Shown here piece by piece: positions 1 to 64,000 of a stretch of DNA of 64,000 nucleotides. The notes under the pieces are model-generated. The model was not told the DNA's origin, did not search any database, and was given only the letters and a program-made list of their open reading frames with translations. Every line of letters starts with the position of its first letter. The first letter of the stretch is position 1. The stretch comes from Planctomycetota bacterium (GTDB taxonomy: Bacteria > Planctomycetota > UBA8742 > UBA2392): NCBI GenBank assembly GCA_015075515.1, contig JABTUE010000001.1, positions 186,001 through 250,000 of the forward strand. The letters are read 5' to 3'. Both the position numbers and the translations under genes were made by a program.

Positions 1-18
1 GGCAAGCAGTTGAGGCAT
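1..18 (-). CDS. 5' end of an unidentified gene (runs off the window)
   Basis: On the minus strand an ATG at position 18 is preceded, with 7 nt spacing, by a full Shine-Dalgarno GGAGG (positions 26-30). The six visible codons read MPQLLA. The rest lies outside the window, so no function can be given. It is the next gene after rnd on the same strand, 114 nt downstream of the rnd stop. Confidence 0.5.
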
Positions 19-132
19 CGGAAATCCTCCACCCGGATGATGGGTTTTTGCGGCGCCGGGGCAACGCCCGGCAAGGCCAACAGGCCGACAAGAATGTCAC
101 GGGTTTATCTTTTGCGGAGAATACAGCCCGTA

Positions 133-1284
133 TCACGGCCGCCCGCGCACGATCTTGAGGATCTTTTCGCCGTAGCGCCGGGCGCGGCTGGGGCCCACGC
201 GCTCGATGGCGGCCAGGGCCTGAACGTCGGCGGGCGGGTTCAGCACCAGTTCATGCAGCACCGCCGTGGGCAGAATCGCCTGAAGGCCAAGACCGCGCGC
301 TGCGGCCTCCTTTTCCCGCCACTGCTTGAGCCGCCCCAGCCGGTCGCGCTGGCGCGGGTCCATGCGCGGGCCCAGTTCCGCCGTGGGCCGCCGCCGCGGG
401 TTGCGCGCCGGCGCCGGGTTGGCAAGCCCGTATTCCACGGCCTCGACCAGGGCCGGGCCGCCGTGGCTGAGCAGCCATTCGCCGATGCCGCGCAGTCCCG
501 CCAGGGCCGAGGTGTTTTTGGGCCGCGCGCGCGCGATTTCCAGCAGCGTGGCGTCTGAGGCAATGCGAAAGGCCGCGCGGTCAAGCTGGCGCGCCATGTC
601 ATTACGCCACTGGTACAGACGTTTGAGAATGCCGCGCCCGGTGTCGTCCAGTTCCAGCGCGCCCTTGATCTTGCGGAAGCGTTCGGGGTCGAACTCGCGC
701 TCGACGGGAACCGACGTGGCCACGGCCCGGCACTCGATTTCGTATTCGTTGATCAGGTCGTGCTGTTCGATCTGGCGCAGAATCAGGTCGTGCACGGCAA
801 ACAGGTGGCGCGTGTCGTTGATCAGATAGCGCACGTGTTCGGGCAGAATCGGGCGCCGCGCCCAGTCGTGACGCTGCAGTTCCTTTTCCAGTTTGAAACC
901 CAGAAAACGCTCGCACAGCGCCGACAGACCGGTGTGCGTGTAACCCAGCAGCGTGCTGGCTACCGAAGTGTCCTGCACAAACCCGAACCGGAAGTCGTAC
1001 TCGCGCTTGAGCGCCAGCACATCGTTGTGCCCGGAATGCATCAGGCACGGGCCGTCGGCGCGCTCCACCAGCCGCGCCAGACGCTGGGTTTCGTCCCCCA
1101 GCGCCAGCGTGTCTATCACCACGTCGCGCTGTTCGCTGGACAGCGTCACGATGCACACCCGTCCGGAGTAGCTGTGAAAGCCGTCGCTTTCCACGTCCAG
1201 CGAATAACGCCGCGAGGCCAGCATCTCGTTGATGACGGCCTCCAGCCTGTCCACGCCGGTAATCAGTTCGATTTCTTGCGCCAC
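133..1284 (-). CDS. rnd: Ribonuclease D-type 3'-5' exoribonuclease with two HRDC domains
   Basis: 383 aa, the usual size of RNase D, which trims tRNA precursors and other structured RNA 3' ends in the cytoplasm. The DEDDy exonuclease domain covers about residues 1-190. Visible metal and catalytic residues are D30 and E32 (LDVESDG), D88 (GHNDVLAL) and Y153/D157 (YLIND). Two helical HRDC nucleic-acid-binding modules follow, at about 215-290 and 300-383. The start is GTG at 1284 with only a weak SD, and no better in-frame ATG lies upstream. It follows moaC on the same strand but is separated from it by 107 nt of repeat-bearing DNA, so co-transcription is uncertain. Confidence 0.93.
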   Translation of the reverse strand: MAQEIELITGVDRLEAVINEMLASRRYSLDVESDGFHSYSGRVCIVTLSSEQRDVVIDTLALGDETQRLARLVERADGPCLMHSGHNDVLALKREYDFRFGFVQDTSVASTLLGYTHTGLSALCERFLGFKLEKELQRHDWARRPILPEHVRYLINDTRHLFAVHDLILRQIEQHDLINEYEIECRAVATSVPVEREFDPERFRKIKGALELDDTGRGILKRLYQWRNDMARQLDRAAFRIASDATLLEIARARPKNTSALAGLRGIGEWLLSHGGPALVEAVEYGLANPAPARNPRRRPTAELGPRMDPRQRDRLGRLKQWREKEAAARGLGLQAILPTAVLHELVLNPPADVQALAAIERVGPSRARRYGEKILKIVRGRP

Positions 1285-1292
1285 ATTCCGAC

Positions 1293-1378
1293 GATTGCGG
1301 ATGGCGGATTGCGGATGGAGGACAAAGCCCGCGCGCTGGCGGCCCAGTCCGCGATCCGCAATCCGAAATCCGGAATCC
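1293..1378. repeat. Inverted/direct repeat cluster between moaC and rnd
   Basis: GATTGCGGAT at 1293-1302 and GGATTGCGGAT at 1306-1316 are near-direct repeats. Both are exact reverse complements of ATCCGCAATC(C) at 1354-1364, so either arm can form a stem of 10-11 bp. A further TCCGAAATCCGGAATCC run extends the right arm. The arms enclose about 40 nt. This looks like a dispersed non-coding repeat rather than a terminator, because no T-run follows. Confidence 0.6.
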
Positions 1379-1391
1379 CTTTGCCCTGGCC

Positions 1392-1886
1392 CTAGCCCTT
1401 GTAATTGCCGCTTTTGCCGCCGGTTTTTTCCAGCAGCCGTACCTGTTCAATTATCATGCCCTTTTCCAGTGCCTTGAGCATGTCATAGATTGTCAGTGCC
1501 GCCACCGCCGCGGCGTGCAGAGCCTCCATCTCCACGCCGGTGCGGCCGGTGCATTTCACCGTAACCCGCGCGCAAATGCCATTGCGTCCCTGGGCGTCAC
1601 GCGGCAGGTCGGCATCAAAGGCGACCTCAATGCCGGCAATCGCCAGCGGATGGCACATCGGGATCGCGTCGGCCGTGCGCTTGGCCGCGCTGATGGCCGC
1701 GATGCGCGCCGTGGCCAGAACCTCGCCCTTGGGGCCGCTGCCGTCCAGGGCCGCGCGGTGGGTGGCGGGGCGCATGCGCACCACGGCTTCGGCTGTGGCG
1801 CTGCGGGCGGTGACATCCTTGCCCGACACGTCCACCATGCGGGCGTGGCCCTGTTCATTCAGATGCGAAAGTCTGGCCCTGGCCAT
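1392..1886 (-). CDS. moaC: Cyclic pyranopterin monophosphate synthase MoaC
   Basis: 164 aa, normal for MoaC, which converts the MoaA product (3',8-cyclo-GTP) to cyclic pyranopterin monophosphate in molybdenum cofactor synthesis. The hallmark MCHPL with its catalytic His is present, as are the SAAKRT segment with the conserved Lys, [13 protein letters not shown], and the C-terminal KTGGKSG motif. The open frame continues far upstream through the HEAT gene region, but homology starts at the ATG at 1886. It is divergent from the HEAT-repeat gene at 2017. A second Mo-cofactor gene, mobA, lies 3.6 kb away in another cluster, so the pathway is dispersed. Confidence 0.95.
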
Positions 1887-2016
1887 GGGGCGATTAAACG
1901 CCGGCGGCCACGGTTTGCACAGGGGTGCACTGTTTTCGCGCCGCCGGGGGCTGTAGACTGCGGCCTGCACCAGCGGACGCCACAGCCGGGCCGGTCTGTC
2001 TGCCACGGAGCCCGAT

Positions 2017-3075
2017 ATGCCCCGCAACGCATGGTTTGTGACCATCCTTGCGGCCGTGCTGGCCGGCGCGGCCGGTTTTGCCGCGGCCCGGTTCCTGCGC
2101 CCGGTTGGCCCACCGGGCCGCGTTGCGGCAACGCCTGAAAAGCCCGCCGATCCCGAGGCCGAAGCCCTGCGCCGGCAGGTTGCCGATCTGGCCGCCGAAC
2201 GCGACCGCCTGCGGGACGAACTGCGGGCAAGCCGCGAAACCCCGCTGCAACCGGAGGCCCGGCCGGCGCCGTTGCCCGCCAGCCCCGCCGTCGAGGCGCC
2301 CAAAGCCAACGCTGAAGCGCCGCCGGACGCAGCACCCCAGATCGCGCACGAAACCGCGCCCGGAGCCGCGTCTGGACACCCGCTGGACGAATTGCGGCAA
2401 CAGGCCGTGGCCGATCTGGCCGACCCCGAAAAATCCGAACGCGCCGCGATGTTTCTGGCCGCCCTGGCGGCCAAGGGCGACGCCGGCGCGATTGCGGCCA
2501 TGGTGCGCGCCCTGGGCGGCGACAACGCCGACGCCAGAGAACAGATTCTGGATGTCCTGGACGACGAACGCCTGATGGGCAACCCCGAACTGGCCCAGGC
2601 CGTCAGCGCCCTGATGCAGGACCCCAGCGCCAGTGTGCGCGCCAGGGTGGCCGAATCCCTTTCCCATCTGCCGGCCGACGTCGCCGGGCCGCTGCTTCAA
2701 TCCATGCTTGGCGACAGCGACGCCAAGGTCCTGCGCAAGGCTGCCGCGACCCTGGGCAAGCTCAAGTACGCCGATGCGGGGCGGGAACTGGCGGCACTTA
2801 CCCGCCATGCCGACGCCAGCGTGGCCTGGGAGGCAGCCTATGCTCTGCACCGCGCCGGTGATTCCAGCTATGTGGAGGCCTACGTGCCGGTGTACGGGGG
2901 CAAGACGCGCAGCGCCGACGCGCGCGAGCGCCTGGACGGGGTGAAGCAACTGCGGCGGCTGAAGCTGGAAAGCGCGCGCCCGTGGCTGGCGCCGCTGGTG
3001 AACGACGCCGACCCGGCCGTGGCCAAAGAGGCCGCCAAGGCGATCAAGGACCTGGACCAGCAGTTGAAGAAGTAG
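2017..3075 (+). CDS. Membrane-anchored HEAT-repeat protein
   Basis: 352 aa. Residues 1-27 form an uncleaved signal anchor. A predicted coiled coil (about 50-75, [15 protein letters not shown]) and an Ala/Pro/Glu-rich linker come next. From about residue 125 to the end there are alpha-helical HEAT-type repeats (for example [20 protein letters not shown]). Such repeats usually act as protein-protein scaffolds. The ATG at 2017 has CGGAG 7-11 nt upstream. No enzymatic motif is visible and the partner is unknown. It is convergent with nuoD, with stop codons only 2 nt apart. Confidence 0.85.
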
Positions 3076-3077
3076 CG

Positions 3078-4301
3078 TCAGCGATCCAGTTCGCCGGCAA
3101 TCACGTTCAGGCTGCTCAGGCACGCCACCACGTCGGCGATGTATCCGCCGCGAACCATCTGGGGCATGGCGCCGTAGTTCCAGTAGCTGGGCGGGCGGCA
3201 GCGCACGCGGTAGCCCACGGCCGAGCCGTCGGTTTCGATGTACCAGCCCAGTTCGCCGTTGGTGGCCTCGGTGCAGGAATAAATCTTGCCGTTGCGGGGC
3301 GTCTTCAGGCCGTGGCCCTTCATGGTCAGCTTGAAGTGGGTGATCAGGCTTTCCATCTGGGTGTACACGGCGGCCTTTTCGGGCAGCACGATCTTCCAGT
3401 CGTCAATGTTGACAGGCCCGCCGGGCAGGCGATCCAGCGCTTGGCTGATGATCTTGACGCTTTCGCGCATTTCGGCCATGCGCACGGCATAGCGCGCGAA
3501 CACGTCGCCTTCGGTGCGGGTGATCACGTCAAAGTCAAGTTCGTCGTAGACCCAGTAGGGGCGGGCGCGGCGCACGTCATAGGCCACGCCGGCGGCGCGC
3601 GCGATCGGGCCGGTCAGGCCGTAGCTGGCCACGTCGTCGGCGTTGACGGCGGCGATGCCGACGGTACGGTCCAGAAAGATGCGGTTGCGGGACAGCATCT
3701 TTTCGATTTCGCGCAGGGTCTGGGGGAACTCGCGCAGAAACTTGCGGCAGCGCGGCACGAACTCGCCGGGAACATCCTTCATCATGCCGCCCACGCGGGC
3801 AAAGCTGGTGGTAAGGCGCGCGCCGGTGACCATTTCAAACAGGTCGTACAGCTTTTCGCGCTCGACAAACGACCACAGCAGCACGGTGAACGCGCCCAGG
3901 TCCATGGCCTGCAACCCGGTGCAGATCACATGGTCGGCCAGTCGCGACAGTTCGCACAGAATCACGCGCAGGTACTGGCAGCGCGGGGTCAGTTCGATTT
4001 CCAGCAGTTCCTCAATTGCGTGGGCAAACCCGAAGTTGTTGCACAGCGGGCTCATGTAGTTCATGCGGTCGGTCGTGCACACGAACTGGTTGAAGGTGTG
4101 GTATTCGCCCAGTTTTTCAAACCCGGTGTGCAGAAAGCCGATCTCGGGGTCCACCCGGACCACGTTTTCGCCCAGCACTTCCATCTTCACGCGCAGCGTG
4201 CCGTGGGTGGCCGGGTGCTGCGGCCCGAAGTTGATCTGCAGCGTGCGCGTGGTGATGTCTTCGCCCGCTTCAATGTTGGGTTTGTCCAGCATCTGGCTCA
4301 T
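3078..4301 (-). CDS. nuoD: NADH-quinone oxidoreductase subunit D (orphan nuoD)
   Basis: 407 aa, full length for the 49-kDa subunit that with NuoB lines the quinone pocket of complex I at the cytoplasmic side of the inner membrane. The family signature GPQHPATHG is at residues 23-31, followed by GFLHTGFEK and the C-terminal R-rich RCRPPSYWNYGAM segment. The ATG at 4301 is chosen over an upstream frame extension because GAGGA lies 6-7 nt before it and the family begins here. No other nuo gene is in the window: downstream is the HEAT gene on the opposite strand and upstream a prenyl synthase. This is unusual for a subunit normally encoded in a nuoA-N operon. Confidence 0.95.
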   Translation of the reverse strand: MSQMLDKPNIEAGEDITTRTLQINFGPQHPATHGTLRVKMEVLGENVVRVDPEIGFLHTGFEKLGEYHTFNQFVCTTDRMNYMSPLCNNFGFAHAIEELLEIELTPRCQYLRVILCELSRLADHVICTGLQAMDLGAFTVLLWSFVEREKLYDLFEMVTGARLTTSFARVGGMMKDVPGEFVPRCRKFLREFPQTLREIEKMLSRNRIFLDRTVGIAAVNADDVASYGLTGPIARAAGVAYDVRRARPYWVYDELDFDVITRTEGDVFARYAVRMAEMRESVKIISQALDRLPGGPVNIDDWKIVLPEKAAVYTQMESLITHFKLTMKGHGLKTPRNGKIYSCTEATNGELGWYIETDGSAVGYRVRCRPPSYWNYGAMPQMVRGGYIADVVACLSSLNVIAGELDR

Positions 4302-4363
4302 GGCGGTTCCTCTGGCCCGGAGCATAGCTTGGCCCGGTGTGCCGGGTAGGGGCGACGGGCCGC

Positions 4364-5377
4364 CTACAACTCGCGTGACAGCACGAAATCGGCGATCTCG
4401 CACAGCAGATCGCGCAACTCCGAGGGCGGCAGGACTTCCAGCCCCTTTTTCGCCTGGGCCACAAACGCGCCGGCGCGCCCGGCGGCGTACTTGAAGCTGC
4501 CGCTGTCGTGCAGCAGACGCAGCAGCCGCGGCCGGTCGTTGCCGCGCGCAGCGGCAATCGCGGCCTCGCGGGCGGGTTCGGGCGCCACGGCCAGATGGCG
4601 GATCAGCGGCAGGGTGGGTTTGCCCTTTTCGATGTCGCTGCCCAGGGTTTTGCCGACCAGGGCTTCTTCGCCCAGCAGGTCCAGCAGGTCGTCCATGATC
4701 TGGAACGCGCGACCCAGGTTCATGCCGTAGTCATAAAAGGCGCGGGCGGTTTTTTCGTCGGCGCCGGCGTAATGCGCGCCCAGCATGGCGCTGGTGGCGT
4801 ACAGTTCGGCGGTTTTGCCTTCAATAATCTGCAGGTACTTCTGCTCACCCAGCTCAAAGTGGTTGCGGTTGTGCACCTGCATGATTTCGCCAAAGCAGGT
4901 TTTGGCCATGGCGCGCGAAAACTCGCGTGCCCCCACGGGCGTGCTGGCGTCCAGGCTGAGTTCAAACGCGTGGCTGAAAATATGGTCGCCCAGCAGCACG
5001 CTGACTTCGTTGCCGGCCAGCGCGTTGATGCTGGCGCGTTTGCGGCGCAGCAGCGCGTCGTCCAGAATGTCGTCATGCACCAGCGTGGCGGTGTGCAGCA
5101 TTTCGGCCACCACGCCCAGCACAATGTGGTCGCGCGTGAGTCTGCCGCAGGTCTTGCCCGCCAGTAGCAGCAGCGCCGGGCGAAGCTTTTTGCCGCTGTA
5201 GTCCTCAATGTACGCCAGCAGGTTGGTGATGTACGGGTCGTCGCTGGTCAGCTCGGCGCGGTACATGCGCTCGACCTGGGCCAGTTCGTCGCTGATCGGG
5301 GCGTACAGCCGCCCCAGAATCACTCTGGCGGCCTGGGCGGCGGCGTCGGTCTTGGGGGCAACGGGAGCGTCAGACAT
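4364..5377 (-). CDS. Polyprenyl diphosphate synthase (trans-isoprenyl chain elongation)
   Basis: 337 aa. It condenses isopentenyl diphosphate onto allylic diphosphates to make the long side chain of respiratory quinones or a similar lipid. Both Asp-rich motifs are present: DDILD within LVHDDILDD (first, FARM) and DDLLD within QIMDDLLD (second, SARM), plus the GKKLRPALLLL substrate segment. The residues before the FARM (Ala and small side chains) suggest a long-chain product of the IspB/HepT type, but chain length cannot be settled by eye. ATG 5377 is preferred over GTG 5386 because AGGTGA lies 9 nt upstream. Placement beside nuoD gives a loose quinone/respiration theme. Confidence 0.9.
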   Translation of the reverse strand: MSDAPVAPKTDAAAQAARVILGRLYAPISDELAQVERMYRAELTSDDPYITNLLAYIEDYSGKKLRPALLLLAGKTCGRLTRDHIVLGVVAEMLHTATLVHDDILDDALLRRKRASINALAGNEVSVLLGDHIFSHAFELSLDASTPVGAREFSRAMAKTCFGEIMQVHNRNHFELGEQKYLQIIEGKTAELYATSAMLGAHYAGADEKTARAFYDYGMNLGRAFQIMDDLLDLLGEEALVGKTLGSDIEKGKPTLPLIRHLAVAPEPAREAAIAAARGNDRPRLLRLLHDSGSFKYAAGRAGAFVAQAKKGLEVLPPSELRDLLCEIADFVLSREL

Positions 5378-5482
5378 GGCAGTCACTCACCTGGGCCGCC
5401 CCCGGCATGGCCCGGACAATACCATTGCGCGGCGGCGCGGGTCAACCAAGGGCAGACGCGGCTTTGCGCTGCAAAGCGGGTT

Positions 5483-6064
5483 TCAGGCCGATTCCAGATC
5501 CGCCGGCGTGTTCACGTTGGCAAACAGCCACGCCGGGTCGCCCAGTGCGGCCAGTTCCGCACCGGTGATCACGCACGCGTTCAGCGACTGCCAGACCGGA
5601 ATCACCTTGTGGCGACCCGCCCGCAAGGCCGCGTCCACGGCGGCGCGCGCGGCGTCACGTTTGAGCGCCGCCAGCAGCGGCTCGTCGGCATCATGCCGGC
5701 ACCAGGCGGCGTCGGCGTGGTCAAGCGCGACCAGCAGCGCGCGGGCGAGGGCCGGCGTCACGTGCGGCAGGTCACAGGCCAGCACCAGCACGCGCGGGCG
5801 CGAGGCCGCCGCCAGCCCGGCGGCGACACCGGCCAGCGGCCCGGCGCCAAGATGTTCCGGCGCGTCGGGCGCGGCCATCACGCCGGGGGGCAGTGCAAAC
5901 TCGCGTGTGCCGGTGGCGACCACCAGTTCGTCGCACACGGCGCGGGCCGTGTCCAGCGCGATCTGAAGCAGGCTGCGCCCGCGCAGCGAACGCAGGGCCT
6001 TTTCGCCGCCCATACGTGTGGCGCCGCCGCCGGCCAGAATCACGGCGGTGGCGCCGGGGGTCAC
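5483..6064 (-). CDS. mobA: Molybdenum cofactor guanylyltransferase
   Basis: 193 aa. MobA transfers GMP from GTP to molybdopterin to make the guanine dinucleotide form used by DMSO-reductase-family enzymes. The nucleotide-binding loop is LAGGGATRMGGEKAL at residues 10-24, and LACDLPHVTP carries the metal-binding Asp. The GTG start at 6064 overlaps the TGA of the upstream gene in a GTGA tetranucleotide, so translation is probably coupled to the large PpiD-like protein. That pairing has no obvious functional logic. Confidence 0.88.
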   Translation of the reverse strand: MTPGATAVILAGGGATRMGGEKALRSLRGRSLLQIALDTARAVCDELVVATGTREFALPPGVMAAPDAPEHLGAGPLAGVAAGLAAASRPRVLVLACDLPHVTPALARALLVALDHADAAWCRHDADEPLLAALKRDAARAAVDAALRAGRHKVIPVWQSLNACVITGAELAALGDPAWLFANVNTPADLESA

Positions 6065-8928
6065 TTGGCGGCCTCGTTCGCGGCGCTGGATGCCTCGCCA
6101 CGGGCCTTGATCAGGACCACGGGGGTCTCCTTAAGCAGATCCGCGGGGGTGATCAGTTCACGCACCAGCGGGCTGCCGGCCAAGTGGCGGTTGCGCCAGA
6201 TTTCGGCCGGAGAATATCCGTAACCGGATTCCTTGAGCGCCGATTCCTCAAGACGTCTGGGTACGGCGCGGCGGTTGGTCAGGCGCGCCAGCAGGTACGC
6301 CCACTGTTCGTGTTCCAGACGGCGCAGCGGATCCTCGTTGCGCTTGTCGGCCAGCATGTTGGTCACACCCTCGCGGGCGTGGGATTCGCGCAGGCGCGTC
6401 ATCAGAGGCAGGTCAGGCGAGCTGGCGTTACCCATGGACGAAAAGCCCAGCAGCTCGCTGTCGCCTTCGCTGTAGATGCCGGGGATGTCCATGGCCTCGG
6501 TGAACCAGCCGGTCTTGATCACGCGGAAGTGGCTGCCGTATTTCTCGGCGGCGCGGGCCACGGCGGCGTCCCAGCCGTTTGCAATGATGTCGCGGCGCAC
6601 CTCGCGCATGGCGTCCACGCAAAGCTGGCGCGCGCGGTTCATGACGGCCAGCTTCAGCACCAGTTCACGGGCGTCGGCGCGGCCCTGGGCGTATTTGGGT
6701 GTCTTGTCGCGCAGGCGCAGCAGCAGGTAACCGCGGCCGGGCATGGCCAGAATGCCGCTGACCTTGCCGGCGGTGTTGGAAGGTTCCTCCAGGAACGTGC
6801 GGGCGCCCTCGACGAAATCCAGATAACGCAGGCTTTCGTTGGTCACCACGCGTTCCCACGTCAGCAGGTTGTCGCCTGAGCCGAAGCTGAGCATGGTCAG
6901 TTTCAGCTCGCGGCACATTTCCTCAAGGTTCAGGCTGCGGGTATCAGCGGCGTCCTTCTGGATCGCGGCGCTACGGGCGCTCACGTCGGCCTGGATCAAC
7001 TGAGACCGGCCGTCCCAATCGTCAATTTCCGACTGCGGCACAATCACGTCGGCCTGGTCGCGGGCAAAGCGCGCCAGCCGCCCCGGAACCTCGACCAGCA
7101 TCGCGCGCAGCGTGGCCGAGCGCAGGGCCAGGTCGCCCGTCTGGCCAATCTGGCGCACGGCCAGTTCATAGGCCGTGATCATGGCCTCCAGCGCCTCGAC
7201 GAACGCCTCGACGGGCGGCAGCTTGGCGTCGCGCATGCGAATCTTTTCGTTGATCGCCTCAATCTCGAGGTCAAAGCCTCGCAGTCTGGCCGCGATTTCG
7301 GCCGCGGTCATGGGTTCGTCCTGGTCGTTTTTCTTGGGTTCCTTGGCCTCGAATTCCTCGCGCTGGGCGCGCTTGTCGTTGCGCATGCGCTCAAGATCCT
7401 GGGCGACCATCGAAGCATTGGACTTCAGGCCGGAAAGCTGTTCGCCGGACAGGTTGCGCAGTTCGCGGGCGAAGTCGCCGGCCAGGCGCTCGACGTCGGA
7501 ATCGGTCAGGGTTGCGGGCACGCGCGCCGACAGCCCGGTAAACTTGACCCAGGTCTGGTCTTCCAGACTGGTAAAGCGCTGGCGCAGGATCTCAAGGTAC
7601 GACTTTACGCCGTCGGCCACGGCCTGTTCCTTGCGCGTGACGTCCAGGTCGGCGTTCAGTTCGCGTTCGCGCACGCGTTTGGTTTCGTTCAGCTTGCGCA
7701 GCAGCGCCGAAATCGCGGCCTGGGCCGCGGGCACGGCGTTTTCGCGCTCGAGCGATTCCTTCAGGTCGCGTTCGGCCTCTTCGAACGAGCGGTATTGCAG
7801 CATCTCGGGTCGCTGGGCATTTTCCCATTCCGTCCATTTGGCGTCGTTCCAGTCGCGGGTGGACGGGTCCAGGGCCTTGCGGTCGCGGGCCTCGCGCAGG
7901 CGCGCGTCAATGTTCTTGCGGTCTTCGTCGCCGGCCTTGAACATTTCGTCGCGCACGGCCAGATAGGTGATGCGCAGGCGGTCGGTGTTGATCGGTACGG
8001 CGCCCTCGGCGCGCAGGGCGGCCGGGAAGGCCTGGATCACGTCAAAGCTGAAGCGCGCGTCGGCCTGCAAGTCGGGCTTGGTGCGGTTCTTGTCAAAGGC
8101 TTCTTCCAGCGCGTCGTAGCCGAAGCCCTGGGTGGAAAAGCCCGCCGCGCCAGCGTGGTTCTGGGCGCGCCAGGCGTGGTGTTCGCGCAGCACTTCGGCG
8201 CGGGCGCGTTCGGTGAACGCGTCAATGGACAGGCGCAGGACCTCAGCCTCGAATTCTTCGGTGTTGCCGGCGGTCATCAGCGCGATTTCGTCCAGGCCAG
8301 CGCGCTGCTGGGCGATCTGGGCCTCGACGTAGTCGCGGATCATCAAAGCTTCGCGGAACACGGGCAGCAGGTCGGTCAGTTCGTCGCCGAAGATTTTCTT
8401 GAACTCTTTTTGCAGGTCCTGGGGCTGGATCTTTTCGAACTCTGAACGACCCTCGTTCAAAAGCCGCAGCAGCACGCCCGAAACGCGCGTGTTGCCCGGC
8501 GGCTCGATGCCGGCATCGCGCGCGCGGCGCGCCAGCACCATGTGGCACCACACGTGCTGGTCCTGCCACTTGGGCCACACGTTGAGCAGGCTGATGCTCT
8601 GGGGCGTGGTGGCGTTGCCGTAGTTGTAGCCGTCAATCTCGCGCTGGCTGAGTGTCGGCACGCGCGCGTACAGCGTTTCAACGCCGTCGCTGGCGCGGTA
8701 AATCGCGTAGTCAAGCTGCTCAATGATGCCCAGCGTGCGGCGCAGCCGCAGGTGGTCCACGGCCCGGATGCTTTCGCCGCCGAACTTCGCGGCCTCAGGC
8801 GGCGTGCCCTTGGCCGACGAATCAAAGATCGCGATCATGGCGCCCGTGACCGTGAACGTGGACGCCAGCAGGATGATCAGGCCGGCAAAGAAGATCTTCT
8901 GTCCGCGCGTGTAGTTCTCAAGACCCAC
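6061..8928 (-). CDS. Large membrane-anchored PpiD/SurA-like coiled-coil protein
   Basis: 955 aa. An N-terminal transmembrane anchor (residues about 10-33, KIFFAGLIILLASTFTVTG) is followed by a long, charged, mostly helical periplasmic part with coiled-coil-prone stretches (about 330-640). The anchor, the KFGGESIRAVDHLR segment and a C-terminal segment (about 745-790, GRGYLLLRLRDKTPKYAQG) resemble PpiD-type folding factors. I do not recognise an intact parvulin or FKBP domain, so catalytic prolyl isomerase activity is doubtful. The GTG start at 8928 has GAGGA at about 5-9 nt. The stop overlaps the mobA start. It is roughly 1.5 times the length of typical PpiD. Function as a chaperone is inference. 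Confidence 0.6.
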   Translation of the reverse strand: MGLENYTRGQKIFFAGLIILLASTFTVTGAMIAIFDSSAKGTPPEAAKFGGESIRAVDHLRLRRTLGIIEQLDYAIYRASDGVETLYARVPTLSQREIDGYNYGNATTPQSISLLNVWPKWQDQHVWCHMVLARRARDAGIEPPGNTRVSGVLLRLLNEGRSEFEKIQPQDLQKEFKKIFGDELTDLLPVFREALMIRDYVEAQIAQQRAGLDEIALMTAGNTEEFEAEVLRLSIDAFTERARAEVLREHHAWRAQNHAGAAGFSTQGFGYDALEEAFDKNRTKPDLQADARFSFDVIQAFPAALRAEGAVPINTDRLRITYLAVRDEMFKAGDEDRKNIDARLREARDRKALDPSTRDWNDAKWTEWENAQRPEMLQYRSFEEAERDLKESLERENAVPAAQAAISALLRKLNETKRVRERELNADLDVTRKEQAVADGVKSYLEILRQRFTSLEDQTWVKFTGLSARVPATLTDSDVERLAGDFARELRNLSGEQLSGLKSNASMVAQDLERMRNDKRAQREEFEAKEPKKNDQDEPMTAAEIAARLRGFDLEIEAINEKIRMRDAKLPPVEAFVEALEAMITAYELAVRQIGQTGDLALRSATLRAMLVEVPGRLARFARDQADVIVPQSEIDDWDGRSQLIQADVSARSAAIQKDAADTRSLNLEEMCRELKLTMLSFGSGDNLLTWERVVTNESLRYLDFVEGARTFLEEPSNTAGKVSGILAMPGRGYLLLRLRDKTPKYAQGRADARELVLKLAVMNRARQLCVDAMREVRRDIIANGWDAAVARAAEKYGSHFRVIKTGWFTEAMDIPGIYSEGDSELLGFSSMGNASSPDLPLMTRLRESHAREGVTNMLADKRNEDPLRRLEHEQWAYLLARLTNRRAVPRRLEESALKESGYGYSPAEIWRNRHLAGSPLVRELITPADLLKETPVVLIKARGEASSAANEAAK

Positions 8929-9073
8929 TGCTGTCCTCGCGTCTTAACTACATAAAGAAACGATCAAACCCGTTTCAGGGGCGGGAAGGGTAGCAGACCG
9001 GCCCCAAGGCGGCAACGCGGCGGCGCAAATTCGGGAGGCCGTCCGGTGATGGATATTGCCGTGCCTTGCCCCC

Positions 9074-10684
9074 TCACACCAGCTTCTTTGCAACGGGCAT
9101 GCGGCGCCCGGCGCCAAAGGCGTGGCCGGAAATGCGCAGCACAATGGGGGCCTGACGCCGTTTGTACTCGGCAGTCTCGACCATGCGCACGACTTTGCGG
9201 CACAGGGCTTCGTCCAGGCCACGGGCGGCCATCTGTTCGATACTCATGCGTTCGTCCAGGTATGCGGCCAGAATGCGGTCCAGCACGTCATAGGGCGGCA
9301 GTGTGTCCTGGTCGGTCTGGTTGGGTCGCAGTTCGGCGCTGGGCGGCTTGGTGTGGATGGCGTCGGGGATTTCGGCAAAGCGCCGGGCCATTTCAAACAC
9401 TCGCGTCTTGGGCACGTCGCCGATTACTTCCAGCGCGCCGCACATGTCCCCGTACAGGGTGCTGTAACCCACGGCCAGCTCACTCTGGTTGCCGGTGGCC
9501 AGCACCAGCGCGCCGCTTGCGTTGCTGCGCGTCATCAGCACCAGCCCGCGCAGCCGCGCCTGGGCGTTTTCTTCGGCCAGGCCGCCCGGAAAGCCGGCCA
9601 GTTGGCGCTGCTGTTCAAAGGCCGCGTCTATGTCCACGACCTCAAAGCCGATGCCCAGGTTGGCGGCCAGCTCGCGGCTGTCCTCGACGCTGCCTTGGCT
9701 GGAAAAGCGCGTGGGCATGGTGATGCCGTGCACGTTGGCCGGCCCCAGCGCGCGCGCGGCCAGACAGGCCACCAGCGCGCTGTCTATGCCGCCGGAAAGC
9801 CCGACCAGCGCCTTGGTGTGGCCGGTCTTACGGAAGTAATCGGCAAGGCCGAAGACCAGCGCGTGTACCTCCAGTTCCAGGTCGTCGGCGGGCCAGACCG
9901 CCACCGGCGCGGCACCGGCGGTGTCCAGAACCGCCACGTCCGGGGCAAACAGCGGCAGTCGCGCCACGGTGCGCCCGCCGGCGTCGCAGGCCACGCTGGC
10001 GCCGTCAAAGATCAGATCGTCGTTGCCGCCGCACTGGTTGACCAGCACGGTGAATGTGCGCGTGCGGCGCGCGGCATTGGCCACCAGTTGCTCGCGCACG
10101 CGGTGTTTGCCGCTGCCCCAGGGGCTGGCCGAAAGGTTGACCAGCAACTGCACGCCGGACTGCACGCACTGGGCCGCCGGGTCAATCGCGTAATCCAGGC
10201 GCCCCAGCAGCGATTCGTCGGTCCAGATGTCTTCGCAGATCAGCAGGCCCAGGCGCGTGCCCCGGAACTCGGCCACGCAGGGGGTGTAGTCGGGCTCGAA
10301 ATAGCGCCGTTCGTCGAACACATCATAGGTGGGCAGCAGGGCCTTGCGCTTGGTGGCAATCACGCGGCCGGAATCGCACAGCACAGCCGCGTTGTGCAGC
10401 GGCTTGCCCCAGGGTTTTTCGTTGGCAATCGCGCAGCCGAACAGCAGGCCGCAGCGCAGGTCGGCCGACAGTTCCACCAGGGCCTGCACGGCGCGGGCGT
10501 TGGCCGCGACAAAACCCTGTTGCAGCGCCAGGTCGTGGGGCGGGTACCCGCACACGGCCAGCTCGGGCGCGATGCACAGTTCGGCGCCCTGGGCCACGGC
10601 GGCGCGGGCGGCCCGGGCAATCGCCTGTGTGTTGCCCTCGAAGTCGCCGACCAGCGGGTTGAGTTGCAGCAGTCCAAGCTTCAT
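9074..10684 (-). CDS. nadE: Glutamine-dependent NAD+ synthetase
   Basis: 536 aa. It makes NAD+ from deamido-NAD+, ATP and glutamine. The N-terminal nitrilase-like glutaminase domain (about 1-250) shows the Glu-Lys-Cys triad: APELAVCGYP, TKRKALLPTYDVFDERRYF and LLICEDIW. The C-terminal synthetase domain has the PP-loop LSGGIDSALVA and the GNQSELAVGYSTLYGD motif. The ATG at 10684 is chosen because homology begins with MKLGLLQLNPLVGDF; the frame is open 13 codons further. It is divergent from a small gene starting at 10737. Confidence 0.96.
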   Translation of the reverse strand: MKLGLLQLNPLVGDFEGNTQAIARAARAAVAQGAELCIAPELAVCGYPPHDLALQQGFVAANARAVQALVELSADLRCGLLFGCAIANEKPWGKPLHNAAVLCDSGRVIATKRKALLPTYDVFDERRYFEPDYTPCVAEFRGTRLGLLICEDIWTDESLLGRLDYAIDPAAQCVQSGVQLLVNLSASPWGSGKHRVREQLVANAARRTRTFTVLVNQCGGNDDLIFDGASVACDAGGRTVARLPLFAPDVAVLDTAGAAPVAVWPADDLELEVHALVFGLADYFRKTGHTKALVGLSGGIDSALVACLAARALGPANVHGITMPTRFSSQGSVEDSRELAANLGIGFEVVDIDAAFEQQRQLAGFPGGLAEENAQARLRGLVLMTRSNASGALVLATGNQSELAVGYSTLYGDMCGALEVIGDVPKTRVFEMARRFAEIPDAIHTKPPSAELRPNQTDQDTLPPYDVLDRILAAYLDERMSIEQMAARGLDEALCRKVVRMVETAEYKRRQAPIVLRISGHAFGAGRRMPVAKKLV

Positions 10685-10736
10685 GTTGGCGCCAAATCGG
10701 GTATGGTGAGTGTCCTTATACAACCCGGAGCCGAGC

Positions 10737-11150
10737 GTGATTGGATACTATCCCATAAACCCCGCCGCACAGGACAACGAGGACGCCTTCGGCCCGCGGT
10801 TCTTCCGCACCCACTTTGTGGACTACATGCGCCAGGTGTGCGCCGTGGACGGCCAGACGCCGGTGCTGGAACTGGTGCTGGCTTCGGGCCAGGTGCTGGA
10901 TGTCAGCCACATTCTGGAGCTCAAGCCCGACTACATGCTGGTCAGCGTGTTCCGGGACGAACGCACCTGTGAGGACACGTACAACACCTATCTGCGGTAC
11001 CAGACGATTTTCCGCATCAATGTGCTGACCCGGCCGCACGAGGACCGGCCGATCGGTTTCAGCATGCAGAACATGCCCGCGGTGCTGGACACCGACCGCG
11101 CCGCGCCCGACAACGGCCGCGAAAAGAAAAAGCCCGCGCGCCGCAAGTAG
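10737..11150 (+). CDS. Conserved-looking small protein of unknown function
   Basis: 137 aa from GTG 10737, which has GGAG 6 nt upstream; an alternative GTG at 10710 would add nine residues but has no spaced SD. The body alternates short hydrophobic beta-like stretches (LELVLASGQVLDVSHIL, YMLVSVFRD), and the tail is Lys/Arg-rich (EKKKPARRK). This could be a small beta-barrel or nucleic-acid-associated protein, but I do not recognise the family. It is followed 23 nt later by a strong hairpin terminator. Confidence 0.7.
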   Translation: MIGYYPINPAAQDNEDAFGPRFFRTHFVDYMRQVCAVDGQTPVLELVLASGQVLDVSHILELKPDYMLVSVFRDERTCEDTYNTYLRYQTIFRINVLTRPHEDRPIGFSMQNMPAVLDTDRAAPDNGREKKKPARRK

Positions 11151-11173
11151 CCGCCGCCAAACCCGCCAACGAA

Positions 11174-11199
11174 ACAGGGCCCGCAAACGCGGGCCCTGT
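11174..11199. terminator. Bidirectional hairpin terminator between convergent genes
   Basis: A perfect 11-bp stem, ACAGGGCCCGC / GCGGGCCCTGT, encloses the 4-nt loop AAAC. It sits between the stop of the plus-strand small gene (11150) and the stop of the minus-strand tagged protein (11218). The T-run is weak on both sides. Confidence 0.75.
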
Positions 11200-11217
11200 C
11201 TGTGTCTGCAATGCGGG

Positions 11218-12606
<1,389 letters not shown>

Positions 12607-12811
12607 GATGAACTCTCCGCGTGACACCCGGCCTGTGCCGTCCCACGACGGCAACCTCCACGCCCGGCCGGTGGCCGGTTCAGGCTGGGGTGTGTTTCGA
12701 TGCCGGAAGGTTAGGCCGGGCCGAGGCAGGTTTCAAGCAAATTGTCATGCCCCGGTCACGGAAAGTGATCACAATGGAAAATACGTGTCACTTCAGCGAC
12801 TTACCCTATTG

Positions 12812-14500
12812 CTATCTGTGCGAAAAATCTTCTTCCCTGGCCTCGCTGGGTTTCTTGGGTGGCGGCTGGCTGGGGTCACGGGGTTTGCCGTCGGGGCCCA
12901 CGGCGGTCTTGACCGGGCCGATGTAGTCCGCATAGCCGGGGTCTTCGCTGATGCGCCAGGCGATTTCGGCCATATAGCGCGCGCCCAGAACAATGCCCCC
13001 GTACTTGATCGTTTCGGGGTCATCCAGGTTGGTGTGCATTTCGGGCGGGATCGCGCCCATCGGAAACAGCACGGGGATGCCGGCTTCGCTGAAGAAGGGC
13101 CAATGGTCGCTGGCCGGAATCGGCGCGCGCGTGGTCATGGTGACGCGCAGTTCCGGAAACAGTGGCGCGGCTTCCTGGCAATGGCGCAGCAGAAACTTGC
13201 TGGCGCCGGTGCCCTGCATGGCGATCTCGTTGTTGTTCAGCCGCCCCAGCATGTCAATGTTGATCATCGCCACCACGCGGTCGTGCGGGACCGTGGGGTG
13301 CTTGACATACCACTGGCTGCCCAGCAGCCCCTTTTCTTCGCCGGTGAACGTAATGAACAGCATGCTGCGGCGCGGTTTGCGGCCGCAGGTGGCAAAGGCC
13401 TCGGCGATTTCCAGAATCGCCGCAACGCCCGAAGCGTTGTCGTCGGCCCCGTTGTGGATCTCGCCCATCTTGTTGGGCGAACGCGACCCGAAGTAGCCCT
13501 GGCCCAGATGGTCGTGGTGGGCGCCGAACACGATCCATTCGTCCCGTTCGCCCTCGATCTTGCCCAGCACGTTGGGGCAGGTGCGCACCACGGCCGTGGC
13601 CTTCATGCTCAGGCTGGCTTTGGCGCCAGCCAGATCGGGCCGGTTGGCAAAGTTGCCCTGGTCGAACTCCTGCTGCAGCTTCTGCAGCCGGCCCTCGCCG
13701 CCCAGCAGCGCGTCGGCGGCGGCAATCGTGATGTGCAGAAACGGAAACGACGCCGGCTGCGCGCCCGCGGCCTTGAGGTCCAGTTCCAGCGGCGGCGATT
13801 TTTCGCCCGCGCCGGGGTCGGGCAGGTCGCGGCGGTTGTCGGTGGCGCCCAGTGATTCCGGGCCGGTCACCAGCAGGATGCCCACGGCGCCCGCGGCCTT
13901 GCACTGTTGTTCTTTGGTCTGAAGAAAGCTGGCGCGTGAAAAGGGGTTGCGCCGGCCGCCCTGGCGCCAGGGTGTGGGCTCGTACCGCAGCACAAGCGCC
14001 AGCTTGCCCTTGAGGTCAAGCCCGTCCAGGTCGTTGTAGTTGCGCGTGGGTTCATTGACGGCATAGCCGGCAAAGGCCAGCGGCACGTCCTTGAGCTCCG
14101 CCACGCCGCCGGGGCCGCCGGCGCCCACAAAATCCCTGCCGTATTCCAGTTTGCGTTCGCCCGCGACGGTGGTGAGGCTGAGCGCCGGCGGCGTATCCCA
14201 TTTGTTGTAGCGCAGGGCGACTTCCTGGTACCAGGTGCCCTTTTCGCCCGCGGGCTTGAGCCCGGCCTGCTGCATGCGCGTCTTGACGTAGTGTGCGGTC
14301 ATGCGCGTTTCGGGCGACAGCGTGTCGCGACCGTTCATTTCGTCGCTTGCCATGAAAAACACGTCCTGGCGCGCGTCTTTTTCACAGATGCTGTCCAGGT
14401 TCGGGGCCAGAAAGCGCGTGGCCGGGGCGTCCTGGGCCACCGCCAGTTGCCACGCCAGACCAAGGCCGGCCAAAGCCAGCAGCGCGCCAAGGGGTTTCAT
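12812..14500 (-). CDS. Secreted M28-family zinc aminopeptidase with PA domain
   Basis: 562 aa with a signal peptide (1-22). The M28 catalytic core carries both zinc sites: GAHHDHLGQG, NGADDNASGVAA, FTGEEKGLLGS (catalytic Glu and ligand Glu), NIDMLGR and ASDHWPF. An inserted protease-associated (PA) domain lies at about 140-260. The family removes N-terminal amino acids from peptides outside the cytoplasm. ATG 14500 has AGGAG 7-8 nt upstream. The Pro/Lys-rich tail (DPSQPPPKKPSEAREED) is probably disordered. It is divergent from the lipoprotein gene at 14612. Confidence 0.93.
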   Translation of the reverse strand: MKPLGALLALAGLGLAWQLAVAQDAPATRFLAPNLDSICEKDARQDVFFMASDEMNGRDTLSPETRMTAHYVKTRMQQAGLKPAGEKGTWYQEVALRYNKWDTPPALSLTTVAGERKLEYGRDFVGAGGPGGVAELKDVPLAFAGYAVNEPTRNYNDLDGLDLKGKLALVLRYEPTPWRQGGRRNPFSRASFLQTKEQQCKAAGAVGILLVTGPESLGATDNRRDLPDPGAGEKSPPLELDLKAAGAQPASFPFLHITIAAADALLGGEGRLQKLQQEFDQGNFANRPDLAGAKASLSMKATAVVRTCPNVLGKIEGERDEWIVFGAHHDHLGQGYFGSRSPNKMGEIHNGADDNASGVAAILEIAEAFATCGRKPRRSMLFITFTGEEKGLLGSQWYVKHPTVPHDRVVAMINIDMLGRLNNNEIAMQGTGASKFLLRHCQEAAPLFPELRVTMTTRAPIPASDHWPFFSEAGIPVLFPMGAIPPEMHTNLDDPETIKYGGIVLGARYMAEIAWRISEDPGYADYIGPVKTAVGPDGKPRDPSQPPPKKPSEAREEDFSHR

Positions 14501-14611
14501 GCCGGGTCTCCTGTCGGGCGCGCCGGGATCCGCGGGGGAACTGTGCTTGCCACGGCGGCCGCGAAAGCCAATATTACGTACTCCCTGCCTTTTGCCCCGT
14601 ACAAAACCTTG

Positions 14612-16003
14612 GTGGCACGTCCGGTCCTTTTCTTTCTGGCCTGTCTGGTCCTGGCGGCCTGCGCGCAGCCGGGGCCGCGCCCCGGCGTGGGTATGAACCG
14701 CGTGGATGTGCCGCCCTGGGCGCGCACAGGGGTGCACCCCGAATACCCGGCCCAGACGCATCTGCTGGGCTTTGGCAGCGCCGCGGCCAAAGACGCCGCC
14801 GAGTCCGCCGCGACGGCGCGCCTGGAACAGGCAATTGTGGCCCACGCGCTGGCCCAGGACGGCGGGATGCTGCAGGGCACCCAGTTCGCGTCGCTGGTCA
14901 CCGAACGCGCGGCGTGGTTCACACTGGGCGAGTTTGAAGATTCCGTGCGCCGCGACCTGGCGGGCAACGGCTTTGAGTTCGTGGCCCTGCGCGCCATTCA
15001 CAAGGGCGATCTGCGCCTGCGCGCCGCGGGCATGCTGGCCGACGCCCGCGCGGCGCTGGCCGGCGCGCCCGACCCCAACACCGCCGGCGACCTGCGCTCG
15101 CGCGTGCAGACCGCCGCGCGCGCCTTTGTGCTGGCGGCGCGGGTGCTGGCGCTGCGGCTGCTGGCCGAGGGCGCGGTGGACAAACCCGCGCTGGCCGCGG
15201 CCGAGGACGCGGCGCTGGCGATCTGGGAACTGCCCGGTCTGGTGCGGCTGGAACAGGGCGGCGCGGGCCAGAAGGCGGCCTTTGGCGGCGGGCTGGCCCG
15301 GCCGCTTACCCTCAAGGCGCGTTTTCGCGGCACCGACCTGGCGAACATTCCGCTGTTGTGGAGCCTGCCGCCGGGGCTGCGCGGCGTGGTGCAGGGCGAC
15401 GCCGCCACCGACGCCGCCGGCCGCGCCACCTGCACGGTGCTGCAGGTTGTGCCCGGCGGCGACCCGTTTGGTCTGGTGCGCTGCCAGATGGATCTGAACC
15501 AGATGACACCCCAGCCCACGGGTATTGCCGTGCCGGTCTGGGCCTGGCAGTTCACACTGCCCTGCCGCCACAACGTAGAACTGGTGGTCAATGTCGAGGA
15601 AGTAGTGGACGACAAAAAGACCGGCTTTGAACGCTACTTCGTGCCCGGCCTTCAGCAGTGGGCCACGCGCCGCAACCTGACAATCGAGCTGGCCCGTGCC
15701 AGTGAACGGCCCAGCGAATACCGCCTGCGGCTGGAGGGCAGCCTGAGCGTCAGCACCTGGCTTGAGGGCGAAGTGCCCAAAGCCCGCACCGGCGGCAAGC
15801 TGAAACTGGTGGACCACGCCGACGGCCGGGTGCTGTTTGAGTACGTGCCGGGGCTGCTGCGCGAGGGCCGGCCCGGCAACACCGCCGACAGCCTGGCGCT
15901 GGTGACACTGCGCGAGGCCGCGACGGATGCGCTTTCTGAGGTCTGCGCGCGGCTTCTGGTGCTGGCCCCGGCGCCGGGTGAAGAGTTCGGCCGCGGAAAG
16001 TAA
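14612..16003 (+). CDS. LPP20-like outer-membrane lipoprotein
   Basis: 463 aa from GTG 14612 (an in-frame TTG at 14609 is the alternative). A lipoprotein signal peptide ends in the lipobox LAAC at residues 14-17. The mature N-terminal part (VPPWARTG...THLLGFGSAAAKDAAESAATARLEQAI) matches the pattern of LPP20/FlgP-type lipoproteins, in which Ala-rich helices follow a LxGxGxA motif. The remainder (about 230-463) is a beta-rich region I do not recognise. The role is likely structural in the envelope. The downstream 90 nt run into the IS3 remnant. Confidence 0.78.
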   Translation: MARPVLFFLACLVLAACAQPGPRPGVGMNRVDVPPWARTGVHPEYPAQTHLLGFGSAAAKDAAESAATARLEQAIVAHALAQDGGMLQGTQFASLVTERAAWFTLGEFEDSVRRDLAGNGFEFVALRAIHKGDLRLRAAGMLADARAALAGAPDPNTAGDLRSRVQTAARAFVLAARVLALRLLAEGAVDKPALAAAEDAALAIWELPGLVRLEQGGAGQKAAFGGGLARPLTLKARFRGTDLANIPLLWSLPPGLRGVVQGDAATDAAGRATCTVLQVVPGGDPFGLVRCQMDLNQMTPQPTGIAVPVWAWQFTLPCRHNVELVVNVEEVVDDKKTGFERYFVPGLQQWATRRNLTIELARASERPSEYRLRLEGSLSVSTWLEGEVPKARTGGKLKLVDHADGRVLFEYVPGLLREGRPGNTADSLALVTLREAATDALSEVCARLLVLAPAPGEEFGRGK

Positions 16004-16095
16004 CCTGCCATTGGCAGGGTCTCCTAAAACAGGCTTCGGTCCAGGTTGATGTAGAGCCTTCCGGTCACCTTGAAGAGGAGCGATATACAGCGCCG

Positions 16096-16398
16096 GTGAT
16101 CCGCAGCGACAACGGGCTGATCTTCCAGAGCAAGCGCTTCCGGGCTGCCTGCAAGGACTATCGGCTCAGCCAAGAGTTCGTCACGCCCTACACGCCCGAG
16201 CAGAACGGCATGATCGAAAGGTTCTTCCGCAGCCTGAAAGAGGAGTGCGTGTGGCTTGAGAACTTCACCGACTTTGAACAGGCCAGAGCAGCCGTGGCAG
16301 GCTGGATCCGGTTCTACAACTCAGAGCGGCCGCACCAGTCATTGAACTACATGAGCCCGGAACAGTTCCGGGCCCAACAAGCAAACCAGGTGGCTTGA
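16096..16398 (+). pseudogene. IS3-family transposase OrfB, 3' fragment
   Basis: About 100 residues of the C-terminal half of an IS3/IS150-type rve integrase core: RSDNGLIF contains the second catalytic Asp, QNGMIERFFRSLKEE the catalytic Glu, and FYNSERPHQSLNYMSPEQF the terminal signature. The N-terminal part with the first Asp, OrfA, and the left end are missing, so it cannot transpose. The sequence GGGGAGCACTACA just after the stop may be the old right end. It marks the left border of the 16.0-19.5 kb island. Confidence 0.9.
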
Positions 16399-16417
16399 CT
16401 TCAGGGGAGCACTACAC

Positions 16418-17026
16418 TTACTCAACCGCCGGAATCCCCAAGTTGAATGTGCCTCCGTTGCGGTAGACCTGAAGTATCGCTCTTCGGGTTTCTCCGTGCC
16501 ATTGTTCTGAGATCGCGTTCTCCAGATTGCTCTTGCAGGGGACGCCGTTGACGGAAAGAATAATATCCTCATCCATGAGACCAAGAAACTCCAGTGATTC
16601 ACCCTTGACGCGCATGCACGGCGCGCCCTCGTGGCGCGATGTTAGTGTCGCTCCACGCACTGCCGTGATCATGCGCTTTTCGCGGCTGATGATCCGTAGC
16701 TCCCTTTCGGTCTGCTCCGTGACTGATTCCGAAATTGGCGCCCATTCAATCTTTTTTTCCGGCGACTGCACCATCAGTGACGCTTGGCCTGTGCTCCGGT
16801 TCAGACGGATTACGCCCTTTGAGGTATCCACGATGATCCACGGAAAGGTATCAAGTTTATCCGGCGCCGGGGGGTTCGGCTTTGGTTCTTTTTCTTGGTT
16901 GATCAGCACATCGGCATTGGCACGGTTGTCGCGCACGTCATGCCGCGGATTGACGTGTTCGGCAACTGTCGTGGAAAGACTCAGCACAGCGGCCATCACC
17001 AACACAAACGCGCACTTGGTCCGCAT
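16418..17026 (-). CDS. Secreted PDZ-domain protein
   Basis: 202 aa. A signal peptide covers 1-22 (MRTKCAFVLVMAAVLSLSTTVA). A Pro/Lys linker comes next, followed by a central region. The C-terminal PDZ-like fold (about 130-200) contains LEFLGLMDEDIILSVNGVPCKS and LQVYRNGG, the pattern of GspC/HtrA PDZ domains that bind peptide C-termini or secretion partners. ATG 17026 has an excellent TAGGAGG 6 nt upstream. Base composition is clearly more AT-rich than flanking genes, consistent with recent acquisition. No protease domain is attached. Confidence 0.72.
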   Translation of the reverse strand: MRTKCAFVLVMAAVLSLSTTVAEHVNPRHDVRDNRANADVLINQEKEPKPNPPAPDKLDTFPWIIVDTSKGVIRLNRSTGQASLMVQSPEKKIEWAPISESVTEQTERELRIISREKRMITAVRGATLTSRHEGAPCMRVKGESLEFLGLMDEDIILSVNGVPCKSNLENAISEQWHGETRRAILQVYRNGGTFNLGIPAVE

Positions 17027-17100
17027 GGGTGGCCTCCTACAATCATGCAATACTCGCCAACGCTGGGGTTGAAACTCTGTCAGCGGTACAGTCCTTACGC

Positions 17101-18156
17101 TCAAGGAAGTTCGCACACCACCAGAACCCCGCATTGCAACTCGTGCAACTCATTTCGTGTAACCACATACTCGCTCGTGCCGTTGAGTTTCTCTTCAGTA
17201 ACAGAAATCCCGACAAGTACTCTGTAGCGACGCGGCGATACATCCAAAACCTTCATTTTGCACGGATCTTGGCATGTGAGATCAACGGTAGATTGAAGAA
17301 AACTTGCGCACTTGAGCTTGAGTGCGTCCGAGTTCAACTGCGCCTCGTCCGCAGGGTTGCCTGCAATGGAACCATCTCCAAGCTTCAAGGCGTCGTCGAA
17401 CGAGCTCGCTCGACCCAGTGAATCAGTCACCCACCAGTGAACATCGAGTCGGAACCTCAGCCACTTCGATGTTGGGCAGCTGATCTTGGTCTTGGCTGGA
17501 GGGTCTGGAAGCTCTTTCCACAGTTGCGTGAAAGCGTAGTACTTCGGATCCGTTGCTTCTTTGGCTTCGTCAGTTAAGTCCCCCGATGGCAGCGAGTAGC
17601 CCCAGTCTGCTTTGTCCGTTCTAATGTAGTCTCTCGATTTGAATTCAGCCTCAGCACTTCCTGATTTGGGGTTACCGGGGTCTTCCTTCTTGTTTTCTCC
17701 AGCCGCATCGTTGTTGCGTATCTGAAAGATGCTTTCCGTCAAGGGCTGCCCTTTCAGGGCGGCGCGGGTGGCCGGGTCGCGGATGTTTTTTGTCGGATGG
17801 CGCATCTGCCACAGGTATTGCGGCCGGCCGACATTGGGCAGGCTCTCCGGGCCATGCAGGCGCAGAAAAGTCGCACCGTTTTCGTTTCGTGACGGCAGGT
17901 TGAATGCAGGGCGCTGTCCGGGGGCAAACAGGCCGACGACAGCAGGGCCATTGGGGAGCATCGCCGATGTTTGTTCCGGCGGGAGCATTACCGGCGTTGC
18001 CTGCCTGAAGAACCCGGTACCTTCTGTCGCCATGTTGGCCGCAAACCGGGCGCGGACGTCAGGTCTGGCAGCGTTGGCGCGCATGAGATCCAGATGCTCG
18101 GGCGGGATTCCGTCCGGGTGGCGGCAGGTAAGGCAATTGTCGCCGCTCTCTTTCAT
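17101..18156 (-). CDS. Unknown 351-aa protein with mixed base composition
   Basis: I do not recognise this protein. The N-terminus has a CxxC (NCLTCRHPDG, residues 8-17), then an Ala/Pro/Gly-rich stretch; the C-terminal 200 residues are more polar and contain paired cysteines (DLTCQDPCKMKVLD). DNA coding residues 1-140 (17740-18156) is GC-rich like the chromosome, while that coding the rest is AT-richer like the neighbouring PDZ gene, so the ORF may be a fusion. It lies 37 nt downstream of the capsid-like gene on the same strand and probably shares its transcript. A head-associated or cargo role would be speculation. Confidence 0.6.
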   Translation of the reverse strand: MKESGDNCLTCRHPDGIPPEHLDLMRANAARPDVRARFAANMATEGTGFFRQATPVMLPPEQTSAMLPNGPAVVGLFAPGQRPAFNLPSRNENGATFLRLHGPESLPNVGRPQYLWQMRHPTKNIRDPATRAALKGQPLTESIFQIRNNDAAGENKKEDPGNPKSGSAEAEFKSRDYIRTDKADWGYSLPSGDLTDEAKEATDPKYYAFTQLWKELPDPPAKTKISCPTSKWLRFRLDVHWWVTDSLGRASSFDDALKLGDGSIAGNPADEAQLNSDALKLKCASFLQSTVDLTCQDPCKMKVLDVSPRRYRVLVGISVTEEKLNGTSEYVVTRNELHELQCGVLVVCELP

Positions 18157-18193
18157 GGACGGCTCTCCAGGGCGGGCGAGACGCCCGCAATCC

Positions 18194-19128
18194 TTACGCC
18201 GGCGGGGCTTCGGCCACCAGAATGTCCTTCAGCATCGTCAGTGCCCCCTTGGCCGCCACAACCAGGCCCACAGTCAGCGTATAGTCTACATACAGGCGGC
18301 TCTTGCCGGGAATGATCGTTTCGCGCCGCGTGATCATGTTCGGCCGGCCCGCGGGCTTGATGCAGAACACCCCGCCGGGGCCAAGCTGCATGCAGTACAC
18401 GTTGGTGACCTTGGCGCCGCCCGGCGTCAGCCGGTCCTTGATGCAGTTGTTCAGCAGGAACTTGGCGCCGATCAGCGACGGTACCCGGGTGTCTTCCCAC
18501 CCGCCGCGCCCGTCCGGTGCCCCGTGCGGCAGCATGTCCGGGTTCAGGCCCAGCAGGTTGTTGGCCTTGAGAAACGCCAGCAGCGCGCTTTCGTTGCCCA
18601 TGATCACCGGCAGCCAGCCGTTGTTGGTGCTACGCCAAGGCGAAAGCGCTGCCAGACATCCAGCGGGGCGAACAGGCCCGGCGCGCCGTAGATTTTCGAT
18701 GGGTCCACCTGCGCGGCCAGCCCGGCGAAACTGCCCACGCCCGCCGTGCCGTCATCCAGCATCTGCAGGTGCTTGTAGATGACCGTGTCGGTGGCGAACT
18801 TGCCTTGCTCGGCGTCCTGGTCGTTGGGAAAGCTGCGCGGGTCCTGGGCCGTGTAGCAGACTTCGTAACTGCTGCCGATTTCGGCGAACTCGTGGGTGCG
18901 GGCTTCGGGTTGCCGCGTGCGGTCTGTGATCTCTTCGCAAAAGGGCACGATGTCGGCGAAGTTGTTGATGTCGAAGATCGGGACTGTCGCCGTTCGCACC
19001 GACCCGCCCTGAACGTCGTAGTACGGAAGCACGTCCGTGATCTGGGCCTTGAACGGAAAGTCCTGGCGTATGCCGGGCCACTGGAACAACTGGGCCGCAT
19101 GGGCGGAATTGGGGCCAAGCGAAGCCAT
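18194..19128 (-). pseudogene. HK97-fold major-capsid-like protein, split by a -1 frameshift
   Basis: The two halves are ORFs 18604-19128 (174 aa, ATG at 19128 with TGGAG 7 nt upstream) and 18194-18607 (137 aa). Reading across the junction near 18640 with one extra G restores RLGGSTNNGWLPVIMG and gives one protein of about 311 aa. Features resembling tailed-phage HK97-fold coat proteins are a SFAGLAAQVDPSKIYG segment, DVWQRF before a wlpVIMG strand, and a C-terminal block with VYCMQLG..GGV followed by GKSRLYVDYTLTVGLVV. The two ORFs also overlap as GTGA, so two coupled genes are formally possible. No portal, terminase or protease gene is nearby. Family assignment is by pattern only. Confidence 0.5.
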
Positions 19129-19200
19129 GCGGATCTCCACAGGTTTCCGCAAGCTTATCCCACGAATGTCACAAGCCACCCCCCCCCCATTAGTCATACT

Positions 19201-19503
19201 TTGGTCAAACCGCCGCGCGGTTGCCGACACACCCGATCAGGCCGTGCCCGCAAGCTGGAACGCGCCTTGGAACTGCACCGGGCCAGCAGTAACCGCCGGT
19301 TCGCCGGCATCCACGGCGCTGACCACGCCCTGTGCCTGCTGGTGCTGGGCCGTCCGCAGCAGGCCCGCCAGGCCTGGCAACAGGCCGCGGCCACACTGCG
19401 CGCAATCGGCGATGTGGACTGGCTGCAACGCAAGACCGAAGAGATGCGCCAAGCCTGCCAAAACGCCGGCGCAACCCCGCTGGATGAACAGGCTGAACGT
19501 TAA
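19201..19503 (+). pseudogene. 3' remnant of a TPR-repeat protein gene
   Basis: About 100 codons ending in TAA at 19501 read as a tetratricopeptide-like helical repeat (LERALELHRAS, LCLLVLGRPQQARQAWQQAAATLRAIGD, WLQRKTEEMRQACQNAG). The upstream part of the frame runs antisense through the capsid-like gene and has no start with an SD, so the real 5' end is lost. It is interpreted as a chromosomal gene truncated where the island was inserted or rearranged. Confidence 0.55.
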
Positions 19504-19551
19504 TGAGGCCCGCCCGGGGAAAAATTCGGCAGGGAAAAGTAAACTGCGGTG

Positions 19552-21348
19552 ATGCGACACTTGCTCATTTCATCCGCGCTGTTGGTGTTGTTTGCGATCT
19601 CCACGAACACCGACGCTGTTGGTGCCCAGAACAACAACGATGATGTGGCGCGGGACATCGAAGACCGGCTGTTGCTGCGTGACTACGGCAGCGGCCGCAA
19701 GACCGTGGACACGTACTTCGGCCGGATTCATGAGTCCCCGCAGGCAGGACAGTTCGCGGCCTACCAGAACGCCAAGGGCGAGCGATTCAGCTGGTGCATC
19801 GCTTCGTTGCGCGGCAACGTGTGTGTGATCGAACAACGCCTGGCCGGCAGCAACGTTGTCATTGCCCGCGAAGTCGAATTCACGGGCCCCCTGGCACGTC
19901 GCGTCCGGCGCGCCTGGGTTGGCAAGGCAGGCGAGAAACCCGTGCCGGCCACAATCAGCGATCCGCCGTCTAATGCTGTCGGGCTTTCGGGCGGCATGCA
20001 CTACCGGGATACGACTTCGGAGTTGCCGGATTATGAGCATGCCGGTCGCAAGTGGCAGGCCAAGCTGCATGTGCGAAAGTACTGGCCAACAGAGGCCGAC
20101 GAGGGGCAGCCGCCACACTCGATTCAACGCGTATGGACATCAGTCGAGAACTGGTTTCGTGAAGATCTGCGCGTCGAGACTGAAACGGCAGGCACCATCG
20201 CCATTGTACACGACATGGTTAGCGTTGGTGACTCCAGCGAACCAATGCTGGACTGGTCCGATGTGCCCGCGCTGACCGAGGCCGAAGATCGCGCGCTGCA
20301 CGACAAGCTGGTGCAAGAACTCGAAACCGCCGACCTGCGCCAGGCGATCTCTGGTGGGTTGACCGTCGCGGCGCACGTCGGCCTTCACCCCGACGCCAAA
20401 GTTGGCGATTGGGCCAGTTACGGCTTTCGGCGGCTGACGGTGGTCAAGCTTGAGCAGGGGCGCATAGTGATTGAGTGTTTCGCCCAGCGCGAACGCAACC
20501 GCGTGGTGGAAGCCGTAGAGTTCGAGTTCACCGACGGCAAGCTTGGCGCACTGATGGCGCGCCACGTCGGTATCGTCGGCACCCAGCCGCAACTTGGGGT
20601 CATGCCCTACGTGCCTCAAGGTGCGATCACGGAACTCAGTCGTTCCGAGATGGCCACCGTGGAAGTCGCCGGTCGCAAGTGGCAGGCCACGACTATCACG
20701 CGTTCCGAGATTCACAACCGCCGCGAGACCCTGGTCGAAACCCTCGAAGCACAAGACCAGCCATTTGGCCAGCCGCTGGTCGAGACCCGCACGAACAAGG
20801 CCGACAAGGCAAGGTCGGACCGGGTTGAGTTGAAGGAACTCGGCAGCGACGCCAAGCCGCAGCTCGACTGGTCGGCCTGGAAGCCCGGCTGGGGCTGGCG
20901 CGCACCATTCTCGGCCGAACAGGCCAAGGCCTTTGTAAAGGTGGGCATGACCTGGCGTTACAGCCAGGTGATCACGCTGGACGAAGGTGGAACGATCCAG
21001 CAAGACCAGCACTGGACAGTGACCGCTGCAGACGAAGTTGGTTACAGCGTCCAATGCATCCGTACCGCCGAGGGCGTTCGAGATGAACTAACGACCAAGC
21101 TGACCTGGCGAACCTATCTGGATCGCATTGCCATGCTGCCGGTGGGCAAAGTGAGGCAAGAAACCATGAAACTGGGCGAGCGCGAGATTCGCGTCGTGAT
21201 CTATGAATCCAGCAAACGCGGAAGTGAGCTGCCGGTCGTGTTCGGCCTGAGCCCTGACCTGCCGGGGATCCGCATCATCACCGAAGAGGAGCTTCACGGC
21301 TACTCGAAGATCAAGCTGACCGAGTTCAACATCCCCCCGAAGGACTAG
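19552..21348 (+). CDS. Secreted protein with three related repeats, function unknown
   Basis: 598 aa. The signal peptide runs about 1-25. Two long repeats can be aligned by eye (about 40-240 and 255-440): each has a lipocalin-like strand pattern, the exact pentad AGRKWQA and ends near a LDWS motif (PMLDWSD, PQLDWSA). A third, partial copy occupies about 455-598 (VGMTWRYSQV..., IRVVIYESSKRGSELPVVFGLS). This suggests ancient tandem duplication of a beta-rich extracytoplasmic module. I do not recognise the family. ATG 19552 is preferred over the GTG immediately before it. Confidence 0.8.
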   Translation: MRHLLISSALLVLFAISTNTDAVGAQNNNDDVARDIEDRLLLRDYGSGRKTVDTYFGRIHESPQAGQFAAYQNAKGERFSWCIASLRGNVCVIEQRLAGSNVVIAREVEFTGPLARRVRRAWVGKAGEKPVPATISDPPSNAVGLSGGMHYRDTTSELPDYEHAGRKWQAKLHVRKYWPTEADEGQPPHSIQRVWTSVENWFREDLRVETETAGTIAIVHDMVSVGDSSEPMLDWSDVPALTEAEDRALHDKLVQELETADLRQAISGGLTVAAHVGLHPDAKVGDWASYGFRRLTVVKLEQGRIVIECFAQRERNRVVEAVEFEFTDGKLGALMARHVGIVGTQPQLGVMPYVPQGAITELSRSEMATVEVAGRKWQATTITRSEIHNRRETLVETLEAQDQPFGQPLVETRTNKADKARSDRVELKELGSDAKPQLDWSAWKPGWGWRAPFSAEQAKAFVKVGMTWRYSQVITLDEGGTIQQDQHWTVTAADEVGYSVQCIRTAEGVRDELTTKLTWRTYLDRIAMLPVGKVRQETMKLGEREIRVVIYESSKRGSELPVVFGLSPDLPGIRIITEEELHGYSKIKLTEFNIPPKD

Positions 21349-21385
21349 TACCGCCGTCGCGGCTCTCTTCTACACTCCGCGCCGC

Positions 21386-22636
21386 ATGGGTGATTCGGCA
21401 CAACCGGCGGGCCGGGGGCGGAACCTGTTTCTGCTCTGGCTGGGACAGTTTGTTTCGGGCACGGGCGATTCCGTGTTTTCAACCTGCATCGGCTTTCTGG
21501 TCATCTACCTGCTGGGGGCCGGGGCCGAGTTCGAAGTCGGGCTGACCCGCACCATGGATGCCTTGCCCTTTCTGCTGTTCGGGGCCTATGCGGGCGTACT
21601 GGTGGACCGGTTCTCGCGCCGCGGCCTGATGCTGGTCTCGGATATTGTACGCGCCTGTGTGGTGGGGCTTGTGCCGTTGCTGTTTTTCGCCGGCGGGCTG
21701 GTGTGGTGGGTGCTGCCGCTGGTGGCCTTCTGCAGTTACCTGTTTGCCACGGTGTTCAACCCGGCGCGCGACGCGCTGATCCCGCAACTGGCCCAGGGCC
21801 GCAACCTGTTGCAGGTCAACAGCTTCTTTCAGACCAGCACGCAACTGGCGGTGATTCTGGGTGCGGGGCTGGTGGGTCTGCTGCTTTCGCCGGGTGTGCT
21901 GGGCGCGCTGGGCCCCGGCGGCATTGCCTGGCTGCTGGTGTTTGACGCCGCCAGCTTTGTGGTCAGCTTTGTCTGTCTGCTGCTGATCCGTGTGCCGCCC
22001 GGCCCGCCGCGCCAGGCCGGCCGCGACTCCAGCCTGCGTGAACTGGGCCAAAGCCTGAAGTCCGCCGTGGTGGACGCGCGCCTGCGCGGGCTGCTGTTTC
22101 TCACCGCCATGGACAACTTCTTCATCATGGGCCCGGCGCTGGTCGGCGGGTTGTTTCTGATCCGCAACTACCTGGGGCTTGAGGCCTGGGCCTACGGCGT
22201 GTTCGAGGCCGTGCTGGGCCTGGGCTGGCTGTGCGGCACGCTGCTGATCGCGCGGCTGGGCGGGCGGTTCCGCACCGGTCAACTGGTGATCGCGGGCATG
22301 ATTCTGGACGGGATTACGTACGTGCCGTTTCTGTGGCTGCAGAGCTTTGAAATGTTCCTGGCGGCGATTTTCGTGCACGGGCTGACGATTCCGCTGATCA
22401 CCGTGGGCCGCACCACGCTGATCCAGCGCCACTACCCGCCGCAGCGGCTGGGGCGCATCTTTGCGCTGGTGGCGATCACGGTGCAGGGTTTCACGGCCCT
22501 GAGCGCCTTTGCCACGGGCGCGGTTCTGGGCGCCGGCTGGCTGGATTCGCGCGAGCTGTTTTTCTGGGGCGGGGCCTGCGGCGCGGCGATCGGCGTGGTG
22601 GCGCTGGGCTTCAGGGCGGTGCGGAACAGTGAATAG
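21386..22636 (+). CDS. Major facilitator superfamily transporter
   Basis: 416 aa with about 12 hydrophobic helices. The loop GVLVDRFSRRGLML between helices 2 and 3 is the MFS motif A variant, and NPARDALIPQL the conserved segment typical of the MFS_3/EntS-like exporter group. It exports a small molecule by proton antiport in the inner membrane; substrate unknown. A -10-like TACACT at 21371-21376 lies only 9 nt before the ATG and there is no SD, so the mRNA may be leaderless. Confidence 0.9.
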   Translation: MGDSAQPAGRGRNLFLLWLGQFVSGTGDSVFSTCIGFLVIYLLGAGAEFEVGLTRTMDALPFLLFGAYAGVLVDRFSRRGLMLVSDIVRACVVGLVPLLFFAGGLVWWVLPLVAFCSYLFATVFNPARDALIPQLAQGRNLLQVNSFFQTSTQLAVILGAGLVGLLLSPGVLGALGPGGIAWLLVFDAASFVVSFVCLLLIRVPPGPPRQAGRDSSLRELGQSLKSAVVDARLRGLLFLTAMDNFFIMGPALVGGLFLIRNYLGLEAWAYGVFEAVLGLGWLCGTLLIARLGGRFRTGQLVIAGMILDGITYVPFLWLQSFEMFLAAIFVHGLTIPLITVGRTTLIQRHYPPQRLGRIFALVAITVQGFTALSAFATGAVLGAGWLDSRELFFWGGACGAAIGVVALGFRAVRNSE

Positions 22637-22679
22637 GGACGGGTGTTCGGAGTTCTGACTACCGCCCCGCGAGACCAAC

Positions 22680-22708
22680 TTCCGACCTTGCCCGTATTGC
22701 GCTATAAA
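22680..22708 (+). promoter_or_regulatory. Putative sigma-70-type promoter of ribD
   Basis: TTCCGA (22680-22685), 17-bp spacer, TATAAA (22703-22708). The ribD ATG is at 22715, six bases after the -10, so transcription would begin at or next to the start codon. Confidence 0.4.
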
Positions 22709-22714
22709 GCCCCC

Positions 22715-23872
22715 ATGCCGCAGGATCGCCGATTCATGTGGCGCGCGCTGGAACTGGCGCGCCGGGGCCAGCCCTATGTCGCCCCCAACCCCATGGTGGG
22801 GGCCGTGATCACTTTGGAAGACCTCGTGGTCGGCGAGGGCTTTCACGAAGCCTACGGCGGTGCCCACGCCGAGGCCAACGCCCTGAAGCAGGCCGGCGTG
22901 CGCGCCAGGGGCGGCACCATGTACCTGACGCTCGAACCCTGCTGCGCAACCTACGAGGGCAAGGTCAACCCGCCCTGTGCCCCTGAAATCATCAAGGCCG
23001 GGCTCAAGCGCGTCGTGATCGCCACCGAAGACCCCAGCCCTCATGTGCAGGGCAAGGGCGTGGCCATGCTGCGCGAGGCCGGCATCGCGGTTGAAGTCGG
23101 CGAATGCGGCGACGAAGCCCGCGAACTGAACGCGGCCTATATCACGCACACCACGCGCGGGCGGCCGCTGGTGACGGCCAAGTGGGCCATGACCATGGAC
23201 GGCAAGATCGCCACCCGCACCGGCGACGCGCGCTGGATTTCCGGCGAACAGGCGCGCAAGGAAGTGCACTACGATCGCGGCTGCACCGGCGCAATCATCT
23301 GCGGCGTGGGCACGGTCAAGCGCGACAACCCGCTGCTGACAGCGCGCGGCGACGTGGGCCGCCAGCCGCTGCGCGTGGTGGTGGACACGCGGGCCGAAAT
23401 CCCGCTGGACTGCAACCTGGTGAAAAGCGCCAATGACGCGCCGGTGTTCGTCTATGCCGCCGACGACGCGCCCGAAGACCGCCTGGCCGCGCTTGAGGAA
23501 GCCGGCGTGTACGTGATCCTGCTGGCCAAGCACGGCCAGCACCTGCGCTGGATCGAGATCATGCACGACCTGGGCGAACGCGGCGTGAACAGCGCCATCA
23601 TCGAGGGCGGCGGCGCCATCTTCGCCAGCGCGTTCCGTGAACGCGCGATTGACCGCATCAAGATCTTCATCGCCCCCAAAATCTTCGGCGGCGAGGCCGC
23701 GACCACGCCCGTGGAAGGCCCCGGCGTTCCCACCGTCGAGAAGGCCATCACGTTTGACCATGTGAAGACCCGCACCGTGGGCCCCGACGTGGTGATCGAA
23801 GGTCGCGTGGTCTACCCGCAAGACACGGGCCCCAGCCCCAGCGGCCACTGGCAAGGCTACGAAGGGCAGTAG
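22715..23872 (+). CDS. ribD: Bifunctional riboflavin deaminase/reductase RibD
   Basis: 385 aa. It catalyses the second and third steps of riboflavin synthesis: deamination and then reduction of the pyrimidine intermediate. The N-terminal zinc deaminase (about 1-145) has GGAHAEANAL and LEPCC...PPCA, supplying the His/Glu and two Cys. The C-terminal reductase (about 150-365) has AKWAMTMDGKIAT, GVGTVKRDNPLLTAR and IIEGGGAIF for NADPH binding. ATG 22715 was selected because homology begins at MPQDRRFMWRALELA. No other rib gene is present. It ends 3 nt before radA. Confidence 0.95.
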   Translation: MPQDRRFMWRALELARRGQPYVAPNPMVGAVITLEDLVVGEGFHEAYGGAHAEANALKQAGVRARGGTMYLTLEPCCATYEGKVNPPCAPEIIKAGLKRVVIATEDPSPHVQGKGVAMLREAGIAVEVGECGDEARELNAAYITHTTRGRPLVTAKWAMTMDGKIATRTGDARWISGEQARKEVHYDRGCTGAIICGVGTVKRDNPLLTARGDVGRQPLRVVVDTRAEIPLDCNLVKSANDAPVFVYAADDAPEDRLAALEEAGVYVILLAKHGQHLRWIEIMHDLGERGVNSAIIEGGGAIFASAFRERAIDRIKIFIAPKIFGGEAATTPVEGPGVPTVEKAITFDHVKTRTVGPDVVIEGRVVYPQDTGPSPSGHWQGYEGQ

Positions 23873-23875
23873 CCC

Positions 23876-25252
23876 ATGGCCAAGAAAGCCAAAGTCGTTT
23901 TCGCCTGTCGCGAGTGCGGCTACAACTCGCCCAAGTGGCTGGGCAGGTGCCCCGGCTGCAACGCCTGGAACACACTGGTCGAAGAAATTGACACCAGCAG
24001 CCTGAAGCCTTCGCGCCGCGCGGCGTTGAACGAAGCCGGCAAACCCACACCGATTCGCGAAGTGAAACCGCTGGCAGCATCGCGGCTGGCCACGGGCATT
24101 GGCGAGTTTGACCGCGTGCTGGGTGGCGGCTTTGTGCCCGGCAGCGCGGTGCTGCTGGCCGGCGACCCCGGCATCGGCAAAAGCACACTCACGTTGCAGG
24201 CCGCACACCGCTTTGCCGAGGCCCACGGCCGGCCGGTGCTGTACGTAACCGGCGAAGAAAGTGCTGAACAGGTCAAGCTGCGCGCCGAGCGGCTGGATTG
24301 CCTGGGCAACGCCCTGTTCGTGGTGGCCGAAACCAACATGGACGCGATCCGCAACCATGTGGCGCACCTGCGCCCGGCACTGTGCGTGATTGACAGCATC
24401 CAGACCCTGTATGACCAGGAACTGCCCAGCGCACCCGGCAGCGTGGGCCAGGTGCGCGAATGCGCCGCGGGCATCATTATGCAGGCCAAATCCACCGGCA
24501 CGCCGGTCGTGATTGTCGGCCACGTCACCAAAGAGGGCACCGTGGCCGGCCCGCGCACGCTGGAACACATGGTGGACACGGTGCTGAACTTTGAAGGCGA
24601 AAAGTTCCAGGCCTATCGCCTGTTACGGGCCAGCAAGAACCGTTTCGGCAGCACCGGCGAACTGGGCGTGTTTGAGATGCGGCAAGAGGGGCTGGTCGAG
24701 GTCGCCAACGCCAGCAAGGTGTTTCTGGACGAGTTTGACAACACGCGTTCAGGCTGCGCGATTCTGCCCGCGGCCGAGGGCACCCGCGTGCTGCTGGTGG
24801 AAGTGCAGGCGCTGGTCAGCCCCAGCCCGCTTTCCAGCCCGCGCCGGCGCGTGACCGGGCTGGAACAGAACCGCGCCCACATGCTGCTGGCGGTGCTGGA
24901 ACGCCGCGCCGGGCTGAAGCTGAGCCAGCTGGAGGTCTACCTGAACATCGTCGGCGGCGTGGTGGTCGAAGAACCGGCGGCTGACCTTGCCGCAAGCTTC
25001 GCCGTGGCCAGCAGCGCCACCGAGGCCAAGCTGCCACCGGCCACGGTGTTCATCGGCGAAGTCGGCCTGGCGGGTGAAATCCGCGCCGTAAGCCACATGC
25101 AGTCGCGCCTGGACGAGGCCGCCAAACTGGGCTTTACCCAGGCCGTGGTGCCAAGGTTGCGCGGCGAGAACGTGCGCCCGCCTTCGGGATTCAAGCTGGT
25201 GCAGATCAACAGCCTGCGCGAAGGCCTGGAAAAGTTTTACCTGGTGGAATGA
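23876..25252 (+). CDS. radA: DNA repair protein RadA (Sms)
   Basis: 458 aa. It is a RecA-like ATPase that drives branch migration during homologous recombination. Domains in order: a C4 zinc finger (CRECGYNSPKWLGRCPGC, residues 11-28), a RecA core with Walker A GDPGIGKST, the RadA-specific KNRFGS motif, and a C-terminal Lon-like domain (about 290-458). The start lies 3 nt after the ribD stop, so the two are probably co-transcribed. Confidence 0.97.
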   Translation: MAKKAKVVFACRECGYNSPKWLGRCPGCNAWNTLVEEIDTSSLKPSRRAALNEAGKPTPIREVKPLAASRLATGIGEFDRVLGGGFVPGSAVLLAGDPGIGKSTLTLQAAHRFAEAHGRPVLYVTGEESAEQVKLRAERLDCLGNALFVVAETNMDAIRNHVAHLRPALCVIDSIQTLYDQELPSAPGSVGQVRECAAGIIMQAKSTGTPVVIVGHVTKEGTVAGPRTLEHMVDTVLNFEGEKFQAYRLLRASKNRFGSTGELGVFEMRQEGLVEVANASKVFLDEFDNTRSGCAILPAAEGTRVLLVEVQALVSPSPLSSPRRRVTGLEQNRAHMLLAVLERRAGLKLSQLEVYLNIVGGVVVEEPAADLAASFAVASSATEAKLPPATVFIGEVGLAGEIRAVSHMQSRLDEAAKLGFTQAVVPRLRGENVRPPSGFKLVQINSLREGLEKFYLVE

Positions 25253-25260
25253 AAGCGCAC

Positions 25261-25286
25261 TTGAGCCCCAAGCGTAAACGCGGGGG
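25261..25286 (+). repeat. REP-like unit, left flank of the broken RAYT
   Basis: Begins TTGAGCCCCAAGCGT and can fold as CCCC-A-AGCGT-AA-ACGC-GGGG. The 15-nt start is the exact reverse complement of 25848-25862 on the other side of the transposase remnant. Confidence 0.8.
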
Positions 25287-25321
25287 CACGCGCCGCAGGC
25301 GCGAGGTCGTGAGGTCCGTCC

Positions 25322-25823
25322 ATGCAACCACTGGCCTTTTTCATCACCATCACAACTTACGGCACCTGGCTTCCGGGCGACGATCGCGGCAGTCATAGAT
25401 GACGAACACAACATTCACGGCCAGGCGCTGGCTCCGGGCAACAAAGCCCGCAAACAGGCCAACGCCGAGAAGCTCAAGCACCCACCGGTCATTCTTGATG
25501 CAGAGGCCCGCGAAATTGTTCATCGAACCATTGAAGAAGTATGCGGTCATCGCGGCTGGAGACTGCTCGCGGCCAACGTGCGCACGAATCACCTTCACGT
25601 TGTGATCGCCGCCGCGGCTACAGTGGACAAGGTTCACAACGACATCAAGGCCTACGCGACTCGTCGGCTTCGCGAGGCTGGATGGGCGCGCCCCGATCAA
25701 AGGGTATGGACCCACGACGGAAGTAAACACAGGCTGTTCACGGCCAAGGCGGTTGCCCATGCTGTGCACTACACGCTGTATGAGCAGGACAATCGGGAGA
25801 GATTCAAGCAGGTGGAGAGTTGA
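25322..25823 (+). pseudogene. REP-associated tyrosine transposase (RAYT, Y1/IS200-like), frameshifted
   Basis: ATG 25322 opens MQPLAFFITITTYGTWLPGD, the typical RAYT N-terminus, but frame 1 ends at TGA 25400-25402. Shifting +1 from about 25389 continues a coherent protein (DDEHNIHGQALAPGNK...) through the HUH motif NHLHVVI and the catalytic-Tyr region HAVHYTLYEQD to TGA 25821-25823. The total would be about 165 aa, a normal RAYT size. It is therefore a single-frameshift remnant unless the shift is a sequencing error. RAYTs nick single-stranded REP hairpins and are thought to spread them; REP units flank it on both sides. Confidence 0.85.
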
Positions 25824-25835
25824 GGGAGGCTCTGG

Positions 25836-25898
25836 CCCCGCGCGCTGACGCTTGGGGCTCAAGGCGCAAAGGGCCCCCGCGCTAATGCTGGGGCTCAA
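25836..25898 (-). repeat. Two REP-like units, right flank of the broken RAYT
   Basis: Unit one, 25836-25862, reads on the minus strand TTGAGCCCCAAGCGT followed by a GC-rich arm. Unit two, 25874-25898, reads on the minus strand TTGAGCCCCAGCATTAGCG and ends GGGGG. Both are inverted relative to the unit at 25261. Confidence 0.8.
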
Positions 25899-25912
25899 AG
25901 TAAGGAAGGCCG

Positions 25913-27571
25913 ATGAAGCGCTGGTTGTTTGCTGGATTGCTGCTGCTGGCCGTGGTGCATGTGCCCCGCGCGCAGGAAGCACCGCGCCTGTCCGCCGTGC
26001 TGGTGGACGAATTGGTGCGGCTGTATCCGGATGAGAACGCGGCCTCGCCCGCGCCGTCACGCGTGGACACCCCGCGCGGTTCCTTTGCCGCAGTGCACGT
26101 GCTGGTCAACCACGCGCCCGTGGGCGAAACGCTGGCCCTGCGCGCCAGTGGCGCCGACGACCTGCCGCTGCGCTGGTACCGTCTGGTGGACGTGCCTGTG
26201 GCCTTCAACACCGGGCTGGAGGGCTGGACCACCGCGCGCAAGCCCAACAACGAAAATCCGCACGTCACGCGCAAGGCTCCGTTCCGCACCTACGACGCGT
26301 ACCAGCCGGTGAGTTCGCCGGTGGCAATCACGTCCGCGACTATGGCCCTGCGCGCGGAGTTCGAAGTTGCGGCCGGCGCCAAACCCGGCAAGCGCGACGT
26401 TACGCTGTTTGTGGGCGGACTGGAACTCCGGTTTGCGCTGCATGTGCACGGGGTGGTTGTGCCGCCGCCGGGCAAGGACACGTTCGGTTACACCAACTGG
26501 ATGGACTGGGGCTACGGCGCCGGACGCTACGGCGTCAAGCCGTGGTCGGACGAACATTGGGCGGCGATTCGCCGCTACGTGAAGCTGTTGCACCGCGCGC
26601 GCCAGAACACGTTCTGCATCTGGCTGTGGCTGGTGTTTGACGGCGTGACGCCCGGCCCGGGGCCCGGCGAGAACCCCGTGCTCAACCGCGAGCGCCTGCG
26701 CAAGCTGGTGCAGTTGCTGACCGAAGAAGGCATCTGGTGGCTTGAGGGCGGGCACCTGGCGGCGCGCGCCAACGGCGAGTGGTTTGCCGATCACTTTCAG
26801 GTCTGGGGCAAACGCGGCACTTCGCCCGAGGGCAACGACCTGCTGGCCCTGACCTGCCGCCAACTGATGGAAGAAATCAAAGCCAACGGCTGGGAAAACC
26901 GCTGGATCCAGCATGTCACCGACGAGCCGATACCCGAAAACGCCCAGGATTACCGCGTGCTGACGGGCATGGTGCGCAAGTACATGCCCGGCATACCCAC
27001 GATTGACGCCGTGATGGACACCAGCCTGGCCGGCAGCGTGGACATCTGGGTACCCAAGGTGCACGACTACCAGCGCGGCCGCGAGTTCTATGAACGCCAG
27101 CGCAAAAACGGCGACCGCGTCTGGGTCTACACCTGCCTGCATCCCGGCGGCAACTGGATGAACCGCCTGCTGGATTTTGAACCGCTGCGCCCGCTGCTGA
27201 TCGGCTGGGCCTGCGCGAAATTCGGCCTGGACGGCTTTCTGCACTGGGGCCTGAACCAGTGGAACGAAGACCCGTTTGCCGTGGGCAACCAGAAGCACGG
27301 CGGCGAGGGCGACGAACGGCGCCTGCCCGCGGGCGACTCGCACATCGCCTACGACGGCGACCTGCACACCGGCCCCTGGCCCGGCCAGCGCATGGAGGCC
27401 CACCGCATCGGGCTGGAAGACCTTGAGCTGTGGCGCGCGCTGAAGCGCAAAAACCCGGCGCTGGCCGACGAGATCATGCAGTCGGTCTGCCGCGGCTTTG
27501 ACGACTACACCAAAGACATTGCCGTCTGGCGCGCCGCCCGCCTGAGGCTGATCGAGGCCTTGGCACCCTAG
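25913..27571 (+). CDS. Secreted DUF4091 / GH123-like glycoside-hydrolase-type protein
   Basis: 552 aa. The signal peptide is residues 1-20. A beta-sandwich N-terminal domain (about 40-190) precedes a TIM-barrel-like region with NWMDWGYGAG, HVTDEPIPEN (a DEP-type acidic motif as in GH123/DUF4091), DIWVPKVHDY and GFLHWGLNQWNEDPF. The layout is that of DUF4091 proteins related to beta-N-acetylgalactosaminidases, so carbohydrate cleavage outside the cytoplasm is likely; the substrate is unknown. ATG 25913 has AAGGAAGG upstream, immediately after the REP pair. Confidence 0.85.
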   Translation: MKRWLFAGLLLLAVVHVPRAQEAPRLSAVLVDELVRLYPDENAASPAPSRVDTPRGSFAAVHVLVNHAPVGETLALRASGADDLPLRWYRLVDVPVAFNTGLEGWTTARKPNNENPHVTRKAPFRTYDAYQPVSSPVAITSATMALRAEFEVAAGAKPGKRDVTLFVGGLELRFALHVHGVVVPPPGKDTFGYTNWMDWGYGAGRYGVKPWSDEHWAAIRRYVKLLHRARQNTFCIWLWLVFDGVTPGPGPGENPVLNRERLRKLVQLLTEEGIWWLEGGHLAARANGEWFADHFQVWGKRGTSPEGNDLLALTCRQLMEEIKANGWENRWIQHVTDEPIPENAQDYRVLTGMVRKYMPGIPTIDAVMDTSLAGSVDIWVPKVHDYQRGREFYERQRKNGDRVWVYTCLHPGGNWMNRLLDFEPLRPLLIGWACAKFGLDGFLHWGLNQWNEDPFAVGNQKHGGEGDERRLPAGDSHIAYDGDLHTGPWPGQRMEAHRIGLEDLELWRALKRKNPALADEIMQSVCRGFDDYTKDIAVWRAARLRLIEALAP

Positions 27572-27589
27572 GCCGGTGCGACCTACACT
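27560..27589 (+). promoter_or_regulatory. Putative promoter of the DUF2752 gene
   Basis: TTGGCA (27560-27565), 18-bp spacer, TACACT (27584-27589). The GTG start at 27596 lies six bases downstream and lacks an SD. Confidence 0.4.
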
Positions 27590-27595
27590 GCGCCG

Positions 27596-28033
27596 GTGCG
27601 CCTGACGCTTGCCCGTGACGTGAAGCGAGTGCCCAGCCCGTGGGAGGGTTTTTCGCTGCTGATTCTGGCGGCGGCGGCGGTGTATCTGCCGCTGTGGCTT
27701 TCAGGCACGCTGGAGGTACCGCTGGGCAGCCCGCTGAAGTTTCTGGGGCTGGCCTGCCCGCTGTGCGGCGGCACACGCGCAGTGGGCTCGCTGGCGCTGG
27801 GGCACTTTGAGGCCGCCCTGCGCTACAACCCGCTGGCGCTGCTGATTCTGGCCGCCATGCTGTACGGCGCTGGCAGTTTTCTGTTTCTGGTTCTGCCGCT
27901 GCGGCGGCGCATACAGCTTGAGGCCACGCCGGGCCAGACCCGCGCGCTGTGGGTTGTGGTCGGTCTGTTGTTTGCCGCCAACTGGGCCTACGTGCTGATT
28001 TCGGGCATGCACGCGGTGCCGATGAAAGCCTGA
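27596..28033 (+). CDS. DUF2752 membrane protein
   Basis: 145 aa with three predicted membrane helices (about 20-38, 73-98, 118-138). The DUF2752 signature CPLCGGTRA lies at residues 59-67, just before the second helix. The function of the family is unknown; the Cys pair suggests a redox or metal role at the membrane surface. GTG 27596 is supported by the promoter placement above. It ends 38 nt before dnaX. Confidence 0.85.
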   Translation: MRLTLARDVKRVPSPWEGFSLLILAAAAVYLPLWLSGTLEVPLGSPLKFLGLACPLCGGTRAVGSLALGHFEAALRYNPLALLILAAMLYGAGSFLFLVLPLRRRIQLEATPGQTRALWVVVGLLFAANWAYVLISGMHAVPMKA

Positions 28034-28062
28034 TTGACCTTGGCCCGTCGCGCGAGTCCAAT
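28034..28062 (+). promoter_or_regulatory. Putative promoter of dnaX
   Basis: TTGACC (28034-28039) straddles the DUF2752 stop region, with a 17-bp spacer to TCCAAT (28057-28062). The dnaX ATG is at 28072, nine bases on, without an SD. Confidence 0.4.
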
Positions 28063-28071
28063 GCGCGACCC

Positions 28072-29433
28072 ATGACCGAAGCCTACACCGTGCTGGCGCG
28101 CAAGTACCGCCCCCGTCGCTTTGCCGACCTGGTGGGCCAGCCGCACGTGGTCAACGCGCTGCGCAACGCGATTGTGACCAACCGCGTGGCCCAGGCGTTT
28201 CTGTTCACCGGCCCGCGCGGCACGGGCAAGACCACTTCGGCGCGGCTGCTGGCTTCGGCGCTGAACTGCGCGCGGCGCGGCGACGACGCCGAGCCCTGCG
28301 GCGAATGCGAAAGCTGCAAGGACGTCGCCCGCGGCGAAGACCTGGACGTAATCGAAATGGACGCGGCCAGCAACTCGCGCGTGGACGACATCCGTCAGCG
28401 CCTGGAAAGCGTGGATACGCGGCCCGCGCGTGGACGCTACCGCGTGTTCATCATTGACGAAGTCCACATGCTTTCGACCAGCGCGTTCAACGCGCTGCTC
28501 AAAACGCTCGAGGAACCCCCGGCCCACGTGAAGTTCATTCTGGCCACCACCAACCCCGAAAAAATCCCCGAAACTGTTCTCTCGCGCTGCCAGCGTTACG
28601 ACGTGCGGCGCGTAACCACGGCCGAAATGGTCGCGCGTCTGGGTGAAATCTGCGCCGCCGAAAAACTGCACGTCGCGCCCGAGGTGCTGCGCGCGATCTG
28701 CGAAATCTCCGAGGGCGGCCTGCGCGACGCGCTGGGGCGCCTGGACCAGCTTGTGGCCTTTGCCGGCGACCGGCCGACACTGGAGCACGCGGAAAAAGTT
28801 TTCGGCCTGATCAGCCGCCCCAGACTGGTCGAACTGTTGAACGCGCTGGCCCGCGGCGACGCGGCCTTTGGTCTGCGCTTTGCCGAAGAAGTCTTTGACA
28901 GCGGCAAGGACGTGGCCGAAGTGCTGGGCTCGCTGGTGTCGCTGACACGCCTGTTGATGCTGCTTGCCGCTTCGGGTGGTGAGGCCAAGGGGCTGGACCT
29001 GCCCGCCGATGAAGTGCCGCAAATGCACAAAGTTGCTGAAAGGTTCGGCCTTCACGGGCTGGTGTACATCGCCGAGATTCTGTCGGACTGCCGCCAGCGC
29101 GTGCGTCGCGCGGCCTTTCCGCGCGTGATGGTCGAGGCCGCGCTGATCAAACTTACGCTGGTGGGCCAGTTGGAACCTGTTGGCGTGTTGATGGATCGGC
29201 TGAGTGAGATGACGGACACGGATTCCCTGTCTGGTGTCACAGGACAGGGAGATTCGTCAAAATCTGACGCTGGTGCGCAACAAGCGTCACAGAATGTCGG
29301 TGGCAGGCAGGAATCGGCAAAACCTGCGACCCGATCCGAAAATTCAGATGTAAGTCAAGGTAGTAAAAGGACTCCCACAGAGTCTGAAAAGGCGGCGCTG
29401 GAGACGCTGAAGCGCAAATTCGGCGCGCGTTAG
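28072..29433 (+). CDS. dnaX: DNA polymerase III subunit gamma/tau
   Basis: 453 aa. It is the AAA+ motor of the clamp loader. The domain order is Walker A GPRGTGKTTSA (about 45-55), a zinc module (NC...EPCGECESCKD), the DEVHMLS Walker B (DEAx box) and the sensor-1 ATTNPEKIP, followed by the oligomerisation domain to about 380. The remaining 70 residues are a Ser/Gln/Gly-rich disordered tail (SLSGVTGQGDSSKSDAG). They lack an obvious tau domain V, so the protein is short, gamma-like. The tail-coding DNA is visibly less GC-rich than the rest. ATG 28072 was chosen from homology (MTEAYTVLARKYRP). Confidence 0.95.
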   Translation: MTEAYTVLARKYRPRRFADLVGQPHVVNALRNAIVTNRVAQAFLFTGPRGTGKTTSARLLASALNCARRGDDAEPCGECESCKDVARGEDLDVIEMDAASNSRVDDIRQRLESVDTRPARGRYRVFIIDEVHMLSTSAFNALLKTLEEPPAHVKFILATTNPEKIPETVLSRCQRYDVRRVTTAEMVARLGEICAAEKLHVAPEVLRAICEISEGGLRDALGRLDQLVAFAGDRPTLEHAEKVFGLISRPRLVELLNALARGDAAFGLRFAEEVFDSGKDVAEVLGSLVSLTRLLMLLAASGGEAKGLDLPADEVPQMHKVAERFGLHGLVYIAEILSDCRQRVRRAAFPRVMVEAALIKLTLVGQLEPVGVLMDRLSEMTDTDSLSGVTGQGDSSKSDAGAQQASQNVGGRQESAKPATRSENSDVSQGSKRTPTESEKAALETLKRKFGAR

Positions 29434-29445
29434 CGTGTAAGAAAA

Positions 29446-29498
29446 AGTGCCAAGTGCGTTGCGCTTGGCTAACCAGTCATTTATATGTTTAGGCACTT
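29446..29498 (+). promoter_or_regulatory. Alternative hairpins in the ybaB leader
   Basis: Hairpin 1 is GCCAAGTGC-GTT-GCGCTTGGC (29449-29469). A competing 7-bp stem pairs AAGTGCC (29446-29452) with GGCACTT (29492-29498), which ends just before the GGAGG ribosome-binding site at 29501. The two stems share GCC, so they are mutually exclusive. No T-run follows hairpin 1. Confidence 0.35.
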
Positions 29499-29509
29499 CG
29501 GGAGGCGAC

Positions 29510-29830
29510 ATGGCAGGACTCGGTAACTTCAGTGACCTGATGAAGCAGGCCCAGCGCATGCAGCGCGACATGGGCCGGATCCAGGAAGAGCTGAAGGAAC
29601 GCTACGTGGAGGGCTCCGCGGGCGATGGCTCGGTCAAGGTCGTTTGCTCGTGCGCGGGCGAACTGGTCAAGATCGAGATCAGCAAGGACGCCGTAGACGT
29701 GGATGACCTGTCGCTGCTCGAAGATCTCGTGGTCGCAGCCGTCAACTCGGGCCTCAAAAAGGCCGAGGAAAAACGCCAGGCCGAGATGGCGAAGGTGACG
29801 GGCGGCCTCAACTTCCCGGGTTTGATCTAG
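29510..29830 (+). CDS. YbaB/EbfC family nucleoid-associated protein
   Basis: 106 aa, the usual length. It is a small dimeric DNA-binding protein associated with the nucleoid and with recombination genes. FSDLMKQAQRMQRDMGRIQEEL is the conserved N-terminal coiled helix, and VKVVCSCAGELVKIEIS the central strand pair. The ATG at 29510 has GGAGG 5 nt upstream. The dnaX-ybaB order is conserved across many bacteria, though recR, which often follows, is absent here. Confidence 0.93.
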   Translation: MAGLGNFSDLMKQAQRMQRDMGRIQEELKERYVEGSAGDGSVKVVCSCAGELVKIEISKDAVDVDDLSLLEDLVVAAVNSGLKKAEEKRQAEMAKVTGGLNFPGLI

Positions 29831-29921
29831 CGCGGGGGCGCGCTGGGGCCGTCGGGAAGGTCAGGGAGGCGCCGTTCGTTAGGTAGAACGGCGGGGGTCC
29901 ACCAAGAAAGGGTTTTCTGAG

Positions 29922-30611
29922 ATGCACGCCACGGAGCTTCTGCGAGACGTACCCCTATTCAAGAATCTTTCCGACGAAACGACCAACCAGCTTGAGGCGC
30001 GGCTTCAGGTCAAGCGCGTGGAAGAAGGCGAAAGCCTGCTTTCCGCCGGCGCTGTCCCGCGCACGTGCTGGGTTGTTCTTTCCGGCCAGGTGAAGCTGTA
30101 CCGCGTGAACCGCGCCGGCAAGGAACAGGTGTTTGCCTATCTCAAGCCGGGCGAGGTGTTCGGGCTTTCGGTGCTGACCGACCCGCAGACGCCGGTGACG
30201 ATGGGCGCCGTGGCACGCACCGCTACCGAGATTGCCGAAATTGACGCCGGCATGCTGCGCGATCTGCTCAAGCGTGAGCCCGCCTTTGCGCTGGCTGTTC
30301 TGGCTGAACAGAACCGTCGCCTGCGCCAGATGACGGAACTGGTGGACCAGCTCAGTCTCAAGGACGCGCACAACCGGCTGGCGCGCTGGCTGGATCACTG
30401 GATCAGCCAGAACCAGCCCAGCGCCGGCGAGGGCGAGCTGATGGTGGTTCTGCCCTACACCCAAAGCGAAATCGCCGCCCAGATCGGCACCGTGCGCGAA
30501 GTGGTCAGCCGCGGTTTTTCGCGCATGGAAAAAGACGGCATTCTGCGCGCCAGCGGCAAGCGCGTGACCCTGATGTCGCGCAAGCGCCTGCGCCAGATGG
30601 CCGACGAATAG
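29922..30611 (+). CDS. CRP/FNR family transcriptional regulator
   Basis: 229 aa. The N-terminal cyclic-nucleotide-binding-type beta-roll (about 10-125, FAYLKPGEVFGLSVLTD) is followed by the dimer helix. The C-terminal winged helix-turn-helix has the recognition segment QSEIAAQIGTVREVVSRGFSRMEKDGIL (about 172-199, shown in part: EIAAQIGTVREVVSR). Only two Cys are visible and neither fits an FNR-type iron-sulfur cluster, so a small-molecule or cAMP-type ligand is more likely. It is monocistronic, closed by a strong terminator. Confidence 0.92.
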   Translation: MHATELLRDVPLFKNLSDETTNQLEARLQVKRVEEGESLLSAGAVPRTCWVVLSGQVKLYRVNRAGKEQVFAYLKPGEVFGLSVLTDPQTPVTMGAVARTATEIAEIDAGMLRDLLKREPAFALAVLAEQNRRLRQMTELVDQLSLKDAHNRLARWLDHWISQNQPSAGEGELMVVLPYTQSEIAAQIGTVREVVSRGFSRMEKDGILRASGKRVTLMSRKRLRQMADE

Positions 30612-30624
30612 CCGCCGAGAACCG

Positions 30625-30658
30625 GACGGGCCCGCCCCCGCGGCGGGCCCGTCTGTTT
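30625..30658 (+). terminator. Rho-independent terminator of the CRP/FNR gene
   Basis: A perfect 12-bp stem GACGGGCCCGCC / GGCGGGCCCGTC, 5-nt loop CCCGC, followed by TGTTTT. It starts 14 nt after the stop codon. Confidence 0.88.
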
Positions 30659-30688
30659 TGGTGCCGGTGTTTGCAAGACCCGGCGCTG

Positions 30689-31381
30689 CTACAGCAGCGC
30701 CGGCAGCTCGCGGATGTCGCCGATGGTCGCGTCCGCCCCGGCCAGTTCCTCGGGCTTGCCGTAGCCGTAGGTGCAGGCCACGAACCACGCGCCGTTGGCC
30801 CGCGCGGCCTCGCCGTCGTGGTGGCGGTCGCCGACCATGATCGCGCGCGTTGCGCCCAGCTCGGCCAGACCGCGGCCCAGCTCGCCGGTTTTGGTGCGGG
30901 CCGGGTCACGGCCCACGGCGCTGCGAAAGTGAAACAGCGCGTCCAGCGCAAAGGCCTGAACCACCGCGTTCATGTAGTCCTGGGTGCAGTTGCTGACCAG
31001 CAGCAGCTTCAGGCCGCGCCCGCGAAGCACGCCCAGCACGTCCAGCGCGCCTTCGAACAGTTTGCCCGTGCCTTGCCTGAGAAACGCGCGCTCGTTGGCC
31101 CCGGCAATGCTGTGCAGGTGGCCGGCCAGGTGACGGGCGCCCGGCGGCAGCAGGTCGGCGTAGAACTCGTGGGGCGGCTTGCCGATCTGGGCGCGGATCA
31201 GTTCGTCGGCGGGGGCGCGCGACAGGCCCGGCAGGTCACCCAGCGCGATCATCTGTTCAAACGCCAGTCTGATCGCGCGCACGCCGAAATCGCCGCTGTT
31301 CAGCAGCGTGCCGTCCATGTCAAAGGCGACGGCGTCAGGCGGGCTCTGGTGCCACGGAAGCGTCAGGGGCGGGGAATTCAC
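30689..31381 (-). CDS. HAD-superfamily phosphatase (phosphoglycolate phosphatase-like)
   Basis: 230 aa. The HAD motifs are FDMDGTLLNSG (nucleophile Asp, residues 20-30), LLVSNCT, and the acidic MVGDRHHDG. A helical cap lies between motifs I and II, as in Gph/PgmB-type enzymes that dephosphorylate small metabolites. The GTG start at 31381 is the only start consistent with the DMDGT position. It follows the rhomboid gene by 9 nt on the same strand, so the two form a likely operon. Confidence 0.88.
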   Translation of the reverse strand: MNSPPLTLPWHQSPPDAVAFDMDGTLLNSGDFGVRAIRLAFEQMIALGDLPGLSRAPADELIRAQIGKPPHEFYADLLPPGARHLAGHLHSIAGANERAFLRQGTGKLFEGALDVLGVLRGRGLKLLLVSNCTQDYMNAVVQAFALDALFHFRSAVGRDPARTKTGELGRGLAELGATRAIMVGDRHHDGEAARANGAWFVACTYGYGKPEELAGADATIGDIRELPALL

Positions 31382-31390
31382 AGTCGGCCG

Positions 31391-32107
31391 TCAACCTTCA
31401 CCTGGGGCCTCCTTGGGCGCGCGTCTGGCCAGCACCAGCCCGTACACCGCGCCGATCACAAACCCGCCGATGTGCGCCCACCAGGCCACGCCGGCGCTTT
31501 GCGTGCCGTTGAAGCTGAGTTGCAGTTCCGTCAGGGCGTTGATCACGTTCATGCCGATCCAGAAAAACAGAAACACGAACGCCGGCACGCGCACGATCAG
31601 CGGCACAATCCAGATCGGTACCACGCTGACCACACGCGCCTTGGGAAACAGCACGAAAAACCCGCCCATGATGCCCGCAATCGCGCCCGACGCGCCCACC
31701 ACCGGAATCTGCAGCGCCTCGCCGGTGCTGAAGGCCAGTTGCGTGATTGCCGCCGCCAGCCCGCAGGCCAGATAGATCACGGCAAAGCCAACATGGCCGA
31801 AGCGGTCCTCGACGTTGGGGCCGAACACCCAAAGCGACAGCATGTTGCCCAGCAGATGCCACAGCCCGCCGTGCAGAAACATGCTGGTCACCAGCGGCGC
31901 GTAGGTCTGCCAGCCGGCGGTGACATCGGCCTGGCCGGGGTGAAACAGGTACGGGTGACGGGCCGGCACCAGCCCCCAGTGCATGATGAAGTGCACCGGG
32001 TCGGCCACGGAAAGCTGCTGGACGAACACGTAGATGTTCAGGGCGATCAGCAGCCAGGTGACAACGGGCCACGAGTTCAGGCGCTCGGTGGTCTTGAGCG
32101 GAAACAT
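31391..32107 (-). CDS. Rhomboid-family intramembrane serine protease
   Basis: 238 aa with six to seven hydrophobic helices. The active-site Ser is in GASGAIAGIMG (about residue 142), the catalytic His is in WWAHIGGFVIGA in the last helix, and the HGGLWHLLGN motif supplies the conserved His/Asn. It cleaves membrane segments of substrate proteins. Two proteins in this window carry CTERM-like tails, and some rhomboids (rhombosortases) process such tails, but this one looks like a generic rhomboid and the link is only a suggestion. It is divergent from the NrdD-like gene. Confidence 0.93.
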   Translation of the reverse strand: MFPLKTTERLNSWPVVTWLLIALNIYVFVQQLSVADPVHFIMHWGLVPARHPYLFHPGQADVTAGWQTYAPLVTSMFLHGGLWHLLGNMLSLWVFGPNVEDRFGHVGFAVIYLACGLAAAITQLAFSTGEALQIPVVGASGAIAGIMGGFFVLFPKARVVSVVPIWIVPLIVRVPAFVFLFFWIGMNVINALTELQLSFNGTQSAGVAWWAHIGGFVIGAVYGLVLARRAPKEAPGEG

Positions 32108-32278
32108 GCCCGCAGGTTAGCAAAGTCCGGGGTCAGCCAGCAGCCCGCGGTGTCCCGTGTCTTGTGTCGCGCGCCATGCGCCACGCGGCGGCGGACACGG
32201 GCCGGCCAGTACCCTGTCAGCCCTTTGTTAGCGCCTTGAAGCTTGCTTTGTCGCGGACGCTGGTACATGTATGCGCCC

Positions 32279-34396
32279 ATGGGTCGCGTCGCCAAAGTCC
32301 TGGATCGCAACGGAGAGGTCGTGCCCTTCCGGCGTTCGCGTGTGGTGCGCGCGATTCTGGCCGCCGTGCGCGCCGCCGGTTCGCGCGACGAATGGGTGGC
32401 CGACAAGCTGGCCGACATGGTGGTTTACTTTCTTGACCTGAACCACGGCGACAGCAAAACCCCGCCCACGGCCGAAGACATAGACGACACGATTGAAAAG
32501 GCACTGCTGTCGTCGCCGGACCTGGCGGCGGTGTCGCAGGCGTTCATTGCCGCGCGCCGCCAGGGCCGCGAACTGCGCGCGCTGGAGCAGGCCGCCCGCG
32601 AGGACCCCGCCGGCCCCGAGGTCGAGCGCGGCCACGTCCTGCAGGGCTGGAACCGCGCCCGTATCACCGCGGCGCTGGTGCGTGAAAACGGGCTGGATGT
32701 AACGCGTGCCGCCGAGGTCGCCGCCGCCGTGGAACAGCGCGTGGCCGGCCTGAACCTGCCGCGCCTGACCACCGGCCTGATCCGCGAATTCGTGGACGTT
32801 GAACTGTACGCGCGCGGGCTTTCGACCCAGCCGGGCACGCTGCATGTGCCGCGTCACGACATTGACCAGTGGCTGTTTCCGGCCGATGACGACCCGCCGG
32901 CGGCCACGCAAAGCGAACTGGCCGATCGTGCAAGCCGCCGCGTGCTGGGCGAATACGCGCTGGCGGCGATTCTGCCCGCGACGTCGCGCGAGTTGCACCT
33001 TCAGGCACGGCTGCACTTTCACGGGCTGGACACGCCCGTGGCCCTGGCCCAGACGCGGCTGGACGCCGTGGCGGCGCTGGCCGAAGGCGCCGGGTTTGGT
33101 CTGACGCGCCAGTATCCCGCGCGCGCGCAGGGTCTGACCGCAGCGTTTGCGCGGCTGGCGGTTCTGGTGCGGCACGCCAGTGCCCTGACCTCGGGCCCGA
33201 TTGTGCTGCGGCGTCTGGACGAAGCTTTGGCTCACGAGCCCGACCTTGACCGTGCCGCGCTTCAGGAGGGTCTGCGGCTGCTGGCCTGGCAGGCGCCCAA
33301 CCCGCTGCGGCTGGAAATGGGGCCGCCGGGCGCGCCGGGACGCGATCTGGTGGCGCGTGCGCTGCTGGACGCGCTGGCCGGCGAAGACGCGCCGCTGCGG
33401 GCGCGCGTGTCACTGGAACTGGCGCTGACGGCCGGCGCGTTTTCCGACCCGGCCCGCCGCGCACTGGTTGAACGTGCCGCCCTGGCGGCCTGCCACTGCG
33501 GCGAACCTTCGTTCCGCCTTTCCGAAACCGGCGCCGGCGTGTCGGGCGGACTGTTCGGCGAAACCGGAGCGCACCGCCACGCTGCCACGCTGGCGCGCGC
33601 GTCGCTGAACCTGGTGGCGCCGGCGCTGGCGGCGCGCGATCTGGCGGGCTGTCTGGCCGCGCTGGACCCGGCGATTGAAGCCGTGGCCGAGGGTCTGTCC
33701 GCGCGCGTGCGGTTTCTCGAGCGTGTGGCCATGCGCGACCTGCCTGACCCCGTGGCCCCGCCAGCGCGCATGTTGCGCGTGCTGGTGGGCCAGTCGCGTG
33801 AAGTCAGCCTGACGCCCGTGGGTCTTGCCACCGCCGGCGCGCTGGTTGCCGGCGCCGACCGGCCCGAGGCCGAAACCGCGCTGCGCGCCGGCCAGCAGGT
33901 GCTGAGTTATCTGGCATTCAAGTTCCGGCAGTGCTGCGCGCGCCACAACCTGACGGGCCAGATCGGCGCCTGGGCCGGCGCCGCCGCTGCGCGCATGGCC
34001 GGCGCCGACATGGCCGGGCTTGCCGCCGCGGACCCTGAATCGCCGTTGCGGCTGCGCCTGGCCGACGACAGCGCCTATCTGCCCGGTACCGGCCTTGACC
34101 CCAGGCTGCCTGTCGGCTCGCGTCTGGCCCATGAATCGGCCCTGCATGCTCTGGCCGGGCGCGAGGCCGAACTGACCGTCAGCCCCGACCAGGCCCTGAC
34201 CGGCGAAGAACTGGCGGCCCTGATCCGCGCCGCGTTGGCCGAGGGCGCGGTTCGGCCCACGCGGCTGTCGCTGAGTGTGCGCCACCGCCTGTGTCGCGAT
34301 TGCGGCACGCGCAGCGTGGCCACGGCCGAATCCTGCCCGCATTGCGGCAGCACGGCCTGGGCGGTTCCGCCGGGGCAGAAGACGCTGTTTGGTTGA
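32279..34396 (+). CDS. ATP-cone protein with degenerate anaerobic ribonucleotide reductase (NrdD-like) body
   Basis: 705 aa. An N-terminal ATP-cone (about 1-95, VLDRNGEVVPFRRSRVVRA) is followed by a region with NrdD-like spacing and motifs (LNLPRLTTGLIREFVDVEL, HLQARLHFHGL). The C-terminal zinc ribbon is CRDCG...CPHCG. The NrdD glycyl-radical signature after the ribbon (RVxGYL...) is absent: the protein ends AWAVPPGQKTLFG. I also do not see the expected catalytic Cys pattern. It is probably a nucleotide-sensing pseudoenzyme or a highly divergent reductase; no NrdG activase is in the window. ATG 32279 is preferred over 32267; neither has an SD. Confidence 0.72.
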   Translation: MGRVAKVLDRNGEVVPFRRSRVVRAILAAVRAAGSRDEWVADKLADMVVYFLDLNHGDSKTPPTAEDIDDTIEKALLSSPDLAAVSQAFIAARRQGRELRALEQAAREDPAGPEVERGHVLQGWNRARITAALVRENGLDVTRAAEVAAAVEQRVAGLNLPRLTTGLIREFVDVELYARGLSTQPGTLHVPRHDIDQWLFPADDDPPAATQSELADRASRRVLGEYALAAILPATSRELHLQARLHFHGLDTPVALAQTRLDAVAALAEGAGFGLTRQYPARAQGLTAAFARLAVLVRHASALTSGPIVLRRLDEALAHEPDLDRAALQEGLRLLAWQAPNPLRLEMGPPGAPGRDLVARALLDALAGEDAPLRARVSLELALTAGAFSDPARRALVERAALAACHCGEPSFRLSETGAGVSGGLFGETGAHRHAATLARASLNLVAPALAARDLAGCLAALDPAIEAVAEGLSARVRFLERVAMRDLPDPVAPPARMLRVLVGQSREVSLTPVGLATAGALVAGADRPEAETALRAGQQVLSYLAFKFRQCCARHNLTGQIGAWAGAAAARMAGADMAGLAAADPESPLRLRLADDSAYLPGTGLDPRLPVGSRLAHESALHALAGREAELTVSPDQALTGEELAALIRAALAEGAVRPTRLSLSVRHRLCRDCGTRSVATAESCPHCGSTAWAVPPGQKTLFG

Positions 34397-34409
34397 AGGC
34401 GGAAAAAGG

Positions 34410-34441
34410 AAGCAGGCGACGGGGGGGCTTGTCGCCTGCTT
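34410..34441 (+). terminator. Hairpin after the NrdD-like gene
   Basis: A perfect 11-bp stem AAGCAGGCGAC / GTCGCCTGCTT with a 10-nt G-rich loop, 14 nt after the stop codon. No T-run follows, so termination may need Rho or the element may act as an mRNA 3' protector. Confidence 0.6.
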
Positions 34442-34529
34442 GATATGGCGCGGGCCATTCGGGGGAACCGGCCGCGGCGCCAATCTCTGTACCTGCTACG
34501 GTTGAACAGCGCATGACCACCGTTTATTC

Positions 34530-34769
34530 CTAGGCCGCGCGCGGCAGTTTCATCAACTGGCCGGGTTCAACCCAGTACGTCATTTCGGGGCCGCCGTGGC
34601 CGGTCATCTGGACGTACAGGCTTTGCGGGCCCAGTTCCGGAATGTGGTCCAGAACGACGCATTCAACACCGCTGGTCAGATCCACGGCGAAATCACCGGG
34701 CAGAACCGTCTGCTGGTAAGCGTCCATGGCCGGTTGCGAGGCCGTGTTGCGTGGCATGGTTCGGGTCAT
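34530..34769 (-). CDS. Small conserved-looking protein, unknown
   Basis: 79 aa. ATG 34769 has a strong AGGGAGGT 8-9 nt upstream, which argues that this short frame is translated. The sequence has a compact beta-type pattern (GDFAVDLTSGVECVVLDHI, LYVQMTGHGG) ending KLPRAA. There is no signal peptide or recognised motif. It stands alone between two plus-strand genes. Confidence 0.6.
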   Translation of the reverse strand: MTRTMPRNTASQPAMDAYQQTVLPGDFAVDLTSGVECVVLDHIPELGPQSLYVQMTGHGGPEMTYWVEPGQLMKLPRAA

Positions 34770-35165
34770 GACGTACTACCTCCCTGGCGAACAAACGTCG
34801 CCCTGTCGCAGGCATTGCCTGTGGTGTTTTCGGGGTTCGGGCCGCGCCTGGTGTTTGCGCGATCCCGGGGCGGTGATGCTTCCCCTTCAGCCCCTGCGGC
34901 GCTTCTGCCGCGTTAAACGTTCCAGCCGCCGGAAAGTTTCGACAAATCGCGCGCGCCGTGCATCAATCCCGCGCTCGAACTCTGTGAAACTTGTGCGGCC
35001 TCCTTTCTTGCGCGTTTGTCCGCGCTGCTTTCACCTGTCTGAATGACCCGCGGCACTTCGAACCGGTTCCGGCCCTTGCGCGTTGCTTTGCTTTCACACA
35101 AAAGCGTGGCCGCCTTTGTATAACCGCACAGGCGCCGAGCCCTTCACTGGTCCGTGGTACTTTGC
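34770..35165. other. 396-nt intergenic region
   Basis: This holds the leader of the 79-aa gene (minus) and of the M16-like gene (plus). A TATAAC at 35119-35124 is a possible -10 for the latter. A 62-codon minus frame starting with TTG at 35101 is present but has no SD, and I do not call it. No RNA gene or repeat was recognised. Confidence 0.5.
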
Positions 35166-36452
35166 ATGTCTGACCGCCGTTACCCCGAATTCCTCACCCG
35201 TTCGGTCATGCCCGGTGTGCGGCTGTATGCCCTGCACACCGACCGCTTCAAGACCGTGCGCGCGCGTGTGTTTCTGTGCGACGCGCTGCGCCCCGGTGAC
35301 GCCACCGCCAACTCACTGCTGGCCTATGTGTTGCGGGCCGGCAGCCAGAGCCACCCCTCGCGCCGCGACATCGCCCGCGCCTGCGAGGAACTGTACGGCG
35401 CCGGCGTAGGCGTCGGCGTGTCGCGGCTGGGTGACACCCAGGCCGTTGTGGCAAGCGCCGAGTTTCCGGCTGACCGCTTTCTGCCCAAGGACGCCCACGA
35501 ACTGAACGGAGTGCTCTCGCTGCTCAGTGGCATGGTGCTGCGTCCCGCGCTGGCACCGGATGGAAGCACGTTCCGTGCCGAAACCGTGGCCCAGGAAAAG
35601 GCACAGCTCGAAAATGACCTCAAGGGCATGCGCGACGAAAAGTTCGCCTGGGCCGCATGGCTTGCCGCGCAAAGGATTTACGCCGGAACGCCCGGCGCGA
35701 TCCACGAACAGGGCGACCTGGCCGATCTGCCGGCTCTTGACGGGGCTGCCCTTATGGCACGCTGGCAGTTGCTGGTGCGTAACGCCCGTGTCTATGCCTT
35801 TGTTACCGGCCCGCTGGACGAACAGCGCGCCCTGGACGCGTTGGCCCACCACTTTGTCTTTCCGCGCGCGCGTCGGCCCGCACTGCCCCGCCCGGCCGCG
35901 CTGGCACCCCGCCGCGGCCCCCAAAGCGCCCGCGTGCGCGAAAAAACCGAACAGACCCATCTGGTTCTGGCCTGGACCGGCGCGCCGCTGGTCGCCAAAC
36001 CGGGTTTCGAGCCGATGCTTTATGCCGACGGCATCTTTGGCGGCTTCAGTTTCTCGCGCCTGTTCAAGGTTGTACGCGAGGAACACGGCCTGGCCTATGC
36101 CGTAAGCAGCGCCTACCAGCGTTCGCGGGGCGTTCTGCTGGCCCAGGCGGCGGTGGACCCCGCCAAGGCCCAAAAGGCCGGCAAGCTGATGCAGTCCGAG
36201 TTCGTCCGGCTGGTCAAACACGGTTTCACGGACGACGAGTTCGCGGCCTGCCGCGACAGTCTGCTGGAGTCGCGGATTGCGGCCTGGGATTCTCCCACAA
36301 CGCGCATGGCCGAAACCGTGGCTCAGGACCTGGCGGGCGTGAAACAGACGCCGGAGCAGCAACTGGCGCGGATTGAGGCCGTCACACCGGCACAGGTGCG
36401 CGCGGTGCTGAAGAAGCTGAAGCTGCACACCGAGTTCCGGTACGGGCCTTAG
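35166..36452 (+). CDS. Non-catalytic M16 (insulinase-like) protein, YmfF type
   Basis: 428 aa. It has the two-lobed M16B fold pattern, including the C-terminal lobe motif FGGFSFSRLFKVVREEHGLAYAVSS. The zinc-binding HxxEH of active M16 peptidases is absent from the N-terminal lobe; the equivalent segment reads LLAYVLRAGSQSHPSRRDIA. This is the state of Bacillus YmfF, which pairs with an active YmfH. No active M16 partner lies within the window, so it may pair with a distant gene or act alone. ATG 35166 was chosen from the family start. Confidence 0.82.
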   Translation: MSDRRYPEFLTRSVMPGVRLYALHTDRFKTVRARVFLCDALRPGDATANSLLAYVLRAGSQSHPSRRDIARACEELYGAGVGVGVSRLGDTQAVVASAEFPADRFLPKDAHELNGVLSLLSGMVLRPALAPDGSTFRAETVAQEKAQLENDLKGMRDEKFAWAAWLAAQRIYAGTPGAIHEQGDLADLPALDGAALMARWQLLVRNARVYAFVTGPLDEQRALDALAHHFVFPRARRPALPRPAALAPRRGPQSARVREKTEQTHLVLAWTGAPLVAKPGFEPMLYADGIFGGFSFSRLFKVVREEHGLAYAVSSAYQRSRGVLLAQAAVDPAKAQKAGKLMQSEFVRLVKHGFTDDEFAACRDSLLESRIAAWDSPTTRMAETVAQDLAGVKQTPEQQLARIEAVTPAQVRAVLKKLKLHTEFRYGP

Positions 36453-36606
36453 GCCGGACTTCCGGGCATCCCGTGCCGCGTGCCGCCATGCGCACCGTGG
36501 GTGGTTGCGCGCCAGGCTGTGGTATGCGACCGACAGCCAGCACAAGCCACTGCTGCCGGCCGCGTTCTTTCCTACAATCCGCGCGCGTTTCGCTCACGGA
36601 GCCGTC

Positions 36607-37947
36607 ATGACCTACACCAAGGTACCCGACATCAAGATGCCCCTGCCCGGCCCCAGGGCCAAGGCCGTCATCGCCCTGGACAACGAATACGTTTCGCCCA
36701 GCTACACGCGCGGCTATCCGATGGTGATCGTGCGCGGGCGCGGCCTGGCCGCCGAAGACTGCGACGGCAACGTGTTTCTGGACATGACCGCGGGCATTGC
36801 CGTGAACTGCGCCGGCCACAGCCACCCGCGGATTGTCGAGGCGATCAAACAGGCCGCCGAAAACTTCCAGCACATGTCGGGCACGGATTTCTACTACCCC
36901 GTGCAGTCCCAACTGGCCGAGATGATCAGCCGGCACACGCCCGGCAACACGCCGCGCCGCGTGTTTTTCTGCAACAGCGGAACCGAAGCCAACGAAGGCG
37001 CGCTGAAGCTCGCGCGCTGGTACACCAAACGCCAGTGGGCGGTCAGCTTCCGCGGCAGCTTTCACGGTCGCACCTACGGCAGCCTGAGCCTGGGCTGCAG
37101 CAAGGCCATCCACCGCAACCACTTCGCGCCGCTGCCGTCAGCCGTGGCTCACGCCAACTACCCGTACCCGTACCGCGCGGCGCCGCACCTGAACACGCCC
37201 GAGCTGGCGGGCCAGGACTGCCTGGATTACCTCGAGAACGTGGTCTTCAAGCGCGAAGTGCAGCCCGAGGAAGTGGCCTGCATCTTTGTCGAGCCGATCC
37301 AGGGCGAAGGCGGCTATGTCGTTCCGCCCGACAACTGGCTGCCCGGCCTGCGCAGGCTGTGCGACAGGCACGGCATTCTGCTGGTGTTCGATGAAGTGCA
37401 AAGCGGCATGGGGCGCACGGGCAGGTTCTTTGCCCACGAGCACTGGGGCGTGACGGCCGACATCATCACCATGGCCAAGGGCATTGCCGCCGGCATGCCG
37501 CTTGGCGCCGTGGTGGCCAAAAGGGAAATCATGACCTGGCCGCCCGGCAGCCACGCCAGCACCTTTGGCGGCAACCCGATCGCCTGCCACGCCGGTGTCG
37601 AAACGATCAGGCTGCTGGATGAAGGCCTGACAAAAAACGCCGCCGAAGTGGGCGATTATCTGCGCGGCAGGCTGGCTGCCCTTAAATCCGACCACATTGG
37701 CGAGGTGCGCGGCAAGGGTCTGATGATCGGCGTGGAAATCGTCAAGTCACGCGCCGGAAAGGAAAAGGCCCCGGCCCTGCGCAACGAGATCGAGCAGACG
37801 GCCTTTGCGCGCGGCATGCTGATTCTGGGCTGCGGCGAAAACACCATCCGCTTCTGTCCCAGTCTGGTCATCACCAAGGCCGAAGCCGACAAGGCCGTGG
37901 AACTGTTCGAGCTTGCGCTGGCCGACGCCGCGGCAAAGGTCAAGTAG
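36607..37947 (+). CDS. Class III PLP aminotransferase (acetylornithine/4-aminobutyrate type)
   Basis: 446 aa, cytoplasmic. It has the fold-type I signature with PLP Lys in IITMAKGIAAGMPLGA (about residue 297), the phosphate-binding CNSGTEANEGALKLAR, the FVEPIQGEGGY segment and the Asp in LLVFDEVQSGMGRTG. It resembles the acetylornithine-aminotransferase-like/GabT group with an N-terminal extension; whether the donor is ornithine, GABA or lysine cannot be read by eye. ATG 36607 has GGAG 5 nt upstream, with a -10-like TACAAT at 36573-36578. Its last 8 nt overlap the convergent tagged-protein gene. Confidence 0.9.
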   Translation: MTYTKVPDIKMPLPGPRAKAVIALDNEYVSPSYTRGYPMVIVRGRGLAAEDCDGNVFLDMTAGIAVNCAGHSHPRIVEAIKQAAENFQHMSGTDFYYPVQSQLAEMISRHTPGNTPRRVFFCNSGTEANEGALKLARWYTKRQWAVSFRGSFHGRTYGSLSLGCSKAIHRNHFAPLPSAVAHANYPYPYRAAPHLNTPELAGQDCLDYLENVVFKREVQPEEVACIFVEPIQGEGGYVVPPDNWLPGLRRLCDRHGILLVFDEVQSGMGRTGRFFAHEHWGVTADIITMAKGIAAGMPLGAVVAKREIMTWPPGSHASTFGGNPIACHAGVETIRLLDEGLTKNAAEVGDYLRGRLAALKSDHIGEVRGKGLMIGVEIVKSRAGKEKAPALRNEIEQTAFARGMLILGCGENTIRFCPSLVITKAEADKAVELFELALADAAAKVK

Positions 37948-39286
37948 CGCGCCGGCGCCGCCACGCCAGCACGGCCGGTACCAGCGGCAGCCACAGGCCA
38001 CCCGCGCCCGCGGCGCAGCCGCCCCCGCTCGATCCGGCGCCAAGCCGCGGCGCGGCCTGCACGGTCAGCGAGAACCAGCGTTCGGCCGTGGAACTGTTGG
38101 CGTCCGTCACCCGCACAGAAAAGTGGTAGTCACCGGCGTGGGTTGTGGTTCCGGCCAGTGTGCCCAGCGCCGGGTCAAGGCTAAGGCCCGGCGGCAGTGT
38201 TCCGCCGTTGATGTCCCAGGCGTAGGGCGTCAGTCCGCCCGTGGCCCCGAACACGACCCCCGGCCATGTTGCCCCGGCCGTGCCCTGGGTCAGCGTCGGC
38301 GACACCGGCGTGGCCAGTACCAGCGGTGCCGGCAGCACCTGAACCTCGAACAGACCGCTTGCGCTGTTTGCCGCCGTGTCCGTGACCTGCACCGTGAACT
38401 GCCAGGTGCCGGCCGCGGGCGCGGCCGTGCTGAGCAGCCCCGCGGGCGACATTGTCCAGCCCGCGGGAAGACCCTGGGCCGACCAGGTGCGCTGGCCCAC
38501 GCCGTTGACGGCCGTGAACTGCTGGCTGTAGGTCTGCCCGGCGTTGGCGGCCGGCAGTGGCGACAGGGTCATGATCGTCAGCAAATGGGCCGCGGGCGTG
38601 AAGCGGATGAAACGCCCGCCGGGGTAGGTGGCAACCTGGCCCGTGGCGCTGACAAAGTACGGCATGTCGGAACCGGCAATGATCGTGGAAGTTTCGTCGC
38701 AGATGCTCACGGTGTGGTCGCGCGGCTGGATGCACTCGCAGATCAGAATCACCTTGTTGGGCGGGTTGGTCGGGTCGCCGTAGTTGAACTCGATCACGCC
38801 CGTGGACTGGTTCAGGATCGCCTTCATGCGCAGGGCGCTGGGGTCCCAGATTGTGGCGCTGGGGTTGGGGTCGGTTTCCAGCCAGCGCCATTCCACGGTT
38901 AGCACGTCGCCGGTGAAATCCCAGGCAATGCGGTCGGCCGCGGGGTTGGCCAGCCCGGTGCCGGTCTTGGCGTTGGTCCAGAACGGGGCGATGGTCGGCC
39001 CCGGCCAGGTGGTGCCATGGCACGGAATGTTGCTGGTGACGCTGCCGTTGCCGCCCAGGACCAGAAAGCCGTTGTCGCACACCTTGAATCCGGTGTACAC
39101 GCGCCCGAAGTACGGAAAGGCAAACCCCGCGGGGCGGATTTCGGCCGAAAGCTGCTCGTCGCCCAGCGTCAGGTCGTTGCCGCCCACAATGTCGCTGTAG
39201 GTCTTGCTGCCGGCTGTGACCGTGTAGTCCTGGGCGGCCAGCAGACCGCCCAGCGCCGCCAGCAGCATGATCGTCAGAGTGCGCAT
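37940..39286 (-). CDS. Secreted Ig-like protein with GCAA-type C-terminal tag
   Basis: 448 aa. A signal peptide (1-19) is followed by a nidogen-like/beta region (about 20-210, FGRVYTGFKVCDNGFLVLGG, LRMKAILNQSTGVIEFNYGD) and two putative Ig (He_PIG-type) domains (about 225-320 and 325-415; GLPAGWTMSPAGLLS, LPPGLSLDPALGTLAGT). The tail is GSSGGGCAAGAGG, a hydrophobic segment and RRRRAT. This is the same Gly/GCAA/hydrophobic/Arg4-Ala arrangement as the protein at 11218-12606, so both probably use one sorting system. ATG 39286 has CGGAG upstream. It is divergent from the HTH regulator and shares a palindrome-rich promoter region with it. Confidence 0.85.
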   Translation of the reverse strand: MRTLTIMLLAALGGLLAAQDYTVTAGSKTYSDIVGGNDLTLGDEQLSAEIRPAGFAFPYFGRVYTGFKVCDNGFLVLGGNGSVTSNIPCHGTTWPGPTIAPFWTNAKTGTGLANPAADRIAWDFTGDVLTVEWRWLETDPNPSATIWDPSALRMKAILNQSTGVIEFNYGDPTNPPNKVILICECIQPRDHTVSICDETSTIIAGSDMPYFVSATGQVATYPGGRFIRFTPAAHLLTIMTLSPLPAANAGQTYSQQFTAVNGVGQRTWSAQGLPAGWTMSPAGLLSTAAPAAGTWQFTVQVTDTAANSASGLFEVQVLPAPLVLATPVSPTLTQGTAGATWPGVVFGATGGLTPYAWDINGGTLPPGLSLDPALGTLAGTTTHAGDYHFSVRVTDANSSTAERWFSLTVQAAPRLGAGSSGGGCAAGAGGLWLPLVPAVLAWRRRRAT

Positions 39287-39317
39287 GGTGTTTCTCCGTG
39301 TGCCCGCGACCAGCGTA

Positions 39318-39370
39318 ACGTTTCTGTTCGCAGTGGCGAACAATCGTGGCAAAATGCGTTACAGAAACGT
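39318..39370. promoter_or_regulatory. Nested palindromes in the divergent promoter region (candidate operator)
   Basis: An outer inverted repeat ACGTTTCTGT (39318-39327) ... ACAGAAACGT (39361-39370) encloses a perfect inner palindrome GTTCGC-AGTG-GCGAAC (39326-39341). The two outer half-sites are about 43 bp apart centre to centre (four helical turns). It lies between the HTH/TPR gene and the tagged secreted protein gene, so it is a plausible autoregulatory site for the HTH protein. Confidence 0.5.
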
Positions 39371-39385
39371 AATTTGCGCGCCGCC

Positions 39386-40837
39386 ATGCCGAAAACGAAC
39401 GCGCTGGCCGAACGCCTGCGGGTGATTCTCAGGGACCGCAGCCAGGCCGAAGTCGCCCGCCGCACCGGCAACACCGGCGCCAGCGTCAACCGCTGGCTGG
39501 CCAAAACGCGCGTGCCCGCCGATTTTCTTCAGGCGCTGGTGCGCGAGTTCGGCGTCAACCCGGTCTGGCTGCTGACCGGCAAGGGTGCCGTCTATTCCGC
39601 CGACATCGCCGTCACCGGCGAACAGCTTGCCGGCAACCTTTTGGAACTGGTCGAGGCCATGGAAACCGTCGCCCGCATGCGCCTGGGGGCCGTCAGCGGC
39701 AAGACCGGCGGCCGCGTGCTGCGTGAACTGGCCGAAGCCAGCCGCCGCTACGAACAGTTGCGCGAAAACCTGCATCGGCACAGCAAACCCGTGCTTGAGC
39801 GCGTGCTGGCCGAACTTCAGGCCAAAATGGCCCGCCGCAGCATCGGCGAGGCCGAGGGCATCATCAAGACCGCCGAGGAAGTCGCCCGCTTCTGCGAAGA
39901 GCCGGCATTGCGCGTTTCACTGGACAGCTTCAAGGCCGAATTTGCGTACCTGACCGGCCGCCGCGAAGACGCCCTGCGCATGCAGGAAGAGGTGGTCATG
40001 CGCATGCTGCTGAGCCACGGCGTGGGTGATGAGACGACATATCTGCAGGTGTTCAACCTGGCCAGCGCGCTGCTGGATCGGCGCCGGCTGCACGATGCCC
40101 GCCGTGTCACCGGCGCGGCGCTGGCACTGGCCGAAGACGCCAACCCGCGCTGGCGCGCCCTGCCGCTGTTGCGCTGCATGCTGGGGCTGCTGTGCGTGGA
40201 ACTGGGTGAACTGGACCGCGGCGTCGGCCTGATGCACCGCGGGCTGGCCCAGTTGCCCGATGTCGAGCCGCCGGTGAACGCCGACACAATCCGTTTTCAG
40301 CGCAGCCACCTTGAACGCGCGCAATTGCTGTCCGGCGCGCTCAGTCTGGCCGAACTTCTGGCCCGGCGCGACTATGCCCCCTGGGCGTTCTTTGCCGCCA
40401 CCCTGCAGGCGCTGTGGCGGGAAGACCCGGCGTGCCTGCAAACCCTGCGCCCTTCCCTGGCCGCGCGCATCGCCGCCGGCGACGCCACTGCCCGCATGGT
40501 CTACGGTGCGGCCATGTATCTGGGCCGCGGCAAGTCCGCCCTGCGCGCCTTTGACCGCCTGTGCGAAGACGCCGTCGTGGCCGACCCCGCGTTGTTTCAG
40601 CGCTTTACGGCCGCGGCCCTGCGGGCCCAGCTTGCCCACCGGGCCGGCGCGCCCGTTGCCGAGACGGCGCAAAACGCCCGCCATGCGCTGGAGGCTCTGG
40701 GGCCGCGCGTTACCCCGCTGCTGGAACTGCGCGCGATTCACTTCCGCACCCTGCGGCGGCTGGGCGAGCGCGACGGCGACGAGTTCTTTCACCGCCACCT
40801 TGGGGCCGGGTATCTGTGGCTGCGGGCCCCGGCCTGA
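39386..40837 (+). CDS. HTH transcriptional regulator with long TPR-like C-terminal domain
   Basis: 483 aa. The N-terminal helix-turn-helix (about 8-60, LRDRSQAEVARRTGNTGASVNRWLAK) resembles phage-repressor/XRE folds. The rest is all-helical with TPR-like pairs (AEFAYLTGRREDALRMQEEVV, RRLHDARRVTGAALALAED), a common sensor or oligomerisation architecture. Ligand unknown. ATG 39386 follows the operator region. The body length is much greater than classical XRE repressors. Confidence 0.8.
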   Translation: MPKTNALAERLRVILRDRSQAEVARRTGNTGASVNRWLAKTRVPADFLQALVREFGVNPVWLLTGKGAVYSADIAVTGEQLAGNLLELVEAMETVARMRLGAVSGKTGGRVLRELAEASRRYEQLRENLHRHSKPVLERVLAELQAKMARRSIGEAEGIIKTAEEVARFCEEPALRVSLDSFKAEFAYLTGRREDALRMQEEVVMRMLLSHGVGDETTYLQVFNLASALLDRRRLHDARRVTGAALALAEDANPRWRALPLLRCMLGLLCVELGELDRGVGLMHRGLAQLPDVEPPVNADTIRFQRSHLERAQLLSGALSLAELLARRDYAPWAFFAATLQALWREDPACLQTLRPSLAARIAAGDATARMVYGAAMYLGRGKSALRAFDRLCEDAVVADPALFQRFTAAALRAQLAHRAGAPVAETAQNARHALEALGPRVTPLLELRAIHFRTLRRLGERDGDEFFHRHLGAGYLWLRAPA

Positions 40838-40883
40838 CACGCGGGCCATTGACCACGCGGGCGGACGCGGGATCATCAGGGCC

Positions 40884-42140
40884 ATGCTGGTGCTGGAAAA
40901 CCTCAAGCGTGTTGTCACCTGCGCCCCGGCGGGCGTATCAGGCCCGCTGCTGCGCGAACACATGGGCGATCTGGCACCGCTGGAGGGCGACCTTGCTGTC
41001 GCCGTGCGCGACGGCCGTGTGGCCTTTGTCGGCCCGCGCGCGAAACTGCCCGCCGGGTTCGCGCGTGCCCCGCGCCACGACTGCCGCGGCCTGCTGCTGA
41101 CACCGGCGCTGATTGACTGCCACACTCACCCGGCCTTTGTGCGCTCGCGCGCCGACGAGTTCGAAATGCGGCTGGCCGGCGCAAGTTACGAAGAAATCGC
41201 CGCGCGCGGGGGCGGGATTCTTTCCAGCATGAAGGCCGTGCGTGAGGCCGGCGACGCCGAGTTGCTTGCGGCCACGCGCCGCAATCTGCAACGCCTGCGC
41301 GACCACGGCGTGGCGGTGGTCGAGGGCAAATCGGGCTACGGCCTGAACCAGCAGCACGAGCTGAGGCAACTGCGTGCGATCCGCGATGCCGGCGAGGCGC
41401 TGGACATGCACACCATCCGCACCTGCCTGGCGGCGCATTCGTTTCCGCCCGAGTTCCGTGGCGACGATGCCCGGCGCGAAGCCTACGTGCGCCAGGTGTG
41501 CGACGAGATTCTGCCCGCCGCCGCGAAAGACGGCCTGGCCCAGCGCGCCGACGTGTTCTGTGAACAGGGCGTGTTCAGTGTCGCCCAGGCCGCGGCCGTG
41601 GCCAACGCTGCGCGCAGGCACGGCCTGCGCGTCACCGTACACGCCGAGCAGTTGAGCGCCTCTGGCGGCGCGGCCCTGGCCGCCGGCGTGGGCGCCGACA
41701 GCGCCGATCACCTCGAGTTTGCCGATGCGGCCGCTGTTTCCGCGATGGCGCGGGCCGGCACCAGCGCCGTGCTGCTGCCCGGCAGCACGTACCATCTGCG
41801 CATGGGACAATGGGCCGACGGCCGTGCCATGATCGGCGCGGGCCTGTGTGTGGCCCTTGCGACCGATTTCAACCCCGGCAGCAGCCCGATTCCGAACCCC
41901 TGCTTTGTCATGAACCTGGCCGTGATGCGCTGCGGCCTGACGCCCGCCGAGGCTCTGGCGGCGTTTATGCGCAATGCCGCGCACGCCCTGCGGCTGGACA
42001 CAGCGCAATGGGGGCTGGTGGCGCCGGGCGCGCGGGCCGCTTTTGCCCTGTGGGATGTCGAACACGAGCGCGAACTGGCGTACTATGCTGGTGCAAACCT
42101 GTGCCGCGAGGTGATCACGTGCCAAGGCTGGCGCTTCTGA
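40884..42140 (+). CDS. hutI: Imidazolonepropionase
   Basis: 418 aa. It hydrolyses 4-imidazolone-5-propionate to N-formimino-glutamate in histidine degradation. Amidohydrolase zinc ligands and substrate residues are visible: DCHTHPAF, VVEGKSGYGL, VTVHAEQLS, SADHLEF and ALATDFNPGSSP. The ATG at 40884 matches the family start. No other hut gene is in the window, so the pathway must be dispersed. The last 22 nt overlap the following HEAT-repeat gene in another frame. Confidence 0.95.
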   Translation: MLVLENLKRVVTCAPAGVSGPLLREHMGDLAPLEGDLAVAVRDGRVAFVGPRAKLPAGFARAPRHDCRGLLLTPALIDCHTHPAFVRSRADEFEMRLAGASYEEIAARGGGILSSMKAVREAGDAELLAATRRNLQRLRDHGVAVVEGKSGYGLNQQHELRQLRAIRDAGEALDMHTIRTCLAAHSFPPEFRGDDARREAYVRQVCDEILPAAAKDGLAQRADVFCEQGVFSVAQAAAVANAARRHGLRVTVHAEQLSASGGAALAAGVGADSADHLEFADAAAVSAMARAGTSAVLLPGSTYHLRMGQWADGRAMIGAGLCVALATDFNPGSSPIPNPCFVMNLAVMRCGLTPAEALAAFMRNAAHALRLDTAQWGLVAPGARAAFALWDVEHERELAYYAGANLCREVITCQGWRF

Positions 42141-44254
42141 TCCTGCTGTTGTTTGCCGCGCCGCTGTGCGCTGACGCCACCCAGGACAGGGTGCGCGACC
42201 TGATCGCGCGGCTGGGCGACAACAGTTGGGAGGCGCGCGAGCGCAGCCAGCGCGAGCTGGCCGGCATCGGCGAACCCGCGCGCAAACAGCTCAAGGCCGC
42301 GCTGGAACACGACGACCTTGAAGTCCGCAACCGGGCCAGCGCGGCGCTGATTGCGATCGGTGAAAGCTTCGCCCACGCCGTCGAGTGCGCCACTTCGCAA
42401 AGCGCGGGCCTGCGCGCTCACGGCAGCAATGCTTTGGCCAACCTGTTCCGCATTGACGACCCGCAGAACCTGCGCCCGCTTTCACCCATGGAACTTCAGA
42501 TGCGCTACTGGGGCGGCGGCGAGGAACTGCGCCTGACCCAGCCGCCGGCGCTGGCGCTGGCGCGGGTGGAATCACACAGCGGCGTGCGCGTGTTTGTCGC
42601 GCCGGGGGCGCTGGAGTCCTGGCGGCGCCTGATGGCCAAACCCAGCATGGACATCAGCATCGGCGGCGATTCGCGCCAGGTGGCCTTTGTGAAAATGGGG
42701 CTTGAAAATGCCCTGCGCGTCATGACCGGGGCCGAACCCGGCGGGGAATCCCTGACCGTCACGCCGATGCGCGTGGGCCGGTCGAACTTTCTGTATGTCA
42801 CGGCCGTGGCCGATGCCGGCCAGGACCAGGGCCGCCGCGTGGGCGAAGAACTGATCGCGGCGCTGCTGGCCGACGACGCCCGCGCCGTGCGCGCCGCGGC
42901 GCTGCTGGCCGACGGCGCGGCCACCGACTCCACCGCCGCCGACCGCATCCGCGCCGAGTATCTGGCCAACCCCGATTCCGCGCGCCTGATGTGGCTGGCT
43001 CTGGCGCTGGGCCCCGACGACCGGCTGCGCCAGGCCGTGCGCGCCACCGATCCGGCCCCGGCGGTGCGGCTGCTGGAAAGCTTCGACTGGACGGCGATTA
43101 CTCTGGCCGCGCGCTATCTGGAATGTCTTGAGTCCGCGCGGCGGGGCGCGCTGCTGGACCCGCTGGTCGCCAACGGGCGCAACAGTCTGGGGCTGCTGGC
43201 GGCATTGTGCTGCGCGCGCGGCTGCCCGCTTTCCGTGGCGGCGCGAACCCGTGCCCGCGCCCTGCTGGCGCTGCGTGAAGACGGCATTGCCGCCGCCGCC
43301 GCCGCGTGGTTCGGCCGCGCCGGCGAACTTTCCGACGACGAGCTCGACCAGGTCTGGAAAGCCGCCGAAGTCCAGCAGCCGGATTCAGCGTTCTTTGCCG
43401 CGGCCCTGGACATCATCTCGCGCCCCGATGTCGTGCCGCGCCTGGTCGAACGCGCCCGCGCCGCGCTTTCCGGCGTGCAGGAAACCCAGCAGTCCCTGGC
43501 CGCGGCCGTCCTTACCGGGCGCGCGTTGCCGGCCGACCTTTCCGTGGCGCTGGACAAGCTGCAGCGCCGCGACCGCCCCGCCCTGACACAGCGCCTGGCG
43601 GCCATGTTCACCGGCTGCCGCGAACTTGACGAAGCCGCCCGCGGCAAGCTGGTGGGCGGCCTGACCCACGACGACCCGATGGTGCGGCGCGAGTTTGCCT
43701 CGGCCCTGCGCGTGTGCGACCCGGAGCTTCGCGCCGCGCTGGTGGCCCAGTGGGCCGAACGCGTCAAGTCGGCGCTGGGTGACGGCGATGAATCCAAGGC
43801 CCCGCGCAAGATCATTCACTCGCGCGTAATGCTGTGGGCGTTTCAGGCCGCCGGCGGCGACATCGAGGCCCACGACCAGTTGATGGCCTGGGTCGGCGGT
43901 GCCGACGCCGAAAAGGCCAGACTGGCCGGCGCGGCCCTGCCTGACGCCATGGGCGAAGAAGCCCTGAATAAGGAACTGGACAACCTGCGCGAACGCGCCA
44001 AGGCGCCCCACGCGGCGATGGTCAGCGCCGAGGCGTACCTGGAGTTCTGCCGCCGCGCGCTGGCCCGCGCCGACCGCGCGATGTTCCGGCGTTATTACGG
44101 CCTGGCGATCACCATGAACTTTCCCAACAACTACATGATGCGCAACGAGCTGCAGCAGCTTCAGGCGCGGCTGAACCGGCTGCCCGATGCCGGCGCGACC
44201 CAGGAAACACTGCCGCGCGGGCCGGTGCTGAACCGGCTTGAGATCGAAAACTGA
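42119..44254 (+). CDS. Secreted HEAT-repeat protein
   Basis: 711 aa from GTG 42119, with GAGGTG 5 nt before it and inside the end of hutI. The signal peptide runs 1-18 (PRLALLILLLFAAPLCADA). HEAT-like repeats open the mature part (IARLGDNSWEARERSQREL, LEHDDLEVRNRASAALIAIG) and recur near the C-terminus (LTHDDPMVRREFASALRV). The central region is Ala/Leu-rich helical. It is probably a periplasmic scaffold; no enzymatic motif is seen. The overlap with hutI suggests translational coupling, though no functional connection is evident. Confidence 0.82.
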   Translation: MPRLALLILLLFAAPLCADATQDRVRDLIARLGDNSWEARERSQRELAGIGEPARKQLKAALEHDDLEVRNRASAALIAIGESFAHAVECATSQSAGLRAHGSNALANLFRIDDPQNLRPLSPMELQMRYWGGGEELRLTQPPALALARVESHSGVRVFVAPGALESWRRLMAKPSMDISIGGDSRQVAFVKMGLENALRVMTGAEPGGESLTVTPMRVGRSNFLYVTAVADAGQDQGRRVGEELIAALLADDARAVRAAALLADGAATDSTAADRIRAEYLANPDSARLMWLALALGPDDRLRQAVRATDPAPAVRLLESFDWTAITLAARYLECLESARRGALLDPLVANGRNSLGLLAALCCARGCPLSVAARTRARALLALREDGIAAAAAAWFGRAGELSDDELDQVWKAAEVQQPDSAFFAAALDIISRPDVVPRLVERARAALSGVQETQQSLAAAVLTGRALPADLSVALDKLQRRDRPALTQRLAAMFTGCRELDEAARGKLVGGLTHDDPMVRREFASALRVCDPELRAALVAQWAERVKSALGDGDESKAPRKIIHSRVMLWAFQAAGGDIEAHDQLMAWVGGADAEKARLAGAALPDAMGEEALNKELDNLRERAKAPHAAMVSAEAYLEFCRRALARADRAMFRRYYGLAITMNFPNNYMMRNELQQLQARLNRLPDAGATQETLPRGPVLNRLEIEN

Positions 44255-44300
44255 TTTTTCCGCACCTTGCCGCGCCAAAGATCGGCGTTAGTCTTCGGCC

Positions 44301-45474
44301 ATGCGCGAAGACCTGTTCACCCGCCTGAGAACCCTCAAGGATCGCACCAGCCAGCTTCAGGTGTCGCTTTGACTACGCCAGCCTGCAGCGCAAACTCGCG
44401 GCCGTAGAATCCAGAATGAACGCCGACGGCTTCTGGAACAACCAGGAAGCCGCCCAAAAGGTCGTGGCCGAGGGCCGCAAGCTGCGCGCCCTGGTGGAAC
44501 CGCTGCGCAAACTCGACAAACAGACGGCCGACCTCCAGGCACTGCTGGATCTTGCCAACGAGGCCGGCGACGAAGCCACCTTTGCCGAGGCCGAAACCGA
44601 ACTGGCCGCGGCCGAGACACTGTACGACCGCACGGAAACCCAGAGCCTGCTCAACGAGCCCGGCGACGAGGGGAACGTGTTTTTAAGCGTCCAGGCCGGC
44701 ACCGGCGGCACCGACGCCTGCGACTGGGCCGCCACGCTGTATGAAATCTACATGCGCTGGGCGCGGCTGCATGACTTCGAGATCGAACAGGTTGACATGA
44801 ACGAGGACGAAGTCGCCGGCATCCGCAGCGCCACGGCGCTGATCAAGGGGCCCTTTGCCGCGGGGCTTTTGCGCGGCGAGGTGGGCGTGCACCGGCTGGT
44901 GCGCATAAGCCCGTTCAACTCCATGGGCAAGCGCCAGACCGCCTTTGCCAGCGTGGACGTGGTGCCCGAAAGCATGGCCGACGACATAGACATCGAGATC
45001 AAGGACAGTGACATTGAACTGAACTTCTCGCGCGCCGGCGGCAAGGGCGGCCAGAACGTCAACAAGGTGGAAAGCGCCGTGCGCATCACGCACATTCCCA
45101 CCGGCATTGTCGTCAGTTGCCGCAGCGAACGCAGCCAGCACCAGAACCGCGCCATCGGCATGGAGTTGCTCAAGAGCAAGCTGTACCAGATGGAACGCGC
45201 CAAACGCGACGCCGAACTGGCCAAACTCTACGGCGCCAAGGGCGAGGTCAGCTTCGGTAACCAGATCCGCAACTACGTGCTTAACCCCTACCGCCTGGTC
45301 AAAGACACCCGCACCGGCGTCGAAACCGGCGACGTGGACAGCGTTCTGGCCGGCCACATTGACCCGTTCATTGAGGCCTACCTGAAATGGTTCAAGGAAA
45401 AGAAGAGCAAGGCCACAGCCAAGGCCGAGGCCGCTCAGCAGGCGGCACAACAGGCCGCGGAAGTGGAAGACTGA
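44301..45474 (+). CDS. prfB: Peptide chain release factor 2, expressed by programmed +1 frameshift
   Basis: About 390 aa. RF2 terminates at UAA and UGA. ATG 44301 opens 23 codons ([16 protein letters not shown]...) ending CTT TGA; a +1 shift at CTT continues as [10 protein letters not shown]. The stop-codon-reading SPF motif ([10 protein letters not shown]) and the catalytic GGQ ([10 protein letters not shown]) are intact. The C-terminus has an extra Lys/Ala/Gln-rich tail ([17 protein letters not shown]) beyond the usual end. Regulation is the standard autogenous loop: when RF2 is scarce, the in-frame UGA is read slowly and the shift is favoured. Confidence 0.97.
44361..44373 (+). promoter_or_regulatory. 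prfB +1 recoding site
   Basis: AGGTG (44360-44364 region), three-base spacer, CTT TGA C with the slip codon CTT at 44367-44369, the UGA at 44370-44372 and the new frame starting GAC at 44371. The internal SD-like sequence sits at the same 3-nt distance as in Escherichia coli prfB. Confidence 0.95.
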
Positions 45475-45556
45475 CCCGCCGCGCGGCTTTTCAGCAGACT
45501 GTCCACGGGCGAAACACGGCTGTGATTGTCGCGCCCGGCGCTAGAATCCCGCCCCT

Positions 45557-48328
45557 ATGCGCCTGACCCTGTCCGAGATCCGCGCCAACGCCCTGGCCTT
45601 TGCCGCCCAGTGGCGCGACGCCGGCAGCGAGCGCGCCGACGCCCAGAGCTTCTGGACGGAACTGTTTGCTGTGTTCGGCATCCGGCGCCGCAGTGTGGCC
45701 AGCTTTGAGGCCAGGGTGCGCAATCTGGGCCGGGGCTATGACCGCATTGACGTCTTCTGGCCCGGCAAAATGCTGGGCGAGCACAAAAGCCGCGGTGAAG
45801 ACCTGGGCAAGGCCGCCAGCCAGGCCTTCCGGTACGTCCAGTTGCTGACGGGCGAGGGCCGGCACGACGAACTGCCACGCCACATCGTGGTGTCCGATTT
45901 TGCCCGCATTGTCATCTACGATCTGGAATCCGAAACGCCCGGCACGCCGGTGGCCGAGGTCGAAACCGCCCGGCTTGCGGAGAACATCCGCTGTTTTGAC
46001 TTTCTGTCGGGCTACCAGTCGCGGCCCGTGGATCCCGAAGACCCGGTCAACACCCGCGCTGTAGAACTGCTGGGCGAACTGCATGACGCGCTGGAACGGG
46101 GCGGCTACGCCGGCCACGCCCTGGAGCGTTTTCTGGTGCGCGTGCTGTTCTGCCTGTTTGCCGACGACACGGGCATCTTCGAAGCCGACACGTTCAAGAT
46201 TCTGGTGGAGAACACGCGCGAGGAAGGCGGCGATCTGGGCCCGGCGCTGGCCAACCTGTTCAAGGTGCTCGATACACCGCAGGACCGGCGCCAGCAGAAC
46301 CTGCCCGACGAACTGAAGGCCCTGCCCTTTGTCAACGGCGAGCTGTTCCGCGAAGACCTGGCCTTTGCCGCGTTCGACAAGGCCATGCGCGCGGCGCTGA
46401 TCCGCGCCTGCAACTTTGACTGGGCCTGCATCAGCCCGGCCGTGTTCGGGTCGTTGTTCCAGTCGGTGATGGCCGGATCAGAGGGCAGGCGCCGGCGCCG
46501 CCAGATCGGCGCGCACTACACGTCGGAACGCGACATCATGAAAGTGATCCGGTCGCTGTTTCTGGATGCCTTGCAGGCTGAACTGGCAGCCATCGGCAAG
46601 GACCGCAGGAAACTGCTGGCCTTTCAGCGCAAGCTGGCGTCATTGAAGTTTCTGGATCCGGCCTGCGGCTGCGGCAACTTTCTGGTCGTGGCCTACCGCG
46701 AACTGCGCCTGCTGGAACTTGAGGTGATGCGCCTGCTGTACGGCAACGGCGGTGTCCAGCGCGTGACGCAGATTGATTCGTTGATGATGGTGGACGTGGA
46801 CCAGATGCACGGCATTGAGATCGAGGAATGGCCGGCGCGCATCGCCGAAGTCGCCATGTGGCTGATAGACCACCAGATGAACCAGAAGGTCGGCCGGGCG
46901 TTTGGCGAGCCGGTGCTGCGCCTGCCGCTGCGCAAGGGTGCCAGGATTCTGCACGGCAACGCCCTGCGCGCCGACTGGAACAGCGTGCTGCCCGCGGCCC
47001 AGTGTTCGTATGTGCTGGGCAACCCGCCATTTGTGGGCGCGAAGTTCCAGACGCCGGCCCAGCGCCAGGACATGCAGACGGTGTGCGACCGCGTCAAAAA
47101 CTTCGGTCTGCTGGACTATGTCTGCGCCTGGTATGTCAAGGCGTCGGAATACATCAGGGGCACGAAAATCCGCTGCGCCTTTGTGTCCACGAACTCAATT
47201 ACCCAGGGCGAACAGGTGGGTGTGCTGTGGCCTGAACTGTTTCGGCGCGGCATCAAGATCCACTTTGCCCACCGCACGTTCCCGTGGGAAAGCGAAGCGC
47301 GCGGCAAGGCCCATGTTCACGTGGTGATCATCGGCTTTGGCCAGGGCGCGGCCAACGGCCGCAGAATTTACGAGTACGGAGAAGACGGGGGCGAGCCGAC
47401 AGTCGCGACCGTGGCCAACATCAGCCCGTATCTGGTGGGCGGGCCCGACGTCGCCATTGCCAACCGGTCGAAACCCCTGTGCGAAGCGCCGGAGATCGGC
47501 ATTGGCAACAAGCCGATTGACGGCGGCAATTATCTGTTCACTGACACCCAGAGGCGTGCCTTTGTGCGACAGGAACCTGCGGCCAAAAAGTACTTCCGGC
47601 CCTGGTACGGTTCTGAGGAATTCATCAATGGGGGGCGTCGTTGGTGCCTGTGGCTTGGCGAGACCACACCTGAGGAGATACGGGGTATGCCGCTGGTGCG
47701 CCAGCGTGTTGAGAACGTCAAGAAGTACCGACAGGCCAGCAAGAGCGCGCCAACACGTGAGCTGGCCAAGTTTCCGACACGCTTCCACGTTCAGAACATG
47801 CCCTCAAGGCGCTACATGGTGATTCCCGGCGTGTCGTCGGAGAAGCGCAACTACATACCAATGGGTTTTCTTCGTCCTCTCGATATCGCCAGCAACCTGC
47901 TGAACGTCATTCCCGACGCCACTCTTTACCACTTCGGTGTCCTGACCAGCGAAATGCACATGGCCTGGGTGCGTCAGGTGTGCGGACGGCTTGAGTCGCG
48001 TTTCCGCTACTCCAACAAGCTGGTCTACAACAACTTTCCCTGGCCCCAGAACCCATCACCCAAACGCAAGGCCGCCGTCGAGGCCGCCGCACAGCAGGTG
48101 CTGGATATCCGCGCAAAATGGAAAGGCCAGACACTGGCCGATCTGTACGACCCGCTGGCCGCGCCCCCCGACCTGGTCAAGGCCCACCGGGTTCTGGACC
48201 GCGCCGTGGACCGTTGTTATCGCGCCCAGCCCTTTGCCGGCGAGCGCGCCCGCGTGGAGTACCTGTTTGATCTGTACCAGAAGCTGACCCAGCCGCTGTT
48301 GCCAACGCGAGCGCGCCGACGCGCCTGA
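45557..48328 (+). CDS. MmeI-like (type IIL) single-chain restriction-modification enzyme
   Basis: 923 aa, the length typical of MmeI relatives, which cut DNA and methylate adenine with one polypeptide. The N-terminal PD-(D/E)xK nuclease shows D68 and E-x-K in RIDVFWPGKMLGEHKS. A helical spacer comes next, then the gamma-class N6-adenine methyltransferase with SAM motif LDPACGCGNFL (about 373-383) and catalytic NPPF (LGNPPFVG). The target recognition domain lies at about 620-820, followed by a helical C-terminus. All motifs look intact. It is a stand-alone gene with a -10-like TAGAAT 9 nt before the ATG and no SD. The recognition sequence cannot be read from the protein here. Confidence 0.92.
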   Translation: MRLTLSEIRANALAFAAQWRDAGSERADAQSFWTELFAVFGIRRRSVASFEARVRNLGRGYDRIDVFWPGKMLGEHKSRGEDLGKAASQAFRYVQLLTGEGRHDELPRHIVVSDFARIVIYDLESETPGTPVAEVETARLAENIRCFDFLSGYQSRPVDPEDPVNTRAVELLGELHDALERGGYAGHALERFLVRVLFCLFADDTGIFEADTFKILVENTREEGGDLGPALANLFKVLDTPQDRRQQNLPDELKALPFVNGELFREDLAFAAFDKAMRAALIRACNFDWACISPAVFGSLFQSVMAGSEGRRRRRQIGAHYTSERDIMKVIRSLFLDALQAELAAIGKDRRKLLAFQRKLASLKFLDPACGCGNFLVVAYRELRLLELEVMRLLYGNGGVQRVTQIDSLMMVDVDQMHGIEIEEWPARIAEVAMWLIDHQMNQKVGRAFGEPVLRLPLRKGARILHGNALRADWNSVLPAAQCSYVLGNPPFVGAKFQTPAQRQDMQTVCDRVKNFGLLDYVCAWYVKASEYIRGTKIRCAFVSTNSITQGEQVGVLWPELFRRGIKIHFAHRTFPWESEARGKAHVHVVIIGFGQGAANGRRIYEYGEDGGEPTVATVANISPYLVGGPDVAIANRSKPLCEAPEIGIGNKPIDGGNYLFTDTQRRAFVRQEPAAKKYFRPWYGSEEFINGGRRWCLWLGETTPEEIRGMPLVRQRVENVKKYRQASKSAPTRELAKFPTRFHVQNMPSRRYMVIPGVSSEKRNYIPMGFLRPLDIASNLLNVIPDATLYHFGVLTSEMHMAWVRQVCGRLESRFRYSNKLVYNNFPWPQNPSPKRKAAVEAAAQQVLDIRAKWKGQTLADLYDPLAAPPDLVKAHRVLDRAVDRCYRAQPFAGERARVEYLFDLYQKLTQPLLPTRARRRA

Positions 48329-48373
48329 AACCGGGCGCGGCGCGAACCGGGTGACCACGGGTTCAGCGCCCCG

Positions 48374-48820
48374 TCAGGCCCGGCGCTTGACGCTGATTTT
48401 GGGCGGGGCCTTGACCGGCGTGCGCACGAACTCCAGCCGGAAGGTTTCGTTGGTGCCCAGGCGCATCTCAATCGGACCCTTGTGCAGGCCCAGAATCTGG
48501 TCGCGGCCTTCGACTTTCCTGCCGTTGAGAAACGTGCCGTGCTTGGACAGGTCCTGGATAAAGATGGTCTTGGCGTCGGGAAACTCGATCTTCACGTGCT
48601 TGCCGCTGACGGTCAGCAGGTGTTCTTTCTTGCCGCCGCCGCCCCTGAAAGGTTTCTTTTCGCTGGGTTTGTCGTCGGGCACTTCCTTGCTGTCGAGGCG
48701 GAAGTTGCACTCGCGCGAACGGCCGATCACGGCCGTGCCGCCTTCTTCAATGGAAAACTCCTTGCCGCGCGAGTAGCCGGCAATGCCCGTAAGCCGGATA
48801 CTCAGGATTTCACTCGCCAT
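48374..48820 (-). CDS. FHA-domain protein
   Basis: 148 aa, almost entirely one forkhead-associated domain. Phosphothreonine-binding residues sit in VIGRSRECNFRL and SGKHVKIE, and the LSKHGTFLNGRKV turn is clear. A charged Gly/Lys insert (about 50-66, KKPFRGGGGKKEH) is unusual within the domain. It probably recruits a phosphorylated partner from a Ser/Thr kinase pathway; no kinase is in the window. It is the last gene of a minus-strand cluster, 12 nt after yebC. Confidence 0.9.
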   Translation of the reverse strand: MASEILSIRLTGIAGYSRGKEFSIEEGGTAVIGRSRECNFRLDSKEVPDDKPSEKKPFRGGGGKKEHLLTVSGKHVKIEFPDAKTIFIQDLSKHGTFLNGRKVEGRDQILGLHKGPIEMRLGTNETFRLEFVRTPVKAPPKISVKRRA

Positions 48821-48832
48821 GATTGCCCCGCG

Positions 48833-49585
48833 TCAGGACTGGTTCAGTTCGTTCAGAAAGGCCTCTGGGGGTTCGTGGTTGGTAAAGATGTTCTGCACGT
48901 CGTTGTTGTCTTCCAGCGCGTCCAGCAGTTTCTGCAGCTCGCGCGCGGTTTCCAGGTCAATCGCGTTGCGCAGGTGCGGCACGTATTCCAGTTGCGCGCT
49001 TTCGGTGATGATGGCGGCCTTTTCCAGCGCCTTTTTGACCGGCTCGAATTCGGCCGGGCCGGTGGTGATGGTGTAAAACTCGTCGTCGGCCGTCAGGTCT
49101 TCGGCGCCGGCGCCCACCACCATGTCAAACAGTGCTTCTTCAGGGGCCTTGTCCTTTCGTACCACGATGATGCCCTTGCGCGAAAAGCTGTGCATCACGC
49201 TGCCCTGCGCGCCGAAGCTGCCCCCGAACTTCTCAAAGATATGCTTGATGTCGGGCGCCGTGCGGTTGCGGTTGTCGGTCAGGCACTCAATCACCATGGC
49301 CACGCCGCCGGGGCCGTAGCCCTCATAGGTCAGTTCAACCGTTTCGGGGCCCTGCAGCTCGCCGGTGCCGCGCTTGATCGCGCGGTCTATCGTGTCGGCG
49401 GGCATGTTCACCTTTTTGGCGTCATGTACGGCCATCGCCAGGCGCGAGTTGGCCCGTATGTCGCCGCCCCCCAGCCGCGCCGCCACGATGATCGCGTGGG
49501 CGGCCTTGCTCCAGGCCTTGCCGCGTTTCTTGTCGCTGGCGGCCTTGCGGTGCTTGATGTTGGCCCATTTGGAATGGCCGGCCAT
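48833..49585 (-). CDS. yebC: YebC/PmpR family protein (translation/transcription factor)
   Basis: 250 aa. It has the family start MAGHSKWANIKHRKAASDKKRGK and the acidic YEGYGPGGVAM and GSVMHSFSRKG motifs. Members were first called transcription regulators; TACO1/YebC proteins are now linked to translation of polyproline tracts, which would suit this proline-rich proteome. ATG 49585 has GGAG 8 nt upstream. Confidence 0.95.
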   Translation of the reverse strand: MAGHSKWANIKHRKAASDKKRGKAWSKAAHAIIVAARLGGGDIRANSRLAMAVHDAKKVNMPADTIDRAIKRGTGELQGPETVELTYEGYGPGGVAMVIECLTDNRNRTAPDIKHIFEKFGGSFGAQGSVMHSFSRKGIIVVRKDKAPEEALFDMVVGAGAEDLTADDEFYTITTGPAEFEPVKKALEKAAIITESAQLEYVPHLRNAIDLETARELQKLLDALEDNNDVQNIFTNHEPPEAFLNELNQS

Positions 49586-49688
49586 GGGTGGTTCTCCGTG
49601 GTGCGGTGTCGCGGCAGCTAACGTAAGTTCCGGGCGGGGGTCTGGAAAAGGGAAAAACCGGCCCTGTGGCGGGCCATGCGCCGCCGGC

Positions 49689-50477
49689 TCAGGCCGGGTT
49701 CCAGCCCGCAAAGGCCTGGGCCACGCCCGGCTCGTTGGTGTCGCTGACCTCATAGCGCAGCGGTGTCAGGCTGATATAGCCCTCGCGGATGGCGGTGGTG
49801 TCGTAGTCGGGGTTGTTCTGGCGGGTACGTTGGGCCTTTACGTCGTCCCACACCGGCCAGAAGTAGCGGCGGCCGTCGGGGCTTTGGCGTTCTTCAAAGT
49901 TGTCGCCCTTGACCACGGGGTTCTGGCGCGTGATGCGCACGCCCCGCATCTGTTCGACGGGGATGGCGGGGATGTTCACGTTGTACAGCCAGTCCGGGCG
50001 CGAGTGCCTGGCGTCCATCAGCCGGCGGATCAGCCCGGCGCACAGCACGTCCAGACCCTCCCATTCGATCCGGTCGGCCCAGTTGGTCAGGGAAAACGCG
50101 ATTGCCGGCACGCCGAAGCTGTGGGCCTCGGCGGCGGCGCTGACGGTGCCGGAAAAGAACACGTTCCAGCCCAGGTTGCCGCCGTGGTTGATGCCGGAAA
50201 GGCACAAATCGGGCTTGTGCTCCAGCAGCTTGATCATGGCCAGTCGCACGCAGTCGCAGGGGGTGCCCTCAACGGCAACGCGGCGCGCTTCGCCGTGGGT
50301 GCGCGGCAGTTCGCGCGCGAACACCGGCTGGTGGATGGTGATGGCGTGGCTTTGCGCGCTGTGCTGGCGTTCGGGGGCCACGACGTAAACCTCGGCGCCC
50401 AGGCGCTGGGCCGCGCGCTCCAGCATCACAATGCCCTGCGCGCCGATTCCGTCATCGTTGGTTACCAGCACCCGCAT
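49689..50477 (-). CDS. surE: 5'/3'-nucleotidase SurE
   Basis: 262 aa. It is a metal-dependent phosphatase acting on nucleoside monophosphates and short polyphosphates. Metal-binding VTNDDGIGAQG is at residues 5-15, and SGINHGGNLG holds the conserved Asn. ATG 50477 overlaps the stop of the upstream peptidase gene by one base (TGATG), indicating coupling. AAGGA lies just upstream. An upstream frame extension to 51242 is not part of the gene. Confidence 0.96.
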   Translation of the reverse strand: MRVLVTNDDGIGAQGIVMLERAAQRLGAEVYVVAPERQHSAQSHAITIHQPVFARELPRTHGEARRVAVEGTPCDCVRLAMIKLLEHKPDLCLSGINHGGNLGWNVFFSGTVSAAAEAHSFGVPAIAFSLTNWADRIEWEGLDVLCAGLIRRLMDARHSRPDWLYNVNIPAIPVEQMRGVRITRQNPVVKGDNFEERQSPDGRRYFWPVWDDVKAQRTRQNNPDYDTTAIREGYISLTPLRYEVSDTNEPGVAQAFAGWNPA

Positions 50478-52480
50478 CAGGATCCTTTCTTCAGGCCAGC
50501 CACGCGACGGCCAAGCTCGGGCGCCAGTCTGTCCAGCCCCGCGGCCAGCCCGGCCAGGGGCTCGGAATCGCCGGCCAGCAGCCTGCGCAGCAGGGATACG
50601 TTGTCGCCCGAGGCCAGATGCCACACCACCGCCCAGCCGGCGGCGTAGTTGGCCCGGATCGCGGCCGGAACGTAGAAATCCGCGCCTTTTGCGGCCAGCG
50701 CGCGGCGCAAAGATTCGGGGCAAAGATCCAGGCCGTCGGCGAACTCTTCGGGCAGACGGTCGTAGTTCATGGCGCCGCGGTCCACGCGGCCGGCCGACAG
50801 GTACACGGCCATGCCTTCGTTCAGCCAGCGCGGGGCGTCCTTGCCGCCGGGTGTGGTTGCAAACGCCAGATGCCACAGCTCGTGCACCAGCGTGCGCAGC
50901 AGTTCGTCTTCGCCAAAGCCGCGGCAGGCCAGAACCGTGGGCTTGCCCTCGATGCCGGCGGGCAGGTACATGCCCGCCACGTTGTCCAGCTGGTCGCCGG
51001 CCACCAGCAGCGCGGCGTTCAGGTAATCTTCGGGCCCGTTGTAGATCACCAGCGTTCCCGCAAGCTGGCGCGCGAGGTTGGGCAGCCAGACGCGGAACTT
51101 TTCCAGGTACGGTTCCAGCCGCGCTGTCAGCACCGCCAATTGCTTGTCGGTAAGGTCGCTCAGAACGCGCAGTCCCAGCGGTCCCGCCCGCGGCGCGGGC
51201 GCCAGCGCCGCGGGTCGGGTCAGGCTGCGGGCGCTTTCGCAATACGCGCGCAGCGCCGCGTGTTCGGGCCAGGTTTTCAGCGCGGCCTCCAGCGTTGCCG
51301 CTGCGCCGCCCAGATCGCCGCGCGCGGCGGAAAGCCGCGCCGTCAACAGGGCGTGCTCGGGCTTGAGCGCGCCGGGCAGAGACGCCGCGGCCTGTGCCAG
51401 CGCGGTTTCGGCCGCTGTCGGGTTGCCCGCGCGGCGGTAAGCCTCGGCCAGCGCCAGCCGCGTGATCGGGGCCGGGGCGATCTTTTCGGCGCGGGTCAGA
51501 TACTCGCGCCCTGCAATCACGTTTCCGGCCAGCAGCGCCGCCACGCCGGCCATGTGCTGGGCCTGGGGGTTGTCCGCCAGTTCGTCGGCAATCGCGGCCA
51601 GGGCGCCGGCGCGCGGCGCGGCCTCAAGCGTCAGCGGTGCGGGGTTCAGGCGCGCCAGCGCGGCCGCAAACTGTTCGCGCTGGACCGCCGTGGCCGGGTA
51701 TTCATGGGCCCACACGCCCTGCAGCAGCCCGCCCACGGCCAGGTCGCGCAGCCGCAGCAGCGCCCGGCGCGCCGCCAGACGCCGGGCGGCATCTTCGGCC
51801 CAGCTTGCCGCAAACGCGGCATCCAGACGCAACTGACGCACGCGGGCGTGACCGTCGGACACGGCAACACCCGGCCGCACGCCGCCGTCGGTTCTGGCCG
51901 CGCCGGTCAGGTTCTGGCCGGCCGCGGCCAGGCTGATCTGGCCGCCCTGCAGCGTGACGGTCAGTTCGCAGGGAAACTCGATTTCCGCCACCTGGGCCTG
52001 GGCGCCGGGCACGGGGTTGAACCGCGCGCCGTCGCCAACCCGAAGCTGAAGCTGAAAGCTGCCGTCGCGGTTGCGCCGCAACTCGCACAGATAGTCGCGG
52101 CCCTTTTCAGGATCCAGCGCGCGCAGGTGAACCGCCAGCGTCGCCCCGCGGTCCAGCGACACGGCCAGAAAGCTCACGACCAGGCGGTCCGCGCCAAGGT
52201 CTATCGCGGCCTCGCAGGTGCGGTGCAGTTTTTCGTCGGCACGGATTTCAAGACCCGCGGCCGCGGGCACAAACCGGTCGCTGCAGTCGCCGTCGCCGCT
52301 GGAATGAAGGTCCACAAACGCCGGCAGGTCGCCGTCCAGCGCCAGTTTCAGTGTTCCGGCGCGGGGGTTGTCTGGCTCGGGCACAAAGAAGGCCGCCCCG
52401 AAGAACTCGACCGGGTCGAGTTCCTGGGCATGAAGCGGGACCAGCGGCAACAGCAGCGCCAACCACAGCAAAAGCCGCAT
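50477..52480 (-). CDS. Secreted TPR protein with gluzincin (HExxH) peptidase domain
   Basis: 667 aa. A signal peptide (1-19) is followed by a beta-sandwich-like domain (about 20-210), TPR-like helical pairs (about 300-420: AGVAALLAGNVIAGREYLTRAEKIAP, AEAYRRAGNPTAAETALAQAA) and a C-terminal metallopeptidase with HELWH (zinc ligands and Glu, about residue 535) and the third-ligand helix RWLNEGMAVYLS. The layout resembles DUF1570/peptidase MA-like proteins common in Planctomycetota. The substrate is unknown. It is coupled to surE. Confidence 0.85.
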   Translation of the reverse strand: MRLLLWLALLLPLVPLHAQELDPVEFFGAAFFVPEPDNPRAGTLKLALDGDLPAFVDLHSSGDGDCSDRFVPAAAGLEIRADEKLHRTCEAAIDLGADRLVVSFLAVSLDRGATLAVHLRALDPEKGRDYLCELRRNRDGSFQLQLRVGDGARFNPVPGAQAQVAEIEFPCELTVTLQGGQISLAAAGQNLTGAARTDGGVRPGVAVSDGHARVRQLRLDAAFAASWAEDAARRLAARRALLRLRDLAVGGLLQGVWAHEYPATAVQREQFAAALARLNPAPLTLEAAPRAGALAAIADELADNPQAQHMAGVAALLAGNVIAGREYLTRAEKIAPAPITRLALAEAYRRAGNPTAAETALAQAAASLPGALKPEHALLTARLSAARGDLGGAAATLEAALKTWPEHAALRAYCESARSLTRPAALAPAPRAGPLGLRVLSDLTDKQLAVLTARLEPYLEKFRVWLPNLARQLAGTLVIYNGPEDYLNAALLVAGDQLDNVAGMYLPAGIEGKPTVLACRGFGEDELLRTLVHELWHLAFATTPGGKDAPRWLNEGMAVYLSAGRVDRGAMNYDRLPEEFADGLDLCPESLRRALAAKGADFYVPAAIRANYAAGWAVVWHLASGDNVSLLRRLLAGDSEPLAGLAAGLDRLAPELGRRVAGLKKGS

Positions 52481-52593
52481 GCGTGCTCCCTGACCCCGGA
52501 CAGGTTATTGTACCAACGGGCGCGCGGCGGTCATGGGCCGGAAACGAAAGCCGCCGGCGCGCCGGCCGGCGGCTGTGACCCGGTGCACGCCCG

Positions 52594-53256
52594 CTAGACG
52601 CGGCGTTCTTCCAGCACCCCAAACTCCTTGCCGCCGCCTTCTTCTTCAAACCGGCTGCGGCAATGGATACAGATGCGGGTGTAGGGCATGGCGCGCAGGC
52701 GCTCAATGCTGATGTCAATGCCGCAGCTTTCGCAGATGCCGAACTTGCCGTCCTCGATCTTGTCCAGGGCGCGGCCGATTTCCTTGAGCTCTTCCGTCTC
52801 GTTCTCGATCATCGAGAGGTTGAACTCCTGCTCGTACTGCTCAAAGCTGCTGTCGGCCAGGTGGTTGGTGCTGACAATCTGGGTTTCGTCCGAAAACGCC
52901 TCGGCCTCCAGTCCTTTCACGTCGCCGATCAACTGGGCGCGGCGGCGCAGCAACTGTTCCTTGAACTCGGCCAGTTCCTGCTTGGTGGGCTTGCGGTGGT
53001 GCAGCGTGATCGGCTGCTGGCCCTTGGATTTTTCGTTGAAGCTGCGGTTGGGGGCGACTTCGGCGGCCGCGGCCTTTTTGTCCTTGTCGGCCGGGCGCTT
53101 AAGCCGGATCAGTACGCCCTTGGTGGACACCTTGACCGCGGGCTTTTCGGCCTGGGCTGCCGGCGCGGCTTTGGCCTTCTTGGCCGCCGGCTTGGCGGGT
53201 TTGGCCGCCGGGCGCTTGGCCGGCTTGGCCGCCTTCTTTGCTGCCTTCTTTGCCAT
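52594..53256 (-). CDS. DksA/TraR-type zinc-finger protein with Lys/Ala-rich N-terminal tail
   Basis: 220 aa. Residues 1-65 are a KPAKxAAKK-type basic repeat tail like histone H1 or bacterial AlgP tails. The remainder is a DksA coiled coil (about 95-165, LAEFKEQLLRRRAQLIGD) ending in a C4 zinc finger (CESCGIDISIERLRAMPYTR then CIHC). DksA proteins enter the RNA polymerase secondary channel with ppGpp. The tip residues usual for DksA (DxxDxA) are not obvious, so it may be a non-classical member. ATG 53256 was chosen from the tail start. Confidence 0.88.
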   Translation of the reverse strand: MAKKAAKKAAKPAKRPAAKPAKPAAKKAKAAPAAQAEKPAVKVSTKGVLIRLKRPADKDKKAAAAEVAPNRSFNEKSKGQQPITLHHRKPTKQELAEFKEQLLRRRAQLIGDVKGLEAEAFSDETQIVSTNHLADSSFEQYEQEFNLSMIENETEELKEIGRALDKIEDGKFGICESCGIDISIERLRAMPYTRICIHCRSRFEEEGGGKEFGVLEERRV

Positions 53257-53351
53257 GGGATTCTTCTCTTTCTGCCGCGACGCGGCCGCGGCCCGCAAAA
53301 GTGCCGCGAAATGGTAGTGGCCGTGCCCGGCCTGTCAAGCAAAGCCGTGCG

Positions 53352-53762
53352 TTATGCAAGTTCCGGCGGTGATTCAACCAGACGCCGCAGCACCGGCAGG
53401 TTCGCCTCTAGAAACTTCATTTCCAGAACCCGGCGCGGCTCCACCCAGCAATGTTCCTGGGCGTCAGGCCGGGGCCGGCTGTCCGGCTGCGGCGTGCCGA
53501 CAAAGAAGCTCACGCGCACGTTTCGCCCCGGGTATTGGGCCTCAATCGTTTCCAGCAGCCGCAGCGGCCCCGCGGCAAGCCCGATTTCTTCGGCCAGTTC
53601 GCGGCGCGCGCAGGCCTCCAGGCTTTCGCCGGGACGGCACTTGCCGCCGGGCCATTCCCACCAGCCGCCATAGTAGCCGCCCTCGGGCCGCCGGTTGATC
53701 AGCATCAGCGGTCCGTTAAACAGGATCACGGCGGCAACCTCGATTACGGCGGCGTCGGGCAT
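53352..53762 (-). CDS. Nudix hydrolase (MutT-like)
   Basis: 136 aa. The Nudix box spans residues 40-62: GGKCRPGESLEACARREL then AEEIGL. It fits GX5EX7REUXEEXGU exactly. The family hydrolyses nucleoside diphosphate-linked compounds; MutT removes 8-oxo-dGTP. The size and WWEWPGGK lead-in favour a MutT-like dNTP cleaner, but the substrate is not determined by the box. ATG 53762 lies about 100 nt from the divergent gene at 53868. Confidence 0.93.
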   Translation of the reverse strand: MPDAAVIEVAAVILFNGPLMLINRRPEGGYYGGWWEWPGGKCRPGESLEACARRELAEEIGLAAGPLRLLETIEAQYPGRNVRVSFFVGTPQPDSRPRPDAQEHCWVEPRRVLEMKFLEANLPVLRRLVESPPELA

Positions 53763-53867
53763 GGGCAAAGTCTGCCCCCGCGCGGCGCGCCGCCAAGGCC
53801 CGGCCCGGCGCTTTCTGCCGCCGCCGCGGGCGCTATGGTCGTACAATCAGGGCGGGCAGGAACGCCG

Positions 53868-55982
53868 ATGAAGTGGCTGGCAAACAACAAAACGCGCGTG
53901 CTGCGCTGGGGCGGGCTGGGCCTGGGCTGCCTGCTGGCGGCGCTGGGCGCGTTTGTCGGCGCGCGCTGGGTGGCCTCGGGCAGTGAGTACGAGCCGGGGC
54001 TGGATCATCTGGTGCCGGCTGACGTTTCCTATGTGCTGCGCGTGCCCAGTGTTCCCAAAGCGCGCCAGAGTGCCGAATCGTTCCTGGACGAACTGCTGCT
54101 GGATTCCAGCCTGGCCGTGCTGGAATCCAGCCCGATGTGGCGCGACGGCCCCGGCAAGGGGCTGGGCGACCTGCGCGAACTGCGCGAGGACACGCTGCGC
54201 AAGGGGCTTGAATCCGCCGCGCGCCAGGCCGACAGCGCCGGCGTGCGGCTGTTTGACGACGTGCTGGGCGGCGAACTGATCCTGGCCGCCGAGGCCGGCA
54301 AACACGGCGGCTTTGTCGCCGTGTCGCGCGTGTCGCGCGCGGCGCGTTTCCGCTGGCAGTTCATGGATGTGGCCTCGGCATTCTTTCCTGACGAACCCGG
54401 CCGGCCCAGACTCGAGTACGAATCCGGCACGCTCAAGGTCACCCCGCGCCGCAAGACCGCGCCGGCGGATGACGCCGCGGACACCGCCGCGCCGCGCACG
54501 CTGCTGGTCACGCTGCTGGACGACGTGCTGGTGATTTCCGACAGCCCGTGGCTGTTCAACGCCACGCTGAAGGCCCACGGCGGCGAAAAGGGGCTGGCCG
54601 CCCAGCGCGACTGGCAGCGCGCGGCCAGGCTGCCCGCGCCGGCCGACGCCGCGCGCCACCAGATGACACTGTGGCTGAACCTTGACCAGATGCGCCGGCG
54701 TCTGCCGCCCGCGGAAACCGGCCAGTCGCCCGTGGACACCTACACGTCGCTGGGGCCCGGGCTGGTCGGCGTGATGCCGGACATTCTGATGCCGCTGAAC
54801 ACGCTGCTGGAACGCAACCTGGACACCACGGTGTTTTCGGCGGCGCTGTACGGGCTTGACCTGTCCGACGCGCCCAACCTGCGCTTTGACCAGTATCTGC
54901 TGGCCGACCCGGCCCGCGCCGAAGACCCGCGCTTTGCCCACCTGCGCAAGACCTGGGCCCAGCCCGCGCGCGAAGCCACGCAGCTCAGGCTGCTGCCCCC
55001 CGACACCATGCTGCAGGTCAGCTACCGCCAGCCGCTGGACGTGATGTACCACGAGGTGCTGACCGAGCGCGACCGCCAGAGCCTGGTGGGCGACTTCTTT
55101 GTCGCCATGCAGTCGCCGGCGCTGCGATCGGCCCTGGCCGGGCCGGTTGAAGAAGTGCTGTTCGCCACCGCCCCGCGGTCCTACGCGCCGGGCGTGACCG
55201 CGCCGGTGCCGCCGGTGGAGCTGCCGCTGCCGGCGTTCTGCATCGGGTTTCGCGTGCCCGGCGCCGGGGCCGAAATCCCGCGCCTGCTGCTGGAAGAATA
55301 CCTTCAGGCCCAGCGCGGCCGCGGCCAGGAACCCGGCGAGCAACCCCGCACCGGCGCCGCCGTCGTGGTCGAGCTGGCGATCGAGGGCCGCCGCGCCTGG
55401 GGGCTGCATGACCCGCGCGACGACCCCGGCAACCAGATATTGATCCGCCTGAACCGCAGCATCCGCTCGGCGCTGGTCGGTGACTGGCTGCTGCTGACCA
55501 ATTCGGAATCCCTGGTTGCCCGTGCGATCCGCAACAGCACCGGCAGCGACCGCGGCCTGGCCGCCGACGCGCGCAACCCGTTTGCCCAACTGGACAGCGT
55601 CAGCTCGGCCACCATCTACGTGAACCTGGACGTCACGGCCGATTACCTTGCCGGCACCGCCGAACTGTTCAAGCTGCTGCGCGACACGCGCTATAACCCG
55701 CTGCTGCCCGAAGGTCTGGCGCCCAGCGACCTGCGCCGTGAAATCGCCCGTTCGTTCGGTCTGGACCCTGCCAGCCCCGCGGCGCTGGACGACCCGCGTG
55801 TGGACGCCGAATACCAGCGGCGCAAGGAGGTCTGGGCACAGACCTGCCAGATCGAGGGCGACCAGTACGTGGCGCGGCTGCAGGCCAACTTCCGCGCGAT
55901 GCGGTTCTTCCGCGACCTGGCCCTGACCACCAGCTTTGCCGCCGATCATCTGCATGTGCGCGGGCTGCTGCGCGTGGGGTAA
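53868..55982 (+). CDS. Membrane-anchored protein of unknown function (DUF3352-like pattern)
   Basis: 704 aa. An N-terminal signal anchor (about 14-33) precedes a long extracytoplasmic part with DUF3352-like phrasing (LDHLVPADVSYVLRVPSVPKA, LVPADVSYVLRV, WLLLTNSESLVARAI). That assignment is weak. No catalytic motif was seen. The ATG at 53868 has GCAGGA upstream, and a -10-like TACAAT lies at 53842-53847. It is followed 36 nt later by the transglutaminase gene, so the pair may be co-transcribed. Confidence 0.7.
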   Translation: MKWLANNKTRVLRWGGLGLGCLLAALGAFVGARWVASGSEYEPGLDHLVPADVSYVLRVPSVPKARQSAESFLDELLLDSSLAVLESSPMWRDGPGKGLGDLRELREDTLRKGLESAARQADSAGVRLFDDVLGGELILAAEAGKHGGFVAVSRVSRAARFRWQFMDVASAFFPDEPGRPRLEYESGTLKVTPRRKTAPADDAADTAAPRTLLVTLLDDVLVISDSPWLFNATLKAHGGEKGLAAQRDWQRAARLPAPADAARHQMTLWLNLDQMRRRLPPAETGQSPVDTYTSLGPGLVGVMPDILMPLNTLLERNLDTTVFSAALYGLDLSDAPNLRFDQYLLADPARAEDPRFAHLRKTWAQPAREATQLRLLPPDTMLQVSYRQPLDVMYHEVLTERDRQSLVGDFFVAMQSPALRSALAGPVEEVLFATAPRSYAPGVTAPVPPVELPLPAFCIGFRVPGAGAEIPRLLLEEYLQAQRGRGQEPGEQPRTGAAVVVELAIEGRRAWGLHDPRDDPGNQILIRLNRSIRSALVGDWLLLTNSESLVARAIRNSTGSDRGLAADARNPFAQLDSVSSATIYVNLDVTADYLAGTAELFKLLRDTRYNPLLPEGLAPSDLRREIARSFGLDPASPAALDDPRVDAEYQRRKEVWAQTCQIEGDQYVARLQANFRAMRFFRDLALTTSFAADHLHVRGLLRVG

Positions 55983-56018
55983 CCCGCCGCTATCATGGGC
56001 CCTCCTTCGGAGACGCCC

Positions 56019-57620
56019 ATGCGCCATGCCCTGCTGCCACTGACTGTTCTTGCCCTGCTTGCCGTCGCGCCGCGCACCGCGGCCCAGGAGGCCCCGGCCG
56101 AAAAGCTGCTGCTGGAACGCAGCTATTACCTGTACTTTTCCGGCAGTCGCATCGGCTGGCAGAAGTCCTGGCGCTACGAAGCCAGCCACGACGGCAAGCC
56201 CGCGATCCGCGAAAAAGACCAGCTTTACGCCCGCATCTCGCGCGACTTTGACGGGCTGGTGATCGAGATCAAGAGCGACGGCGAAACGCTGGAAACGCCC
56301 CAGGGCCGCCCGATCCGCAAGCACGAAGTCAGTGTCAACGGCCCCCAGACCACCACGCGCACGGCCACATTCGGCACCGACAGCGTGACCGTCACCGAAA
56401 CAATTGATGCCGGCCAGCCCCGCATCTACAGCATTGACACCAAAGGCCGCAACGTCGCCGGCAGCAACTGGGCGTGGCAGGAACTCAAGCGCAACGACCG
56501 CCTCAAAAAGGGCGAAACGATCAGCTACGACAAGCTGAGCCTGGAAAACCACAGCCTGGAAAAAGACACCTGGACCGTCAGCGGCAGCGTCACGCGCAAG
56601 CTGAACCCCGGCCCCGCCGGCAAGGACGGCGCAAAGCCCGCCGCAAAAACCGTGGAAGGCATTGAAATCATCAGCGTCAGCGGCGGCAGCGTCTCCCGCG
56701 TTGTGGCCGACAACGACGGCATGCCCCTGGTCGCCACGCTGCAGGGCGGGTTCACGCTTGAGGTCACCGACGCGATCGCCAAGGACTTCAAGGCCGAACC
56801 CGTAAGCATCCAGAGCGCCATGGAGGCCAAACCGGCCGTCAAGGACCAGTTCAAGCTCAAGCGCATGGATGTGACCATCGCCTTTGAGCACGACGACGGC
56901 GACGGCGTCGAGCAACTGGCCGACAGCAACGAGTACCACGACGTGCTGAAGTACGCCGACGAAAAAGGCAGCGGTTACGGACTGCGCCTGAAGGCCCAGA
57001 AACTGCCCGCGGACTTTCAGGCCCCGGCCCTGCCGCTGGCCGACGTGCCCGAAGACGTCAGGCGCTACATGAAGCCGACCTCGATCTGCCAGAGCGACGA
57101 CGCCGATCTGATGAAGGAAGCCGCCCGCCTGACCAAAGGCGTAACCGACAGCCGCAAGGCCGCCGAGGCGATCTGCGCCTGGGTGTACCGCTATCTGGGC
57201 AAGGAAAGCGGCGCCACCGGCGGCGCCAGCGCCCGCCAGGCCTACGATGAAAAGAAGGGCGACTGCACCGAACATTCGGCGCTGTTTGTGGCCGTGGCGC
57301 GGGCGGCCGGCCTGCCGGCGCGCAACATCGGCGGCATTGTGTACCTGGCCAGCGGCGACAGCGCGTTTTTCGGCTATCACGCGTGGTCGGAAGTCTGGCT
57401 GGGTCGTTGGGTGCCCGTGGACGCCACAGTCAACGAAGTGGGCACCAGCGCGCGCTACATCCTGTTCACCGTGGACGAACCCGGCGACACCCACGGCTCG
57501 GGGCGCATCTCGCGCTGCATCGGCCAGAAGATCAAGCCGCAGGTTGACGCCTACGAGCTGACCACCGGCGCAAGCTGGAAACGCAAAGGCGCCCGCGAAC
57601 TGAAGTTCACCCAGGAGTAA
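56019..57620 (+). CDS. Secreted transglutaminase-like protein
   Basis: 533 aa. The signal peptide is residues 1-23. A beta-rich N-terminal part (about 25-340) is followed by the transglutaminase-core Cys-His-Asp triad: KGDCTEHSALFVAVARAAG (Cys), YHAWSEVWLG (His) and WVPVDAT (Asp). The bacterial family includes peptide crosslinkers and proteases. ATG 56019 has CGGAG 6 nt upstream. The N-terminal phrase SGSRIGWQKSWRYE is common in secreted planctomycete proteins of this class. Confidence 0.88.
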   Translation: MRHALLPLTVLALLAVAPRTAAQEAPAEKLLLERSYYLYFSGSRIGWQKSWRYEASHDGKPAIREKDQLYARISRDFDGLVIEIKSDGETLETPQGRPIRKHEVSVNGPQTTTRTATFGTDSVTVTETIDAGQPRIYSIDTKGRNVAGSNWAWQELKRNDRLKKGETISYDKLSLENHSLEKDTWTVSGSVTRKLNPGPAGKDGAKPAAKTVEGIEIISVSGGSVSRVVADNDGMPLVATLQGGFTLEVTDAIAKDFKAEPVSIQSAMEAKPAVKDQFKLKRMDVTIAFEHDDGDGVEQLADSNEYHDVLKYADEKGSGYGLRLKAQKLPADFQAPALPLADVPEDVRRYMKPTSICQSDDADLMKEAARLTKGVTDSRKAAEAICAWVYRYLGKESGATGGASARQAYDEKKGDCTEHSALFVAVARAAGLPARNIGGIVYLASGDSAFFGYHAWSEVWLGRWVPVDATVNEVGTSARYILFTVDEPGDTHGSGRISRCIGQKIKPQVDAYELTTGASWKRKGARELKFTQE

Positions 57621-57653
57621 TAGCCACCGACGCTCCTGCCACCGGCGGCCGCG

Positions 57654-58178
57654 TCATGCCGTGGCGACAGTTTCGGCGGCGTCGGCCGGCTCCTTTGCCC
57701 CCTGGGGCGGCTGGGGGGTGGGCTCAGAACCCGCCTGGCTGGCCGGTTGTGGCGACTTTGGCGGACAAAGTGAGGCCTCGGCGGCCGACATTTCCGCCAG
57801 CGCGTGCTTCACCATCGCCAGACATTCGGCCTTGAGGCGTTCCCGGCGCTCCAGCAGGTCGTGCAGCATGCGGTCCACGCGGTAGGCGATGCTGGGGCTG
57901 ACCGTCCAGCGGTGAGGCTTGGTGAAGTCGCTGTCGCCCACAATCGCCAGTTCGCGGTCGTGGATCGCCAGCAGCTTCTTGCAGCGTTCGATGCTGGCGT
58001 CCAGCTCGGTGCCGCTGCGTTCGGCGTACAGGCTTTCGGCCGCGGCCTGAAGGCGCGCGTGCATTTCTTTGGCCTCGGCCAGGCTGGGCTTGTTGCCGCC
58101 TTTGGGTTGCGCCGGAGCCGCCGGCGTCGGGACCGAATGGTGTTGGGGTTTGGGCCTGACACGGTGATAGCGAGCCAT
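57654..58178 (-). CDS. Hypothetical helical protein
   Basis: 174 aa from ATG 58178. The basic, Pro-rich N-terminus (MARYHRVRPKPQHHS), central coiled-coil-prone helices (EAKEMHARLQAAAESLYAE, DRMLHDLLERRERLKAECL) and Pro/Gln/Ala-rich tail give no recognised family. There is no signal peptide. The SD is weak. It is convergent with the transglutaminase gene and divergent from tldD, with a repeated CTTGACCC/G motif in the 178-nt region between them. Confidence 0.55.
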   Translation of the reverse strand: MARYHRVRPKPQHHSVPTPAAPAQPKGGNKPSLAEAKEMHARLQAAAESLYAERSGTELDASIERCKKLLAIHDRELAIVGDSDFTKPHRWTVSPSIAYRVDRMLHDLLERRERLKAECLAMVKHALAEMSAAEASLCPPKSPQPASQAGSEPTPQPPQGAKEPADAAETVATA

Positions 58179-58355
58179 GACAGTGCTCTGGTTGTGACCG
58201 GCACGGACCTTCCGCGCCCGATACAGCAAGTATACGGGCGGGTGCGACATTTTTCGGGCGTGGGGGGGTCTTGACCCAACCCCCTGACCTGAATCTTGAC
58301 CCGAACCTTGCCGCTGTGATGGAACCATCGGACAATCGCCCCAACAGGAGATCCC

Positions 58356-59804
58356 ATGAAGTCCTACTGTCTTGAAGCGATGGACGCCGCCAAAGCCCTT
58401 GGCGCCGGCTATGCCGATGTGCGCATCATTGACTACCGCCGCGAGGCCGTGGCGCTGCGCAACGGCTGTCCGTGCAACCTGACCAGCAGCCAGAGCCTGG
58501 GCGCGGGCATCCGCGTGCTGGTCAACGGCGCGTGGGGGTTTGCCAGCACCAACCAGGTCAGCACCGCCAGCCTGAAGGAGACCGCGGCAAAGGCCGTGGC
58601 GATCGCCAGGGCCAGCGCGCAGGTGAAAAAACAGGACGTGAAGCTGGCGCCCAAGCCCGCGGTGGAGGACTTCTGGGGCACGCCGTTCACGATTGACCCG
58701 TTTCGGGTTTCGCTGGAGGAAAAGCTGGGCCTGCTGTCGCGCATTGACGCGGTGCTGCGCAAGAAGCCCGAGGTCAAGGTGGCTTCCAGCGCGATGCAGT
58801 TCGCCCGCGAAAAACAGTGGTACATGGACAGCGACGGCAGCTTTATCGTGCAGGATCTGCTGCGCAGCGGCGCGGGATTCAGCGCCACGGCCGTGGGCGG
58901 CGGCGAAGTGCAGATTCGCTCATACCCGCAAAGCTGGGGCGGCAACCACAAGGCCATGGGTTATGAAATCGTGACCGCCTACGACCTGCTGGGCAACGCC
59001 GAGCGCATCCGCGACGAGGCCGTGGCCCTGTTGACCGCGCCGGAATGTCCCAGCGGCAAGAAAGACCTGATTCTCGACGGGCCGCAGCTTGCGTTGCAGA
59101 TTCATGAAAGCGTGGGCCACCCCAACGAGCTCGACCGCGTGCTGGGCTTTGAGGCCAACTACGCCGGCCGCAGCTTCATGGTGCCTGAACTGCACCGCAC
59201 GGGCTTCCAATACGGCAGCGAGATTGTGAACCTGGTGGCCGACTGCACCGTGCCCGGCGGTCTGGCCACGTTTGGCTACGACGACGACGGCGTGCGGGCC
59301 GAGCGCTTTCACGTGGTGCAGAACGGCATTCACCGCAACTGGTTCACCACGCGCGAGACCGCGCCGCTGGTGGGGCTTGAGCGCAGCAACGGCTGCAACC
59401 GCGCCGACGGCTTCAACAACATTCCGATCACGCGCATTCCGAACCTGAGCCTGATGCCGGGTTCATGGACGTATGATGACCTGATCGCCGACACCAGAGA
59501 CGGCATCATCATGGAAGTGAACAAGAGCTGGAGCATTGACCAGATGCGCCGGAACTTCCAGTTCGGGTGTGAAATCGGCCGCGTGGTCAAAAACGGCAGG
59601 ATCACGGGCATTGTGCGCAACCCCAACTACCAGGGCGACACGCCGGTCTTCTGGGGCAACTGCGACGCGATCTGCAACCAGGATTACTGGGATCTGTGGG
59701 GCGTGATCAACTGTGGCAAGGGCCAGCCCGGCCAGACGGCCGAAATGTCCCACGGCGGCGCGCCAACAAGGTTCCGCAATGTCGAGGTGGGGATCAGGGG
59801 GTAG
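58356..59804 (+). CDS. tldD: TldD metalloprotease subunit
   Basis: 482 aa, normal size. TldD with TldE (PmbA) forms a cytoplasmic zinc protease that processes unfolded peptides, including microcin precursors. The HExxxH zinc motif is HESVGHPNELDR (about residue 250), and the C-terminal CGKGQPGQTAEMSHG segment with a ligand Cys is present. ATG 58356 has GGAG 5 nt upstream. The TldE partner is not in the window; the next gene, 4 nt on, encodes a SUKH protein instead. Confidence 0.95.
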   Translation: MKSYCLEAMDAAKALGAGYADVRIIDYRREAVALRNGCPCNLTSSQSLGAGIRVLVNGAWGFASTNQVSTASLKETAAKAVAIARASAQVKKQDVKLAPKPAVEDFWGTPFTIDPFRVSLEEKLGLLSRIDAVLRKKPEVKVASSAMQFAREKQWYMDSDGSFIVQDLLRSGAGFSATAVGGGEVQIRSYPQSWGGNHKAMGYEIVTAYDLLGNAERIRDEAVALLTAPECPSGKKDLILDGPQLALQIHESVGHPNELDRVLGFEANYAGRSFMVPELHRTGFQYGSEIVNLVADCTVPGGLATFGYDDDGVRAERFHVVQNGIHRNWFTTRETAPLVGLERSNGCNRADGFNNIPITRIPNLSLMPGSWTYDDLIADTRDGIIMEVNKSWSIDQMRRNFQFGCEIGRVVKNGRITGIVRNPNYQGDTPVFWGNCDAICNQDYWDLWGVINCGKGQPGQTAEMSHGGAPTRFRNVEVGIRG

Positions 59805-59807
59805 GGT

Positions 59808-60263
59808 ATGCCGGACTACAAACCTTTGATTGACCAGATTGCGCAGAAGTCCGGCGTGTCGTTTCGAAAGGCCGGTCGCAAGGATTTGAAGAAGCTAGCC
59901 AAGTTGCGGCTGCCTGAGTCCGTGGCAGAGTTCTACCGCGAATATGAACCTACGGAACCGACGGAAGACCCGGTGCGCATTTGGCCGCTTGAAGCGCTGT
60001 TTCAAGAGAACGAAGAAGGCATTCCGGGCATCTGCACGTCTCGCCATGGATACGTGGTGTTTGCCTCCAACCATAACGGCGACGCTTACTGTTTTGATCT
60101 CACATCGGGGCAAAGCGGTGATCCTCCAATCGTGTTAATCTCCCATGACGAGGTGGACGAGGACTCACCCGCAGAACAGGTCGCCAGGGCAGCCGTACCG
60201 GTCGCGGACAATCTAGGCGATTTTCTCAAACAGTTCGCCGCAGGCACACTTCGGACGGAATGA
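59808..60263 (+). CDS. SMI1/KNR4 (SUKH) family protein
   Basis: 151 aa. The SUKH pattern is visible: LAKLRLPESVAEFYREYE near the N-terminus, IWPLEALFQEN, and VVFASNHNGDAYCFDLTSG. Many SUKH proteins are immunity factors against contact-dependent or secreted toxins; others act in signalling. No toxin gene is adjacent. Base composition is lower in GC than tldD, suggesting recent arrival, and the stop codon is followed directly by the first BIME repeat. Confidence 0.85.
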   Translation: MPDYKPLIDQIAQKSGVSFRKAGRKDLKKLAKLRLPESVAEFYREYEPTEPTEDPVRIWPLEALFQENEEGIPGICTSRHGYVVFASNHNGDAYCFDLTSGQSGDPPIVLISHDEVDEDSPAEQVARAAVPVADNLGDFLKQFAAGTLRTE

Positions 60264-60265
60264 GT

Positions 60266-60353
60266 GCGCCCTTCAGGGCGCCCGCAAATAGCCGGTGGCG
60301 TAAGCCACCGGTTCGCTTCCCCAACGTTCCAAGCCCCGTCAGGGGCGACAGAG
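60266..60353 (-). repeat. BIME copy 1 (minus orientation)
   Basis: A composite of three hairpins: GCGCCCTTCAGGGCGC, CCGGTGGCGTAAGCCACCGG, and AAGCCCCGTCAGGGGCGAC. It begins 2 nt after the SUKH stop codon. Its reverse complement has the same order of elements as the copy at 60388. Confidence 0.85.
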
Positions 60354-60387
60354 GGGTACATGGTTGGACAGCGGCAGCCAAGCCGGT

Positions 60388-60479
60388 TGTGTCGCCCCTG
60401 CGGGGCTTGGGTTCTTCTTTGGTTCTCTTTCCGGTGGATGACGCCACCGGCTATTAGCGAACGCCCCTGCGGGGCGAAC
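60388..60479 (+). repeat. BIME copy 2 (plus orientation)
   Basis: Starts TGTGTCGCCCCTGCGGGGCT, contains CCGGTGGATGACGCCACCGG and ends ACGCCCCTGCGGGGCGAAC. It is nearly identical over about 90 nt to the copy at 61191. It is followed by GGCGGCGGGGCGAAC-type tandem units (60514-60556). Confidence 0.9.
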
Positions 60480-60637
60480 GGCAAGGTCAGGGGCGGCAAA
60501 GCCGCGGGTTGCGGCGGCGGGGCGAACGGCGGCGGCGGGGCGAACGGCGGGGTGGCTATACGGAGTTGGAGTGTTCGTCAGACACCGCCGTTGCCGGAAG
60601 TAAAACACCGGCCTTTCGGCCGCCGGTCTGGCCGTGA

Positions 60638-60724
60638 GCGCCCAAAGGGCGCCCGCCAATTGCCGGGGGCGTCAGCCCCCGGATGTTTGCCCCGCCTGTT
60701 CAAGCCCCGTCAGGGGCGACAGAG
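60638..60724 (-). repeat. BIME copy 3 (minus orientation), overlapping the RAYT 3' end
   Basis: Same architecture as copy 1: GCGCCCAAAGGGCGC, CCGGGGGCGTCAGCCCCCGG with compensatory changes in both stem arms, then CAAGCCCCGTCAGGGGCGAC. The last 25 nt code the C-terminal residues (about SVAPDGA) and stop of the transposase. Confidence 0.85.
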
Positions 60725-61176
60725 ATCCCCAACGACGGTGTGTTCGGTTCATCCGATATGCCGTGAACTTCCTTGAAGCGTTTCAACTCGTCATGAAACG
60801 AGTGCTGCTTGTGATGCTCGGCCTGGTTGCGGATGTACGCGCGGGCATTTTCAACGTGTGAGATGCTGACCGAAAAGATGCCGTAGCCTTCCTGCCAACC
60901 GAAATCGTGTCGGGGCCATGTTTCGTGAATCCACTTTGATGTGTTGGCCTTGATGTCGCGGAGCACGTCCGAAATGGCGTGGCGCGGGGCGAAACCGATC
61001 AGCAGATGGCAATGGTCTTCGGCGCCGCCGCCCTCCAGCAGCACACAGTCGCGTTTGCGCACGATGCCGCCGATGTAAGGGTAAAGGCGCGCGGCGATAT
61101 CGGGCGTGATCAGGGGGCGACGATCCTTGCACGCGAAGATCACGTGCAGCGTGACGCTGTGGAATGTGCTTCCCAT
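60700..61176 (-). CDS. REP-associated tyrosine transposase (RAYT), apparently intact
   Basis: 158 aa. A Y1/IS200-like HUH nuclease domain: HUH motif EDHCHLLIGF (about 52-61) and the catalytic Tyr in RAYIRNQAEHHK (about 110-121). N-terminal HVIFACKDRRPLITPD is typical. RAYTs lack the multi-turn mobility of IS200/IS605 but nick REP hairpins at GTxG-like stems. It sits between inverted BIME copies 3 and 4, and its stop lies inside copy 3, which suggests it moved or co-evolved with the repeat. ATG at 61176. Confidence 0.93.
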   Translation of the reverse strand: MGSTFHSVTLHVIFACKDRRPLITPDIAARLYPYIGGIVRKRDCVLLEGGGAEDHCHLLIGFAPRHAISDVLRDIKANTSKWIHETWPRHDFGWQEGYGIFSVSISHVENARAYIRNQAEHHKQHSFHDELKRFKEVHGISDEPNTPSLGISVAPDGA

Positions 61177-61190
61177 GCGGGCAGGATAGG

Positions 61191-61283
61191 TGTGTCGCCC
61201 CTGCGGGGCTTGCGGATTTCTGTGGTTCTTTTTCCGGTGGCTGACGCCACCGGCTATTCACGAACGCCCCTGACGGGGCGAAC
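61191..61283 (+). repeat. BIME copy 4 (plus orientation), 15 nt upstream of the RAYT start
   Basis: Starts TGTGTCGCCCCTGCGGGGCT, contains CCGGTGGCTGACGCCACCGG and ends ACGCCCCTGACGGGGCGAAC. It forms, with copy 3, an inverted pair around the transposase. Confidence 0.9.
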
Positions 61284-61391
61284 AGCGGGGCGGCGGCGGG
61301 ACAGCGGTGGGGCGGCGGCGGGACAGCGGTGGGGCGAACAGCGGGACAGCGGTGGGGGGCGAGGCAGGGGTGTCCCCCCTGACGGGGCTTG
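61284..61391. repeat. GC-rich tandem repeats and a partial BIME
   Basis: About three copies of a 22-nt unit containing GGCGGCGGGACAGCGGTGGG (the third degenerate), followed at 61370-61391 by a fragment TGTCCCCCCTGACGGGGCTT that matches the first hairpin of the BIME. Confidence 0.8.
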
Positions 61392-61466
61392 GGGGGGGCG
61401 GGACAGTGGGCCTTGTGGGGCCTCCGCAAATGGTCAAAAAGTCGTCAACACCGGCCCCGGTTAAGG

Positions 61467-61575
61467 TATAGTCAAGACACAGGCCAATACCGCTGCGGTT
61501 GCGCCAGCCCCATGCCCGGGGTCCAAGACCACGCAGCAACGCAAAAAGAGGCCGGGGGGTTCCCCCGGCCTTTTT
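61467..61575 (+). ncRNA. Possible small transcript ending at a strong terminator
   Basis: A TATAGT (61467-61472) that could be a -10 lies about 80 nt before a strong terminator hairpin, with no ORF between. The intervening sequence can pair GCTGCG with CGCAGC around a C-rich loop. The -35 is poor. I do not recognise a known RNA family; SRP RNA, tmRNA and 6S signatures were looked for and not seen. Confidence 0.25.
61550..61575. terminator. Bidirectional rho-independent terminator
   Basis: Stem GGCCGGGGG (61550-61558) / CCCCCGGCC (61562-61570) with TTTTT after it on the plus strand and AAAAAG before it, so it works for either direction. It ends the sigma/anti-sigma operon on the minus strand, 22 nt beyond its stop. 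Confidence 0.92.
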
Positions 61576-61597
61576 ACGTTTACACGAGTTGCGCCGG

Positions 61598-62890
61598 TTA
61601 CTGGCGGCGCGCGCGGTTTTCGAAGGCCTGGCGGAACAGTTTGGCCATTTCGCGCAGGGCGTCGGGGTTTTTCTGCAGTTCCTGTTCGAGCATGGCGAAC
61701 ATCTGGCGCATCTGAAGCGGCACGTCCTGTTCGCTGGTGCCCTGGCCGATGATTTCGGCGATGTTCAGGATCACCTGGCGCTCCTGCTCGCTGCGGTCGT
61801 CCAGCCAGCCGTGGCGGACAAAGAACTTGACGGCAAAGGCGTTGGTCGCGGCCTCGGCGGGGCTGGCCATGATGCCGCGCAGCATCTGTTCGTAGTGGCC
61901 CCAGTGGGCCGATGCAAACTCGTCATAGCGCGCGCCCAGCCCGCGCCGCAGTTCGCCCTTGATGGCGTCCAGGCGGCCGTCCACGGCCCATGCATCCAGC
62001 GCCGGGTTGGGGTGCGCGCTGATTTCAATGCCGCCGGCGCTGACCAGCGCGCGCTGGCGGAACGCCACGGTCCGGTCGCCGACCACAGCCTGGCCGAAGC
62101 TGGGCTCAATCACCACGCCGGTGCCGGTGCGGCGCAGGGTCAGGCCGCCGCGGCGCACGCGCAGCGGCACGTTGTGCACGCGCGAGCTGACCTGGCGGTC
62201 GCCGCTTTCCAGGTACAGGTCGCCGTCCACGGGCTCAAGGTTGGGCACGCCGTCGGCGTCCACGTCGCTCAGGCGCGCGCGGGCGCCCGGCGGCAGCACC
62301 GCCGTGCCGCCGCCAACCTGAAGCACCGCGTGGGTGTCGGCCGGGGCCTGCACGGTCGCGGGCAGAATCACCGCGCCCTGCACGCTGGTTTCCTCGCGCA
62401 CCGCGCCGGCGCCGTCGGTCAGGCGCAGCTTGCCGTTGCTGTAGGCCACCACTTCGGCGCGCGGGCGGGTGTCCTGTACCACCGGGGGTGTGGCTTCGGG
62501 GCCGTTGCCCGTGGCGATTGGCGGCACAAGCGGCGCTTCGGGCGGGTTGATGAAGCTTGCCGCCACCACCAGACCCAGCGCCAGCACCACCGCCGCCGCC
62601 GCGGCGATCCAGGTGCCCAGCGGCCGCGAGGGCAGGGCGTGAACCGGGGCTTCGGCCGCGGTTTCGGCGGTGTCCAGCGCGCCAATCACGCGGCGGGTGA
62701 AATCCGCCGGCAGCGGCGCCAGACCCGCCAGCAGCGACACGCCCTCGTGGGCGCGGCGCAGCGATTCAAACAGCGCGCGCAGATCGGCGTCGGTGGCCAG
62801 CGCGGCCTCCAGGCGCTCCTGTTCGGCGGCGTCCAGGTCGCCGTCAAAGTGGCGCGAGCACAGCAGTTCCAGTTCTTCGCGGGCTGACAT
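61598..62890 (-). CDS. Putative membrane anti-sigma factor with FecR-like domain
   Basis: 430 aa. Residues 1-85 are a cytoplasmic anti-sigma-like helical region (CSRHFDGDLDAAEQERLEAA), but the zinc HxxxCxxC of many such proteins is not complete. One transmembrane helix runs about 93-112. A periplasmic FecR-like beta domain (about 140-290) shows VLQVGGGTAVLPPGARARLSD. The C-terminal helical region is longer than in typical FecR. The start is 3 nt after the sigma factor stop. It probably holds the ECF sigma factor at the membrane until a signal arrives. Confidence 0.82.
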   Translation of the reverse strand: MSAREELELLCSRHFDGDLDAAEQERLEAALATDADLRALFESLRRAHEGVSLLAGLAPLPADFTRRVIGALDTAETAAEAPVHALPSRPLGTWIAAAAAVVLALGLVVAASFINPPEAPLVPPIATGNGPEATPPVVQDTRPRAEVVAYSNGKLRLTDGAGAVREETSVQGAVILPATVQAPADTHAVLQVGGGTAVLPPGARARLSDVDADGVPNLEPVDGDLYLESGDRQVSSRVHNVPLRVRRGGLTLRRTGTGVVIEPSFGQAVVGDRTVAFRQRALVSAGGIEISAHPNPALDAWAVDGRLDAIKGELRRGLGARYDEFASAHWGHYEQMLRGIMASPAEAATNAFAVKFFVRHGWLDDRSEQERQVILNIAEIIGQGTSEQDVPLQMRQMFAMLEQELQKNPDALREMAKLFRQAFENRARRQ

Positions 62891-62893
62891 GGT

Positions 62894-63436
62894 TTACTCC
62901 GGCGCGAACGCCTCCAGCTTTTCCGCCAGTGCCTTGCGCGCGCGCAACAGAATCATGTGCACCGCGCCTTCACTGACACCCAGGACCTTGCCGATTTCCC
63001 TGCCTCGCTGCTTGTCAAAGTAGTGCAGCAACAACGCGTCCCGGTAATTCTCGGGCAGTTCCTCAATCGCCCGTCGCACCGCGTCCACTCTCTCGTTCGT
63101 GATCGCGGCCAAGGCTCCGCTTTCACGTCGTTCCGGCGAGGCCTCCAGCAGCTCGAGGTTCGCCACTTCTTTTTTCCGCCGCCGCGCCAGGTTCAGCCCG
63201 ATGCCGATCACCCAGGACCGGAAACTGGCGGGCTTTTCCAACCGGGCCAGTGTTGTCCAGGCCGTGATGAAAGCGTCCTGGGTCACTTCCTGGGCGCGCT
63301 CGGGGTCGCCCAGCCGCGCCAACAGGTGGCCGTAAACCCCATTTTCATAACGACTTACAAGTACCTCATAGGCCCGGCGGTCGCCGGATCGGGCCCGCAG
63401 CACCAGCGCATGCGTGTCTTCCGATCCGTCGCCCAT
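62894..63436 (-). CDS. ECF sigma factor (sigma-70 family, RpoE-like)
   Basis: 180 aa, normal for ECF factors. Region 2 spans about 25-90 (DPERAQEVTQDAFITAWTTL, FRSWVIGIGLNLARRRKK) and binds -10 DNA and core polymerase. Region 4 is about 120-172 (IEELPENYRDALLLHYFDK, IGKVLGVSEGAVHMILLRAR) with its -35-binding helix-turn-helix. Regions 1.1 and 3 are absent, as expected. It forms an operon with the anti-sigma gene. Confidence 0.95.
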   Translation of the reverse strand: MGDGSEDTHALVLRARSGDRRAYEVLVSRYENGVYGHLLARLGDPERAQEVTQDAFITAWTTLARLEKPASFRSWVIGIGLNLARRRKKEVANLELLEASPERRESGALAAITNERVDAVRRAIEELPENYRDALLLHYFDKQRGREIGKVLGVSEGAVHMILLRARKALAEKLEAFAPE

Positions 63437-63536
63437 CTGCCGTCCTTAGTCACGGGGCAGGCCCGCGCCTCACGCACAATTGCGGGTGTTTCTAGCAAGC
63501 GCCGGCCCGCAAGTCACAATGGCGCCGGAGATTCCC

Positions 63537-64000
63537 ATGAAACATCTGTGCTGGCTGCTGGCCCTGTGTCTTGCGGCGGCCTGTTCGGGCGACAAGGGCA
63601 GCGGTTCCGGTTCAGGCGGCGGTTCAAGTTCAAGTTCTTCTTCCGGCGATTCGGGGCCGGCGGCGGATGCCCCCAGCCCCCAAAGCAAGGTTCCCGTGAG
63701 CGACACGTTGACCGGCAAGGAACTTCAACCCGGCGTGCAGTACGAGGCCGGCGAGCGTATTCAGGTTCCTTCGCTGGGCGCGTCGTTTGTCGTGCCCCCG
63801 GGCTGCGTGGCGGCCTATCCGCCGGGCGGTCTGGCCATGATCGTGCGCGACGCCTCCAAGCCGGGGCTGGGGCTGGTTCTGTTGCAGACAGGCATGACTA
63901 AGGACGGGTTGCGCAAGCTGCTGGAACAGCCGCTGGACCTGAACAGCCTTGAACAAGGCCTGGTGCTGCAGGCCCGCGGCGAGATTGAGGAACAGGGCGA
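63537..64000 (+). CDS. Lipoprotein, 3' end outside the window
   Basis: 154 codons are visible from ATG 63537, with GGAG 6 nt upstream. The lipoprotein signal peptide ends LAAAC (Cys at 16). A Gly/Ser-rich linker with a run of seven serines (about 30-36) follows, then a soluble domain (GVQYEAGERIQVPSLGASFVVPPG) that I do not recognise. It is divergent from the ECF sigma gene and may belong to its regulon. Confidence 0.8.
   Translation, partial: MKHLCWLLALCLAAACSGDKGSGSGSGGGSSSSSSSGDSGPAADAPSPQSKVPVSDTLTGKELQPGVQYEAGERIQVPSLGASFVVPPGCVAAYPPGGLAMIVRDASKPGLGLVLLQTGMTKDGLRKLLEQPLDLNSLEQGLVLQARGEIEEQG

Follow-up and report, generated by a model that had tools for sequence, protein, structure and literature searches.

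A hairpin array brackets a transposase gene

We analyzed a window of 64,000 nucleotides, i.e., the whole stretch C1:186001-250000 of a planctomycete genome of 3.87 Mb (G000); all positions refer to this window. A repeat search and a covariance model identified an array at 60264–61284 that contains four copies of one element, each about 86–94 nt long, with three hairpins (H1 to H3) and in alternating orientation. Copy e1 (60266–60351, plus strand) consists of H1 (60266–60281), a foot ATAG (60288–60291), H2 (60292–60311) and H3 (60333–60346), which is followed by CGACA. Its inverted partner e2 (60389–60476, minus strand) lies 37 nt away, and the two form a gene-less, inward-facing pair. Copies e3 (60637–60722, plus strand) and e4 (61192–61279, minus strand) bracket the gene tnpA on its downstream and upstream side, respectively. 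The general layout is H1, 6–8 nt, [N]TAG, H2, about 19–24 nt, and H3; in the window copies the second spacer is about 20 nt long and H3 is followed by CGACA. The foot of e3 is degenerate, with AATTG in place of ATAG, and TAG is lost. A partial fifth copy, an H3-like hairpin alone, was found at 61371–61392 (minus strand) from inverted repeats I5 and I6.

The tnpA gene (60700–61176, minus strand) encodes a protein of 158 amino acids that Pfam, NCBIfam, alignment and an AF2 model assign to the HUH/Y1 transposases, of the subclass 1.2 type. The inner end of e4 lies about 15 nt before its start codon, and its stop codon (TCA on the plus strand, 60700–60702) is inside e3, directly before hairpin 3. 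A previous sequence-only reading had placed the gene between copies 3 and 4 of a three-hairpin element with the stop codon in copy 3, and our coordinates agree. It had also described the element as longer than the classic enterobacterial REP pair, and our analysis supports an element that exceeds classic REPs in length. The orientations had been given as -, +, -, +; they do alternate, but read in the order H1 to H3 the signs are +, -, +, -.

As single-stranded DNA, each of e1 to e4 folded more stably than all of 200 dinucleotide shuffles (200/200; z −4.3 to −4.8), with the outer hairpins rearranged in the minimum free energy fold of e2. Adjoining the array, a strong hairpin at 61545–61575 runs into a stretch of T (AAAGAGGCCGGGGG/CCCCCGGCCTTTTT) and is terminator-like. 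On the other side, a gene of the SUKH/SMI1-KNR4 family (59808–60263, plus strand) lies between TldD and the array; a congener, G001, has a different stretch there. TldD is the left neighbor of the locus in both genomes (G001:C2), whereas the right neighbors lie elsewhere in each genome. Hence, the border of a rearrangement or insertion is near the array.

The encoded protein resembles TnpA_Y1 subclass 1.2

The protein matched Pfam PF01797 (Y1_Tnp) with 90.5 bits and the NCBIfam IS200/IS605 model with 68.3 bits, above cut-off. Its key residues are H55-C-H57, W94-Q95, Y114, Q118, and H121-H122, of which H55, W94, Q95, Y114, Q118, and H122 were invariant in the homologue alignment. The tyrosine motif Y-I-R-N-Q-A-E-H-H is accompanied by W-Q and DHxH, and the class size of about 150 amino acids fits. 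Quentin et al. (2018) described subclass 1.2 by the signature Y---Q--HH and W-Q, with members mostly in Cyanobacteria and Bacteroidetes (PMC6006769). Y---Q--[HR]H was present in 65 of 68 homologues. None of the 68 had the class-2 motif Y---NP, and tnpA itself reads YIRNQAEHH. The RAYT model NF047646 gave no match to tnpA at 1e-3 in the NCBIfam scan.

We calculated a tree from the homologues together with IS200 references and 23 class-2 proteins from the same genomes. In this tree, class 2 split off with a support of 0.93, with tnpA on the class-1 side; subclass 1.2 and IS200 were weakly separated (0.54). For the AF2 model (pLDDT 85.6), matches to TnpA structures of IS200/IS605 reached about 1e-8 and the match to the Escherichia coli RAYT 1e-4, and the nearest solved relatives were the TnpA proteins of IS608 and ISDra2. 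Judged from motifs and tree position, tnpA fits TnpA_Y1 subclass 1.2. Given the subclass 1.2 motif, the class-1 side of the tree and the IS200/IS605-like structure, the name RAYT in its published sense, which the sequence-only reading had used, is inapplicable.

The window genome contains a single subclass 1.2 gene. Other genomes of the family have 0–10 such genes, diverged within a genome; G001, for example, has nine homologues with 39–82% identity to the window protein. Across the phylum, 66 of 294 sampled genomes (about 22%) carry a gene of this type.

An ordinary autonomous IS200/IS605 insertion sequence, with the elements as its left and right ends, would account for the nearest solved relatives and the NCBIfam match, for the shared fold and catalytic layout, and for hairpins that bracket the gene, with cleavage sites offset from them. 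Moreover, the left-end palindrome of IS608 has a second hairpin on its 3′ side (PMC5934647). We nevertheless consider this unlikely. The ends are mirror images rather than strand-specific left and right ends, and no tnpB was seen among the genes adjoining the window locus. High-identity gene copies are missing as well, the divergence among the G001 genes contrasting with about 99% identity between published IS copies, and gene-less copies of the element outnumber the genes.

Hairpins and TAG are kept while the spacer drifts

We compared H2 in 28 elements across loci. In this alignment 99.1% of the cells were paired and six of eight pairs had changed on both sides (0/500 shuffles). Selection for folding had been proposed from the stem variants CCGGTGG/CCACCGG and CCGGGGG/CCCCCGG in the array. 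This is a true compensatory change, but it concerns one pair in one copy; the proposal holds, with the H2 covariation as its strong evidence.

In clean comparisons of orthologous copies between G006 and G007, stems were 0.96–1.00 identical versus 0.64–0.88 for the rest of the element. Two ortholog pairs from sister genomes gave 0.96/0.77 and 0.97/0.64 for stems and rest, with one compensatory change each. Loci L099 and L154 were tried as a further orthologous pair, but their elements did not align as homologous; they are included in the ortholog totals (stems 0.85, rest 0.74) and excluded from the clean comparison. Among paralogous copies within one genome, identity was 0.89 for H2, 0.98 for H3 and 0.34 for the spacer. 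The hairpins of paralogous copies are kept alike either by selection at each site or by exchange between copies. Drift affects the spacer, whereas the hairpins are conserved, as is [N]TAG, which is located a few nucleotides past H1 at the H2 foot.

Stems that persist in orthologous copies while their surroundings change would also be found if these were host regulatory or terminator hairpins, selected place by place with a transposase nearby by chance, and one dispersed pair does lie between apparently convergent genes. As the sole explanation we regard this as very improbable, because it does not account for the mirror-image copies around a single gene family, for the conserved distance to TAG, or for sister species that carry different element types at one site. 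A role as host hairpins may exist in addition to a transposase system.

The element accompanies subclass 1.2 genes

In the window and at most subclass 1.2 homologues in Planctomycetota, the gene lies between copies that face inward. With few exceptions, the planctomycete loci of the first set scored far above shuffles when we aligned the left flank with the reverse complement of the right flank. Near the genes, 85 elements faced inward (43 + 42) and 16 outward. The feet of 101 near elements were GTAG (65), TTAG (19), and ATAG (16), where only the first base is informative since the finder itself required TAG.

We then used a held-out set of 40 previously unused loci, most of them from other planctomycete families; the gene could be located in 34. 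At 27 of these 34, the inverted flanks beat all 100 shuffles, and in a fifth of the 34 they were absent. A strict element finder detected at least one element at 13 of the 34 loci, on both sides at nine, and missed 21; it found none at 23 class-2 RAYT loci of the same genomes or in 200 shuffles. With the covariance model, 37 of 42 sources, i.e., the window and homologue loci, some of which had supplied the model, matched at E < 0.01. The five sources without a match at this threshold were four Bacteroidales loci and one cyanobacterial IS200-like locus.

Class-2 RAYTs of the same genomes might move the elements in trans, so that the proximity to subclass 1.2 genes would be a side effect. NF047646 has matches in 16/16 family genomes, nine of them above cut-off, and the [G]TAG at the foot of H2 resembles the REP foot. 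Element number correlated with the number of NF047646 matches (rho 0.90) and with the number of subclass 1.2 genes (rho 0.85). We had considered the latter correlation as evidence for the subclass 1.2 enzyme and dropped it; as the RAYT model correlates equally well, copy number cannot single out this enzyme. The bracketing is, however, specific to subclass 1.2 genes. Among 26 class-2 loci the covariance model gave one marginal match only, in line with the strict finder's 0/23, which makes movement by class-2 RAYTs distinctly unlikely and is a further point against calling tnpA a RAYT. The window itself has a Y1-like ORF stretch at 25485–25781 (plus strand) that matches NF047646 with 26.4 bits, below cut-off; similar weak matches occur in many family genomes.

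The new point is thus a REP-like element beside subclass 1.2 genes, contrary to the published description, in which the subclass was entered without any REP (PMC6006769). In open-access papers we found no later treatment of the subclass. The published search required GTAG or GTGG 0–2 nt 5′ of the stem (PMC6006769) and presumably missed the element for this reason; a second reason may be that its members of the subclass came mainly from Cyanobacteria and Bacteroidetes.

Copies are dispersed in related genomes

The covariance model found between 2 and at least 93 copies per family genome, counts that are lower bounds with 150 candidates scored in each. In the window genome, the system is small: there were 9–10 matches including the four local copies, and outside the array we found a solitary copy with a strong match (C3:806425) and about five with weaker matches, of which some clearly had another stem type. 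The genome-wide search proposed in the sequence-only reading hence revealed an element that is dispersed in relatives and not abundant in the window genome. Its idea of a Y1 transposase with a cognate palindromic element survives, because in relatives the element is associated with such genes; dispersed copies are present there as well. The term "live" goes beyond what the window genome shows with its one gene and few copies, and what relatives show is presence and absence rather than current movement.

For 107 of the 150 matches listed, none of the homologues found lay within 1 kb. Gene-less neighbors close to each other numbered 29; 22 of them faced inward, most of them separated by 10–19 nt. 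We compared joined flanks at seven sites with a query of 3,929 bases. One intergenic site (L095 at G006:C27, L145, L147, L148) had a pair in G006, a different element type in G007 and nothing in G004 and G002, although homology of the G002 contig was limited to one side. A pair at another site was present in G006 and absent from G002, with the left border at H1. Gene-less, inward-facing pairs are thus dispersed in the genomes of relatives and present or absent between species. Congeneric species thus differ by gain or loss at conserved sites, which is not proof of current activity.

The stem type GTAGCCACGGGTG was found in 8 of 294 genomes of the phylum, a rarity to be expected since it is just one stem type. 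Sets of equal-scoring copies in G001 were examined as signs of element mobility and rejected; they are parts of larger repeats of 1–1.2 kb and hence no evidence that the element moves alone. G001 contains segments of about 0.8–1.2 kb, 90–98% alike, with elements beside short direct repeats and unknown ORFs (L183–L187, L191, L198, L200, L201). The pairs L096, L099, and L100 share about 25–35 nt past H1 (TCACG-TTCGTTTGCAGTCGTAC); in these cases, the unit that is repeated may extend further.

A probable REPtron-like locus with a class-1 transposase

We propose that the locus is probably REPtron-like and encodes a class-1 HUH transposase of subclass 1.2, with the three-hairpin element as the enzyme's cognate DNA in a REP-like role. 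Mirror-image bracketing of the gene, together with gene-less inverted pairs scattered in relatives, makes it probable that subclass 1.2 spreads repeats by a system of its own. We are more confident of the cognate relation than of where the enzyme cuts and how the element moves. TnpA would bind the hairpins on single-stranded, probably lagging-strand, DNA via its HUH/Tyr114 site and cut near TAG. An inverted pair would be moved in trans by TnpA as a REPIN-like unit, and the tnpA gene itself would be mostly inherited. In the window, e1/e2 would then be a gene-less pair and e3/e4 a pair that carries the gene. Cleavage and current mobility in this system are what we infer. Several findings speak against the cognate-element reading: copy number fails to distinguish this enzyme from the RAYTs, a fifth of the held-out loci lack inverted flanks and 21 of 34 are missed by the strict finder, in the window genome the element is nearly confined to the locus, and the spacers of paralogous copies have no similarity (0.34), which is unexpected under simple recent copying.

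The locus shares with published subclass 1.2 members the motifs Y---Q--HH, DHxH and W-Q, a length of about 150–160 amino acids, low copy number, and diverged intragenomic copies (PMC6006769). It differs in that the members here, in Planctomycetota and elsewhere, are bracketed by a structured element. As in REPtrons, in which class-2 TnpA_REP occurs with REP/BIME (PMC2817692, PMC8266576), an HUH/Y1 enzyme is flanked by palindromes of alternating orientation with a [G]TAG foot 5′ of a hairpin, and copies are dispersed in relatives. In contrast to REPtrons, the protein is of class 1, the element has three hairpins (about 90 nt) instead of one, and the foot is [GTA]TAG. REPINs (Bertels and Rainey 2011, PMC3116915) are likewise gene-less inverted pairs that act as a unit with conserved ends and a variable interior; here, however, each half is a three-hairpin element and the pair spans about 190 nt.

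A hairpin–TAG module occurs in two phyla

The distance from hairpin end to TAG had a sharp peak at 7–10 nt in planctomycete, held-out, and Bacteroidales loci; neither class-2 loci nor far flanks had such a peak. The Bacteroidales module reads hairpin-NNAGCTCGGTAG and occurs in both orientations around the gene. The H2-based finder detected no element at the Bacteroidales loci, and the reduced module was visible only by spacing counts. These loci are close copies of each other and therefore represent few independent cases.

By analogy, two roles of TAG are conceivable: it could guide the enzyme from the H2 foot, as its counterpart does in REPs, or it could be where the DNA is cut on the 3′ side of H1, which would resemble the IS608 right end. 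The latter reading uses what we take to be the right-end distance to the cut site in IS608. The IS608 end components used in this comparison are those of PMC5934647.

For a wider proposal, the balance is even: subclass 1.2 HUH transposases might, alongside IS200/IS605 and class-2 RAYT/REP, constitute a distinct system that spreads repeats, with a shared recognition module of hairpin, 7–10 nt, and TAG in at least two phyla and, in Planctomycetota, a three-hairpin element whose inverted pair is mobile. Subclass 1.2 had been described as related to IS200 but without IS features or REPs, which left it without a substrate. The element is now a candidate for this substrate that can be put to a direct test; it has a fixed layout and lies beside the gene in several planctomycete families, and Bacteroidales have a reduced form of it. 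A further suggestion is that class-1 enzymes, like those of class 2, gave rise to REP-like systems. For other phyla, hairpin, 7–10 nt, TAG is a short search rule. In the Bacteroidales loci L071–L078, subclass 1.2 genes occur with tandem and inverted hairpin-AGCTCGGTAG repeats.
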